From: an uncultured Clostridia bacterium
GTDB lineage: Bacteria > Bacillota > Clostridia > Oscillospirales > Acutalibacteraceae
DNA length: 46,359 nucleotides
Reading direction: 5' to 3'
Assembly (NCBI GenBank): GCA_946184295.1
Contig: CAMHEZ010000018.1
Span: forward strand, 1-46,359
Under the pieces are notes generated by a model that ran no database searches, was not told where the DNA came from, and was given only the letters and a program-made list of their open reading frames with translations. A program made the translations under genes and the position numbers. Positions 1-46,359 of this stretch are shown here, piece by piece. Position 1 is the first letter of the stretch, and each line of letters starts with the position of its first letter.

Positions 1-1
1 C

Positions 2-457
2 GCCGGTCTGACCTATCAGTGGCAGCTTTCCGACGACGCGGGCAAGACGTGGCGGAACAGCTCTACCAAGACCGCAAATTACAGCACTACCCTCTCCGAC
101 AAGAACAACGGACGGTATGTGCGTTGTATCGTGACCGACAAGTACGGCAATTCGGTCAAATCCGGCGCGGCGAGTATGAAGATCACCACACTGAAAATCA
201 CCGCGCAGCCGGTCAATCAAATCTTAAAGAAAGGCGCGACAGTCTCCTTCAAGGTGGCTGCCACCGGCGCCGGTCTGACCTATCAGTGGCAGCTTTCCGA
301 CGACGCGGGCAAGACGTGGCGGGACAGCTCCACCAAGGCCGCGACCTACAGCACCACTCTGAGCGACAAGAACAACGGACGCTATGTCCGCTGTATCGTA
401 ACCGATAAATACGGCAATTCGGTCAAGTCCGGCGCGGCAAGCATGAAGATCAAGTAA
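2..457 (+). CDS. C-terminal part of a repeat protein with bacterial Ig-like domains (5' end outside window)
   Basis: The reading frame is open from the left edge, so only about the last 151 residues are present. Two copies of a unit with a period of 267 bp (89 residues) are visible. Each carries a Y-Q-W-Q strand, the segment LSDDAGKTW, an N-G-R-Y-V-R-C-I-V strand and a K-S-G-A-A-S-M-K-I end, a pattern typical of bacterial Ig-like surface modules. The two copies are almost identical at DNA level, which implies recent duplication or conversion. The protein ends directly after the last repeat with no LPXTG, transmembrane anchor or choline-binding tail, so any surface attachment must lie upstream. 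A secreted adhesin or cell-wall protein is inferred; the substrate cannot be told. Confidence 0.8.
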   Translation, partial: AGLTYQWQLSDDAGKTWRNSSTKTANYSTTLSDKNNGRYVRCIVTDKYGNSVKSGAASMKITTLKITAQPVNQILKKGATVSFKVAATGAGLTYQWQLSDDAGKTWRDSSTKAATYSTTLSDKNNGRYVRCIVTDKYGNSVKSGAASMKIK

Positions 458-492
458 ACCGCCCTGTCGGGGTTGTCCCCTCAAAAGAAACA

Positions 493-540
493 ACCGGCGT
501 ATCCGTCCCGCTCCTGCGGAATCAGATACGCCGGTTTTTG
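493..540. terminator. Rho-independent terminator, probably bidirectional
   Basis: A 10-bp perfect stem (accggcgtat at 493-502, atacgccggt at 526-535) is followed by a T run on the plus strand. It sits between the convergent Ig-repeat gene and the radical SAM gene and can serve the former; on the minus strand an A/T-containing flank makes a weaker terminator. Confidence 0.8.
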
Positions 541-545
541 TCATT

Positions 546-1607
546 TCAATTCAAATATCGCTCCACAAACTGCGCTTCGTCCGCCGCCAGCATACGCCGC
601 GCCAAGCTATCCGCCGTTTCGATTAACATACGCTGGTACGTACACTGCACCGGCGACACTTCGCCCATATCGCCGCACTGCTGGAAATTCAGGCAGGCAC
701 AGTCGTTGACGCACCGCGATTCCAGCGCACAGCCCCGGCAGAACGACGGTTTGACAAGGCTGCGCCGATGAATCCTTTCCCGCACGGCCTCGTCAATGCC
801 GGTCTTCACCGTTCCTATCTGATATTCCGGCAATCCCCCGAACTGAATGCACGGGTAGATCGCTCCGTCCCAGTCAATGTAAAGCTTGCGGTGCCCCAAG
901 TCACACACATGGCAGGGCTTTTGTTTGGTGATACTCAGGATTTTCTCGTCAAAGGCATTGAAGGAAATCCGTTTGCCCTCCTGAAAGGCGGCGAATATGT
1001 AATCCGCGATGATATGAAGCTGCCGACCCAGCTCGTCCATGCTGTCGTCGTTCCAACCTGCGTCAGGGCGGGAATCAATCGCCAGATTGACCTGCCGCGC
1101 CCCTTTGGCATACAGGGAAATGACCGATTCCGCCGCCTGCGTCACGCAGTCCGCCGCCAGCGTCGCCATGATGAAGGCCTTCGGCTGCCAGCGCAGCAGC
1201 AGCATGAGCTTTTCGTCCAGCAGGGCGAGACAGTCCCGTCCGTCAGCATACAGCCGGTTGACCCGGCTCATCAAACCGTCGTGGGAGAGGGCAATTTTGA
1301 TACGGTTGTCACAGGCAAAGGTCAGAAATTCCTCGTCCAGCAGCAGGCCGTTGGTGGTCATGTTGTACCGGAACTCTTTTTCAGGGTGGGCAGTTGCGAC
1401 CCGCTCGACACACCGGTAAATCAACTCCTTCCGCAGCAGCGGTTCGCCGCCGAAGAAGGAAATACCGCCTTGTTTTTTACCGTCACCCGCCAGCAGGTCC
1501 ACCGCCGCCAGCGCGGTTTCCTCCGTCATGAAGACATGCTCATGCGACTCAAAGCAGTACCGGCACCGCAGATTGCATTGCTTTGTCAGAATCAATGTGC
1601 CGTTCAT
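546..1607 (-). CDS. Radical SAM/SPASM peptide-modifying enzyme
   Basis: 353 residues. The radical SAM cluster motif CxxxCxxC is at residues 11, 15 and 18, and GGEP is at 53-56. A SPASM-type C-terminus has cysteines at 232, 235, 253, 290, 293, 299, 303, 305, 311 and 322, enough for two auxiliary Fe-S clusters. Proteins of this design reductively cleave S-adenosylmethionine and modify peptides or proteins (sactipeptides, ranthipeptides, anaerobic sulfatase maturation). Its ATG overlaps the stop of the upstream lipoprotein-like peptide gene (ATGA), so the two are translationally coupled, and a second paralogous peptide lies just upstream. No sulfatase gene is nearby. The inference is that the two small peptides are its substrates; the chemistry (thioether, epimer or C-C link) is not predictable from the sequence. 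Fold class is near certain, substrate is not. Confidence 0.85.
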   Translation of the reverse strand: MNGTLILTKQCNLRCRYCFESHEHVFMTEETALAAVDLLAGDGKKQGGISFFGGEPLLRKELIYRCVERVATAHPEKEFRYNMTTNGLLLDEEFLTFACDNRIKIALSHDGLMSRVNRLYADGRDCLALLDEKLMLLLRWQPKAFIMATLAADCVTQAAESVISLYAKGARQVNLAIDSRPDAGWNDDSMDELGRQLHIIADYIFAAFQEGKRISFNAFDEKILSITKQKPCHVCDLGHRKLYIDWDGAIYPCIQFGGLPEYQIGTVKTGIDEAVRERIHRRSLVKPSFCRGCALESRCVNDCACLNFQQCGDMGEVSPVQCTYQRMLIETADSLARRMLAADEAQFVERYLN

Positions 1608-1927
1608 TGAGAAAATTCTCCGTCTTGCGGCATAGAAACGACATCGCCGTCCAACAGATACGGCTCATCGTTTCCCTCATCGGCAGACTCCACCATGATC
1701 TTGCCCTCATAGGGAAGCTGGCCGCCGCTCTTGGCGTCGGATTCGGATACACAGGACGAACCGCCGTCCGGGTCCTGATACGGCACGTCCCCCGCATAGG
1801 ACATATCCTGCTTGCAGCCGGTCAGACCGCCGAGCAGCGCCGCTCCCATCGCACCGATGGCAAATTTTTTCAAAAAAACCTCACGGGAATAGCCCGCATC
1901 GTAACGCTCTGTTTTCTTCAATTTCAT
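1604..1927 (-). CDS. Small lipoprotein-like acidic peptide A, candidate radical SAM substrate
   Basis: 107 residues starting at MKLKKTERYDAGY, with GGAGG nine bases before the ATG. An unusually long polar N-region (1-21) is followed by a hydrophobic Gly/Ala segment (22-35) and L-T-G-C with Cys38, which fits a lipobox. The mature part is strongly acidic and holds a second Cys59 within C-V-S-E-S-D, preceded by Y-A-G, Y-Q and D-G. These spaced motifs are shared with the paralogue immediately upstream, while the last 40 residues diverge. The stop codon overlaps the radical SAM start. Two readings fit: a small lipoprotein, or a RiPP-like precursor whose leader is the N-region and whose core is the conserved Cys/Asp-rich block. 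I recognise no named family. Confidence 0.75.
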   Translation of the reverse strand: MKLKKTERYDAGYSREVFLKKFAIGAMGAALLGGLTGCKQDMSYAGDVPYQDPDGGSSCVSESDAKSGGQLPYEGKIMVESADEGNDEPYLLDGDVVSMPQDGEFSQ

Positions 1928-1943
1928 GATATGATACCTCCTG

Positions 1944-2231
1944 TCACACCTGCGTATCTTCTGAGGAAACAGATTCTTCCGACGCAAATCGCTTCGGCTC
2001 CACATAGAATGTTTCACTGCCTGTGACAACTTCGTCCTCAGCTATGTCCGACTCCGACACGCAGACTTGCGCCCCGTCATACTCCTGGTAGGTCATGCCG
2101 CCCGCATACGTCGCACACGCGGACAGACTGCCAATCATCGCGGCGCCCAACGCTCCCATCGCGCATCTTTTCAGAAAATCCTCGCTCGTATAGCCCGCAC
2201 AATAGCTCTCCGTTTTTTTCAGCTTCATCAT
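1944..2231 (-). CDS. Small lipoprotein-like acidic peptide B, paralogue of peptide A
   Basis: 95 residues; AAAGGAG lies six bases before the first of two adjacent ATGs (2231 or 2228). The N-terminus MMKLKKTESYCAGY and the segment F-L-K-R followed by a Gly/Ala helix and L-S-A-C (Cys39) parallel peptide A. After the lipobox come Y-A-G-G, T-Y-Q, D-G and C-V-S-E-S-D (Cys57), then an acidic Ser/Glu-rich tail. It has extra cysteines at 11 and 23 that peptide A lacks. The stop lies just ahead of the peptide A ribosome binding site, so B-A-radical SAM form one operon. A TTGACA sequence sits about 50 bases upstream of the start, but no good -10 is spaced with it. The duplication with conserved motifs around Cys57/59 points to selection on that block. 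Confidence 0.75.
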   Translation of the reverse strand: MMKLKKTESYCAGYTSEDFLKRCAMGALGAAMIGSLSACATYAGGMTYQEYDGAQVCVSESDIAEDEVVTGSETFYVEPKRFASEESVSSEDTQV

Positions 2232-2316
2232 ACCCAGCTCCTTTCTGTGGTCCTTCATTCCTATAACCTTTTACAATGTCAAACGGTTGGTGTTTTCAAA
2301 CGATTTTTTAAACACC

Positions 2317-2353
2317 AAAAAGCCCCCAGCATTCATCAGAACATTGGGGGCTT
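2317..2353 (-). terminator. Rho-independent terminator
   Basis: On the minus strand an eight-base stem (agccccca at 2321-2328 paired with 2345-2352) is followed by TTTTT. It ends the transcript of the carboxyltransferase operon and isolates it from the peptide operon further down. Confidence 0.8.
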
Positions 2354-2384
2354 ACGATTCTCATGATTAAGATGATTAAGATGA

Positions 2385-3782
2385 TTACACCGGGTGAACC
2401 TTTGCCTTCATGTCGGCGTGCGCGGTGTCAATGCCGTATTTCTCATCGCGGCGCTTCTTGAAGAACTTGGTCGCGACCTGACCGAAGCAGGCATAGGAGA
2501 GAACGTCCTCTTCCTGTTCGAGATACTCCGTCATCTCGGCGCGCAGCTTGTCAAGCTCCGGTTCGAGCAGATCGGCGGGACGACAGTCAATCGGCTTGCT
2601 GTCGCCGATGATCTTCTTGCGGAAGGCGGGGTCAATGGGCATCGGCGTTCTGCCGTAGGTGCCCTGCACCAGACCCTTGAACTCGTTGGAGGTCATCTTG
2701 TAGCGCTCGCCGCAGATGACATTCAGCACGGCCTGCGTGCCGACGATCTGGGATGTCGGCGTGACAAGCGGCGGATAACCCGCGTCTTCACGCACGCGCG
2801 GCACTTCGTTGAGCACGTCGGGCAGCTTGTCGAGCTGACCCGCTTCTTTGAGCTGCGATACGAGGTTGGAGAGCATGCCGCCCGGCACCTGATAGAGCAG
2901 CGTCTTGGAATCGACTTCGAGCACCTTCGGATTCATCAGACCGCTTTCCAGATACTTCTGGCGCAGCGTCTCGACATAATCGCGAATCTCGCCCAGCAGA
3001 TTCAGGTCGAGGCCGGTGTCGTACTCGGTACCCTGCAAGGCAGCTACCATGGATTCGGTGGCCGGATGGGACGTGCCGAGTGCCAGCGGCGACATGGCGG
3101 TGTCCACCACGTCAACACCCGCCTCAATGCCCTTGAGCAGGCTCATCGAAGCCAGACCCGAGGTATAATGCGTGTGAAGCTGAATCGGCACCTTGACGGT
3201 CTCCTTGAGCGCTTTCACGAGATCATATGTTCCGTAAGGAGTCAGCAAGCCCGCCATATCCTTGATGCAGATGGAATCCGCACCGGCGTTTTCCAGCGTC
3301 TTGGCGTACTTGGTGTAATAGTCCAGTGTAAATACCGGGCCGGTGGTGTATGAAATGCAGCCCTGCACATGACCGCCGTACTTCTTGGCGGCATTGATGG
3401 AGGTTTCCAGGTTGCGGATATCGTTGAGCGCGTCGAAAATACGCATGATGTCAATGCCATTGTCAATCGACTTGGCAACGAAATACTCAATCACGTCATC
3501 GGCATAGTGACGGTAGCCCAGCATATTCTGCCCGCGGAAGAGCATCTGGAGCTTGGTATTGGGGCAGGCCTTGCGAATGGTGCGCAGGCGTTCCCACGGG
3601 TCCTCACCCAAAAAGCGCAGGCAGGCGTCAAACGTCGCGCCGCCCCAACATTCGAGCGAATGGAAGCCCACTTTATCCAGATTGGCCAGCATGGGGAGCA
3701 TTTCCTCGGTGGTCATTCTGGTGGCAATCAAAGACTGGTGCGCGTCGCGCAGCACCGTTTCGGTAATTCTGATCTGTGGCAT
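2385..3782 (-). CDS. Oxaloacetate decarboxylase alpha / transcarboxylase 5S-like subunit
   Basis: 465 residues from ATG at 3782, with GGAGG six bases before it; further upstream codons in frame belong to the preceding gene's flank. The HMGL-like TIM barrel shows T-V-L-R-D-A-H-Q-S at residues 8-16, the catalytic-lysine region I-C-I-K-D-M-A-G-L and the metal-site H-T-H-Y. A conserved carboxylase C-terminal domain follows. Family members move CO2 between biotin and pyruvate/oxaloacetate. It is co-transcribed with a biotin carrier and an acyl-CoA carboxyltransferase but with no membrane beta subunit, so a Na+-pumping decarboxylase cannot be built from this locus alone. A soluble transcarboxylase like the propionibacterial 5S subunit is the better analogy. 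It has no fused biotin domain. Confidence 0.88.
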   Translation of the reverse strand: MPQIRITETVLRDAHQSLIATRMTTEEMLPMLANLDKVGFHSLECWGGATFDACLRFLGEDPWERLRTIRKACPNTKLQMLFRGQNMLGYRHYADDVIEYFVAKSIDNGIDIMRIFDALNDIRNLETSINAAKKYGGHVQGCISYTTGPVFTLDYYTKYAKTLENAGADSICIKDMAGLLTPYGTYDLVKALKETVKVPIQLHTHYTSGLASMSLLKGIEAGVDVVDTAMSPLALGTSHPATESMVAALQGTEYDTGLDLNLLGEIRDYVETLRQKYLESGLMNPKVLEVDSKTLLYQVPGGMLSNLVSQLKEAGQLDKLPDVLNEVPRVREDAGYPPLVTPTSQIVGTQAVLNVICGERYKMTSNEFKGLVQGTYGRTPMPIDPAFRKKIIGDSKPIDCRPADLLEPELDKLRAEMTEYLEQEEDVLSYACFGQVATKFFKKRRDEKYGIDTAHADMKAKVHPV

Positions 3783-3801
3783 GACTTTCCTCCCGCTTCC
3801 A

Positions 3802-4170
3802 TCAGCCCAACGAGACGAGAGCGCCGCCGGACTCGACGGTCTGACCCTTGGTAACGTGAACCGCGACAACCTTGGCGTCCTTGGGAGCGACAATGGCGTT
3901 CTCCATCTTCATGGCTTCCAGCACGATCAGCGTATCGCCGGACTTGACGGTATCGCCGACCTTGACCTTGATGTCAAGCACCGTGCCGGGCATGGGGGAA
4001 TTGACAGGCTCGCCGCCTGCCGCAGTGGGGGCAGGTGCGGGAGCAGCCTTGGGCGCGGGAGCGGGTGCCGCGGCAGGAGCGGCGGGTGCGGCGGAAACGG
4101 CGCCTTCGCCGACTTCCTCCACCTGAACGTCATAAGCGACACCGTTAACGGTAATCTTTAAGTTTTTCAT
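3802..4170 (-). CDS. Biotin carboxyl carrier protein
   Basis: 122 residues, with AGGAGG before the ATG. A short N-terminal part is followed by a Pro/Ala-rich flexible linker (about residues 27-52), and then a biotinyl domain with E-A-M-K-M-E-N, where Lys88 should be biotinylated. This is the usual architecture of the gamma/1.3S carrier of decarboxylases and transcarboxylases. The linker lets the biotin swing between the two carboxyltransferase subunits encoded on either side. The tight operon spacing (19 and 38 bases) supports one complex. Confidence 0.92.
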   Translation of the reverse strand: MKNLKITVNGVAYDVQVEEVGEGAVSAAPAAPAAAPAPAPKAAPAPAPTAAGGEPVNSPMPGTVLDIKVKVGDTVKSGDTLIVLEAMKMENAIVAPKDAKVVAVHVTKGQTVESGGALVSLG

Positions 4171-4208
4171 GGGAATGTTCCTCCTGAATTGATGTGATAT
4201 ATAAACAA

Positions 4209-5603
4209 TTACAGTTGAATGTTGGAATGCTTCTTTGCCATGCGCGTGACCTTCTTGGACGCGAGCATTTCAAGCGCGGCGGCAACAACCTTGCGGGTAT
4301 CGGCCGGGGCAATCACGTCGTCTACATAGCCGTCCGCGGCGGAAGCGGCGGGAGAAGCCAGCGTATTCTTGTATTCCTCGACGATTTCGACACGTCTCTC
4401 GGCGGGATTCTGCACACCCTTGAGCCTGTCGCTATACATAATGGCGGCGTAAGTTTCAGGCGCGAGCGGCGCGATGACGGCATTCGGCCACGCAACCGTG
4501 AGGTCGGCGTTGGCGGCTCTGCCCGCCATGGAAACAAAGGCCGGGCCGTACACGGAACCGACAATCACGGCAATCTTGACAGTGGTAGCCTCGGCATAAG
4601 CGTGAGCGACCTTGGCCGCGTCGCGTACGGATTCAAAGCCATAAGTATCCACCAGCGAAACCAGCGGAATGGAGAACGCGTCGCAGAAGCGCACGAAACG
4701 CGCCAGCTTGGCGGCGCTGTTGGCGTCGATCTTGCCGCCGTCGTTGCGGCTTCTGGAAGCGACGATACCCACCGTATTGCCCTCGACGGTGGCCAGACCG
4801 GTCAGCACGCTTCTGCCGAACTTGGGCTGAAGGTCGAGCAGGCTGCCCGCGTCAATCACGCCGGTGGTGATGTGGGAAATAATGCGGGTATCGGTGCCGA
4901 TCGCGGCGGAAGCGGCGTTGAGTTCCTCTCCGCTGACGACAGGCTCCGCAAAGTCGGTAATCGGAGCGATGCCGAGGTTATTGGAGGGCAGCATCGTGAT
5001 GAGCTTTCTCGCCTGACGCAGCGCATCCGGCACGTCCTTGGCCAGCATATGTACGCTGTCTGCCGCGTCTTCGGTCTTTTTCTCACGACCGTTGGTCTCG
5101 ATGCCAAAGTCGGTGCCCTGCGCCGCGATGACGATATCCGCACTCGACGCAATCAGCGCGTTGGTGCCAAGACAGGTGCCCGCGATGACAGAAATCTGCG
5201 GAACAACGCCCGACAGACCGCTGCTCCACAGCAGCATATCGCCGTAGGCCGCCAGAATCTCGCCGCCTTCTTTGAGGCGCGCGCCCTGCGAATCGTAAAT
5301 GCCGACAACCGGTGCGCCTGTCTTAGCGGCAAAGTCGTAAATTTTCTTGATCTTGCCGGCCTGTGCCTTGGAGATCGCGCCGCCCGCCACGTCGCCGTCC
5401 TGGGCAAACGCGTAGACCGGCAGACCTTCGACCGTGCCGTAAGCCGTGACCACTTCGGCCAGCCCGCCCTCGGACTTGACCAGCGTGTCAAATTCCATCA
5501 TGGAGCCCTCGTCAAAGAGCATGGAAAGGCGCTTGTAAGCGACGGTCGCTCTGACAGCAGCCTTCATTTCGAGAACTTCGTGCAATTTGCTTTCCAAATT
5601 CAC
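4209..5603 (-). CDS. Acyl-CoA carboxyltransferase subunit (methylmalonyl-CoA decarboxylase alpha / 12S-like)
   Basis: 464 residues with a GTG start preceded by AGGGGGG eight bases upstream. Two crotonase-like carboxyltransferase halves are visible: S-Q-G-A-R-L-K-E-G and G-T-C-L-G-T-N-A in the first, G-R-A-A-N-A and A-P-L-A-P-E in the second. The family transfers carboxyl groups between biotin and acyl-CoA. It is about 50 residues shorter than classical 12S/MmdA subunits, mostly at the N-terminus. As first gene of the operon it is followed by the biotin carrier and the pyruvate-type carboxyltransferase, which together match the subunit set of methylmalonyl-CoA:pyruvate transcarboxylase. Which acyl-CoA is used cannot be read from the sequence. 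Confidence 0.88.
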   Translation of the reverse strand: MNLESKLHEVLEMKAAVRATVAYKRLSMLFDEGSMMEFDTLVKSEGGLAEVVTAYGTVEGLPVYAFAQDGDVAGGAISKAQAGKIKKIYDFAAKTGAPVVGIYDSQGARLKEGGEILAAYGDMLLWSSGLSGVVPQISVIAGTCLGTNALIASSADIVIAAQGTDFGIETNGREKKTEDAADSVHMLAKDVPDALRQARKLITMLPSNNLGIAPITDFAEPVVSGEELNAASAAIGTDTRIISHITTGVIDAGSLLDLQPKFGRSVLTGLATVEGNTVGIVASRSRNDGGKIDANSAAKLARFVRFCDAFSIPLVSLVDTYGFESVRDAAKVAHAYAEATTVKIAVIVGSVYGPAFVSMAGRAANADLTVAWPNAVIAPLAPETYAAIMYSDRLKGVQNPAERRVEIVEEYKNTLASPAASAADGYVDDVIAPADTRKVVAAALEMLASKKVTRMAKKHSNIQL

Positions 5604-5691
5604 TCTGCTAACCCCCCTGAATTTCTAAAGCAGCGCGGCAGCAAATCCTACTACCCCACTGTAATGAATAATGTTTTATGCTTTGTACCTT

Positions 5692-5720
5692 ATTATATTA
5701 CACCCACAAACGATATACAA
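5692..5720 (-). promoter_or_regulatory. Sigma-A-type promoter for the transcarboxylase operon
   Basis: On the minus strand TTGTAT (5715-5720), a 17-base spacer and a perfect TATAAT (5692-5697) precede the GTG start by about 90 bases. Confidence 0.7.
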
Positions 5721-5750
5721 GGATTAATTTATCACTTGCCAACAAATTCC

Positions 5751-6119
5751 CTATTTTTGACAGAAATGTACCACATTTTTCGTCGCAATTGTCACATTTT
5801 TTCCGTCCGGCACAAAGCCCACCCGTTTGAGAATCGCGTTGTTCAGGCTTTCGGGAGCGCTCACGGTCGGCACGGCGCGGTTGAAGGCATACGAAATCAC
5901 CGCACGCAGCAGCAGCTCGCCGGTGAAATCGTCGGCGTAGTCCCACGTGTGCAGGGTCAGCACCGCATCGGCTGCCTCGCCTGCCACGGTCATGGCGGCA
6001 TTGCCCGTCACCTCATCGTTCTCATAGGCACGCAGGAGCGCCGTATCGGCGGGCAGTCCGGTTTTCGCTATGTATTGACTGAGTTCGTCTTTATCTGTTA
6101 CAGGATGAATTTCCAGCAT
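5751..6119 (-). CDS. Small GNAT-like protein (possible N-acetyltransferase)
   Basis: 122 residues starting MLEIHPVTDKDEL, with GAGAGG before the ATG. The opening I-x-x-V-T-D-K-D-E and the late stretch A-I-L-K-R-V-G-F-V-P-D-G resemble a GNAT fold, whose last strands often read N-x-A-x-R-x-G-F. The acetyl-CoA loop Q/R-x-x-G-x-G/A is not clear, so activity is doubtful. The upstream flank is occupied by a dispersed hairpin repeat, and the gene ends about 30 bases before the divergently spaced carboxylase promoter. No specific substrate can be proposed. Confidence 0.55.
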   Translation of the reverse strand: MLEIHPVTDKDELSQYIAKTGLPADTALLRAYENDEVTGNAAMTVAGEAADAVLTLHTWDYADDFTGELLLRAVISYAFNRAVPTVSAPESLNNAILKRVGFVPDGKNVTIATKNVVHFCQK

Positions 6120-6164
6120 TTTTTTATACCTCTCTTTGATGGTTTGCTTCTGTAGGAGCTTTTT

Positions 6165-6341
6165 GGGGATTCGCCTGACTGCGTTTTTAGTCTTGGTACG
6201 TGTGGCTCGGTCGGCTAAAGCCTCCCTCATGGGGCTTTGCCCCATTCCCCAGTGGTGGCGAGTGCCCTAGCTTTCGCTTGCGAAAGCTTACGCCCCTGCC
6301 AAAGGGACCAGTCCCTTTGGAAACCCGCGCTTCGCTTAATT
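6165..6341 (-). repeat. Dispersed hairpin repeat, copy R1
   Basis: Read on the minus strand, it begins AATTAAGCGAAGCGCGGG at the rluB stop codon, which it supplies. It continues through a hairpin of AAAGGGAC/GTCCCTTT, a perfect 20-bp palindrome centred in the block at 6269-6288, a GGGGC/GCCCC hairpin, and ends near GGCGAATCC. A 53-bp block (6249-6301) is identical to copy R2 at 10264-10316. Further copies are at 18920, 31996 and 42703. Confidence 0.85.
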
Positions 6342-7145
6342 GCGCTTCGCTTTTTCTTTATTCTTTCTGTATGGTGCTTTTTCGGCGGCTTTGGCGGCAC
6401 GCTTCTGGCGCGAAGCGGAAATCTGCGCGGACGCCATCAGCGAGCGAAGCTCGTCGTCGTTCAGGTCGCGCCAGTCGCCCTGCTTGAGCATACCCAGCTT
6501 GACATTCCCCACCGCGATGCGCTTCAAACGAATCACGTCCAGCCCCAATTCCTCGCACATCTTGCGAATCTGCCGGTTACGCCCTTCATAAAGCGTAATC
6601 AGCAGCACACAGCGGTTTTCTTCCTTGGTCACCAGATTTACGTCGGCGGGCAGCGTCATCTGTCCGTCGATCATCAGTCCTTCCGAGAGCTTGGTCAGCA
6701 TCTCCTCCGTCACCTGCTGCCGCACCGTCACGCGGTAGGTCTTGGAAACGTGGCTGCGGGGGTGGGAAATGCGGTTGGCAAATTCGCCGTCATTGGTCAT
6801 GAGCAGCAATCCCTCGCTGTCGCGGTCGAGCCGTCCCACGGGGAACACGCGCTCCTGCACATCTGCCACCAGCTCGGCCACACACTTGCGCCCCAGCTCA
6901 TCGTCCATCGTCGTCACAAAACCGCGCGGCTTGTGCAGCATGATATACACCTTGCGGCTGTTCTGCGGCACGAGCTTTTTGGAGCCCACCGTCACCTTGT
7001 CGGCGGCGGGGTCCACCTTGTCGCCAATGCTCGCCACGCGTCCGTTGACGCGCACCTTACCCTCGGCAATCAGCTCTTCGGCCTTGCGCCGCGAGGCAAT
7101 GCCGCAGTCGGCAATCAATTTTTGCAGCCTGATTTTCTCAGCCAT
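6336..7145 (-). CDS. rluB: rRNA large-subunit pseudouridine synthase B (RluB/RsuA family)
   Basis: 269 residues. An N-terminal S4 RNA-binding domain (about 4-60) is followed by the RsuA/RluB catalytic domain with G-R-L-D-R-D-S at 104-110, where Asp107 is the nucleophile. The later E-G-R-N-R-Q-I-R-K-M motif is also typical. It should convert a uridine of 23S rRNA to pseudouridine. A basic Lys/Arg/Ala tail extends beyond the domain. The final Asn and the stop are contributed by the edge of repeat R1. It lies downstream of the scp/dacF cluster, in the order often seen in clostridia. Confidence 0.9.
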   Translation of the reverse strand: MAEKIRLQKLIADCGIASRRKAEELIAEGKVRVNGRVASIGDKVDPAADKVTVGSKKLVPQNSRKVYIMLHKPRGFVTTMDDELGRKCVAELVADVQERVFPVGRLDRDSEGLLLMTNDGEFANRISHPRSHVSKTYRVTVRQQVTEEMLTKLSEGLMIDGQMTLPADVNLVTKEENRCVLLITLYEGRNRQIRKMCEELGLDVIRLKRIAVGNVKLGMLKQGDWRDLNDDELRSLMASAQISASRQKRAAKAAEKAPYRKNKEKAKRN

Positions 7146-7185
7146 ATCTCACTCTTCCTTCTCAAATATGCACGTTGCCATATGT

Positions 7186-7209
7186 AAAGAGGCACCTCAC
7201 GCGCCTCTT
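7186..7209 (-). terminator. Possible terminator after dacF
   Basis: A seven-bp stem (aagaggc 7187-7193, gcctctt 7203-7209) is followed on the minus strand by only TTTA, so termination may be partial. Confidence 0.45.
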
Positions 7210-7220
7210 GGGGTTGTCCG

Positions 7221-8660
7221 TCAATTATTCCGGTTGTTTTTCGTGTCCTGCTCGATGGCCTGAATGCTCTCGGTGAACCAGCTTTCGGTGTTGCCCTGAA
7301 TCGTTTCCGCCGCCGTGATGGGGTAGCTCGCCAGCGTCATGCCGTTGGCGGAGTACTGCATATAGCCCACCACATCGCCCTTCTGAATCGGCGCGAACAG
7401 GAATTTATCATAGACAAATTCCTTTTGTAGCGCGAACTTCTGCGTTTTCAGCACATTGAGCCTTGCGTCCGGCTCACAGCTGACTTTGACCGTCTTGCTG
7501 TCGCTGCCTACCACCAGCGGCGCAAAGCCCTTGAGGCTCGGGTCCACATCGACCTGTTCATACAGGCTCTTGGCGTATTCGTACATCGCCTTGTGGTCGC
7601 TCCAGCGGTTGGTGTTGTTGAGCGATACGCAGACCAGGCTCAGCCCTTCCTCGGTGGTGACGTGCGAGACAAGGCACTGCCCCGCCAGATTGGTCACGCC
7701 GGTCTTGATGCCGTCGCACCCGCTGTACCCCAAGCGCTGTCCTTCCATCAGGTAATTGTGGGTATACAGCTCGCGACCGCGCTTGGCAAATTCGCCGTAA
7801 TAAATCTTGCGTGCTTTGAACCCCACGATATCGCGGAAATCGGAATTTTTCATCGCTTCCCGCCCGAGCAGCGCCATATCGTAGGCGGTGGAGAAATGCG
7901 CCCCGTCCGAGAACTGGTCCAGACCCGACGGCGTGTCAAAATGCGTGTTGAGCATACCCAGATCGGCGGCACGCTCATTCATCATCGAGACAAAATTCGC
8001 GATACTGCCCCCCACCGCCACAGCGGCGGTGTTGGCGGCGTCGTTGCCGGAGTACATCATCATAGCGACGCACAGGTCGTACATGGTGATGGTGTCCCCC
8101 ACCTTGAGGCCGATTTTGGTGCCATCGAGCAGATCGAGGCAATCCTCCGTCACGGTAAAGGTGCGGCCGATATCGCCGCTTTCCAACGTCAGCAGACAGG
8201 TCATAATCTTAGTGGTACTCGCCATAGGCATCTGCGCGTTCTCGTTGAGCCCGTACAGAATCATACCCGTATCGCAGTCCATGACAATCGCGCCGCCCGC
8301 CGTGATCTTTGGCGTGCCGTCCTCATTGAACTGAGGCGCGGCGGTTTCGGCGGCCAGCTCGGCCTCTTTGGCATTTTCGTCAATTTCAGCGCGGGTCGTC
8401 GTGGTAGTCTGCTGCTCCGTAGACGAAGCGGTCGTGGTCGTGGTAGAAGCGGTATCCGGCATTGTCGCGGCCGTGGTGGTCGTGATCGTGGCGGTGCGCG
8501 CGTCATAGGCGGAATTGCCCTTGCCGGAAACCGGCGCGGTCGTGCCTTCCGCGATGACAGGCGGCGCCCAGACTGCCATCATCGCGGCAGCGGCGAGCAT
8601 CGCGGTGATTTTTCGATAAATTGTAGCTGCTTTTCCCTTCACTTGCATCTTGTCTGACAT
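7221..8660 (-). CDS. dacF: Serine-type D-Ala-D-Ala carboxypeptidase (DacF/PBP5-like)
   Basis: 479 residues from ATG at 8660. A signal peptide lies at about 14-38 (basic R-K followed by an Ala/Met-rich core ending V-I-A). Next comes a Thr-rich low-complexity linker (about 58-90), then the penicillin-binding fold with S-T-T-K at 148-151, S-G-N at 204-206 and K-T-G in G-I-K-T-G-V. A C-terminal PBP5-type domain completes it. The enzyme trims the terminal D-Ala from peptidoglycan stem peptides outside the membrane. The Thr linker between export signal and catalytic domain is longer than in typical DacF. It follows ytfJ and DUF2953, consistent with a sporulation-linked role. The start is moderately certain because the AGGG site is 13 bases away. 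Confidence 0.88.
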   Translation of the reverse strand: MSDKMQVKGKAATIYRKITAMLAAAAMMAVWAPPVIAEGTTAPVSGKGNSAYDARTATITTTTAATMPDTASTTTTTASSTEQQTTTTTRAEIDENAKEAELAAETAAPQFNEDGTPKITAGGAIVMDCDTGMILYGLNENAQMPMASTTKIMTCLLTLESGDIGRTFTVTEDCLDLLDGTKIGLKVGDTITMYDLCVAMMMYSGNDAANTAAVAVGGSIANFVSMMNERAADLGMLNTHFDTPSGLDQFSDGAHFSTAYDMALLGREAMKNSDFRDIVGFKARKIYYGEFAKRGRELYTHNYLMEGQRLGYSGCDGIKTGVTNLAGQCLVSHVTTEEGLSLVCVSLNNTNRWSDHKAMYEYAKSLYEQVDVDPSLKGFAPLVVGSDSKTVKVSCEPDARLNVLKTQKFALQKEFVYDKFLFAPIQKGDVVGYMQYSANGMTLASYPITAAETIQGNTESWFTESIQAIEQDTKNNRNN

Positions 8661-8789
8661 GTTTCTGATACCCTGCCCTTTCTGTAGAAGCTGTTCATCG
8701 GGATTGTTTCCTCTGCGTGTAGTGTTTGTCATCAGCGCGGGAATATGCCGCACGGGCGGCAGGGAATTTTCTGGCGGGCGGATAGGCGT

Positions 8790-9317
8790 TCAGTCTTCCT
8801 CCACCACTTCATCAAGGGTCAGCACTTCCGCCTTTTCGGCATTTTCCGAGACAATCACAGGCTCGTCCGGTTCCTGCGGCTGGGACGTATCCTTGCCGCC
8901 GCCCGCCAGCAGGTCGCTCACCTTGTCCACCAGGTTCGGAATCATGCCGACCGCCTTGTCAAGGGAGTTCATGTTGTTGTCGATTTGCAGCAGGCGGACA
9001 TTGCTGCCGTTTATCACCAGAAACGCCACCGGCTGAATGGTCACGCCCGCGCCGCCGCCGCCGCCGAAGCAGCGATGTCCCGACTTGCCGTCAAAATCGG
9101 AGCCGCCCGACGCGAAGCCGTAGGCCATCTTGGAGATGGGAATAATGGTGGTTTCGCCGGCAATGATGGGGTCGCCGATAATGGTGGAAACGTCCACCAT
9201 GTCCTTGATTTTAGAGAGTGTGACGTCCATCATACCCTTAATAGGGTGATTAGCGGCCTTTGTCTTGTCCTCGGCGGGAGCGGCGGTTTCGGCCGCTGTC
9301 TTTTTTTCTTCTGCCAT
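8790..9317 (-). CDS. ytfJ: Sporulation protein YtfJ (GerW family)
   Basis: 175 residues. An acidic Ala-rich N-terminus leads into the conserved GerW core: H-P-I-K-G-M-M, T-I-I-G-D-P-I, T-I-I-P-I-S-K-M and a Gly-rich G-G-G-G-G-A-G-V loop, followed by V-A-F-L-V-I. In bacilli the family is needed for normal spore germination. The tail past residue 120 is acidic and variable. It is nine bases downstream of the DUF2953 gene, a pairing that is common in endospore formers. A GTG nine bases upstream is an alternative start. Confidence 0.88.
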   Translation of the reverse strand: MAEEKKTAAETAAPAEDKTKAANHPIKGMMDVTLSKIKDMVDVSTIIGDPIIAGETTIIPISKMAYGFASGGSDFDGKSGHRCFGGGGGAGVTIQPVAFLVINGSNVRLLQIDNNMNSLDKAVGMIPNLVDKVSDLLAGGGKDTSQPQEPDEPVIVSENAEKAEVLTLDEVVEED

Positions 9318-9326
9318 ATGGTTCAC

Positions 9327-10160
9327 TCAGCCTTTCTTTTCATTTTGCTTTCGTTTGATGTAATATTTGATCTGTGAGATCAGGAAACGGAAAACCGCGC
9401 CCAGCAGATGGGCGAGTATCAAAATCGGATAGAGAACAAATACGCCGTCAAAGGCAATTTTGTTGCCGTCTCCCGCAAAATTCGGGGTAATCTCTATGTC
9501 CTGCCGGTAGCGGCGCGCGTGGGTCAGCAGAAACGACAGCGCCGGAAAAGCCGCGCTGCAAACCTCGCCGTATTTGATAGCGGTGTCCGCCGCGTCCTCG
9601 CCGCAGACCGCCGCCCGCAGCGTAAACCGATCAATCGCCACACCCCGGTAAATGCGCACCATGCCGCCGCCCAGCGCCTTGCCCAGATCGACAAAAAAGC
9701 CGATCGCGCCCCAGAAGCCGCGGTCCTCCCGCAGACTGCCGAACAGGCTCTGCTTTTTCTTGGGCTTTTTTTGCGGTTCGTCCTCATCAGGACGTTTCTT
9801 TTTGGGCTTGGGTTTGAAAAGCTTTCTTTTCAGATAAGCAATACCGCGCTTGCCATATCTTATGATGGCCGAAAAGAGGCGTTTTATCAGGCTGAAAATC
9901 CAGACAAAGAAGCCCAGAATATAGGTGAAAATCGTTTTGATCAGGCCGGGCTTTTTGGGTTCTGTTTCAGGTTCGGATTCCTCCGCGTTGAGGCTGGCGC
10001 TGTCAAAGGTATATTTGAAAAACAAATATTTGATGTTGACGATGACAGTTTCCTCATACAGCACGCCGAGATGCACGGGGATACACATAGCCAGCAGGAG
10101 CAGCAGCAGAACCGCCCCGATGATTTTCAGGAGAACGCCGATGATTTTTAACAGAATCAT
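9327..10160 (-). CDS. DUF2953 membrane protein
   Basis: 277 residues. One strong N-terminal transmembrane segment (about 7-29) precedes a long, very Lys/Pro-rich cytoplasmic-like middle region (about 110-140), and the C-terminal part keeps the DUF2953 signature around D-R-F-T-L-R-A-A-V and the repeated Tyr-containing strand I-E-I-T-P-N-F. The family neighbours ytfJ across clostridia and bacilli and is thought to work in sporulation, but its biochemical role is unknown. A second hydrophobic helix near residues 250-265 may touch the membrane. It is translated from ATG with AGGAGG close upstream. Confidence 0.8.
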   Translation of the reverse strand: MILLKIIGVLLKIIGAVLLLLLLAMCIPVHLGVLYEETVIVNIKYLFFKYTFDSASLNAEESEPETEPKKPGLIKTIFTYILGFFVWIFSLIKRLFSAIIRYGKRGIAYLKRKLFKPKPKKKRPDEDEPQKKPKKKQSLFGSLREDRGFWGAIGFFVDLGKALGGGMVRIYRGVAIDRFTLRAAVCGEDAADTAIKYGEVCSAAFPALSFLLTHARRYRQDIEITPNFAGDGNKIAFDGVFVLYPILILAHLLGAVFRFLISQIKYYIKRKQNEKKG

Positions 10161-10206
10161 GTGATAACGTCCTCCTTTCTGTGTGCGCCTTGGTTTGTTT
10201 CATATC

Positions 10207-10356
10207 TGGGTGCATTTCGCTGCGGTCAGCTTCGCCGACCTCTGAGGGCTAGCCCTCAGACACCCAGTGGTGGCGAGTGCCCTAGCTTTCGCTTGCGAAA
10301 GCTTACGCCCCTGCCAGGAGGCGCTCCGCCCCTTGGACTCCCACGCTTCGCTAATT
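10207..10356 (-). repeat. Dispersed hairpin repeat, copy R2
   Basis: Same element as R1, read on the minus strand from the scpB stop: AATTAGCGAAGCGTGGG, a C/G-rich hairpin, the shared 53-bp block with its perfect palindrome, then TGAGGGCTAGCCCTCA as a terminal hairpin. It separates scpB from DUF2953. Confidence 0.85.
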
Positions 10357-10935
10357 GTGCGTTTCTTCGGCTTTCAGGTTTTCTTCAATGGCTTCTTCCA
10401 CACTGATCTGCGCGTTCTCCACCGTTTCCGACGGCACCGTAGGCAGCTCGCCCATCGACTCCAGCCCGAAGCACCGCATGAAATTCGGACTGGTCGCGTA
10501 CTGCATCGGCCGCCCCGGCAAATCCAGCCGTCCGCGTTCCTCAATCAGTCCCCGCGCCAGCAGCGTATTGACCACGCCCGAACAGTCCACCCCGCGCACC
10601 CGTTCCACGAAGTTTTTCGTGACAGGCTCGTTATAGGCGATGACCGCCAATACTTCCATTGCGGCATTGGAAAGCGGCGCGTCCTTCTTCAAATCCAGCA
10701 GCGTGCGAATGATCGGCGCGTACTGGTCGCGAGTCGCCAATTGATACTGCCGCCCCAGCTTCACCACGCGCAGCGCGCTGCCGGTTTCCTCATAAAACTC
10801 ATTCAATTCGCTGCAAACGCCGTCGATGTTGTCCAGGCTCACACCCAGCACGCCCGCCATGCGCTCACAGCTCACGGGGTCGCCGCCCGCAAACAGCATG
10901 GCCTCTACGGTTGCTCTGAGTCCGCTTGCTTCCAA
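10351..10935 (-). CDS. scpB: Segregation and condensation protein B
   Basis: 194 residues from a TTG start with GGGGG five bases upstream, overlapping the end of scpA by 31 bases. The opening L-R-A-T-V-E-A-M-L-F-A-G-G-D-P-V and the middle winged-helix segment A-V-I-A-Y-N-E-P-V-T are diagnostic. ScpB dimers bind ScpA and Smc to form the chromosome-compacting condensin. The last residues (Glu-Thr-His-Asn) and the stop are made by the repeat R2 edge. Confidence 0.92.
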   Translation of the reverse strand: MEASGLRATVEAMLFAGGDPVSCERMAGVLGVSLDNIDGVCSELNEFYEETGSALRVVKLGRQYQLATRDQYAPIIRTLLDLKKDAPLSNAAMEVLAVIAYNEPVTKNFVERVRGVDCSGVVNTLLARGLIEERGRLDLPGRPMQYATSPNFMRCFGLESMGELPTVPSETVENAQISVEEAIEENLKAEETHN

Positions 10936-11636
10936 TTGCGTCCCCCACTCTCGTTAATTGTCATGATCTCGTTGTCGTCAATGTTGACCTTGCGGTTGCG
11001 TATCAAATCTAATACCGCCAGAAAGGTGGCAATCAGCTCACTGCGGGACTCCGCCTGTTCAAACAGCGACGAAAAGCGCAGCCGCTTGGATTTGTAAATA
11101 CTTTTGAGCACAAAGCCGATGCGCTCCGTCACCGAGACAATCTTCTTGCCCACAATGGCGCGGAAGTTCTCCTTCGACGGCGGTTTGCGGCGCATACCGC
11201 GCCCCACGGCGTTGATATACGCTTTCAGCAGCTCGTCCGAGGAATGGGTGCGGCTGTAGGTCATATCGTGCGATATCTTCATCTCGCGGCGGGTGAAGCC
11301 GTCAAAGCTCGCCTGTTCCGCGAGCTTCCCCGCCATCTGCTTGCAGAGCTGGTACTCGATCAGCTCGCCGCTGAGTTCCTTTTTGAGTTCCTCGGCTTCT
11401 TCCTTGCGCGGCAGGAGCATGGCAGTCTTGATATACACCAATCGCGAGGCCATCGTGAGAAATTCGCTGGAGACGTCCATATTTTCCAGCCGCATCATGT
11501 CGATGTGCGCCATATACTGCTCCAGCAGCTCCGCCACGGGGATATCGTAAATATTGAGCTTGTTTTTGGAAATCAGAAAGAGCAGCAGGTCGAGCGGCCC
11601 TTCAAAGACCTCCAGCTTATAGGATATTTTTTCCAT
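10905..11636 (-). CDS. scpA: Segregation and condensation protein A (kleisin)
   Basis: 243 residues beginning with the family hallmark Y-K-L-E-V-F-E-G-P-L-D-L-L-L and I-Y-D-I-P-V. A charged middle part and a C-terminal winged helix near L-I-A-T-F-L-A-V-L-D-L follow. It bridges the Smc heads and recruits ScpB. The gene follows an M50 protease by five bases and overlaps scpB, so they form one transcript. Confidence 0.93.
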   Translation of the reverse strand: MEKISYKLEVFEGPLDLLLFLISKNKLNIYDIPVAELLEQYMAHIDMMRLENMDVSSEFLTMASRLVYIKTAMLLPRKEEAEELKKELSGELIEYQLCKQMAGKLAEQASFDGFTRREMKISHDMTYSRTHSSDELLKAYINAVGRGMRRKPPSKENFRAIVGKKIVSVTERIGFVLKSIYKSKRLRFSSLFEQAESRSELIATFLAVLDLIRNRKVNIDDNEIMTINESGGRNWKQADSEQP

Positions 11637-11641
11637 CGCGC

Positions 11642-12376
11642 TCAGACACCCATCAGCAGGGAGATCACCGATTGGGAAATACGCAGCCCCAGCGCGTCAA
11701 ACAGACTGTCCACACCGCTGAACAGGCCGTAGAACAGGCTGTACTGCACCGCCGACAGCGGCCCGCTCAGCAGGTTGATGAAGGCATAGAAAATCACGAT
11801 ATACACAATCGGATTGATTTTGTGCAGGAAGTTTTCGATGTTATACATAATCTTGTCCGGCATGATCCAATTGAGAATCTTCGAGCCGTCCAGCGGCATG
11901 ATGGGCAGCAGGTTAAACACCGCCAGACCGATATTGAGAATGACAATCCGCAGCATGACAAAGGTGAAGCTCTCATAAAAAGCCTCATTCATCTCAAAGC
12001 ACAGCCCGCCGCGATAAATCAGCATGCCCAGCACGGCCATGATGAGGTTTGAGAGCGGTCCCGCAAACGCCACCAGCGCCATATACCCCTGCCGGCGCTT
12101 CTGGTTGTTGAAACGGACAGGATTGACCGGCACCGGCTCCGCCCAGCCGAAACCGAAGAAGAACATAAACAGTGCGCCGTATAAGTTCAGATGCGCCATC
12201 GGATTGAGTGTCAGACGACCGGCACGTTCAGCGGTATCGTCGCCCAAGACTTTTGCCATCAGACCATGTGCACACTCGTGCACCGGCATGATAAAGAACA
12301 GCATCAGACACATCGTCAGCAAATAGAGCAGTATCTGCTGCAAATCGCCGCTTGTGAGTACTCTGAAAAAACCCAT
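11642..12376 (-). CDS. Site-2 protease family (M50) membrane metalloprotease
   Basis: 244 residues, highly hydrophobic. The zinc motif H-E-C-A-H is at 33-37 inside a membrane segment, and the third ligand lies in N-L-L-P-I-M-P-L-D-G near the middle. These are hallmarks of small M50/Rip-type intramembrane proteases without a PDZ domain. About five to six membrane segments can be seen. Small proteases of this type sit beside scpAB in many Firmicutes; the substrate is unknown. A strong promoter lies upstream. Confidence 0.88.
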   Translation of the reverse strand: MGFFRVLTSGDLQQILLYLLTMCLMLFFIMPVHECAHGLMAKVLGDDTAERAGRLTLNPMAHLNLYGALFMFFFGFGWAEPVPVNPVRFNNQKRRQGYMALVAFAGPLSNLIMAVLGMLIYRGGLCFEMNEAFYESFTFVMLRIVILNIGLAVFNLLPIMPLDGSKILNWIMPDKIMYNIENFLHKINPIVYIVIFYAFINLLSGPLSAVQYSLFYGLFSGVDSLFDALGLRISQSVISLLMGV

Positions 12377-12444
12377 ACCAACATACCTTTCTTATACTGA
12401 AATCAAAATAAGGGCAAACTCCCCATTAAAATAAGTATTACCTG

Positions 12445-12473
12445 ATTATAGCCGATTTCCAAGCAAAATGCAA
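12445..12473 (-). promoter_or_regulatory. Promoter of the M50-scpAB operon
   Basis: TTGCAT (12468-12473), 17-base spacer, TATAAT (12445-12450) on the minus strand, about 70 bases before the protease ATG. The rest of the 12377-12690 spacer is AT-rich and shows no gene. Confidence 0.75.
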
Positions 12474-12691
12474 GCACTATATGATGAAGAATTGCAAATT
12501 TCCCGTGAAATCGCAGAATCAGGCCGTTATCATTCCTTTCTCGGCCGAATAAGTTTCTAATTGATATTTTTTATTCTAAAATTGAGATTAAATGTTTTTC
12601 TGAAAATAAAAATATAAAGTATCGATTTAATACTAATCTCAGGATTTTCCATGAAGATTATGAATAATATGTATATTTATCCATCTAAATA

Positions 12692-12720
12692 TTGACAGAA
12701 AGAGAAAACTATGATAAAAT
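12692..12720 (+). promoter_or_regulatory. Promoter upstream of the AEC transporter leader
   Basis: Consensus TTGACA (12692-12697), 17-base spacer and TAAAAT (12715-12720). It is followed by a roughly 175-base leader before the transporter start. Confidence 0.78.
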
Positions 12721-12733
12721 TTTCAGCGAGAGA

Positions 12734-12850
12734 ATGTGTAAAAGCACCACTTTACCCGTTCTTTTGTTCAGCAGAACATATGCCGTTGGGGCGTGTGTTC
12801 TGCTGTTCTTTATTTTGTCTTGCATTTCATGGGTCTGCATGATAAAATAA
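12734..12850 (+). CDS. Possible 38-residue membrane micropeptide in the leader
   Basis: An ATG directly after GAGAGA opens a frame MCKSTTLPVLLF... ending at TAA. The C-terminal two-thirds is hydrophobic with several cysteines, like a single membrane segment. The ribosome site is poor and too close, and the frame runs through the leader hairpin, so it may be a by-product of that structure rather than a gene. Confidence 0.25.
   Translation: MCKSTTLPVLLFSRTYAVGACVLLFFILSCISWVCMIK
12769..12815 (+). terminator. Leader hairpin, attenuator-like
   Basis: A perfect 10-bp stem (cagcagaaca 12769-12778, tgttctgctg 12796-12805) is followed by TTCTTTATTTTG. It lies between promoter and transporter and could terminate early or define a short RNA. 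Confidence 0.55.
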
Positions 12851-12902
12851 TAACAAACATCACACACACATAAAACACATGTTTTGGGAGGCGCTATACG
12901 GT

Positions 12903-13841
12903 ATGAATTGGGACAGTTTTATTCATCTGGCGGAGCTACAGGGCATGCTGCTGCTCCTGCTGGTCATCGGACTGGTGATGCGCAAAACAGGTACCATCAC
13001 CGACGCCGGAAAAAAAAGCCTGACCGATCTGATTATCAACATGATTTTGCCCTGCAATATCATATACTCTTTTATGATTGATTTTTCCTATCAGATCTTC
13101 ATCAGCTGCGGCGTGGTGCTGCTGATTTCGGTGCTGATACAACTGATGTGTACCACCATCAGCCGCTTTTGCTACAACAAGGTCGGCGACGGCAAAAAGG
13201 AAGTGCTGCAATACGCGACAGTTTGCTCCAATGCCGGCTTCATGGGCAATCCGATTGCCGAATCCGTATTCGGCTCACTCGGGCTGCTCTATGCCTCCAT
13301 TTACCTGATTCCGCTGCGCATTGTCATGTGGTCGGCGGGCGTTTCCTACTTCACCAACGCCTCCGACAAAAAGACCGTCATCAAAAAGGTCGCCACCCAC
13401 CCCTGCATTATCGCGGTATTCGTCGGACTGTTCCTGATGATAACCCAAATCAAGCTGCCCGGTTTCCTGACCCAGACCATTGCCAAGGTCGGCGGCTGCA
13501 CTACCGCCATGTCGATGTTTATGATTGGCGCGATTCTCGCGGAGGTCAATTTCAAGACCATCGTGAGCAAAATCACCATGCTGTATACGGGGCTGCGGCT
13601 GGTGCTGATTCCGCTGGCGGTCTATCTGGGGTGCATGCTCTTTCATGTGGAGCCGCTGCTGATGGGCGTTTCCACTGTTCTGGCGGGAATGCCCGCCGGT
13701 ACCACCACCGTGATTCTGGCCACGAAGTACGGCGGCGACGAGCATTTCGCCACCAAATGCGTCGTACTGAGCACCGTGCTGTCGCTGGTCACCATTCCGG
13801 TCTGGTGTACGGTGGTAATGATGTCGGGCATTGCCGGTTGA
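12903..13841 (+). CDS. AEC family transporter (auxin efflux carrier-like)
   Basis: 312 residues from the ATG that follows GGGAGG at 12886-12891; an ATG 24 bases upstream lacks a ribosome site. Ten hydrophobic segments are apparent, with the family motifs L-P-C-N-I-I-Y near the first third, S-N-A-G-F-M-G-N-P in the middle and a late A-G-M-P-A-G-T-T-T. Bacterial members export or take up organic acids such as malate or malonate. It stands alone on the plus strand. Its leader with a terminator-like hairpin suggests attenuation. The substrate cannot be told. Confidence 0.88.
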   Translation: MNWDSFIHLAELQGMLLLLLVIGLVMRKTGTITDAGKKSLTDLIINMILPCNIIYSFMIDFSYQIFISCGVVLLISVLIQLMCTTISRFCYNKVGDGKKEVLQYATVCSNAGFMGNPIAESVFGSLGLLYASIYLIPLRIVMWSAGVSYFTNASDKKTVIKKVATHPCIIAVFVGLFLMITQIKLPGFLTQTIAKVGGCTTAMSMFMIGAILAEVNFKTIVSKITMLYTGLRLVLIPLAVYLGCMLFHVEPLLMGVSTVLAGMPAGTTTVILATKYGGDEHFATKCVVLSTVLSLVTIPVWCTVVMMSGIAG

Positions 13842-13852
13842 TAGACTGTTTT

Positions 13853-13887
13853 CACAATAATTGACCGCTTTTTTTGGTCAATTGTGT
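13853..13887. terminator. Inverted repeat after the transporter gene
   Basis: A stem of attgacc/ggtcaat with an outer cacaa/ttgtg encloses a loop rich in T. The T run is in the loop rather than after the stem, so it is an atypical terminator. Confidence 0.4.
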
Positions 13888-13898
13888 GATTTCTACAA

Positions 13899-13927
13899 TT
13901 GACAATTTTTCAACTTTATGATTTAAT
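13899..13927 (+). promoter_or_regulatory. Promoter of the glmS transcript
   Basis: TTGACA (13899-13904), 17-base spacer, TTTAAT (13922-13927). It places the start of transcription about 100 bases ahead of the ribozyme cleavage site. Confidence 0.7.
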
Positions 13928-14032
13928 AAATGTTACACTGGTTTTGGCATATATATGATGTTGTTGACCGGTGAAGTGATGCCGTTCGCGGGTAAGAGCG
14001 GCCAACGTGTACCCGCGTCGTGCATGGTAAGA

Positions 14033-14182
14033 CAAAAGCGCCTGAACCACTTATGAAATGATTCATAAAGGGTTGACGAGGGTGGAAGTTAATCGAAATA
14101 TTCGGCGGATGCTTCCCGGCTTGGCAGAGAAGCTGCATATCGGCACACAAATCCCGCGAGCAATCGCGGGGACAAAACGTGT
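14033..14182 (+). ncRNA. glmS glucosamine-6-phosphate-activated ribozyme
   Basis: The core matches the glmS class: A|GCGCC with cleavage expected between 14037 and 14038, a P2-like hairpin TTATGAA/TTCATAA, GGTTGACGAGGGTGG at 14072-14086, TTCGGCGGATGCTTCCCGG at 14101-14119, and a final CCCGCGA/TCGCGGG hairpin. When glucosamine-6-phosphate accumulates it self-cleaves the mRNA, and glmS expression falls. It lies directly before the glmS start. Confidence 0.95.
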
Positions 14183-14214
14183 TGATACTCTGTGATTCAA
14201 TGGAGGTACATTTT

Positions 14215-16026
14215 ATGTGTGGTATCGTAGGATACATTGGCGACAAAAATTCCACGGAAATTCTCATCGACGGTCTGAAAAAGCTGGAGTACAGAGGCTA
14301 TGACTCCGCAGGCGTCGCGGTGTTCGGTCAGGACGGCGTGAATGTCGTCAAGGCCAAGGGCCGTATCAAAAATCTGGAAGATAAAATCGGCGAGAACGTG
14401 CCGCAGGGCGTCTGCGGTATCGGTCACACCCGCTGGGCAACACACGGCGCGCCCTCCGACGTGAACAGCCATCCCCACAGAAGCGGCAAGGTCACGCTGG
14501 TTCACAACGGCATTATCGAAAATTACTCCGAGCTGCGCGAGGAAATGCGCACCGAGGGCCGCGTGTTCGTCTCCGAAACCGACACCGAGGTCGCGGCACA
14601 GCTCATCGACAAGTGCTACAGCAGCGATCCGATTGCCGCCATCTACGACGCGGTCGCCCAGATTCGCGGCTCCTATGCGTTCGGCATTCTCTTTGACGAT
14701 CACCCCGATGTGCTGTATGCCATTCGCAAGGACAGCCCGCTGATCGTCGGTATCGGTGAGGGTGAGAACTACATTGCCTCCGATATCCCCGCCATTCTCA
14801 GCCGGACCAATCAATATTATCTGCTCGAGGAAAACGAGCTGGCCATCATCACCGCCGGTTCCATCGAGATTCTCGACCGTGACAAGGCACCCATTCAGAA
14901 GGAAATCTTCAAGGCGACATGGGATGTTTCGGCGGCCGAAAAGGGCGGCTATGACCATTTCATGCTCAAGGAAATCAACGAGCAGCCCAAGGTGCTGGCG
15001 GACACCATTCTGCCCCGCCTCAAGAACGGCGCGAAGCACATCTTCGCCGAAGAAATGGCCGATATCTCCAAAATCAAGCGTCTGCACGTGGTGGCTTGCG
15101 GCAGTGCGCTTCACGCTGGCATGGTCGGCAAGCACATGATTGAAAAAATTGCTAAGGTGCCGGTGATGACCGAGGTCGCGTCGGAGTTCCGCTATTCTTC
15201 GCTGCTCTTTGAAGAGGGCGATGCAGTTGTCGTGATTTCTCAGAGCGGCGAGACAGCCGACACGCTGGCGGCGCTTCGCATCGCCAAGAAGAGAGGCATT
15301 CCCACCATTGCGATTGTCAATGTAGTGGGTTCCACCATCGCCAGAGAAGCCGACATCGTGCTTTATACATGGGCGGGTCCCGAAATCGCCGTTGCTACGA
15401 CCAAGGCATACACCTGTCAGGTGGCAGTCATGCTCCTGATGGCGCTGCGGTTCGCGGGCGAGCGCGGCACGGTTTCCGACTCAGAGCTGGATCGTTATGC
15501 CGACCTGCTGAAACAGATTCCCGACGTAGTCGCGGGGCAGCTCGAAAATATCAAGGTTTATGAGGAGATGTCGCAGCACTACAAGGACTGTGAAGACCTC
15601 TTCTTCATCGGACGCGGCTATGACGCGGCGCTCTGCTGGGAGGCTTCGATCAAACTCAAGGAAATCTCCTACATTCACTCGGAGGCTTACGCGGCGGGCG
15701 AGTTGAAGCACGGCACCATTTCGCTGATCGAGCCGGGTATGCCGGTGGTAGCGATTGCTTCGGGCGACCAGCTTTTTGAAAAGACCGTGAGCAACGTCAA
15801 GGAAGTCAAGGCGCGCGGCGCGCGGGTCATTCTGCTTTGCAAGGAAGGCGCAAACGTGGACAGCACCGTTTACGACGACCTGATTTCGATTCCCGCAGTG
15901 GACGAATTTATCCGTCCCATCGCGGCGATCGTACCGCTCCAGATTTTCGCCTATTATACGGCAGTCGCACGCGGCTGTGACGTCGATAAACCGAGAAATC
16001 TCGCCAAGTCGGTCACAGTGGAATAA
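14215..16026 (+). CDS. glmS: Glutamine-fructose-6-phosphate aminotransferase (isomerizing)
   Basis: 603 residues from ATG with GGAGG eight bases upstream. The N-terminal Ntn glutaminase starts M-C-G-I-V-G-Y, so Cys2 becomes the nucleophile, and H-T-R-W-A-T-H-G follows. Two SIS sugar-isomerase domains occupy about 285-420 and 455-590, with S-Q-S-G-E-T-A-D in the first. The C-terminus ends K-P-R-N-L-A-K-S-V-T-V-E, the family signature. It makes glucosamine-6-phosphate for peptidoglycan. Feedback is through the ribozyme in its own leader. Single-gene transcript, closed by a strong terminator. Confidence 0.97.
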   Translation: MCGIVGYIGDKNSTEILIDGLKKLEYRGYDSAGVAVFGQDGVNVVKAKGRIKNLEDKIGENVPQGVCGIGHTRWATHGAPSDVNSHPHRSGKVTLVHNGIIENYSELREEMRTEGRVFVSETDTEVAAQLIDKCYSSDPIAAIYDAVAQIRGSYAFGILFDDHPDVLYAIRKDSPLIVGIGEGENYIASDIPAILSRTNQYYLLEENELAIITAGSIEILDRDKAPIQKEIFKATWDVSAAEKGGYDHFMLKEINEQPKVLADTILPRLKNGAKHIFAEEMADISKIKRLHVVACGSALHAGMVGKHMIEKIAKVPVMTEVASEFRYSSLLFEEGDAVVVISQSGETADTLAALRIAKKRGIPTIAIVNVVGSTIAREADIVLYTWAGPEIAVATTKAYTCQVAVMLLMALRFAGERGTVSDSELDRYADLLKQIPDVVAGQLENIKVYEEMSQHYKDCEDLFFIGRGYDAALCWEASIKLKEISYIHSEAYAAGELKHGTISLIEPGMPVVAIASGDQLFEKTVSNVKEVKARGARVILLCKEGANVDSTVYDDLISIPAVDEFIRPIAAIVPLQIFAYYTAVARGCDVDKPRNLAKSVTVE

Positions 16027-16055
16027 TTTGGAAATTTAATCGTTTAGCATTGATA

Positions 16056-16100
16056 TCACGTCGGCATGAGGAAAGGATTCCTTGTGCCGACGTTTTTTTG
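16056..16100 (+). terminator. Rho-independent terminator of glmS
   Basis: Nine-bp stem acgtcggca (16058-16066) / tgccgacgt (16085-16093) followed by seven T. Confidence 0.9.
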
Positions 16101-16119
16101 GTTTTATCTCATAAAGCGC

Positions 16120-16148
16120 TTGACATTCTTCGCTATTCGTGTTATCAT
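16120..16148 (+). promoter_or_regulatory. Promoter of the arsR-type / P-type ATPase operon
   Basis: TTGACA (16120-16125), 17-base spacer, TATCAT (16143-16148), immediately followed by the operator. Confidence 0.8.
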
Positions 16149-16149
16149 A

Positions 16150-16175
16150 AACACATGAATAAATGTTCATTTGTT
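16150..16175 (+). promoter_or_regulatory. ArsR/CadC-type operator
   Basis: Inverted repeat AACACATGAA (16150-16159) and TTCATTTGTT (16166-16175), one mismatch per arm pair, just downstream of the -10 box. It resembles SmtB/CadC operators, and binding would block initiation until metal is bound. Confidence 0.75.
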
Positions 16176-16208
16176 AAATATGAAAATTGATTCGTGGAGC
16201 TGAGAAAC

Positions 16209-16610
16209 ATGGACAAACCCAAGGTAGTCAAAATTATAGAAAAAAACGCAGACGATCTGCCGGACGTCTGCGAGGTGCGGGAATCGCATACCGATTATGT
16301 GGAACTGGTGCAGCAGGATATGTACGGCGTGGACAAAATTTATGACCTCGCCGAGCTGTTCAAGGTCTTCGGCGATTCCACCCGCCTGCGCATTCTGACG
16401 GCGCTGCTGCATCATGAGCTTTGTGTCTGCGACATTTCCGACGCGCTGGAGATGAACCAGTCGGCGATTTCCCATCAACTGCGCGTGCTGCGGACGGCAG
16501 GTCTGATTAAAGTGCGGCGGTGCGGCAAGTCGGCGTTTTATTCGCTGGACGACGACCATGTAAAGAAGATTATCGAACTTGGCTTTGAACATATCATGGA
16601 AGGCAAATAG
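16209..16610 (+). CDS. ArsR/SmtB family metal-sensing repressor (CadC-like)
   Basis: 133 residues from ATG 16209, with GTGGAG nine bases upstream. The winged helix-turn-helix shows L-F-K-V-F-G-D-S-T-R-L-R-I-L and the recognition helix M-N-Q-S-A-I-S-H-Q-L. The metal motif E-L-C-V-C-D at 70-75 and a further Cys21 in the N-terminal arm are the pattern of CadC-type sensors of Cd, Pb or Zn. It is 15 bases upstream of the metal ATPase and has a palindromic operator over its promoter, so autoregulation and derepression by metal are inferred. Confidence 0.88.
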   Translation: MDKPKVVKIIEKNADDLPDVCEVRESHTDYVELVQQDMYGVDKIYDLAELFKVFGDSTRLRILTALLHHELCVCDISDALEMNQSAISHQLRVLRTAGLIKVRRCGKSAFYSLDDDHVKKIIELGFEHIMEGK

Positions 16611-16625
16611 AGCGGAGGATTCATC

Positions 16626-18908
16626 ATGGAAAAGAAACGATATACCCTCGAAGGACTGGACTGTGCGGGCTGTGCCGCGAAGGTTGAGGCCGCCGTCAGC
16701 AAGGCGGATTTCGCGGAGAGCGCGTCGGTGGACTTCATGCACAAGCGTCTGACCGTGAATCTGAAAGATGGCACAGGCGACGTGCGGGACGAAATTCAGA
16801 AAATCACGGACAGCGTGACGTCAGGCGTGCAGGTGAAGGAATTTTCTCATGAACATGAACACGAACACCACCATCACGATCATGACGGTGATTGCTGCTG
16901 CGGTCACGACCATGAGCATGAACACGAACACCATCATCACGACCATGACGGTGATTGCTGCTGCGGTCATGACCATGACCACGAGCATGAACATCACGAT
17001 CATGAGCATACACATGACCATTCTCACGAACATGAGCACGGGCACAGTCATGAACATGGCGGGGAAACCTCCAAGGCAATGGTTGTCACCACGGTGCTGG
17101 CACTTGTGGCGGCAGGGGCCGGTATCGCCGCTTCGCTGCTGGATTTCCCGATGCACGAAGTCGTTTCCGCGGTGGCATATATCGCGGCGATTGTGCTGGC
17201 CGGTTACGATGTCATGCTCAGCGGTATCAAGTCGATTTTCAAACTGCGTCTGGACGAGAGCGCACTCATGGCCATTGCGATGGTCGCGGCGGCGATTCTC
17301 GGAGAATTTTTTGAGGGCGCGATGGTGGCGGTTCTTTACCGCATCGGTGAATGGCTGGAAGACAAGGCGGTGGACAATTCCCGCGAAAGCATTGAGGCGC
17401 TGGCCGAAATCCGCCCCGATACCGCCAACGTAATCAGCCACAACGGCGCAGTTGCCACTGTCCACGCAGAAGACGTGCAGGTTGACGATATCATTGTCAT
17501 TCGCCCCCACGAGAGAATCCCGCTGGACTGTGTCGTGACTGAGGGCAGCTCCGCAGTGGACAGTTCCGCGCTCACCGGTGAATCCGTCCCGCTTTCGGCC
17601 GACGTCGGCACCGAACTGCTCAGCGGCATGATGAACGGCGACGGCGCTCTGACCGCTCGCGTCACCAATTCCTATGAGGATTCGGCGGCGGCAAGAATCA
17701 TTCGCCTTGTGACCGAATCCACTGAAAACAAAGGCAGTGCCGAAAAATTTGTCACGCGCTTTGCCGTAGTCTATACCCCGATTGTGGTCGGGCTGGCGGT
17801 GCTGATTTCCGTAGTGCCTCCGCTGCTCCACATGGGCAGCTTCCACGATTTCATCTTCCGCGCACTGACATTTTTAGTTGCGTCCTGCCCCTGCGCGATT
17901 GTGATTTCCGTGCCGCTGGCGTTCTTTTCGGCCATTGGCGGCGCGTCGAAATTCGGCGTGCTGGTCAAGGGCGGCAACTTTGCCGAAGCACTCGCCAAGG
18001 CGCGTGCCATTGCCTTTGACAAAACGGGAACCGTCACCGAGGGCAAGCCGAAGGTTCACGATATCAGGAGTGAGGACGGCTTCACGGTCGAGCAGGTCGC
18101 GCAAATGGCGGAGGCTGCTGAGGCCAATTCCGTTCACCCCTACGCGCAGGCCATCAAGGAATATGCAGGCGAGATTGAAAACGCCGCGCAATATCATGAA
18201 TACAGCGAGATTTCGGGTCACGGCGTTTCCTGCGAGGACGGCGACCACAAGCAGATTCTCTGCGGCGGCGCCAAGTTCATGAAGCAGAACGGCATTGTTC
18301 TTCCCGATGGCGCGAAGGCGCAGGCATATGTCGCCTATGACGGCAGACTTGCGGGCTGTCTCTTTATCAGCGACAGCGCGTCACAGGGCGCAAAAACAGC
18401 CATTGACGAGCTGAAACAGCTCGGACTTTCCACGATTGCCATGCTGACGGGAGACGGCCAAGACGCGGCCAAACAGGTGGCCGACAGTGTGGGGATTACC
18501 GACTACCGCGCCGAGCTTCTGCCCGAAAACAAGGTGGAGGCGGTCAACGCCATGAAGGGCGAGGGTCTGGTGACGGCCTTTGTGGGCGACGGTATCAATG
18601 ACGCGCCCGTGCTGGCGGCAGCTGATGTGGGCATCGCGATGGGACTTGGTTCCGGCGCGGCGATTGAGGCGGCGGACATGGTGCTTTCCTCCAACAATCT
18701 CTCGACGCTCCCCCGCGCAATCCGCCATTTCCGTCAGACAATGGGCATTATTAAGTTCAATATCGCGTTTTCGCTGCTGGTCAAGGCAGCCGTGCTGATT
18801 GCGGCGGCGTTCGGTTACGCGTCGATGTGGGCGGCGGTATTTGCCGACGTGGGTGTTTGCCTGATTTGCGTGGCAAACGCGTCAAGGCTAATTCACCCGA
18901 AGCAGTAG
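16626..18908 (+). CDS. zntA: Heavy-metal P1B-type ATPase (Zn/Cd/Pb export) with His/Cys-rich linker
   Basis: 760 residues. An HMA domain has C-A-G-C at 13-16. Next is an extraordinary linker (about 76-141) of alternating His, Glu and Asp with two copies of D-G-D-C-C-C-G-H-D; the DNA of this stretch is itself duplicated. The ATPase core has six to eight membrane segments, C-P-C at about 420-422, D-K-T-G-T at 465, a conserved H-P at about 505 and G-D-G-I-N-D-A-P at 655. C-P-C with a downstream Zn/Cd group and the ArsR partner favour Zn2+/Cd2+ export over copper. The linker may buffer metal. The ribosome site is GGAGG. Confidence 0.92.
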   Translation: MEKKRYTLEGLDCAGCAAKVEAAVSKADFAESASVDFMHKRLTVNLKDGTGDVRDEIQKITDSVTSGVQVKEFSHEHEHEHHHHDHDGDCCCGHDHEHEHEHHHHDHDGDCCCGHDHDHEHEHHDHEHTHDHSHEHEHGHSHEHGGETSKAMVVTTVLALVAAGAGIAASLLDFPMHEVVSAVAYIAAIVLAGYDVMLSGIKSIFKLRLDESALMAIAMVAAAILGEFFEGAMVAVLYRIGEWLEDKAVDNSRESIEALAEIRPDTANVISHNGAVATVHAEDVQVDDIIVIRPHERIPLDCVVTEGSSAVDSSALTGESVPLSADVGTELLSGMMNGDGALTARVTNSYEDSAAARIIRLVTESTENKGSAEKFVTRFAVVYTPIVVGLAVLISVVPPLLHMGSFHDFIFRALTFLVASCPCAIVISVPLAFFSAIGGASKFGVLVKGGNFAEALAKARAIAFDKTGTVTEGKPKVHDIRSEDGFTVEQVAQMAEAAEANSVHPYAQAIKEYAGEIENAAQYHEYSEISGHGVSCEDGDHKQILCGGAKFMKQNGIVLPDGAKAQAYVAYDGRLAGCLFISDSASQGAKTAIDELKQLGLSTIAMLTGDGQDAAKQVADSVGITDYRAELLPENKVEAVNAMKGEGLVTAFVGDGINDAPVLAAADVGIAMGLGSGAAIEAADMVLSSNNLSTLPRAIRHFRQTMGIIKFNIAFSLLVKAAVLIAAAFGYASMWAAVFADVGVCLICVANASRLIHPKQ

Positions 18909-18919
18909 CGGATAAGCAT

Positions 18920-18982
18920 AATTAAGCGAAGCGCGGGTTTCCAAAGGGACTTGTCCCTTTGGAAACCCGCGCTTCGCTAATT
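18920..18982. repeat. Dispersed hairpin repeat, copy R3 (head-to-head halves)
   Basis: Between the convergent zntA and purD, two half-elements meet as a near-perfect 30-bp inverted repeat (18920-18950 and 18953-18982, one extra A) with a two-base loop. Each arm reads AATTA(A)GCGAAGCGCGGG, then TTTCCAAAGGGAC. It has no T run. Confidence 0.88.
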
Positions 18983-18992
18983 GTGCTTGTCT

Positions 18993-20285
18993 TTAGCTCT
19001 TCTTATAGGCCCTTCCGATATCGGTGCGGTAGTGCGCGCCTTTGAATTTGATTTTCTCTACTGCGGCATAGGCATTGGCCAGTGCCTCGTCGAGATTCGC
19101 GCCCTTGGCCGTCACGCCCAGCACGCGTCCGCCGTTGGTGAGGAAGCCGCCGCCCGCATATTCGGAGCATTTCGTACCCGCATGGTACACCGTCGCGCCT
19201 TCCACCTGACCGTGCTTATCCAGACCGGTAATTTCAATGCCCTTGTCGTACTTGCCCGGATACCCCCCGGAAGCCATAATCACGCAGGCACACGCGCCGT
19301 TGTCCCATTCGATGTCGAGGTCGGAGAGTTTTTCGTCGATAATCGCGTTGATGATCGTGGAGAAATCGGTCTTGAGGCGCGGCAGCACGACCTGTGCCTC
19401 CGGGTCGCCGAAACGGCAGTTGTATTCGATAACCTTCGGGCCGTTGGGCGTGAGCATCAGACCGAAATACAGACAGCCTTTAAAGGTTCTGCCCTCTGCG
19501 TTCATGGCGTTGATGGTCGGCAGGAAGATTTTGCCCATGCACTCCTGCGCAACCTCGTCAGTGTAGAAGGGATTGGGGCTGATGGTACCCATGCCGCCGG
19601 TATTGGGGCCGAGATTGCCGTTGAACACGCGCTTGTGGTCCATAGAAGAAACCATCGGCTTGACACAATGGCCATCGGTAAAGGCCAGCACCGACACTTC
19701 GGGACCGGTCAGAAATTCCTCGATGACAATGTTGTTGCCCGAATTGCCGAAAATCTTATCCTCCATGATGGAGTGAATCGCGGCCTTTGCCTCGTCGAAA
19801 TTCTCGGCAATGACCACGCCCTTGCCAAGTGCCAGACCGTCAGCCTTGATAACAGCGGGATAGCTGTCGCGGGACCTGATGTAGTCGAGCGCCGCCTTGG
19901 GGTCGTTGAATACTTCGTATGCCGCACTGGGAATGCCGTATTTCTTCATGAGTTCCTTGGAGAAGACCTTGCTGCCCTCAATGATAGCGGCCTTCTTGTT
20001 GGGGCCGAAGGCACGGATGCCGCGCTCGTTCAAAGCATCCACCATGCCAAGTACCAGCGGGTCATCAGGCGCGACAAACACACAGTCCACCTTTAATTGT
20101 TCTGCCAGCGCGACCACGCCGTCGATATCGGTTGCGGCCACGTCAAAAACCTCCGCGTCCTTGGAAATACCGCCGTTGCCGGGCGTGCAGTAGATTTTGT
20201 CAACGTCGGCACTTTCTTTCAGCTTGCGGATAATGGTGTGTTCACGACCGCCGCCGCCGACTACCAAATATGTCAATCTTTCCAT
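18993..20285 (-). CDS. purD: Phosphoribosylamine-glycine ligase
   Basis: 430 residues opening with the ATP-grasp pre-domain motif V-V-G-G-G-G-R-E-H, then G-N-G-G-I in the first 35 residues. The ATP-grasp body includes K-A-D-G-L-A-L-G-K-G-V and G-P-E-V-S-V-L-A, and the later N-P-F-Y-T and N-C-R-F-G-D-P-E-A-Q are family signatures. It joins glycine to phosphoribosylamine (step 2 of purine synthesis). It is the last gene of a purine operon, and its stop lies 11 bases from the repeat R3. Confidence 0.96.
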   Translation of the reverse strand: MERLTYLVVGGGGREHTIIRKLKESADVDKIYCTPGNGGISKDAEVFDVAATDIDGVVALAEQLKVDCVFVAPDDPLVLGMVDALNERGIRAFGPNKKAAIIEGSKVFSKELMKKYGIPSAAYEVFNDPKAALDYIRSRDSYPAVIKADGLALGKGVVIAENFDEAKAAIHSIMEDKIFGNSGNNIVIEEFLTGPEVSVLAFTDGHCVKPMVSSMDHKRVFNGNLGPNTGGMGTISPNPFYTDEVAQECMGKIFLPTINAMNAEGRTFKGCLYFGLMLTPNGPKVIEYNCRFGDPEAQVVLPRLKTDFSTIINAIIDEKLSDLDIEWDNGACACVIMASGGYPGKYDKGIEITGLDKHGQVEGATVYHAGTKCSEYAGGGFLTNGGRVLGVTAKGANLDEALANAYAAVEKIKFKGAHYRTDIGRAYKKS

Positions 20286-20383
20286 GTTAATCCTTCTTTG
20301 CTAGTTTCCAAATATATTATTGATTATATGACAAACGGAACGCTACGACACCAAACATATCATTCAGCGCGCAGCGCTCCGAC

Positions 20384-20418
20384 ATTATTCATTATTCGTT
20401 ATTCTCTATTCTTTATTC
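20384..20418. repeat. Heptanucleotide array, copy H1
   Basis: Five tandem NNTATTC units, preceded by a short GCGC/GCGC palindrome and TCCGAC. The same arrangement recurs at 23363 and a related heptad array at 45901. Confidence 0.75.
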
Positions 20419-20442
20419 TTTGAGCGAACGAATGTGAGCGTT

Positions 20443-21618
20443 TCAGTGATGGAACAGGCGGATACCGGTGAATACCATCGTCATGCCGTACTTGTTGCAG
20501 GTCTCGATGACGTTGTCGTCGCGGATAGAGCCGCCGGGTTCCGCAATGTACTGCACGCCGCTTCTCTTGGCACGCTCGATATTGTCGCCAAAGGGGAAGA
20601 ACGCGTCGCTGCCGAGCGATACGCCGCTCATGGTCGCGAGCCATGCCTTTTTCTCTTCCTTGGTGAAGGGCTCGGGCTTATCGGTGAAGAAGAGTTCCCA
20701 AGTGCCGTCGCGGAGCACGTCGTCGTAATCGTCGCTGATGTAGACATCAATTGTATTGTCGCGGTCGGGTCGGCGAATGTCGGGCTTGAAGGGAAGATTC
20801 AGCACCTTCTCGTTCTGGCGGAGATACCAGTTGTCGGCCTTGTTGCCGGCCAGTCTGGTGCAATGCACTCTGGACTGCTGACCCGCGCCCACGCCAATGG
20901 CCTGACCGTCTTTGACATAGCAGACGGAGTTGGACTGCGTGTATTTCAGGGTGATGAGGGAGATAATGAGGTCGTGCTTGGCGGTCTCGGGGAGATCCTT
21001 GCACTCGGTGACGATATTGCTCATCATCGCGTCGTCAATGACCAGCTCATTGCGGCCCTGCTCGAAGGTCACGCCGTAAACCTGCTTGCGCTCGATTTCG
21101 GCGGGCTTGTAATTCTCGTCCATCTTGATGATGCAATAGGTGCCCTTGCGCTTGGATTTGAGGATTTCCAGCGCTTCGGGTTCATAGCCGGGGGCAATCA
21201 CGCCGTCGGAGACTTCGCGCTGAATCATCTTGGCGGTGGGAACGTCGCACACGTCAGAGAGCGCGATGAAGTCGCCATAGGAGGACATTCTGTCCGCGCC
21301 GCGTGCCTTGGCATACGCGCAGGCCAGCGGAGAAAGTTCCAGATCGTCCACGAAGTAAATCTTCTTCAGCACATCAGAGAGAGGCGTGCCGATGGCGGCA
21401 CCCGCCGGGCTGACGTGCTTGAAGGAGGCCGCCGCGCAATAGCCTGTGGCCTTCTTCAATTCAGAGACGAGCTGCCAGCTATTGAACGCGTCGAGCAGAT
21501 TGATGTAACCGGGCTTGCCGTTGAGTACTTCAATGGGCAGTTCGCTGCCGTCCTCCATGAAAATGCGGGAAGGCTTCTGGTTGGGGTTACAGCCGTATTT
21601 CAGCATCATTTCGTTCAT
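20443..21618 (-). CDS. Stand-alone AICAR transformylase (PurH C-terminal-type)
   Basis: 391 residues. The sequence begins L-K-Y-G-C-N-P-N-Q-K-P and contains S-F-K-H-V-S-P-A-G-A-A, where Lys-His act in catalysis, and the S-D-A-F-F-P-F-G-D segment near the C-terminus. This is the formyltransferase half of PurH. The MGS-like IMP cyclohydrolase half is missing, not truncated: the start has AAAGG upstream and the fold is complete. Cyclization is presumably done by the PurO-type gene encoded three genes earlier in the same operon. It uses 10-formyl-THF. Confidence 0.9.
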   Translation of the reverse strand: MNEMMLKYGCNPNQKPSRIFMEDGSELPIEVLNGKPGYINLLDAFNSWQLVSELKKATGYCAAASFKHVSPAGAAIGTPLSDVLKKIYFVDDLELSPLACAYAKARGADRMSSYGDFIALSDVCDVPTAKMIQREVSDGVIAPGYEPEALEILKSKRKGTYCIIKMDENYKPAEIERKQVYGVTFEQGRNELVIDDAMMSNIVTECKDLPETAKHDLIISLITLKYTQSNSVCYVKDGQAIGVGAGQQSRVHCTRLAGNKADNWYLRQNEKVLNLPFKPDIRRPDRDNTIDVYISDDYDDVLRDGTWELFFTDKPEPFTKEEKKAWLATMSGVSLGSDAFFPFGDNIERAKRSGVQYIAEPGGSIRDDNVIETCNKYGMTMVFTGIRLFHH

Positions 21619-21641
21619 GTGTTTCCATATCCTTTCATTAG

Positions 21642-22292
21642 TTAATCATCAAAAAAATCCGGTTGGACAAACGCAAAATCCATCTCCATCAGCATTTTTA
21701 AAAAATCGTCAAAACTGTCGGCAATCACGTCGAGGCGGTCGGGGTCGTGTAAAAAACGGATAATCTGCCCCTTCTTGCCGCTCTCGGCGGGAGTGAAGTC
21801 GATAAACAAGCTGGACGTGCCGCCGTTGTTCATGCAGTCGGAGAAGCAGAGCCAGTCGCAGGGCGAGCCGTCGGAACGAATGCGCTCGTCCACGAACAGA
21901 CCGTAAGGGGCGCCGCCGCCCTCCGCCTGCTCTTCCTTGTACCAATAGAACAGGTCGGCAAAATTGTCCCCGTAGTTCTGTTGCTTGTCCTCTGTCAACT
22001 GTTCCGCCGAATAGAGATAATAGGGATAGCCGCCGTCTTCCACATCGGAACCGAGGAAGTAGAAGGCGATTTCCTCGTCGCCGTACTCGCGCCAGTAGGT
22101 ACCGTCCGCAAATGCCAGCAGCCCGAGCAGGTTTTCGGGAATGGCGGGGTACAGTTCCAGCAGCTTGGCTTTGTCCGCCGCGCCGATGCCGTGTTTGACG
22201 CTCTCGAAATGCCAACATTCGGCTACCGCATTTTCACTCGCGCCAAGGTAGGCCTGCCGCAGCCCCCCGATATATTGCTGTGCCAGTGTCAT
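21642..22292 (-). CDS. SMI1/KNR4 family protein
   Basis: 216 residues, acidic. The stretch L-Y-P-A-I-P-E-N-L-L-G-L-L-A-F-A-D-G-T and F-Y-F-L-G-S-D are the core of SMI1/KNR4 folds, and later D-W-L-C-F-S-D and I-R-F-L-H-D-P-D fit the tail. In bacteria these are often immunity proteins of toxin systems, but some stand-alone members are housekeeping. Here it sits between AICAR transformylase and IMP cyclohydrolase, overlapping or abutting the latter's stop; a GTG at 22301 in a GTGA overlap is an alternative start. No toxin is nearby, so the role in this operon is unknown. Confidence 0.75.
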   Translation of the reverse strand: MTLAQQYIGGLRQAYLGASENAVAECWHFESVKHGIGAADKAKLLELYPAIPENLLGLLAFADGTYWREYGDEEIAFYFLGSDVEDGGYPYYLYSAEQLTEDKQQNYGDNFADLFYWYKEEQAEGGGAPYGLFVDERIRSDGSPCDWLCFSDCMNNGGTSSLFIDFTPAESGKKGQIIRFLHDPDRLDVIADSFDDFLKMLMEMDFAFVQPDFFDD

Positions 22293-22297
22293 GTCAA

Positions 22298-23005
22298 TCA
22301 CACATTCTTGTTGACGATTCTGGTATCCACCGCGCCGGTTTCCAGATCAATGAAGCGGGTAAACAAGGAAACCTTGTTGTCCGCGTTGAGCGCGTTCCAG
22401 ACGGTATCGGTAAATTCATCGAGACTGTCGGTGTCAATCGCTACCCAAGTGGGTTCGCCCTCATAGCTGGGAATGGGGTTGCCGTCGCACTTGTAGGTGT
22501 GAATAAAGTGACCCTGACCGGCGGGGGTGTTGTTGTAATCAAAGAAGAAGCGCTGCGCGGAATCGGGATTGCCGTTCGCGCTCTTGAGAATGGAAAGCTG
22601 ATAGTCGCCGTTCTTGTGGACAATGCCACTGATGCGGGGGGTATAATTCGGCGGGTCCGGCTCAAAGGTACGGGTTCTGAGCGCGTCCTCAAAGGTCTTG
22701 CCCTGTGCCATGAAGTCATAAATCGTGTCGGTCTGGTCGCCGTTGGTCACGATGGTATCGTCACCCAGCACGCGCACCGGCGCGTAAATAATGAGCGAGG
22801 GGTCCACCAGCTTGGAGGGGTCGAAGGCCTCGGTGCGGATGCCGTCCTCCTGCGGAGTGAAAATGCGGTTACGGCTGTTCTGGCTTCTGCCCATGATAAA
22901 GTAAGCGATGACGGCGTACTTCCCGCTCTTGCTCTTGCCAAGCAGAATGCCTCTGCCGGGATAGGTAGTCGCGCCGATTTCCTGCGCGTAATTGATGATT
23001 TCCAT
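22298..23005 (-). CDS. purO: PurO-type IMP cyclohydrolase
   Basis: 235 residues opening Y-P-G-R-G-I-L-L-G after a short N-terminus, with I-A-Y-F-I-M-G-R-S-Q-N-S-R-N-R near residue 40 and T-P-R-I-S-G-I later. These are features of the archaeal-type PurO Ntn-fold IMP cyclohydrolase, unrelated to the PurH MGS domain. It should close FAICAR to IMP. Its place in the operon with a lone AICAR transformylase makes this very likely. Confidence 0.85.
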   Translation of the reverse strand: MEIINYAQEIGATTYPGRGILLGKSKSGKYAVIAYFIMGRSQNSRNRIFTPQEDGIRTEAFDPSKLVDPSLIIYAPVRVLGDDTIVTNGDQTDTIYDFMAQGKTFEDALRTRTFEPDPPNYTPRISGIVHKNGDYQLSILKSANGNPDSAQRFFFDYNNTPAGQGHFIHTYKCDGNPIPSYEGEPTWVAIDTDSLDEFTDTVWNALNADNKVSLFTRFIDLETGAVDTRIVNKNV

Positions 23006-23044
23006 GTTGAAGCAACTCCTGTATATGATTGTATTCTATGTGAA

Positions 23045-23311
23045 TTAACCGTGCAGACCTTCCGACTGAAGCTGCATATTCTCCACGATAATGTCGTGAA
23101 TCTCGCCCAGCGACGCGCCGTATTCCAGCACCAGCCACGGCTCATTGGTGTGGAAGTGGATTTTAATCAAATCCTCGTCGCCGACCGCCAGCAGGCAGTC
23201 GCCCTTGAAATGCTCGGTGATATAATCATAAATTTCGTCCTCGTCAAGGTCGTGACCTTCGATGAGAAGCTGCGTATCAAATTTAAATTCTACGACTTCA
23301 TTTTCCGGCAT
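23045..23311 (-). CDS. Orphan FakA/YloV-like DAK phosphatase domain protein
   Basis: 88 residues with AAGGAG ten bases before ATG. E-F-K-F-D-T-Q-L-L-I-E-G, G-D-C-L-L-A-V-G-D-E-D-L and K-I-H-F-H-T-N-E-P are the hallmark of the middle domain in FakA/YloV fatty acid kinases, and the end G-E-I-H-D-I-I-V-E-N-M closes that domain. The kinase (DhaL) and the C-terminal EDD-like domains are absent, so this is a free-standing module, not a fragment at a frameshift: it starts and stops cleanly. Its role in a purine operon is unknown; ligand sensing or regulation are possible. Confidence 0.7.
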   Translation of the reverse strand: MPENEVVEFKFDTQLLIEGHDLDEDEIYDYITEHFKGDCLLAVGDEDLIKIHFHTNEPWLVLEYGASLGEIHDIIVENMQLQSEGLHG

Positions 23312-23362
23312 GGTAATCGCTCCTTTATTACAATATATTTTCAAGCCCGAAGGGCTTCCGAC

Positions 23363-23404
23363 GTTATTCGTTATTCACTATTCACTATTCATTATTCACT
23401 ATTT
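23363..23404. repeat. Heptanucleotide array, copy H2
   Basis: Six NNTATTC-like units, preceded by AGCCCGAAGGGCT and TCCGAC. It runs into the end of purN: the last codons and stop of purN are written in the array. Confidence 0.8.
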
Positions 23405-24026
23405 CTGTCCGGTTTCCGTCAATCCGTATCCGGTCCTCGCAGAAAAGGCTCACTGCCTTCGGCAGTATTTCCCATTCTGCCTGCCGCATGACGCGGTATT
23501 GCAGAATATCCTCGTTGTCGCCCGGCTCGATGGGCACCGCCTTTTGCAGAATGATGGCGCCGCCGTCGGTGATTTCGTTGACGAAATGCGCCGTCGCGCC
23601 CGTCACCTTCATGCCGCTGGCCAGCACGGCGGTATGCACCTTCTTGCCGTAAAAGCCGTCGCCACAAAACAGCGGAATCAGTGAGGGGTGAATATTGATA
23701 ATCTTGTTGCGGTATTTTTCAATCACGGTCGGCCCGAGAATGGACAGGAAGCCCGCCAGCACAATTAAATCAATGTTCCGATTTTCCAGCGCCGCCAGAA
23801 TGGCCGCATCGTATGCCTCGCCCGTCGCGTAAGCCTTGCGGGATACCACTGCGCTCTCAATGCCCGCCTTTTTGGCGCGTTCCAAGGCATACGCCTTGTC
23901 ATTGCTCGCCAACACAAACGTAATTTGTCCGTTCTTGATTTCGCCGCGCGCCTGCGCGTCAATCAGGGCTTGCAGATTCGTGCCGCCGCCGGAGACAAAA
24001 ACGGCAATGTTTTTCCTGCTTAGCAT
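23385..24026 (-). CDS. purN: Phosphoribosylglycinamide formyltransferase
   Basis: 213 residues. The start [15 protein letters not shown] binds the phosphoribosyl group, and the catalytic Asn-His pair is in [10 protein letters not shown] with the Asp in I-T-D-G-G-A-I-I. It transfers formyl from 10-formyl-THF to GAR. It overlaps purM by seven bases, a typical coupling. The last seven residues come from the heptad array H2, so the natural C-terminus may have been altered. Confidence 0.95.
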
Positions 24027-25069
24027 ATCTTCACACCCTCTGTGCCGTGAATGACCTCGCCGATGACATACGCGTCCTCGCCGTTGGCCTTCAGAGTGGC
24101 AATCGCGGTGTCCACCTCGCTCGGGTCAACCGCAACCACCAGACCGACGCCCATGTTGAAGGTGTTGAACATATCGTGGTCATCAATTCTGCCGTCGCTC
24201 ATCTTCTGAATGTAATCAAACACCGGCAGCACCTTGACGGTCTTGCGCTCCACGCGTGCCATCATGCCGTCCGGCAGCATACGCGGAATGTTCTCATAGA
24301 AACCGCCGCCTGTGATGTTGGAAATGCCGTGTACCTTCACCGCCTTTTGCAGTGCCAGCACCGACTTGACATAAATGCGGGTGGGGGTAATCAATTCCTC
24401 GCCCAGCGTCTTGCCAAATTCGTCGATGTAGGTGTTGATATTCTGCGCGCTGGGGCGAAGCGTCGAGCGCACGAGCGAGAAACCGTTGGAATGCAGACCC
24501 GTGGAAGCCACACCGATGAGGGTATCCCCCACCTTGACATTGGCGCAGTCCACAATCTTTTCCTTGTCGGCCAGACCCACGCAGAAGCCCGCGAGGTCAT
24601 ATTCCTCCGGCGGATAGAAGCCGGGCATTTCGGCGGTCTCGCCGCCGATGAGGGCACACCCCGCCTGCACGCAGCCTTCCGCCACGCCGCTGACAATTTC
24701 CGCGATCTTCTCGGGGATATTCTTGCCCACGGCCAGATAATCGAGGAAGAAGAGCGGCTGAGCGCCGCTGCACGCCACATCGTTGGCGCACATGGCCACG
24801 CAGTCGATACCCACCGTGTCGTGCTTATCCATGAGGAAAGCCATTTTCAGCTTGGTGCCCACGCCGTCAGTGCCGGACACCAGCGTCGGGGTCTTCATGC
24901 CCGCAAAATCCGGTTCAAAGAGACCGCCGAAACCGCCGATGCCCGATACCACACCGGGGATATTGGTGCGGGCGACATGCTCCTTAATCAGCTCCACCGA
25001 ACGGTAACCGGCGGTCACGTCAACGCCCGCCTCTTTATAGCTTTTGCTGTAGCTGTTTGTATTGCTCAT
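24020..25069 (-). CDS. purM: Phosphoribosylformylglycinamidine cyclo-ligase
   Basis: 349 residues. D-V-T-A-G-Y and [11 protein letters not shown] lie near the N-terminus, and [14 protein letters not shown] and [11 protein letters not shown] are family signatures. It forms AIR from FGAM with ATP. GGAGG lies 11 bases before the ATG. Operon order purE-purF-purM-purN matches bacilli and clostridia. Confidence 0.96.
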
Positions 25070-25105
25070 ATTTCAAAAAACCTCCTGCATGATACCTGAA
25101 TGCCT

Positions 25106-26545
25106 TTATGCTTGCGGCTCCTCACCGATTTTCTGATCGTACTTGCTGTGATATTCACGCTCGTCGATATCCATGGGATACTGTCCCGTGAAACAGGCGT
25201 CACAGATTCCCATGCGGTCCACCCCCGGCAGGGAGTGAATCCCCTCCACCGAGGCAAAGCCCAGCGAATCCGCGCCCACAGCCTGACAAATCTCCTCCAC
25301 CCGCATGTTGCTGGTGATGAGCGAGCCGCGGTCATTGATCGTCGTGCCAAAATAACAGGTGTTGAACACAGGCGGCGAGGAAATTCTCAGATGCACCTCG
25401 GTGGCGCCGGCCTTGCGCAGCAGACTGATGATGTGCTTGGCGGTCATGCCCTTGATGATGGAGTCGTCGATGAGAATCACGCGCTTGCCCTTGATAACAG
25501 CCTCCAGCACATTGAGCTTGCATTTGAGCGCCAGCTCCTGGATTTTGTCGTTGTTCTTGGGCAAATGTGCCTGCGACATATATTTATTTTTAATCAGCGC
25601 CGTGCCGTAGGGAATGCCACTGGCCAGCGAATAGCCGATGGCGGCAGATATGCCCGAATCCGGCACGCCGCAGACGATATCTGCGTCCACGGGGTGTTCC
25701 TCTGCCAGCAGTCTGCCGATGTCAAGACGCACCTCATGCACGCTCTTGCCATTGATGACGGAATCGGGACGGGCAAAGTAGACGTATTCATAAATGCACA
25801 GTGCGGGTTTTTCTTTGCCGCAGTGTGTGCGGTCGGAGTGAAGGCCCTTCTCGTCAATCATCAGCACCTCGCCGGGTTCGATGTCCCGCACCAGCTCCGC
25901 GCCGATGCCGTCAAACACGCAGGTCTCGCTCGCCACTACCCAGCAATCGTCCCCGATTCTGCCGAGCGACAGCGGGCGCATGCCGCGCGGGTCCCGCACG
26001 GCAATCAGCTTGTGCCGGCCTAAAATGACCATCGAATACGCGCCCTGGATTTCGTCCATCGCCACGCTCACGGCTTCCTCCAGCGAGGCAGACCGGACGC
26101 GTTTGCGGGCGATCAGATACGCGAAGATCTCCGCGTCGCTCGAGGTCTGGAACATCGCGCCGTCGTGTTCCAAGGCGGTGCGCATTTCGTAGCCGTTGAC
26201 CAGCGCGCCGTTGTTGGCCAGCGCCATCGCGCCCTTCATATACCGCATGACCAGCGGCTGCGCGGCAAATCGCTCCACCACGGCCTTGCGGGAATTGCGC
26301 ACATGGCCGATGGCGATTTTGCCCGGCTTGATATGTTTGACCACGGAAGGGGTGAACACATCGGCCACCCAGCCCAGATCTTTATAGCTGTAGATGGATT
26401 CGCTGTCGGTCACAGCCAGACCCGCGCCGTCGCGTCCTCTGTGCTGCATGGCGTACAGCGCGAGATGCGAAAGCTGCACCACCATATTTTCGTCCGTGCC
26501 GTAAATACCGAACACGCCGCATTCTTCATTCAATTCATGAAACAA
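25106..26545 (-). CDS. purF: Amidophosphoribosyltransferase
   Basis: 479 residues using a TTG start at 26545 with GAGAGG eight bases upstream. That start gives M-F-H-E-L-N-E-E-C-G-V-F-G-I with the nucleophile Cys9 behind a short propeptide, as in the family. A GTG at 26554 overlaps the ribosome site and is less likely. The PRPP-binding loop V-I-L-I-D-D-S-I-I-K-G is in the C-terminal half, and late cysteines may carry the [4Fe-4S] cluster of the Bacillus-type enzyme. First committed step of purine synthesis. Confidence 0.95.
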   Translation of the reverse strand: MFHELNEECGVFGIYGTDENMVVQLSHLALYAMQHRGRDGAGLAVTDSESIYSYKDLGWVADVFTPSVVKHIKPGKIAIGHVRNSRKAVVERFAAQPLVMRYMKGAMALANNGALVNGYEMRTALEHDGAMFQTSSDAEIFAYLIARKRVRSASLEEAVSVAMDEIQGAYSMVILGRHKLIAVRDPRGMRPLSLGRIGDDCWVVASETCVFDGIGAELVRDIEPGEVLMIDEKGLHSDRTHCGKEKPALCIYEYVYFARPDSVINGKSVHEVRLDIGRLLAEEHPVDADIVCGVPDSGISAAIGYSLASGIPYGTALIKNKYMSQAHLPKNNDKIQELALKCKLNVLEAVIKGKRVILIDDSIIKGMTAKHIISLLRKAGATEVHLRISSPPVFNTCYFGTTINDRGSLITSNMRVEEICQAVGADSLGFASVEGIHSLPGVDRMGICDACFTGQYPMDIDEREYHSKYDQKIGEEPQA

Positions 26546-26579
26546 CAAACTCACCTCTCAACTGTCAGCTTTCCGCGCT

Positions 26580-27080
26580 TCAAAGCTCCTTGAGCTTTTC
26601 CTGAAGCGCCGCGTCCTTCTTGGCAACGCCCTCGGCCATGCTGACTTTGTAAGCGGCAAATTTCTCGGAAAGTGCCTCGTCCGACAGCGCCAGCATCTGA
26701 ATGGCGAGCAGTGCCGCGTTGGCCGCGCCGTCGATGGCGACGGTCGCCACGGGAATGCCGCTGGGCATCTGCACGGTGGCAAGCAGCGCGTCGAGGCCGT
26801 CCAGCGTGGAGGACTTGACCGGAATGCCGATGACCGGCAGAACCGTGTGCGCCGCCAGCACGCCGCCGAGGTGAGCCGCCTTGCCGGCCGCCGCGATAAT
26901 CACGCCGAAGCCGTTGTCCTTGGCGGTCTTGGAAAATTCCGCCGCCGCGTCTGGCGTTCTATGGGCAGACATGACGCGCACTTCATACGCCACACCGAAA
27001 TCCTTGAGTGTGGTAATAGCGGGCTTGACGACGGGCAAGTCGCTGTCGCTGCCCATGATAATGGCGACTTTTTTAGACAT
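26580..27080 (-). CDS. purE: N5-carboxyaminoimidazole ribonucleotide mutase (PurE class I)
   Basis: 166 residues with M-G-S-D-S-D-L-P near the N-terminus, S-A-H-R-T-P and the late [13 protein letters not shown]. These place it with class I PurE, which needs PurK; no purK is in this window. It is the promoter-proximal gene of the operon. Confidence 0.95.
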
Positions 27081-27100
27081 TTTGAATCATTCCTTGCTTT

Positions 27101-27129
27101 TATATAAATAAATCGTCCTGAAACGGCAA
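27101..27129 (-). promoter_or_regulatory. Promoter of the purine operon
   Basis: TTGCCG (27124-27129), 17-base spacer, TATATA (27101-27106), about 25 bases before the purE ATG. The short leader leaves no room for a purine riboswitch, and no PurR box is obvious. Confidence 0.6.
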
Positions 27130-27139
27130 TCATAAAACA

Positions 27140-27192
27140 ATAAAAAGGCAAGCATTTCCTATATTTCAACAGAAAATGTTGCCTTTTCACCT
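27140..27192 (-). terminator. Rho-independent terminator of pfkA
   Basis: Long imperfect hairpin: AAGGCAA-CATTT arm on one side pairs with AAATG-TTGCCTT on the other, then TTTTTATT on the minus strand. It lies directly upstream of the purE promoter. Confidence 0.8.
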
Positions 27193-27210
27193 CAATCATT
27201 CATTTGGGAG

Positions 27211-28182
27211 TTAGATGGAAACCGCGTCAGCGATCTGATACAGATCCGCTTCAAAGGGCTTGTGCATTTCGAGCGCCTCGTCAATATCGAAATCGACCAC
27301 CTTGTCCTCCTTGATACCGACCACACGGTTGCCGATGCCCTGTTCGAGCAGCTCTACCGCATGATAACCGAGCTGTGTGGCAAGCACACGGTCGCGCACG
27401 GTCGGAGAACCGCCGCGCTGGACATGGCCCAGAATGGTAGCTCTGGTGTCGATACCGGTCAGTTCCTGAATCTGGCGGGCAATCTTCTCGGTGCCGCCGA
27501 CGCCTTCGGCCACGACAATGATGAAATTCTTCTTGCCGGTGCTCTGGGTTCTGGTGATCTTGGCGATGACGTCTCTCTCGAGATCAAAGGGAAGCTCGGG
27601 AACCAGAATCGCGGTCGCGCCGCAGGCGATGCCCGTGTGAAGCGCGAGATAACCGGCATTTCTGCCCATAACCTCCACCACGCTGCAGCGGTCATGGGAC
27701 TGCGAGGTATCGCGGATATTGTCAACCATGTGCATGGCGGTATTCATCGCGGTATCAAAGCCTATGGTGTAGTCGGTGCTGCTGATGTCGTTGTCGATGG
27801 TGCCGGGCACACCGACGCAGGGAATGCCCGCATGGGTCAACTCGCGCGCGCCGCGGTAGGAACCGTCGCCGCCGATGACGACCACGCCTTCAATACCGAG
27901 CTGACGGCAATAATCGGCCGCCTGCTTCACACCCTCTTCGGTTCTGAACTTGGGGCTTCTGGCGGTGTAAAGCACGGTGCCGCCTCTGTGAATGATATCC
28001 GAAACGCTTCTCAGATCCATCTTGTTGACTTCACCGGTGATAAGACCGTTGTAGCCTCTCTGCACGCCGTACACGTCCATGCCTTTGTAGATCGCCGTTC
28101 TGACGACCGCACGAACGGCAGCGTTCATGCCCGGTGCGTCGCCGCCGCTGGTGAGAACCGCGATAGATTTTGCCTTGCTCAT
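27211..28182 (-). CDS. pfkA: ATP-dependent 6-phosphofructokinase
   Basis: 323 residues. The core motifs are G-G-D-A-P-G-M-N-A near residue 13-21, I-G-G-D-G-S-Y-R-G-A and P-G-T-I-D-N-D at the substrate site, and the allosteric-subunit stretch R-G-G-S-P-T later. G-G-D-G-S indicates ATP rather than PPi use. It commits fructose-6-phosphate to glycolysis. AAGGAGG sits before the ATG, and the gene is downstream of dnaE, a common clostridial order. Confidence 0.96.
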   Translation of the reverse strand: MSKAKSIAVLTSGGDAPGMNAAVRAVVRTAIYKGMDVYGVQRGYNGLITGEVNKMDLRSVSDIIHRGGTVLYTARSPKFRTEEGVKQAADYCRQLGIEGVVVIGGDGSYRGARELTHAGIPCVGVPGTIDNDISSTDYTIGFDTAMNTAMHMVDNIRDTSQSHDRCSVVEVMGRNAGYLALHTGIACGATAILVPELPFDLERDVIAKITRTQSTGKKNFIIVVAEGVGGTEKIARQIQELTGIDTRATILGHVQRGGSPTVRDRVLATQLGYHAVELLEQGIGNRVVGIKEDKVVDFDIDEALEMHKPFEADLYQIADAVSI

Positions 28183-28259
28183 GATAAAAATCCTCCTTGA
28201 AATATGTTAAGTCATCAATGGAAGTCAAAGCCCCCACCGACAATCGTATTCTTATGTCA

Positions 28260-28287
28260 ATTATAGCATAATCTCGAAATTTAGCAA
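28260..28287 (-). promoter_or_regulatory. Promoter of pfkA
   Basis: TTGCTA (28282-28287), 16-base spacer, TATAAT (28260-28265); transcript leader about 70 bases. Confidence 0.7.
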
Positions 28288-28419
28288 TAACTTTTTGCCA
28301 AAAAACAGGCAGTTTTTTAATTTTTTCATATTTTTCACAGTAGTTGGGCAAAAAGCATAAAAACATTTTGTCTGTTGTCTGTTGGGATATAGAATCTGTT
28401 AGGTCAGATATGTTCGTTC

Positions 28420-31400
28420 TTAATTTTTCTCATATCGCACCGCAACATTTTCCGCACCCAGAATGCGCCCCAGCTCGTCCAGCATCACTGTATTCATCAT
28501 CACATGGTACTGCTTAGGCGCTTCCATCATCTGTCCGGTATCGGCACAGCGCACAAACACCCTTGATATGCCGTCAAAGATCTTCAGCACCTTCAGGGCG
28601 CGTTTCCACGCGTCCGAATCCAGCGACGGCACCCGCAGATACAAAATCGGATTGCCTCTCGACGGTTCGGGCGGACGGCCGGAAGGCGCATGCCCCGCAG
28701 TCGCACCGCCCGAACGCCGCATGTCGGGCGGCGGCAGACGGTCGACCTCCCCGATGGAAAAGATACGCTCACAGATAATCTTGGGTTCTTCCTCTTCCCG
28801 CAGACTGACCCGTCCGTCCACGATCAGCGGCACATGCTCCACAAGGATCCCCGCATAGTACGCCAGCGTCTTAGGAAATACAAGCATCTCCAGTTCCCCG
28901 CCCGCGTCCTCGATATTGGCAAACGCCATCTTTTCGTTATTCTTGGCAAGCTTGAGCTTCATCGACCCGATCATCACCAGCAGCCGCACGCTTTGACCGT
29001 CGCGAAATTCTGAGGACGTTTCGTCCTCCGCTCCGGCGAGAATCCTGAGCAGCGGCACGGCGTGGATTTTTTCGGCGATATCCGCGTAGGCGTCCATCGG
29101 GTGAGAGCTGAGATATAATTCCGTGACTTCCTTTTCCATCGCCAGCAGCTCCGCCAGCGGCAGTTCCTCGGCTTGCGTCAGTTCCACACTTTGACCCACT
29201 CCCTCTTCCTCTCCGAAGAGATTGAGCTGTCCTTCGAGATTGCGCCGCCGGTCGTCCTCCAAATAGTCCATCACCCGTCCCAGCGACAGCAGCATCTGAT
29301 GGCGGTTGTCGGCCAGTCCGTCCAGCGCCCCACTCTTGATGAGACTCTCGATGGCGCGGCGGTTGATCTCACCCCCGCAGGCGCGGCTGCAAAAATCGAA
29401 GAAGGAAGTGTATGGCCCGCCCGTCTCCCGCTCACGCAGGATTTTGACAATCGCGCCCTTGCCCAGATTCTTAATCGCCAGCAGGCCGAAGCGGATACCA
29501 TTGGGTGTATGAATGAAATTCATACCGCTCTCATTGACACTCGGCGGCAGGACGGGAATGTTCAGGCGCTGGCATTCGGCAATATATTCCGCCAGCTTGC
29601 CACGCCAATCGAAAATGCTCGTCAGCAGCGCCGCCATATATTCGCCCGGGAATTTGCATTTCAGATAGGCCGTCTGATAGGCCACCACCGCATAACACAC
29701 CGCATGGCTCTTGTTGAAGGCATACGACGCGAAGGACTCCATCTGGGCAAAGATTTTCTCGGCCGCTTCCCGCGACACGCCCCGCTTGACGGCTCCCTCC
29801 ACAATGACGCTGCCGTCCTCACCGGTCAGTCCCTCGATGAACACCTTGCGCTCCTGCTGCATCACGTCGTGCTTCTTCTTGCTCATGGCGCGGCGCACCA
29901 CGTCGGCGCGTCCGAAGGAATAGCCCGCCAGCGCGCGGAAAATCTGCATGACCTGTTCCTGATAGACGATACAGCCGTAGGTCACGTCAAGAATCTCCCG
30001 CAGGCGTTCATCGTCGTATTGAATCTTGTCGGGATTCCGTCGGTTCTCGATGTATTTCGGGATAGAAGCCATCGGGCCGGGGCGGTAGAGCGACAGCACA
30101 GCGGTCAGATCTTCCACACTGCGCGGCTCCATGCGCTGCAATACGCTCCGCATACCCGCCGATTCAAACTGGAAGACCCCTTCGGTTTCCCCCGCCGACA
30201 TCATGGCGAAAATAGCCGGGTCATCATAGGGAATGTTCTTTACGCTGAAATCCGGGTGGGTACGTTGAATCATCTCTTCCGCGTCCTTGATGACCGTCAG
30301 GTTGCGAATGCCCAGAAAATCCATCTTGAGCAGCCCCAGCTCTTCCAGCAGCGTCATCGTGTACTGCGTCACGATCACATCGTCGTTCACCGCCAGCGGC
30401 ACGTATTCGCTCACGGGCCGTTCCGTGATGACCACGCCCGCCGCGTGCGTGGAGGCGTGGCGCGGCATTCCCTCTATGCGCATGGAAAGGTCGAGAATCT
30501 CGCGCACTTGCGCATCGGTGTCATAGAGCTGCTTCAAATCAGGCGATTCCGCCAGCGCGTCCCGCAGCGTCATGTGAAGGGCATGGGGAATCAGCTTGGC
30601 CACGCGGTCGGGAACGCTGTAGGGCAGTCCCAGCGCGCGTCCGACGTCACGCACGGCGGCCTTGGCCGCCATTGTGCCGAAGGTGACGATCTGCGCCACG
30701 TTGTCCTTGCCGTATTTTTTGACAACATAGTCAATGACCTCCTGCCGCCGCTCATTGCAGAAGTCAATGTCAAAGTCCGGCATACTCACGCGTTCCGGGT
30801 TGAGGAACCGCTCGAACAGCAGGTTGTAGCGAATGGGGTCCACGTCAGTGATACCCACGCAGTAGGCCGCCAGACTCCCCGCGCCGGAGCCTCGTCCGGG
30901 TCCGACGGGGATATCGCGCGACTTGGCATACTGCACGAAGTCGTTGACAATCAGATAATAGTCCACATAGCCCATGCGCTCGATGACCGAAAGCTCATAG
31001 TTCAGCCGCTCGGTCAAAGCGACGTCATCGGGATTTTGGTATTTCGCACGCAGACCGCACTCACACAGTTCCCGGAGATAATCGGCATGGTTCTCGTTTT
31101 CCCGTCCGTCGGGAAGGTCGAAATGCGGCAGCTTGGTGTGACCAAATTCAAATGTCACGTTACACCGCTCGGCAATTTTCACCGTATTGTCGCAGGCTTC
31201 GGGACAATTGGGGAAAATCGCGCGCATTTCGTCCTCACTCTTGAGATAAAATTCCTGCGTGGGAAAGCGGAAGGCGTCGGGCTGGTCGATGGTGCTTTTG
31301 GTCTGAATACAGAGCAGAATATCGTGGGTTTTCGCGTCGGATTTCTGAATGTAGTGGCAGTCGTTGGTGACAACCAGCGGAATACCGGTTTCATTGTGCA

Positions 31401-31971
31401 GGCGTAGCAGCCCCGCATTGACCACACGCTGTTCATCAATACCATGGTCCTGCAATTCGAGGAAGAAGTTGTCCTCTCCGAACATCTCCCGATAGGTCAG
31501 CGCCGACTGCAAGGCGGATTGGTAATCGTGATTCTGCAAAAAGCGGGGAATTTCCCCCGCCAGACACGCTGAAAGGGCAATCAATCCCTCGGTATGAGCC
31601 GCGAGAAGCTCACGGTCAACACGGGGCTTGTTGTAAAATCCCTCCGTCCACGACTGCGACACCAGCTTGATTAAATTCTGATAGCCTGTCATATTCTCGC
31701 AAAGCAAGACGAGGTGGGTGTATTGCGAATCCATGCCGTGATCTTTGTCGAACCGGCTGCGCGGCGCGACATAGACCTCACAGCCGATGATGGGTTTCAC
31801 GCCCTGTTTCACGGCCTCCTTGTAAAATTCCACCGCGCCGTACATCACACCGTGGTCGGTGATCGCCACAGCCTCCTGCCCCAGCTCCTTGACGGCGGCA
31901 ATCAACTCTTTGATGCGGCAAGCCCCGTCGAGCAGGCTGTATTCGGTGTGCAAATGAAGATGCGCGAACAT
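28420..31971 (-). CDS. dnaE: DNA polymerase III subunit alpha
   Basis: 1183 residues from the ATG that gives M-F-A-H-L-H-L-H-T-E-Y-S. An N-terminal PHP domain (about 1-270) has the H-L-H-L-H-T and D-H-G-V-M motifs. The family C polymerase core has G-P-G-R-G-S-G-A-G-S and the catalytic P-D-F-D-I-D-F. A tandem helix-hairpin-helix and an OB domain form the C-terminus. There is no proofreading exonuclease insertion, so it is DnaE-type and not PolC. It is the replicative or lagging-strand polymerase. Frame upstream of 31971 runs into repeat R4 and is not coding. Near the end there is a short Gly/Pro-rich insertion between OB fold and tail. Confidence 0.96.
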   Translation of the reverse strand: MFAHLHLHTEYSLLDGACRIKELIAAVKELGQEAVAITDHGVMYGAVEFYKEAVKQGVKPIIGCEVYVAPRSRFDKDHGMDSQYTHLVLLCENMTGYQNLIKLVSQSWTEGFYNKPRVDRELLAAHTEGLIALSACLAGEIPRFLQNHDYQSALQSALTYREMFGEDNFFLELQDHGIDEQRVVNAGLLRLHNETGIPLVVTNDCHYIQKSDAKTHDILLCIQTKSTIDQPDAFRFPTQEFYLKSEDEMRAIFPNCPEACDNTVKIAERCNVTFEFGHTKLPHFDLPDGRENENHADYLRELCECGLRAKYQNPDDVALTERLNYELSVIERMGYVDYYLIVNDFVQYAKSRDIPVGPGRGSGAGSLAAYCVGITDVDPIRYNLLFERFLNPERVSMPDFDIDFCNERRQEVIDYVVKKYGKDNVAQIVTFGTMAAKAAVRDVGRALGLPYSVPDRVAKLIPHALHMTLRDALAESPDLKQLYDTDAQVREILDLSMRIEGMPRHASTHAAGVVITERPVSEYVPLAVNDDVIVTQYTMTLLEELGLLKMDFLGIRNLTVIKDAEEMIQRTHPDFSVKNIPYDDPAIFAMMSAGETEGVFQFESAGMRSVLQRMEPRSVEDLTAVLSLYRPGPMASIPKYIENRRNPDKIQYDDERLREILDVTYGCIVYQEQVMQIFRALAGYSFGRADVVRRAMSKKKHDVMQQERKVFIEGLTGEDGSVIVEGAVKRGVSREAAEKIFAQMESFASYAFNKSHAVCYAVVAYQTAYLKCKFPGEYMAALLTSIFDWRGKLAEYIAECQRLNIPVLPPSVNESGMNFIHTPNGIRFGLLAIKNLGKGAIVKILRERETGGPYTSFFDFCSRACGGEINRRAIESLIKSGALDGLADNRHQMLLSLGRVMDYLEDDRRRNLEGQLNLFGEEEGVGQSVELTQAEELPLAELLAMEKEVTELYLSSHPMDAYADIAEKIHAVPLLRILAGAEDETSSEFRDGQSVRLLVMIGSMKLKLAKNNEKMAFANIEDAGGELEMLVFPKTLAYYAGILVEHVPLIVDGRVSLREEEEPKIICERIFSIGEVDRLPPPDMRRSGGATAGHAPSGRPPEPSRGNPILYLRVPSLDSDAWKRALKVLKIFDGISRVFVRCADTGQMMEAPKQYHVMMNTVMLDELGRILGAENVAVRYEKN

Positions 31972-31995
31972 GTTCTTCTTCAGCCTCCCTCTTTT

Positions 31996-32144
31996 GGATT
32001 CGCCTGACTGCGTCCGATATCTTAGCGCGTGCGGCTCGGCAAGCGCCGCTTGCCTCGTGGGGCGCTGCCCCACGCCCTGCAAGGGCTGCTCGCCCTTGAC
32101 CTCGGCAGGGAACCAGTCCCCTGCACCCCGCGCTTCGCTTAATT
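31996..32144 (-). repeat. Dispersed hairpin repeat, copy R4
   Basis: Starts with AATTAAGCGAAGCGCGGG at the stop of the PHP gene and ends in GGCGAATCC before dnaE. The same modules as R1 are present, but the hairpin stems have changed on both sides (GCAGGGGAC/GTTCCCTGC, AAGGGC/GCCCTT, GGGGC/GCCCC). Confidence 0.82.
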
Positions 32145-32946
32145 ATTTTTCAAACGGCAGTTCCATCGGTTGACGGTTGACAAACACCGTCGCGGCGGTG
32201 AAGCCTGCTTCTTTCGCGGCGGCAATCCCCTCCGCCATACCCACAGCCATGTGTTCCGGCGTATGGGCGTCGCTGCCGAGGGTGATGTATGTTCCGCCCA
32301 GTTCGCGGAAGCGTTTGACATATTCCACCGTCGGCAGCAAGAAGCCATTCGGATTGCGCAGGCCGGAGGTGTTGATTTCCAAAGCTTTTCCGTTGGCCGC
32401 CAGCATAGCGAGAATCTCATCAATCACTGGCTGATAGGAGGACATGTCCACCGGCACGCCGTCGCGCTCGGTGATATACCGCAGCGGATAGGTCAGATGG
32501 GCCAGTGAATCAAATTCATTCCATTGCACCATTTCCAGCAGTTCCTCAAAATACCGCCTGACCAGGTCCGCCGCCTGTGCACGGTCGGGGTGCAGATAAT
32601 AGAAATCCTCCTCGCCGCGGATATTGTGCAGCGAACAGAGAACGAAATCGTACTCGCACAGTCCCAGCACGCGCGCCGTTTCGTCCATATCCTGAAGCGG
32701 TTCGCCCAGCTCAAGCCCCCGCAGCACGGTGATATCGTCGTATTTGGCATTGAGTTCCATGGCCTGCGCGTTGGAACGGGCAATATTCGCGTCGCTCCAT
32801 TCCAGAATATCGCAATGGTCAGTGAGGGCAATATACTCGATACCCAGTTCACGGGCGCGTGCTACCTGACGCTGGGCGGGCGTTTCACTGTCAAAGGAAT
32901 TGTCGGTGTGCAGGTGGCAGTCGCAGCGGGTGATTTGATTTGTCAT
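32143..32946 (-). CDS. PHP-family phosphoesterase, histidinol-phosphatase-like
   Basis: 267 residues starting M-T-N-Q-I-T-R-C-D-C-H-L-H-T-D-N-S-F. The PHP metal motifs are C-D-C-H-L-H-T, the A-L-T-D-H-C-D segment, C-S-L-H-N at about 120, and the late T-L-G-S-D-A-H-T-P. This set resembles HisK-type histidinol-phosphate phosphatases, but general PHP phosphatases look alike, and no his genes are adjacent. It lies upstream of dnaE with repeat R4 between. Confidence 0.82.
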   Translation of the reverse strand: MTNQITRCDCHLHTDNSFDSETPAQRQVARARELGIEYIALTDHCDILEWSDANIARSNAQAMELNAKYDDITVLRGLELGEPLQDMDETARVLGLCEYDFVLCSLHNIRGEEDFYYLHPDRAQAADLVRRYFEELLEMVQWNEFDSLAHLTYPLRYITERDGVPVDMSSYQPVIDEILAMLAANGKALEINTSGLRNPNGFLLPTVEYVKRFRELGGTYITLGSDAHTPEHMAVGMAEGIAAAKEAGFTAATVFVNRQPMELPFEK

Positions 32947-33035
32947 AACAAACAGGCTTCTTTCTATCATCAAAATACGTTGCAATCATGATACCACATC
33001 GCAGCAAAAATTGCAACGCTTTTGGCAAACACACG

Positions 33036-33089
33036 AAAAAGCCGCCCGACAGCACATTTCCATCTGCGAAATGCACCGCCGGGCGGCTT
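33036..33089 (-). terminator. Rho-independent terminator
   Basis: GCCGCCCG/CGGGCGGC stem (33041-33048 with 33080-33087) followed on the minus strand by TTTTT. It ends the MutS2-regulator transcript. Confidence 0.9.
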
Positions 33090-33155
33090 CCGGAACAATT
33101 TTCCTACTCCCTGTTTCCTTTGCAGGATTCCCTTTTCACTTTTGATTGAAAACGA

Positions 33156-33677
33156 TCAGCAAGCGAGCCGGTAGCCCTGACCCCATACGGTCTGAATGTA
33201 GTGCTGATCGGCGTTGGCCTTCCGGAGCTTGCTCCGGAGATTGCTCATATGAACGTTGACGGTGTTGTCCTCGCAGAAATAGGTTTCGCCCCACACGGAC
33301 TCAAAGATATTGGTCTTGCTGAACACCTTGGAGGGGCTTTTGAGCATCAGCTCCAGAATGCCGTACTCGGTAGATGTCAGGTCGAGCGCCGCACCGCGCA
33401 CCGTCACCTCACGGGTATCGAGATTCAGCTCGATGTCCTTGTAGGTGAGGATTCTGTCCTTGTTCTTGCGGCAATGGCGGATATCCCGCTCCGCCGATTC
33501 CAGCGCCGCGTCCACCGCCTCGGGACGTTCCGCTGAACAGAGCAGCTCCACCTTCGCGCCGTCCAGACCGGTGGAAGCATAGTTGATGACATAGCCTGCC
33601 TGCGCGAGCAGCGCCTCAATGTTCTCCGGCATACAGCCGTTTTCCTCGATAATAAAAATCTTGTAGGTCAGATTCAT
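33156..33677 (-). CDS. Winged-helix (OmpR-type) transcription factor with degenerate N-terminal domain
   Basis: 173 residues. GAGGAGG lies eight bases before the ATG, inside the end of the mutS2-like gene. The C-terminal half (about 80-173) is a full OmpR winged helix: L-T-S-T-E-Y-G-I-L-E-L-M-L, I-F-E-S-V-W-G and V-H-M-S-N-L-R-S-K-L-R-K, ending W-G-Q-G-Y-R-L. The N-terminal part of only about 65 residues begins like a receiver (I-F-I-I-E-E-N) but lacks the phosphoacceptor Asp strand and the Lys loop. It cannot be phosphorylated in the normal way. It is coupled to the MutS2-like ATPase. Confidence 0.82.
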   Translation of the reverse strand: MNLTYKIFIIEENGCMPENIEALLAQAGYVINYASTGLDGAKVELLCSAERPEAVDAALESAERDIRHCRKNKDRILTYKDIELNLDTREVTVRGAALDLTSTEYGILELMLKSPSKVFSKTNIFESVWGETYFCEDNTVNVHMSNLRSKLRKANADQHYIQTVWGQGYRLAC

Positions 33678-33690
33678 GGGTATTACCTCC

Positions 33691-35643
33691 TCACTCGTCC
33701 AGTACAATCTTCAATCCTTCCACATGCTTGCGCTCCATGCTGTGACGTGCCTTGCGAGTGGACACGCTGTCGAAGATGATGGAAAAATCGTAATCCGGCG
33801 GATACAAATCCGCCGCCTTGGCCTTGATTTTCAGCCGTTTATGTTTTACCTTGATTTTTTTGTCCTCTATCTGCACCGTCACCAATCCCTGCGCGTCGGC
33901 GGGACGGTAGACAATGCCGATTTTCCTTTGCGGATAGACCATCACGCTGTCGCCCATCTGAAACTTGGCGGCGGCGGCGGGGCGCTGCGCCTTTTCTGCC
34001 GCGAAAGCGGGCGCGGGTCGGAATTGTTCCGCCGTCGGTTCATACCGCACGGCAGGACGGTCATGTGCCTGCTCGCCCGCCCCGTAGGCCTGCGCGGCGG
34101 CAATGGCCAGCAGATGTTTCGGAAACCCCAGCCTCTCCGCGATATACAGCGCACAGCTCTCCCCGGCCTCGCCGATTTCCAGCCGATAAAGCGGCGACAG
34201 ATTCTGCCGATCAAAGGCCATTCGCGCGTTGACCAGCCCCTCGACGGCGGCCGCGTAGCTCTTGACCTCCGGATAATGCGTGGTCGCGGCGAAATGGCAA
34301 TGTCGGTGCTGTAATTCCTCCAGCACTGCCACGGCGATGCCCATGCCCTCGGCGGGGTCGGTGCCTGAACCAAGTTCGTCCAGCAGCACAAGGCTGTAAG
34401 GCGTGGCCTCGGCGAGAACCTCGTTGATACGGCAGATATGCGCAGAAAACGTGGACAGATTCTCACTGATACTCTGCCCGTCGCCGAGATCGCACAGCAC
34501 CTTGTCGTGCAGCGCCAGCACCGTACCGCGTGCGGCGGGAATGTGCAGCCCGCACTGCGCCATGACCGAAAACAGACCGATGGTCTTCAGCGCGACAGTC
34601 TTGCCGCCCGTGTTCGGCCCCGTGATGACCACGCCGCGCACATCGCCGCCCATCTCAAAATCCAGCGGCACCGCCTTGTCGCGATCGATAAACGGGTGCC
34701 GTCCGCTGCAAATGACCATGCGGCGTTCCGCGGTCATCTCGGCGGGTATGGCGTCCATGTCCCGCGAAAGTTTGCCCTTGGCAAAAATGAAATCCAGCGT
34801 CTCCATCGCTTCGATATCGAGCCTGAGTACGGCAGCGCAATCGCTCACCTGCGCGGTGAGCGTGTAGAGAATCCGCCGTATCTCGTTGTCGCGGTCGAGC
34901 GCCAGCGCGTCCAGCTCCTGCCGCATTTTCACCGCGCATTCCGGCTCGATAAACACCGTCGCGCCGGTTCCGGACGTTTCGATGATACTGCCCTTGACGG
35001 CGTGCTTGTACTCTTTTTTGACGGGAAGCGTCAGCCGCCCCGCCCGCATGGCGATGAAATGCTCGGCATATTTTTCCCTGTCCTTTTGCAGCATACCCTC
35101 CAGACGCGTCTTGATCTGCGCCGAGAGGCTCTCCGTTTTGCGGGTGATCTTTTTGAGTTCGGGCGATGCGTTGTCCTGCACCTGTCCGTTTCGGACAGCG
35201 GCGTCTATCGCGCCACGCAGTTCCTCGCATTCGTCCAGCGTTTCACCGTACAGCGCAACCTTTACGCCCTCGGTTTCTTCGCCGCGGGAAAGATACCGCT
35301 TCATTTCGCGGCAGGAAATCAGGAAACTGCGCACCGATTCCAGCTCTTCGGCGGTGAGCATATCGCCCTTTTCAGCCGCCGCCAAGCGTTGGGAAATGCC
35401 CGTCATAGCCCCTAGCGGCGGATTGCCAAGGCAATCCAGCATTGCCCGCGCCGCCGTGGTTTCATCCGTGCGGCGGCGCAGCTCGTCAGCGCTTTGCAGC
35501 GGCGTCAGTTGTCTCAGCCGCTCCGCCGTCCGCCCGGATACGGCCAGTTCGATCAGCCGTTCCAGCACCTTGTCAAATTCCAGTACACGCAGCGAATGTG
35601 CTTCTATCTTACTGTCACTCTCTTTGTGTATCGTTTGTATCAT
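33691..35643 (-). CDS. MutS2-like ATPase lacking the Smr domain
   Basis: 650 residues from the ATG with AGGAGA ten bases upstream. The core/clamp region is followed by the MutS ATPase: T-G-P-N-T-G-G-K-T (Walker A), L-V-L-L-D-E-L-G-S-G-T-D-P (Walker B and signature) and T-H-Y-P-E-V-K. An Ala/Pro-rich linker then leads to a KOW-like module (G-D-S-V-M-V, G-I-V, V-T-V-Q-I). The usual C-terminal Smr endonuclease domain of MutS2 (about 80 residues) is absent, so the protein is some 130 residues shorter than Bacillus MutS2/RqcU, a factor that resolves collided ribosomes. ATP-dependent ribosome or DNA-junction work remains plausible; nicking activity is not. A long leader with tiny ORFs and a terminator precedes it. 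Confidence 0.85.
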   Translation of the reverse strand: MIQTIHKESDSKIEAHSLRVLEFDKVLERLIELAVSGRTAERLRQLTPLQSADELRRRTDETTAARAMLDCLGNPPLGAMTGISQRLAAAEKGDMLTAEELESVRSFLISCREMKRYLSRGEETEGVKVALYGETLDECEELRGAIDAAVRNGQVQDNASPELKKITRKTESLSAQIKTRLEGMLQKDREKYAEHFIAMRAGRLTLPVKKEYKHAVKGSIIETSGTGATVFIEPECAVKMRQELDALALDRDNEIRRILYTLTAQVSDCAAVLRLDIEAMETLDFIFAKGKLSRDMDAIPAEMTAERRMVICSGRHPFIDRDKAVPLDFEMGGDVRGVVITGPNTGGKTVALKTIGLFSVMAQCGLHIPAARGTVLALHDKVLCDLGDGQSISENLSTFSAHICRINEVLAEATPYSLVLLDELGSGTDPAEGMGIAVAVLEELQHRHCHFAATTHYPEVKSYAAAVEGLVNARMAFDRQNLSPLYRLEIGEAGESCALYIAERLGFPKHLLAIAAAQAYGAGEQAHDRPAVRYEPTAEQFRPAPAFAAEKAQRPAAAAKFQMGDSVMVYPQRKIGIVYRPADAQGLVTVQIEDKKIKVKHKRLKIKAKAADLYPPDYDFSIIFDSVSTRKARHSMERKHVEGLKIVLDE

Positions 35644-35713
35644 TGCTGTCAAATCTCCTGTCATCTGTTTTATCGACTGCGGGACATTTTACTGTCAGCA
35701 AAGTTACTGAAAC

Positions 35714-35773
35714 ACAAAAAACCCGCAAGTCCTGCATTTATCCCAACAACAGAATAAACACGACTCGCGGGTG
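35714..35773 (-). terminator. Leader terminator upstream of the MutS2-like gene
   Basis: Eleven-base arms (35722-35732 and 35763-35773, one mismatch) with a roughly 30-base loop, then TTTTTT on the minus strand. It stands about 70 bases before the mutS2-like start and within the same transcript, so it is a candidate attenuator. Confidence 0.8.
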
Positions 35774-35877
35774 TCGATCTCTCAGAAACACCGGCAAAAA
35801 ATCACCCACTCAAAAGGGTACAAAAAGCCGACGTATCTATATCACAAATGCCATTCACGCCGCAAAGGACCATGTTA

Positions 35878-35940
35878 TCAGGATAACTGCCAATATTGTT
35901 TGTGGGACATTTCACAGAGCGCACGAAAAACGCCCTTCAT
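35878..35940 (-). CDS. Possible leader peptide 2 (20 residues)
   Basis: ATG with GAGG six bases upstream encodes M-K-G-V-F-R-A-L-C-E-M-S and stops after 20 codons, about 105 bases before the terminator stem. Low-complexity signals are absent, but position between promoter and terminator makes it a candidate leader peptide. Confidence 0.35.
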   Translation of the reverse strand: MKGVFRALCEMSHKQYWQLS

Positions 35941-36032
35941 GAAAATCCTCAACTAAATTGATTCATCATTAAAATATTGGCACAACCCACCCGATGACGC
36001 GGTTTTACTGAATTACATTCAGCAAACCGACA

Positions 36033-36074
36033 TCAAAGAGCGGCGTACCCCTTCACAACATGCTCCTGCTTCAT
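36033..36074 (-). CDS. Possible leader peptide 1 (13 or 19 residues)
   Basis: AAGGAG is followed by two overlapping starts. ATG at 36074 (8-base spacing) gives M-K-Q-E-H-V-V-K-G-Y-A-A-L; ATG at 36078 in another frame gives a 19-residue peptide ending at 36019. It begins about 30 bases from the predicted transcription start. The strong ribosome site suggests real translation. Confidence 0.4.
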   Translation of the reverse strand: MKQEHVVKGYAAL

Positions 36075-36111
36075 TCATAGCACTCCTTTTGTTTCAAAAT
36101 TTGATGTGTTT

Positions 36112-36140
36112 ATGGTAACACTTTATTCAAAAAATGTCAA
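36112..36140 (-). promoter_or_regulatory. Promoter of the leader / MutS2-like transcript
   Basis: TTGACA (36135-36140), 17-base spacer, TACCAT (36112-36117). Expected leader length to the mutS2-like ATG is about 460 bases. Confidence 0.78.
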
Positions 36141-36226
36141 GCGTTTTTAGATTTCTTAAGGTTTTCTTTAGATTTTCTATTAGAAATCCATTTTATCAAT
36201 AACAAATTTTCTCCCAAAGGCCGACA

Positions 36227-36271
36227 ATGCCCGCAGCGCAGTCTGCAATCACAGACCACTCTCGCGGGCAT
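36227..36271. other. Hairpin between the MutS2 promoter and the XRE gene
   Basis: ATGCCCGC/GCGGGCAT arms (36227-36234 and 36264-36271) with an inner AGTCTG/CAGACc pairing. No clean T run on either strand, so it may be a weak terminator of the XRE gene. The remainder of 36272-36393 shows nothing recognisable. Confidence 0.5.
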
Positions 36272-36393
36272 TTCCGGCGTTATTTATCTCTACGGATTCA
36301 CACCGGGATCCTACAAGTTATATCAAACTCAATATCAATAACACACAGTCACTCCGTCAGAAAAAAATACAGCCAACATTCGGTTTGATTTTG

Positions 36394-36660
36394 TTACTTT
36401 ACCTGCTCGCCGAATACATCGCGCTCAACGAAAAGATCATTCACAGTCACGCCGAACACTTCGGAGAATCCTTTGAGTTCAATGTCAGTGACCGTGCGCA
36501 GACCGTCCTCTATTCTGGAAATGGAACCGCGGCAGACATAAACGCCTTTCTCATCAAGCTTTTCCGCCAGGTCCTGCTGGCTCATTCTGCGCGTGACCCG
36601 TAGAATACGGATGTTTTCACCTACAATATTGTTTTTTTCTCCACCTATTATACGCGGCAT
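36394..36660 (-). CDS. XRE family transcriptional regulator
   Basis: 88 residues with GAGG before ATG. A single helix-turn-helix of the Xre/Cro type: I-R-I-L-R-V-T-R-R-M-S-Q-Q-D-L-A and the recognition helix containing R-G-S-I-S-R-I-E-D-G, followed by a dimer helix F-G-V-T-V-N-D-L-F. No sensor domain is attached, so it is a small DNA-binding regulator, possibly of its own gene through the inverted repeat in its leader. It has a long (about 180-base) untranslated leader. Confidence 0.85.
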   Translation of the reverse strand: MPRIIGGEKNNIVGENIRILRVTRRMSQQDLAEKLDEKGVYVCRGSISRIEDGLRTVTDIELKGFSEVFGVTVNDLFVERDVFGEQVK

Positions 36661-36796
36661 TTCATATCACCTCTAAAGTATTTTGATCGCCATCTGCACC
36701 ACACTGTGAACACACCACAAGATCTAGCGGCGATCAATGTGTTTCGTCCTACGGACTGTAGGATTGATCCGATCAGACGATGAGCCTGCGCGGATT

Positions 36797-36820
36797 TTTT
36801 TGCAGCACGTTCTGCAAAAA
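36797..36820. promoter_or_regulatory. Perfect inverted repeat in the XRE gene leader, possible operator
   Basis: TTTTTGCAG (36797-36805), six-base spacer, CTGCAAAAA (36812-36820). Symmetric nine-base arms just downstream of the promoter; could be the binding site of the XRE protein or an mRNA hairpin. Confidence 0.5.
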
Positions 36821-36851
36821 CAAGTATAAACCCGCAACGATGCCCATGATT

Positions 36852-36880
36852 ATTATACAACACAAATTAAAAAATTGCAA
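36852..36880 (-). promoter_or_regulatory. Promoter of the XRE regulator
   Basis: TTGCAA (36875-36880), 17-base spacer, perfect TATAAT (36852-36857). Confidence 0.7.
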
Positions 36881-36974
36881 TACATATTTCCTCGGTACGG
36901 AAAACTGATGTTTAACTTTTTGTAAAAAAAGTTTAAACTGATGAAAATCTATTCAATCTCGTCAAAAAAATCTC

Positions 36975-37631
36975 TCAAACCATTTGTTCCCGAATGCGGG
37001 TCAGAATTTTTCGTTCCCGTCTGGACACCTGAACCTGCGTCATCCCCAGCACCTGCGCCACTTGGGTCTGCGTCATACCGTCAAAATAGCGCAGGCGTAT
37101 CATCTGGCGGTCAGTGTCCTCCAAGCCGGCAATCACCTCCCGCAGCGCTACCAGATCCACCAGCGTTTCGTCAAACCGTTCGGTGGGCACATCGGTTTCG
37201 CCTTCCTCGCCGTCCCGCTCGGAAGTCAGCGACAGCACCGGACGCGCCGCGTCAAGCGCTTCGGCGATACTCTCCGGTTCTACGTGCAGCAGCGACGCCA
37301 GTTCCCCCACGGTAGGCTCCCGCCCGTACTCATTTTGAAACGCGGCCTCGGCGCGATGGATTTTCAGCCCCAGATCGCGGATACTCCGCGAAACCCGCAC
37401 TGCGCCGCCATCCCGGAACAGTCTGCGTATCTCGCCCAGAATGGCCGGCACGGCATAGGTGGAAAAACGGATATTCCGGCTGGCGTCAAAGCCCGCCGCG
37501 GCCTTCACCAATCCTTCGCAGCCCGACTGGTACAGATCGTCGTAATCAATACCCCTTCCGCAGTACCGCCGCGCACAGGCCCGCACCAGACCGAAATTTT
37601 CCGTGACAAGCTTGTCCTGCTCAGCCGTCAT
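36975..37631 (-). CDS. sigF: RNA polymerase sporulation sigma factor F
   Basis: 218 residues. Sigma-70 region 2 includes D-Y-D-D-L-Y-Q-S-G-C-E-G-L and F-S-T-Y-A-V-P-A-I-L-G-E-I-R-R. Region 3 follows, and region 4 ends with the helix-turn-helix M-T-Q-T-Q-V-A-Q-V-L-G-M-T-Q-V-Q-V-S-R. Position as third gene after spoIIAA and spoIIAB fixes the identity as the first forespore-specific sigma. It overlaps spoIIAB by 11 bases, keeping inhibitor and sigma in stoichiometry. Confidence 0.94.
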   Translation of the reverse strand: MTAEQDKLVTENFGLVRACARRYCGRGIDYDDLYQSGCEGLVKAAAGFDASRNIRFSTYAVPAILGEIRRLFRDGGAVRVSRSIRDLGLKIHRAEAAFQNEYGREPTVGELASLLHVEPESIAEALDAARPVLSLTSERDGEEGETDVPTERFDETLVDLVALREVIAGLEDTDRQMIRLRYFDGMTQTQVAQVLGMTQVQVSRRERKILTRIREQMV

Positions 37632-38076
37632 AGCGGTATCTCTGCGCCACGCGCTTTTCCATGGTGACGGTAGTGCCCTTGCCCACCGCCGACCGCACGG
37701 TCAGCTTATCGGTAAAGCTCTCCATCACCGCAAAGCCCAGTCCAGCCCGTTCACTGCCGCCGGTGGTAAAAAGCGGTTCCCGCGCCTTGGCCACGTCGGG
37801 AATACCGCAGCCCTTGTCCTTGATCTGCACGCTGAGACGGCCGTCCTCATAAATCTTGGCCTCAATCCAGATCTTGCCGATGGTGTCCCGGTAGGCATGG
37901 ACAATACAGTTGGTCACCGCTTCGGAAACCGCCGTCTTCACGTCGGTCATCTCCTCGATCGTCGGGTCGAGCTGCGCCATAAAGGCCGCCACCGCCGCAC
38001 GCGCAAAGCTCTCATTGGCGGAATTGCTGGGTATCACCAGCTTCATTTCATTCTTGGCTTTTGTCTTTGCTTTCAT
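37621..38076 (-). CDS. spoIIAB: Anti-sigma F factor (serine kinase) SpoIIAB
   Basis: 151 residues. GHKL kinase motifs: E-A-V-T-N-C-I-V-H-A-Y (N box), D-K-G-C-G-I-P-D-V (G1) and G-S-E-R-A-G-L-G-F-A-V-M (G2). SpoIIAB holds SigF in the predivisional cell and phosphorylates SpoIIAA. Alternative start M at 38046 (M-K-L-V-I-P) would be closer to the Bacillus N-terminus; the upstream one has AAGGA at 12 bases. Confidence 0.94.
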   Translation of the reverse strand: MKAKTKAKNEMKLVIPSNSANESFARAAVAAFMAQLDPTIEEMTDVKTAVSEAVTNCIVHAYRDTIGKIWIEAKIYEDGRLSVQIKDKGCGIPDVAKAREPLFTTGGSERAGLGFAVMESFTDKLTVRSAVGKGTTVTMEKRVAQRYRYDG

Positions 38077-38141
38077 ATGTTACGTGATTCCTTCCTCTCA
38101 TCATTCATGGCCGATCTGATTCCCGCGCCGGGGATGTGTTT

Positions 38142-38447
38142 TCACGAAAAAACGTCGAGTCGTCCGACGCCGGCCAGCTTCATCATGCGGGCAATCATGG
38201 GCGGCGCGTTGACCACGCGCACCCGGCCGCCATACGCTGTCACATGCTGATAACGCCCCATAATCAATCCGATACCGGAGGAATCCATAAATCCCACGCC
38301 GCCAAAATCCAGCACCAGCAGCGCCGGACGCGTCATCTCGACTTCACGGTCAATGTTCTCACGGAAATCGGCGGCAGTATGATGATCAATCTCGCCGGAC
38401 AGCAAGGCGGTCAGCGTATCGTCGCTGTGTTCAAGTATCACTGACAT
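38142..38447 (-). CDS. spoIIAA: Anti-anti-sigma factor SpoIIAA
   Basis: 101 residues starting M-S-V-I-L-E-H. STAS fold: L-S-G-E-I-D-H-H-T-A and the phosphoserine site F-M-D-S-S-G-I-G-L-I-M-G. Dephosphorylated SpoIIAA frees SigF from SpoIIAB. The ATG at 38459 touches the AAAGG site, so 38447 is preferred. First gene of spoIIA operon; in bacilli this operon is under SigH/Spo0A, and no matching site could be assigned with confidence here. Confidence 0.93.
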   Translation of the reverse strand: MSVILEHSDDTLTALLSGEIDHHTAADFRENIDREVEMTRPALLVLDFGGVGFMDSSGIGLIMGRYQHVTAYGGRVRVVNAPPMIARMMKLAGVGRLDVFS

Positions 38448-38473
38448 TTTGAATGACATCCTTTCTTTTGCAA

Positions 38474-38530
38474 ATAAAAAACGCGCACGAGTAAAATCTA
38501 CCGGTAAGGTAAATCATAACTCATGCGCAT
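38474..38530 (-). terminator. Rho-independent terminator
   Basis: GCGCATGAGT/ACTCGTGCGC arms (38519-38528 and 38483-38492, one G-T pair), followed by GTTTTTT on the minus strand. It ends the small-protein transcript before spoIIAA. Confidence 0.8.
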
Positions 38531-38582
38531 GGAAAAATTGCTCGGAATATGGGGAAAAGAAAAATTTCTTTTCACACTCCCA

Positions 38583-38828
38583 TTAAAGACCGAATTTTTT
38601 GCCGAGGCCGCCGGGAATCTTGTCGGCGATCTTGTCGGTGATACCGTCGGGCAGCTTGGCCGCGAGGTCCTTGAAATCCACCTTGGCCACCGCGTCAAAC
38701 GCCTTTTCGCATTCCGCCTTGGGCAGCTTGGTTTCCTTCACGAGAAAATCAATCGCGTCCTCCTTGCTTCTGATGGTACCCGCCGCACTCTTGAGCTTTT
38801 CGAGTGCCGCCTGCAATTTCTGATCCAT
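38583..38828 (-). CDS. Small conserved-looking protein of unknown function (81 residues)
   Basis: AAAGGAGG lies eight bases before ATG, one of the best ribosome sites in the window. The protein is soluble and helical: M-D-Q-K-L-Q-A-A-L-E-K-L, then S-K-E-D-A-I-D-F-L-V-K-E-T, and a Gly/Lys-rich tail K-I-P-G-G-L-G-K-K-F-G-L. No cysteine, signal peptide or membrane segment. It has its own terminator and stands between the polysaccharide deacetylase and spoIIA. I do not recognise a family. Confidence 0.75.
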   Translation of the reverse strand: MDQKLQAALEKLKSAAGTIRSKEDAIDFLVKETKLPKAECEKAFDAVAKVDFKDLAAKLPDGITDKIADKIPGGLGKKFGL

Positions 38829-38872
38829 GTCTGTCACCTCCTTTCAACAGGGCTACGCCTATTCGCGTATCC

Positions 38873-39553
38873 CTATATAAAAATCTGACCGCAGGTGCCG
38901 TAGAAAATATCATCATGACCCGCGATGCGTTCACAGAAACGCTCGAAGCGCTCCCAGCCGCGCTGCATATCAAATTCATAGCTGTGCCCCCACAGCAGGA
39001 AGATTTGCGGGCAGTCTGGGGTCAGGGCAATGAAGCGCTCCGCCAGCGCGAAAAGAGTGTCCTCCTTGTGGCGGCAGGTAGGCGATATGTGCAGCAGGTC
39101 GGCCGGCAGGTCAAAGGCATGGGTCGAATGCACGCCCCGCGCGTAGGAAATGCCGCACCCCGCCAGCACCTGCTTGACGCGGCTGTCTGCCGCGCCGAAG
39201 GGATAGGCAAAGCCCCTGACATCGCTCCCGAACAGACTTTCGAGCGCGGCCTTGTCGCGCAGAATATCCGCATGGAGCGTCTCATCGTCCAGCTCAACAG
39301 GATTCTGGTGCCTTGTCAGATGAGAGGCAATCTCATGACCACGGTACAGTTCCGGCAAGCCTTCCGGCGGCATTCGCTCCACCTTTACGCCCTCGGCCTC
39401 CCAGACCGAATCGGCGTTCATCAGTCCCGAATTAAGATTGAAGGTACATTTCAAGCCGTACCGATTCAGGATTTCCACCAGCCGGATATCCTGATAGACC
39501 CCGTCGTCATAGCTCAGGGCAAAGGCTTTTTGATAGTTGTCGGTCCATGTCAT
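38873..39553 (-). CDS. Polysaccharide deacetylase family protein
   Basis: 226 residues. NodB motifs are visible: L-S-Y-D-D-G with the metal-binding Asp pair near residue 16, C-T-F-N-L-N-S-G, the His pair of H-E-I-A-S-H-x-x-x-H at about 73-78, F-A-Y-P-F-G and a late L-L-W-G-H-S. No signal peptide, so it acts in the cytosol or is not a cell-wall enzyme. It follows the histidine kinase by 16 bases and may belong to that operon. Substrate unknown. Confidence 0.85.
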   Translation of the reverse strand: MTWTDNYQKAFALSYDDGVYQDIRLVEILNRYGLKCTFNLNSGLMNADSVWEAEGVKVERMPPEGLPELYRGHEIASHLTRHQNPVELDDETLHADILRDKAALESLFGSDVRGFAYPFGAADSRVKQVLAGCGISYARGVHSTHAFDLPADLLHISPTCRHKEDTLFALAERFIALTPDCPQIFLLWGHSYEFDMQRGWERFERFCERIAGHDDIFYGTCGQIFI

Positions 39554-39569
39554 ATATTTGCTTCCTCTC

Positions 39570-40856
39570 TCACGGCAATATCACGGTAATGGTCAGCGAT
39601 TTGCCGTCCGCAGAGGTTGCCGCAATTTTGCCCTTGTGCGCCTCGGTGACAGCCTTGGCGATGGAAAGACCGATGCCGTAGCCGCCGGTCTCGGAGTTGC
39701 GCGACTGGTCGGCGCGGTAGAAGCGGTCGAATAGCCGGTTGAGGCTGGACGTATCCACGCTCTCGGCGGTATTGTAAACTTCCAAGCACACGCCCTTGCC
39801 CTTGGGGTGGGCTTTGAGCGAAATGGTACCCTTGTCATCGGAGTATTTCAGGGCATTGTCCAGCAGAATGGAAATCAGCTGGGTAATAGCCTTTTCGTCG
39901 CCGCAATAGCTCATCATGGGCTGAATGTCGATGTCAAAGGTTTTCTCCTGCACCTTGGCGAGTGACTGGAAGGACTGTGTCGTCTCGGTCAGCACATCAG
40001 AGAGCGGGAAGTCGATCATCTGGACGGGATTCTGCTGCTCCTCCATGCGGGAAAGATAGATCAAATCCTTGGTGAGCGCGGTCAGACGGCGGGTCTGGGC
40101 GCGGATATCCGCGATCCACTCGTTATCCTCGCCGCACTCCATTTCCAGAATCGTCGCGTCCGCGTCTATAATCGTGAGCGGGGTCTTGATTTCGTGCCCC
40201 GCGTCGGTGATGAAGGATTTCTGCTTGTCATAGCTCTCCTGCACCGGCTTCATCACCATGCGCGAGAGCAGCAGCACCAGCACGCCGAAGGCGATCATGC
40301 CCCCCAGCGAGCCGATCACGCTGTAGAGCAGGAAGGAGCGGAAGGACGTCAGGTTTTTGCGGCAGTCAAGAAAAATCACCATCGTGCTGTCGTCGTCGCT
40401 CTGCTTCAGATAACGATACTGCGAAAGGAACCCGCTGCTGCATTTTTTATCGTACACGCTCTCGGCATATTCCACCGCATCAGTGGTGTCCACGGCGGCA
40501 ATGCGTCCCGTATCTACCGAAACCGCTTCTCCGCTGCAATTGAAAAACACCGTGAAATAGCGTGATTCATAGGGCATTTCGGGCGAAAGCGCATCGCTGC
40601 CGAAGCTCTTGAAATCACTGTGCTTGTTTTTTTTCTTTTGTCGGCCGTCGCTGTCATCGGTATCGTCATCGTCAGGCATCTCCGGCCGACCGGGGAAAGT
40701 GCCGTTGTTCTCGGCCAGCACACGGAGCACGCTCTCACTGTCGCTGACAATGCGGCGGTAATTCATGATATTGACAGCCCCCATAATCACCAGCAGAACC
40801 AGAAACACTGACAGCAGCGAAATGGCAATAAATTTCAGGCGAAGTTTGCGTATCAT
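39570..40856 (-). CDS. Sensor histidine kinase
   Basis: 428 residues. TM1 is about 9-30 and TM2 about 176-199, leaving an extracytoplasmic domain of roughly 145 residues that is rich in Asp and Lys (D-D-D-D-T-D-D-S-D at 62-70). The H-box D-A-G-H-E-I-K-T-P-L has the phosphoacceptor His221. The ATPase shows L-L-D-N-A-L-K-Y-S, G-Y-G-I-G-L-S. There is no HAMP of normal length. It overlaps the response regulator by four bases. The ligand cannot be read from the sequence. Confidence 0.92.
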   Translation of the reverse strand: MIRKLRLKFIAISLLSVFLVLLVIMGAVNIMNYRRIVSDSESVLRVLAENNGTFPGRPEMPDDDDTDDSDGRQKKKNKHSDFKSFGSDALSPEMPYESRYFTVFFNCSGEAVSVDTGRIAAVDTTDAVEYAESVYDKKCSSGFLSQYRYLKQSDDDSTMVIFLDCRKNLTSFRSFLLYSVIGSLGGMIAFGVLVLLLSRMVMKPVQESYDKQKSFITDAGHEIKTPLTIIDADATILEMECGEDNEWIADIRAQTRRLTALTKDLIYLSRMEEQQNPVQMIDFPLSDVLTETTQSFQSLAKVQEKTFDIDIQPMMSYCGDEKAITQLISILLDNALKYSDDKGTISLKAHPKGKGVCLEVYNTAESVDTSSLNRLFDRFYRADQSRNSETGGYGIGLSIAKAVTEAHKGKIAATSADGKSLTITVILP

Positions 40857-41527
40857 TCCACCGCCTCCAGCGAATAGCCCGCATTGCGCGAGGCCTTGAT
40901 TTTGATATTGGCGCCGAGTGCGGTCAGCTTCTTGCGCAGATAGGAGATGTACGCCCAGACGACGTTAATTTCCGCGTCACTGTCCAGACCCCAGATTTTT
41001 TCCATCATGAGTTCCGTGGAAATCAACTGCTTTGGATTGCTCATGAGCAGCTCCATCACCTGATATTCCTTGTTGGCCAGCCGGAAGCTGCCGGTCGGCG
41101 AGGAGAGTTCAAAGGTTGTCCGGTCAAGAGAGATATTACCCATGTTCAGCACGGCATTCGACCCGCCGGAATGCCCCCGCGTCATGGCGCGGATACGGGC
41201 GAGCAGTTCCTTGGCGTCAAAGGGCTTGGTGAGGTAATCGTTGGCGCCGCAGTCCAGTCCCGTCACGCGGTCGTCGATCTCCGACTTGGCGGTCAGCATC
41301 AGCACGGGAATGTCGTTGCCCTTGGCGCGAATGGTTTTCAGCACCGTCAGCCCGTCCATGCGCGGCATCATCACATCGAGGATAATACCGTCGTATTGCC
41401 CCGTGGTCAGATAATCCAGCGCCTCCACGCCGTCATACGCCGCGTCCACGGAATAATTATTTTTTTCCAGAATCACCGTCAGCGCCTTCGACAGCGATTT
41501 TTCGTCCTCTGCGATGAGTAGTCTCAT
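40853..41527 (-). CDS. OmpR-family response regulator
   Basis: 224 residues. Receiver with phosphoacceptor Asp51 in I-L-D-V-M-M-P-R-M-D-G and the T-K-P-F Lys loop. OmpR-type winged helix follows from about 128, with I-S-L-D-R-T-T-F and the V-W-A-Y-I-S-Y-L-R-K-K-L segment. A TTGCAA-N17-TATCAT promoter lies upstream, with its -35 inside the terminator arm of the previous gene. Confidence 0.94.
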   Translation of the reverse strand: MRLLIAEDEKSLSKALTVILEKNNYSVDAAYDGVEALDYLTTGQYDGIILDVMMPRMDGLTVLKTIRAKGNDIPVLMLTAKSEIDDRVTGLDCGANDYLTKPFDAKELLARIRAMTRGHSGGSNAVLNMGNISLDRTTFELSSPTGSFRLANKEYQVMELLMSNPKQLISTELMMEKIWGLDSDAEINVVWAYISYLRKKLTALGANIKIKASRNAGYSLEAVE

Positions 41528-41568
41528 GGGTTCATCGGCTCCTTTACCTTTAACATGCGGATATACTC

Positions 41569-41597
41569 ATGATACCCGACAAACAAAAAGATTGCAA
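41569..41597 (-). promoter_or_regulatory. Promoter of the two-component system
   Basis: TTGCAA (41592-41597), 17-base spacer, TATCAT (41569-41574). Confidence 0.65.
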
Positions 41598-41627
41598 CAC
41601 AAAAATGCAAAATTTTTGTGTTGCAAT
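41583..41627. terminator. Terminator of the Rpn-like gene (perfect 15-bp stem)
   Basis: attgcaacacaaaaa (41591-41605) pairs perfectly with tttttgtgttgcaat (41613-41627), followed by CTTTTTG on the minus strand. Confidence 0.75.
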
Positions 41628-41665
41628 GGGATTTTGAACATGTCTGTTTTCGCATGACGAACATT

Positions 41666-42634
41666 TTACAAAATAATATCCGCCAGTTCCTGCACATTTT
41701 CAACAGGAAGTTCGGTAATTTCCGCGATCTTTTCCACGGAAAGACCTTCCTTCAGCAAAGCAAGCGCCTTATGCTCCGCTTTTCTTTTGATTTCCGCGAT
41801 GGTTCTCTCTTCCTCACGACCCTGCTCGCGGCCTTCTTCGCGGCCCTGCTCGCGGCCTTCCTCGCGGCCCTGCTCGCGGCCTTCTTCGCGGCCTTTCTCA
41901 CGGCCTTTCACGATGCCCGCATGATAAGAATCATTGATGGCAGTTTCCATGATCTGACACATATGTTTTACCCCCTGTTCATTCTCTTTAAAATACCTTG
42001 TCACGTCTGCCATTGCGCTGTAATTCATCTGATTCGGATCGGCACACATAAAATCCTTCATGAGTCTGCCAAGCGCACTGTCGCTGTCTTGCGCCGCATT
42101 CACATAGATGATATGCGAACCGTCCTGAAAACGCCTGCCGTTCTCCACCAGAACACGCTCAATGTGATAGATTGTCAGGCCATCGCCGAATATGTCGTTT
42201 TCCGTCAGGAACACCACATAATTTTCCGGCAAATCCCTGTATTTTTCTCCCTTTTGCAGCGACAAATGACCGTCCAGCAGGCTGCTGTGATATCTGGCGC
42301 GTTTCGGGTTGGCACCGGCGTCTGCGCGCTGCACCTCGATATTATACTTTTTGCCGCTGCTGTCAGTCGCAAACGAATCCAGCTGCACCGAGTGACCGCT
42401 GAGATTCCGGATGGAATACTGTGTTTTCATCTCCGTGACATGCAAATCGTCCTTGTCCAGAATAATCCGCAGCACAAACTCCATCAGATCGGGTCTGTTC
42501 TCAAAACACACAGCGAAAAAGGTATCGTCTATCAGCCGGAACTGCCGAATCCGCGCCAGATTGTCCTGCAATATTTCGGCGTAACTCCTGTATCCCCCGG
42601 AACTGTTTTCGCTTTTCTGTACCAACGCGGTCAC
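41666..42634 (-). CDS. Rpn/PD-(D/E)XK nuclease family transposase-like protein
   Basis: 322 residues from a GTG with GAGG eight bases upstream; longer frames upstream run through repeat R5 and are not coding. D-D-T-F-F-A-V-C-F and the nuclease-like strand Y-N-I-E-V-Q-R near the start of the middle are typical of the Rpn (YhgA-like) group. The C-terminal portion carries seven or more tandem G-R-E-(E/Q) units, from a 24-bp DNA repeat (about 41816-41910), ahead of a short helical tail L-A-L-L-K-E-G-L-S-V-E-K-I-A. Members are recombination-promoting nucleases and are often in multicopy. The Glu-Arg repeat would form a long charged helix. Confidence 0.85.
   Translation of the reverse strand: MTALVQKSENSSGGYRSYAEILQDNLARIRQFRLIDDTFFAVCFENRPDLMEFVLRIILDKDDLHVTEMKTQYSIRNLSGHSVQLDSFATDSSGKKYNIEVQRADAGANPKRARYHSSLLDGHLSLQKGEKYRDLPENYVVFLTENDIFGDGLTIYHIERVLVENGRRFQDGSHIIYVNAAQDSDSALGRLMKDFMCADPNQMNYSAMADVTRYFKENEQGVKHMCQIMETAINDSYHAGIVKGREKGREEGREQGREEGREQGREEGREQGREEERTIAEIKRKAEHKALALLKEGLSVEKIAEITELPVENVQELADIIL
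41816..41910 (-). repeat. In-frame 24-bp tandem repeat in the Rpn-like gene
   Basis: Units alternate CGCGGCCTTC-type and CGCGGCCCTG-type, coding Gly-Arg-Glu-Glu and Gly-Arg-Glu-Gln. Unit number could vary by slippage. Confidence 0.75.
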
Positions 42635-42653
42635 CTGCCTTTCCTCATTTGTT

Positions 42654-42682
42654 ATTGTATCATTTTTCGCGGAATTTTGCAA
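42654..42682 (-). promoter_or_regulatory. Promoter of the Rpn-like gene
   Basis: TTGCAA (42677-42682), 17-base spacer, TACAAT (42654-42659), directly ahead of the ribosome site. Confidence 0.65.
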
Positions 42683-42702
42683 TAGATTTCTTTCCGCTGT
42701 CC

Positions 42703-42812
42703 GGATTCGCCCGGCCTGATCTGATATCTTAGCGCGTCCCACGCCCTGCCAAGGCTCCGCCCTGGACCTACCAGGAGGACCAGTCCCCCTGGACTCCCGC
42801 GCTTCGCTAATT
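42703..42812 (-). repeat. Dispersed hairpin repeat, copy R5
   Basis: AATTAGCGAAGCGCGGG starts at the znuB stop codon. It then has CCAGGGGGAC/GTCCTCCTGG and CAGGGC-type hairpins and the GCGCTAAGATATC block shared with R4, then ends at GGCGAATCC. Confidence 0.82.
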
Positions 42813-43625
42813 ATGCTTGACGTTGGCGCGTACCCAGTCCACCGCGCAGAATACCGCAAACACCACCAGATTGATGATGACCACACTGGCGCCGGTGGGG
42901 GCTGAGTATTGATATGACACCATGAGGCCTGTGAAGAAGCAGACCACCGAGATCACGGCGGAGCAGATAATGACGTTGCGGAAACTCTTGAACACCCGCA
43001 TGGACGACATCGCGGGGAAAATAATCAGGCTGGAAATCAGCAGCGCACCGATCATGCGCATACCCAGCACAATCGTCACCGCCGTCAGCACGGCAATCAG
43101 CATATTATAAAAACCCGCCCGGATACCCGTCGCTCTGGCGAACGGCTCGTCAAAGGTCACGGCGAAAATCTTATTGTAAAACACCACATACAGTGCCAGC
43201 ACCGCCAGTGACAGTCCCACGCTCAGGGCCACATCGGACTTGCTGATCGCCAGCACACTGCCGAACATATAATTGTTGATATCGGTATTGATACCCGATT
43301 TCATCGAAATGATAAACACGCCCACTGCCAGTGCGCCGGTCGAAACAAGGGCAATTGCGGAGTCCCCTTTGATACGGCTGTTGGCACTCAGCCGCAGCAG
43401 CAGAATGGAAGCGGCAATCACCACCGGAATGGCCACCCACAGCGGCGCCCAGTTCATGACAGTGGCCACGGCCATGGCGCTGAATGCCACGTGCGACAGT
43501 CCGTCGCCGATCATGGAGTACCGCTTGAGCACCAGATTCACGCCCAGCAGCGCCGAACACAGTGATACCAATATTCCCACTACCAACGCGCGAATGATAA
43601 ACGGATACGAAAACATTTCCCACAT
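42807..43625 (-). CDS. znuB: Zinc/metal ABC transporter permease
   Basis: 272 residues, seven to eight membrane segments, ZnuB/TroC family. Hallmarks are M-I-G-D-G-L-S-H-V-A-F near residue 38 and the cytoplasmic coupling segment, with R-M-I-G-A-L-L-I-S-S-L in the second half. It takes metal from ZnuA through the membrane. The last residues (H-N) and stop are formed by repeat R5. Gap to znuC is nine bases. Confidence 0.92.
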   Translation of the reverse strand: MWEMFSYPFIIRALVVGILVSLCSALLGVNLVLKRYSMIGDGLSHVAFSAMAVATVMNWAPLWVAIPVVIAASILLLRLSANSRIKGDSAIALVSTGALAVGVFIISMKSGINTDINNYMFGSVLAISKSDVALSVGLSLAVLALYVVFYNKIFAVTFDEPFARATGIRAGFYNMLIAVLTAVTIVLGMRMIGALLISSLIIFPAMSSMRVFKSFRNVIICSAVISVVCFFTGLMVSYQYSAPTGASVVIINLVVFAVFCAVDWVRANVKHN

Positions 43626-43634
43626 ATTGGCTGC

Positions 43635-44348
43635 TCACCCCCCGATAAAGGCGCGGCCCACCGCGCTCTTGACATAATCTTCCGTCTTGCCGCAGAACTG
43701 CACGGTATTCTTGACATGCAGAATGCGGTTGGCGCTCTTGACGGCGGTTTTGACGTCGTGCGACACCATGATAATGGTCGTGTGATGCCGACGGTTGATT
43801 TCCTTGATGATTTCGTAAATCTCCGCCGTGACGATGGGGTCAAGACCTGTCACCGGTTCGTCCAGAATCAGCAGTTTGCGCGAAGCGCACAGCGCCCGCG
43901 CAAGGAGGACCCGCTGCTGCTGACCGCCCGACAATTCACGGTAGGAGCGCTCGGAAATATCGTCAATACCCAGTTCCGCCATGAATTTGGCGGCACGTGC
44001 CTTATCTTCCTTGGTGTAAAAGGGCAGCAAACGGCTGTTGTTCAGACAGCCCGACAGCACCACTTCCCGCACTGAGGCCGGAAAGTCCCGCTGAATCGCG
44101 GTCTGCTGGGGCAGATAGCCCACGTCGCGGCGGGAAAGTCCCTTCGCCAGCGCAATGCTGCCGCTCATGGGCTTCATCAGCCCCGCCAGACACTTGATGA
44201 GCGTGGATTTGCCCGCGCCGTTTTCTCCCACGACGCAGAGATAATCCCCCCGCGTCAGGTCAAAGCTCACGTCCTCCAGCACCGTCTGATTTTCATAGCC
44301 GATATTCAAATGGCTGCACGAAAGCAGCTTCTTTTCTTTCTGTGTCAA
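43635..44348 (-). CDS. znuC: Zinc/metal ABC transporter ATPase
   Basis: 237 residues with G-E-N-G-A-G-K-S-T (Walker A), E-L-S-G-G-Q-Q-Q-R (signature) and L-L-I-L-D-E-P-V-T (Walker B), followed by the H-loop S-H-D. L-P-Q-Q-T is the Q-loop. It powers the znuABC importer. The start overlaps znuA by four bases. Confidence 0.93.
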   Translation of the reverse strand: MTQKEKKLLSCSHLNIGYENQTVLEDVSFDLTRGDYLCVVGENGAGKSTLIKCLAGLMKPMSGSIALAKGLSRRDVGYLPQQTAIQRDFPASVREVVLSGCLNNSRLLPFYTKEDKARAAKFMAELGIDDISERSYRELSGGQQQRVLLARALCASRKLLILDEPVTGLDPIVTAEIYEIIKEINRRHHTTIIMVSHDVKTAVKSANRILHVKNTVQFCGKTEDYVKSAVGRAFIGG

Positions 44349-45355
44349 CGCAATGCCTCCTTCAGCACACCGATATTCGCCCGCATCAGGCTGAGATAGG
44401 TCTCCCCCGCCTGGAAATCGTCATAGGAAATATTATGGCAGGTATTGAACTGCGCGGTTTTCGTCCCGGTGCATTCCGCGATGGCGTCCGCCACCTTGTG
44501 ATTGGAAAGTTCGATGTAAAACACCACCGGCACCTGCTCGCGTTTCACCGTGTCAATCAGAAATGCCACCGTCGCCGCACTGGGTTCCGTCTCCGCCGCA
44601 CAACCGGGAAAAGCCGCATAATAATCCAACCCGTACTCCCGTACGAAATACAGCAGCGGGAAGCGGTCGCCGAAAATCAGCACGTTCCGCTTGGCGCCCG
44701 TCACCGTTTCGCGAAATTCATTATCCAGCGCAATCAATTCCGCGACATACGCGTCGGTATTCTCACAATAATATGCCGCATTGTCCGGGTCGATGTCGCA
44801 CAGCGCCGCGTTGATTGCATTCACAATTTTAATGGCATTCATGGGAGACGTCCAGACGTGCTCATCGTATTCTTCCTCTTCGTCCTCATGAACATGGTCC
44901 GAATCCGAAAGTGCTTCCGCTTCTTCTTCCTCGTCATGGTCATGATGGTGATGCTCCCTGCTCTGCATGCCCTCGACGGTTTCCTCCTTCAGCACTTCTA
45001 CGCAGTCCATCGCCGCGACCATTTTTCGATTGGGATTCGCCGTCGTCTCCAGCACCGCGTCCAGCCACGTTTCGGATTCGCCCCCCACATTCAGAAACAA
45101 ATCGCACTTGGCAACCCTGATGATATCCTTCGGGCTCGGCTCGTAGGAATGCGCCTCCATGCCCGGTTTGAGCAGCAGCGTGACCTCCGCGCGGTCGCCC
45201 GCGATGCGCCTTGCAAAATCGTACTGGGGAAAGGCGGTGGCCACAATGACAATTTTGCCGTCGGTTTGTATGTCCCCCGCCGGAGCACAGCCCGCACACA
45301 GCCCCGTCACCAGCGACAGGCACACCCAAATTGACAGTATTCGCCATATTTTCAT
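44345..45355 (-). CDS. znuA: Zinc-binding lipoprotein of the ABC transporter
   Basis: 336 residues from ATG 45355; a signal peptide ends A-G-C at 21-23 (-3 is Cys rather than Leu). The cluster-A9 fold has M-E-A-H-S-Y-E-P-S as first His ligand, an H-V-W-T-S-P second ligand region and D-R-F/A-F-P-G later. Between them lies a long acidic/His loop (H-H-H-H-D-H-D and D-H-V-H-E-D), typical of Zn-binding ZnuA and absent in Mn-specific homologues. It captures Zn2+ at the membrane and hands it to znuB. Confidence 0.92.
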   Translation of the reverse strand: MKIWRILSIWVCLSLVTGLCAGCAPAGDIQTDGKIVIVATAFPQYDFARRIAGDRAEVTLLLKPGMEAHSYEPSPKDIIRVAKCDLFLNVGGESETWLDAVLETTANPNRKMVAAMDCVEVLKEETVEGMQSREHHHHDHDEEEEAEALSDSDHVHEDEEEEYDEHVWTSPMNAIKIVNAINAALCDIDPDNAAYYCENTDAYVAELIALDNEFRETVTGAKRNVLIFGDRFPLLYFVREYGLDYYAAFPGCAAETEPSAATVAFLIDTVKREQVPVVFYIELSNHKVADAIAECTGTKTAQFNTCHNISYDDFQAGETYLSLMRANIGVLKEALR

Positions 45356-45391
45356 GATAGAATCAAAAACCTCTTTTGTTAAAAAAATCAA

Positions 45392-45808
45392 TCATTGTGC
45401 CGCGGCGCACGTCTCACACAGACCATAGATAATCGTGCGGGTATTGTCCACCCGGAACCCGTGATGCCCAACGATATGCTTCTCAAACGCCGCCATAAAG
45501 CCGCAGTCCAGATGAATCACGCGCCCGCAGGACGTGCATTTCAGGTGAAAATGCCGGTCGCAGCCGTTGGCGGGGTCGATGAGCTGATACATCGCGCCGT
45601 CGCCGCCGTCCGAGAGGAACCGCTTGACCTCGCCGTTCTCCACCATGCGGTCAAGACAGCGGTAAATGGTTGCCTTGCCGATCTTGCCCTTTTCCCTCAT
45701 AAAATACAGGTAGATGTCGTCGGCAGTCGCGCAGACGTCGGGATTGAGCCGGAAATACTCCGCCACTGCCTCCTGCTGGCGCGTGTGGTAATTGCGTTTG
45801 TTTTCCAT
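45392..45808 (-). CDS. zur: Fur-family repressor, probably Zur
   Basis: 138 residues from ATG 45808, with GAGGTG upstream; a GTG at 45817 would overlap that site. N-terminal winged helix with I-G-K-A-T-I-Y-R-C-L; structural zinc ligands in C-T-S-C and C-E-T-C near the end, and D-R-H-F-H-L and H-H-G-F between. The znuABC operon downstream and the palindromic box ahead make zinc the likely effector rather than iron or peroxide. Confidence 0.88.
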   Translation of the reverse strand: MENKRNYHTRQQEAVAEYFRLNPDVCATADDIYLYFMREKGKIGKATIYRCLDRMVENGEVKRFLSDGGDGAMYQLIDPANGCDRHFHLKCTSCGRVIHLDCGFMAAFEKHIVGHHGFRVDNTRTIIYGLCETCAAAQ

Positions 45809-45831
45809 GCCCTTCACCTCTTGAAAAAATA

Positions 45832-45848
45832 AAATTGATAATCAATTT
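45832..45848. promoter_or_regulatory. Zur box (perfect 8-1-8 palindrome)
   Basis: AAATTGAT-A-ATCAATTT, containing the TGATAATCA core of Fur/Zur boxes. It lies just downstream of the -10 element, at about +8, where a bound repressor blocks transcription. Confidence 0.8.
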
Positions 45849-45862
45849 CAAATTGCTATGAT

Positions 45863-45890
45863 ATTATAACACAGTTTTTGTAAAATGCAA
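45863..45890 (-). promoter_or_regulatory. Promoter of zur-znuACB
   Basis: TTGCAT (45885-45890), 16-base spacer, TATAAT (45863-45868). Confidence 0.7.
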
Positions 45891-45900
45891 GAGGAAATTT

Positions 45901-45935
45901 AGTGGTCAGTGATTAGTGATTAGTGGTTAGTTAAT
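45901..45935. repeat. Heptanucleotide array, copy H3
   Basis: Five AGTGATT-like units in tandem. Read on the opposite strand of H2, the units AGTGAAT are nearly the same. It separates the Zur promoter from the CRISPR leader. Between 45936 and 46093 only AT-rich sequence with no gene is seen. Confidence 0.6.
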
Positions 45936-46093
45936 ATATTGTTCACAGATGAGGCGATTTCGTAACGATTCATTCACATTTGTTTTAGTTATCGTGGTAT
46001 TTATCACGTTTTCACTTCTAAGATATGGATTTTTTCATGCGCCGTACAGAGATATTGACTCATAAAAGCACCTCTTGTTCATAATTTATTTAC

Positions 46094-46122
46094 TTGACTT
46101 TACAAGAGGTTGGGGATATAAT
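46094..46122 (+). promoter_or_regulatory. Promoter in the CRISPR leader
   Basis: TTGACT (46094-46099), 17-base spacer, TATAAT (46117-46122), reading into the array, with the first repeat at +18 or so. Confidence 0.75.
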
Positions 46123-46146
46123 ACTTTCAGAACACAATCTGTTGTT

Positions 46147-46359
46147 CTTGCATTAACCTCTATAAGGGATTGATACTAAAAACAGCAGCGCCATTATCGC
46201 TATTTCAATAACTTGCATTAACCTCTATAAGGGATTGATACTTTCGGGGGTGTCGGACTAACCGTCCCATATTTCTTGCATTAACCTCTATAAGGGATTG
46301 ATACAAGGGACTCTGCGAGCTCCTCAATGGAATTAACTTGCATTAACCTCTATAAGGGA
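46147..46359 (+). CRISPR. CRISPR array, first repeats (continues past the right edge)
   Basis: Four copies of a 30-base repeat beginning CTTGCATTAACCTC and ending AAGGGATTGATAC occur at 46147-46176, 46212-46241, 46275-46304 and, cut by the edge, 46337-46359. The three spacers are 35, 33 and 32 bases and unrelated to each other. All complete repeats are identical. The leader with a promoter is on the left, so the newest spacer is the leftmost. The ATTGATAC end resembles the 5' handle of type I-B or III crRNAs. No cas genes lie in the window, so subtype is not decided. Confidence 0.95.

Follow-up and report, generated by a model that had tools for sequence, protein, structure and literature searches.

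The window, a stretch of 46,359 nucleotides from contig CAMHEZ010000018.1 of an uncultured Clostridia bacterium of the Acutalibacteraceae (GCA_946184295.1), carries close to its start a small operon on the minus strand. It encodes a radical SAM/SPASM enzyme of 353 aa (546..1607), recognised by its Pfam Radical_SAM domain, its conserved Cys and its AlphaFold2 model, and two lipoprotein-like substrate candidates, namely a protein of 107 aa (1604..1927), homologues of which are present in 18 of 18 genomes of the genus, and its paralogue of 95 aa (1944..2231). The two small proteins are 45% identical and have in common the blocks MKLKKTE, Y.AGY, the lipobox Cys, YAG, YQ, DG and CVSESD. The stop of the 107-aa gene and the start of the enzyme gene overlap as ATGA (1607-1604). 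A first-pass annotation of this DNA had described the paralogous pair with its shared blocks and lipobox Cys, this overlap, and a SPASM enzyme with ten C-terminal cysteines, and all of these features were confirmed. Neither small protein matches a curated family in Pfam, NCBIfam or PHROGs. A phage origin of these peptides was rejected, there being no match in PHROGs, as was a Tat signal, as the NCBIfam matches (13.9 and 11.3 bits) lie under the cut-off and the twin Arg is lacking. At the contig start and convergent with the operon, positions 2-457 (+) encode the last part of a protein in which a repeat occurs twice in almost identical form (GLTYQWQLSDDAGKTW ... KYGNSVKSGAASMKI), with a PKD match of 26.9 bits against a cut-off of 23.5; this frame runs off the contig.

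Both small proteins have an n-region, a hydrophobic stretch and a lipobox Cys, and their host genome encodes Lgt (two matches) and LspA. In the 107-aa protein, residues 1-20 (MKLKKTERYDAGYSREVFLK, 1868..1927) form a leader ahead of the hydrophobic stretch, supported by the leaders of the genus and the profile built on them, and the predicted lipidated residue is Cys38 in LTG-C (1814..1816), invariant in 20 genus leaders; its counterpart in the 95-aa protein, supported by the same leaders, is Cys39 in LSA-C (2115..2117). The mature parts carry short glycine-containing boxes that are candidate modification sites, located by pattern: YAGDVPY at residues 44-50 of the 107-aa protein (1778..1798) and YAGGMTY at residues 42-48 of the 95-aa protein (2088..2108), both soon after the lipobox, and LDGDVVS at residues 92-98 of the 107-aa protein (1634..1654), which is a box of the DGD[VI][AV]Y type found near the C-terminus in members of the genus. 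For YAGDVPY and LDGDVVS the assignment also draws on enrichment of the pattern over shuffled sequences. The 107-aa protein has a further, looser box, YEGKIMV (residues 73-79, 1691..1711), which was picked out from the sequence and lies outside the counted pattern. The CVSESD block, which the first-pass annotation had proposed as the site of modification, occupies residues 59-64 of the 107-aa protein (1736..1753) and residues 57-62 of the 95-aa protein (2046..2063).

The enzyme matches Pfam Radical_SAM with 48.0 bits (cut-off 29.5) and Pfam SPASM with 21.0 bits, slightly below the cut-off of 21.5. SPASM maturases have a pattern of seven cysteines, C-x9-15-G-x4-C ... C-x2-C-x5-C-x3-C ... C. The window enzyme has both the radical SAM motif, C11-x3-C15-x2-C18, and the full SPASM pattern, C235-x12-G-x4-C253 (with G248), C290-x2-C293-x5-C299-x3-C303 and C322, and these are kept in 61 of 61 aligned relatives, as is an additional Cys305; the ten cysteines from residue 232 onward are 232, 235, 253, 290, 293, 299, 303, 305, 311 and 322. 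The protein thus belongs to the radical SAM superfamily, by motif and domain, and to the SPASM maturases, by its cysteine pattern. No curated family covers it. The nearest is PapB (NCBIfam NF047865), for which the window enzyme scores 170.3 bits and two relatives 221.8 and 175.9 bits, all under the cut-off of 340; for the aligned relatives, too, no curated family is nearer than PapB (61 of 61 at E < 1e-40, best E 4.7e-72). By sequence, the best solved relative is CteB (5wgg, E 5.2e-62), and an anaerobic sulfatase maturase (4k37) is also among the best. In the AlphaFold2 model (mean pLDDT 95) the first barrel strand lies right at the beginning of the protein, which therefore appears to be without a leader-binding domain ahead of the barrel. 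No RRE domain is seen ahead of the barrel in this model, and no further conserved gene was found at the loci beyond the genus; some RiPP systems do without an RRE. Among the relatives, three enzyme frames are interrupted, by one stop (L090, 5001-6047), by one TAG (L166, genome G399) and by two TAA (L169, genome G231), which may reflect decay, sequencing error or recoding.

Enzyme and small proteins belong together. All 18 genomes of the genus encode the small protein and exactly one close enzyme, and in 17 of them both lie on the same contig; this association is not due to chance. In the exception, G008, the peptide gene (L053, 12377-12682, -) and the enzyme gene are on separate contigs, and the peptide gene still adjoins an oxaloacetate decarboxylase gene, its usual position in this genus. 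Beyond the genus, we compared 81 enzyme loci, consisting of the window and the best 80 of 441 confirmed relatives in the species genome collection. These best 80 come mostly from rumen and gut Clostridia, with a few from Verrucomicrobiota, Kiritimatiellota and Lentisphaerota and one from a record named Bacteroidota. A partner lipoprotein, either of the small type found in the window (class A) or of a larger type (class B), is present at 73 of the 81 loci (71 found by profile; two, the class-A-like proteins of L081 and L138, recognised by eye), a count that is not independent of our reading because the class-A seeds were taken upstream of the enzyme and on the same strand. Of the 71 profile-positive loci among these 81, 53 have class A only and 17 class B only, and the last, L116, has a single class-B gene in which another frame weakly matches class A. 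Loci hold one to four such lipoproteins, so that the pairing emphasised in the first-pass annotation is not an essential feature. All partners found by profile lie on the strand of the enzyme, and in 62 of the 71 loci the closest partner frame on the upstream side stops no more than 60 bp before the enzyme start or overlaps it; the partner is placed downstream of the enzyme at L108, L112 and L123, and 2.3 kb upstream at L141. The loci without a partner comprise five at contig ends (L096, L107, L110, L114 and L124), the genus member with the split locus (L072), and two of Kiritimatiellae (L117 and L122) where the enzyme is present and no partner was found within the stretch examined.

Searches of whole genomes lack the bias of upstream, same-strand seeds; their counts cover only part of the first-look candidates in each genome (e.g., 19 of 35). 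In a sample of 150 genomes of the family, 15 encode the enzyme at E 1e-30 or better, seven of them at E < 1e-50 and the other eight with more distant proteins; class-B genes occur in four genomes, all among the seven with a close enzyme and all adjacent to it. Among 391 sampled genomes of the class, 16 encode the enzyme, and the eight genomes with class B and the six with a full-length class-A leader (E < 1e-7) are all among these 16. The two remaining enzyme-bearing genomes are G490, where a class-A protein ending in IELAGDVSYIDEED lies directly upstream, and G231, where the enzyme frame has two stops and no clear partner is seen. With E up to 1e-4, the class-A search returned 24 of the 391 genomes; the weaker matches cover the hydrophobic half. 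Among the weak matches (E 1e-6 to 1e-4) in enzyme-free genomes, 18 of the 20 loci examined have an ordinary lipoprotein signal of the MKK type without the K..Y..P.Y leader (L150 has P-V-F), and the matches at L190 and L191 have no sensible lipoprotein signal. Homologues of the peptides living widely without a radical SAM neighbour, which the first-pass annotation had named as counter-evidence, were thus looked for, and none was found without the enzyme in the genomes sampled.

The class-A proteins, 79 in number (24 from the genus and 55 others, leaving out the class-B protein of L105 and the hybrid of L087), are characterised by a recurrent leader, K..Y..[PG].Y, that precedes the signal peptide. 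In 20 genus leaders, M1, Y9, G12, Y13 and the lipobox Cys are invariant, and in 39 distinct class-A leaders with the Cys at position 30, P12 and A15 are found in 39 of 39 and Y14 in 38 of 39. Near the N-terminus, P.[YF] is present in 55 of 55 class-A proteins from outside the genus and [ADPS]GY in 24 of 24 from within it. Searched across the 18 genomes, the profile of the genus leader gives 26 full-length matches, none of them away from the known loci, and four partial matches (E > 1e-4). Judged by the sequences, the conservation of the class-A leader exceeds the needs of a signal peptide. A predicted lipobox is general among the clostridial members.

Downstream of the lipobox, the mature parts contain a recurrent box, V-x-[LY]-x-G-[DEG]-V, in which the preferred letters around the Gly are V at -4, L or Y at -2, A, D or E at -1, D, E or G at +1 and V at +2. 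The pattern L.G[DE] occurs 28 times in the 24 genus proteins (in 20 of them) versus 1.5 times in shuffled sequences, and 87 times in the 55 other class-A proteins (in 43 of them) versus 7.7 times; this is 11 to 19 times the shuffled count, and none of the 500 shuffles came near the observed values. A wider pattern, [LIYM].G[DENG], is found in 73 of the 79 class-A proteins, with up to six copies in one protein, and is absent from six. Its density is 2.5 per 100 residues in the set of 81 that still included the proteins of L105 and L087, versus 0.24 in nine other lipoproteins of the same loci.

The CVSESD block behaves differently from these boxes. The pattern C.S[DE]SD is present in only two of the 24 genus proteins examined, both from the window itself, and the block was rejected as a conserved site. 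Any Cys besides the lipidated one is absent from nine of the 24 genus proteins and 21 of the 55 others, that is, 30 of the 79 class-A proteins, with the enzyme kept; in 10 of 53 class-A loci no mature part contains such a Cys (Cys-free partners are found at, e.g., L065 and L076), a count that leaves out L077 because its second protein, outside the class-A set, has Cys. The first-pass view of a maturase and its substrates is therefore retained as regards the association, seen on one contig in 17 of 18 genus genomes and at 73 of 81 loci, and abandoned as regards modification at Cys57/59. Cys donors in the core, as expected of a sactipeptide, are likewise lacking in those 30 proteins. These observations also bear on a ranthipeptide system like PapA/PapB, in which the enzyme would link the Cys of CVSESD to the side chain of a nearby Glu or Asp and the lipobox would be incidental. 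PapB is the nearest family for 61 of 61 relatives (E < 1e-40; 170 bits for the window) and the best solved relative, CteB (5wgg, 5.2e-62), is a thioether-forming maturase. Moreover, PapB accepts Cys-Xn-Asp with n of 0-6, and also Glu (PMC9413430), a tolerance that CVSESD would fit, and Cys-Xn-Asp/Glu is found in both window proteins. Yet the PapB cut-off is missed (170 of 340 bits), and a substrate Cys that is absent from so many class-A proteins and from whole loci makes this explanation unlikely.

Class-B partners, of about 260-320 aa, have a longer leader than class A, K.Y..P.YP ... P.LL..P.RW, followed by a membrane stretch, a Cys-containing core HG.G.GSFGC..V.PP.FLSEEEA and the C-terminal motif LR.QVRDF..WL. 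They do not contain the L.G[DE] box as such, and the modification site may differ between the two classes or lie elsewhere. A structural model of the class-B partner has a mean pLDDT of 78 and a large, apparently folded part; five partners scanned gave no Pfam or NCBIfam family over the cut-off, and no relative was found in the PDB at E up to 10. In the verrucomicrobial class-B members L086, L115, L131 and L143 the hydrophobic stretch is not followed by a lipobox Cys, so that a plain signal seems likely in these proteins and the lipid-bearing Cys would not be the target. The two classes are linked by a hybrid at L087 (3960-4844, +), which has the leader and C-terminus of class B and, between them, the class-A boxes LDGD, LEGE and LAGA. 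A class-B relative in G339 has VVLAGDAYV after the lipobox, and its leader YNAGYP resembles YDAGYS of the window. In genome G340, an enzyme relative (L213, 4856-5968, +) is without the Cys aligned to 235, 253 and 303, and its class-B partners are likewise without the Cys of GSFGC, a possible joint loss of cluster and substrate Cys.

Partners are also encoded away from the enzyme. G223 has two lipoproteins inside contigs of 131 and 173 kb (C13 and C8; L208, 1159-1884, -, and L209, 873-2135, -) in which the full leader K.P.YA is followed, soon after the lipobox and adjoining the lipid Cys, by IEYAGET and VEYMGDT, and then by long parts that are unrelated and without a Pfam family over the cut-off. 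Leader and box thus travel together to two unrelated off-locus lipoproteins in one genome. G340 has a class-B gene, flanked by polyamine genes, on a different contig from the enzyme, and in G263 a second class-B gene lies at the start of another contig, a placement that may reflect an assembly gap only. The largest partner lipoproteins reach 357 aa.

Only partner lipoproteins recur beside the enzyme beyond the genus; the other recurring neighbours are limited to the genus or are overlapping frames, and one gene family found in 10 non-genus loci varies in distance and lies on both strands. Oxaloacetate decarboxylase genes next to the operon are found again at 13 of 18 genus loci and nowhere else, which is read as shared ancestry. 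A sulfatase or another fixed non-lipoprotein substrate beside the enzyme, the second counter-evidence named in the first-pass annotation, was rejected, since no such gene recurs beyond the genus. A tree of 61 enzymes explains the class-A label with one change (91/87) versus 17 in shuffles; enzyme tree and partner class agree far beyond shuffles, and some long branches make single placements unsure. The comparison of neighbourhoods gave no peptidase, exporter, immunity gene, sulfatase or SCIFF peptide that recurs beside the enzyme beyond the genus.

This weighs on the possibility of a classic RiPP natural product, such as a bacteriocin or a signal, of which the lipoprotein would be a transit form from which a housekeeping protease frees a small modified peptide. 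A tandem of small, acidic precursors with repeats, encoded next to a single SPASM enzyme, would suit such a pathway, and their Gly-containing repeat cores resemble the TVGG repeats of TvgA (PMC9062424). However, the neighbourhoods outside the genus show no recurring peptidase, exporter or immunity gene, partners extend to 357 aa, and large, apparently folded parts are present in class B and in both off-locus lipoproteins; we regard this explanation as improbable. That the enzyme targets something else, such as a folded surface protein or a small molecule, with the lipoproteins as co-regulated accessories (e.g., chaperones or sensors), would accommodate the two enzyme loci without a partner and the wide variation of the mature parts in length and sequence, but is very improbable given the substrate-like pattern of a conserved leader before the signal peptide and repeated boxes in a variable tail, the two to four paralogous partners at a locus, and the common history of enzyme and partner class.

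We therefore prefer, and consider fairly probable, a Cys-independent system of a radical SAM/SPASM maturase and exported lipoprotein substrates, in which the leader would be recognised and the boxes modified before export. It builds on the genes, the leader, the lipobox, the boxes, the co-occurrence and the shared history, which are directly supported; that the enzyme acts on the lipoproteins, that the leader binds it, that the boxes are its sites and that the steps follow the order given below is what we infer from them. The enzyme would recognise the leader, which lies at the extreme N-terminus of the lipoprotein precursor and precedes the signal peptide. Before the precursor leaves the cytoplasm, the enzyme would modify the V-x-[L/Y]-x-G-[D/E/G]-V boxes of the later mature protein. 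Export by Sec would follow, after which Lgt would lipidate the lipobox Cys and LspA would cut, leaving the protein anchored at the outer face of the membrane with modified boxes close to the anchor and further along the tail. A Cys thioether is an improbable product; our guess is one loss of 2 Da per box, corresponding to a C-C or C-O bond, or an unsaturation, at the Leu/Tyr, the Gly or the acidic residue. Of the features of a RiPP system, a conserved leader, repeated boxes and linkage to the enzyme are seen, and leader recognition and box modification are putative. Since the system has no conserved protease, transporter or immunity gene of its own, a modified surface protein is indicated rather than a released antibiotic.

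A wider reading can be advanced, tentatively and with doubts that outweigh our confidence in it. Here the operon would be part of a general pathway in which one cytoplasmic enzyme reads an N-terminal address and places a novel mark, not dependent on Cys, on the V-x-[LY]-x-G-[DE] boxes of several surface lipoproteins, some of them encoded far away (two in G223, class B in G340), giving a chemically modified lipoprotein coat or stalk; such a pathway would mature proteins, as lipidation does, instead of making a natural product.

Most known substrates of radical SAM maturases are small peptides that are released, along with a few enzymes. In these gut and rumen bacteria, a radical SAM enzyme is paired with small exported lipoproteins that are probably modified before export; these likely substrates, which can be as long as 357 aa, would be marked prior to export and then anchored at the surface. 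If this is correct, surface proteins of abundant rumen and gut Clostridia carry a new modification, a leader and a signal peptide are joined within one N-terminus, and a short, repeated, Cys-free box becomes available on which a new reaction may be sought. The analysis also exposes gaps in the curated libraries, of one enzyme family and two partner families. A search of open-access papers and family libraries yielded no description of lipoprotein substrates for a radical SAM maturase; subscription papers may hold one.

Among known systems, the CteB SCIFF maturase (5wgg) and the anaerobic sulfatase maturase (4k37) have the same pattern of SPASM cluster ligands, but act on other substrates, and neither a sulfatase nor a SCIFF peptide recurs at the loci described here. 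Sulfatase maturase, too, modifies an exported protein. PapB/PapA (NF047865) resembles the present system in that a SPASM enzyme adjoins a precursor with repeated acidic motifs, but differs in that the partner here needs no Cys and is an exported lipoprotein, and in that the enzyme model has no domain ahead of the barrel. TvgB/TvgA, which yields poly-cyclopropylglycine, is similar in that a SPASM enzyme acts on short Gly-containing repeats with no requirement for Cys or an aromatic residue, and so provides a precedent for the modification of Cys-free repeats of this kind (PMC9062424). In that system, however, the repeat is TVGG, maturation of TvgA involves an oxidase and peptidase/transporters, and the paper mentions neither lipoprotein nor signal peptide (PMC9062424). 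Finally, the RiPPs modified by MNIO enzymes, such as the bufferins, share the cytoplasmic modification of substrates with a Sec signal; about 16% of Buf2 have predicted lipoprotein signals, and modification of Sec-signal proteins before export is termed unusual for RiPPs (PMC12452194). Those systems employ an iron-dependent MNIO, Cys-based motifs and a partner protein, whereas the system described here would combine a radical SAM enzyme with Cys-free boxes.
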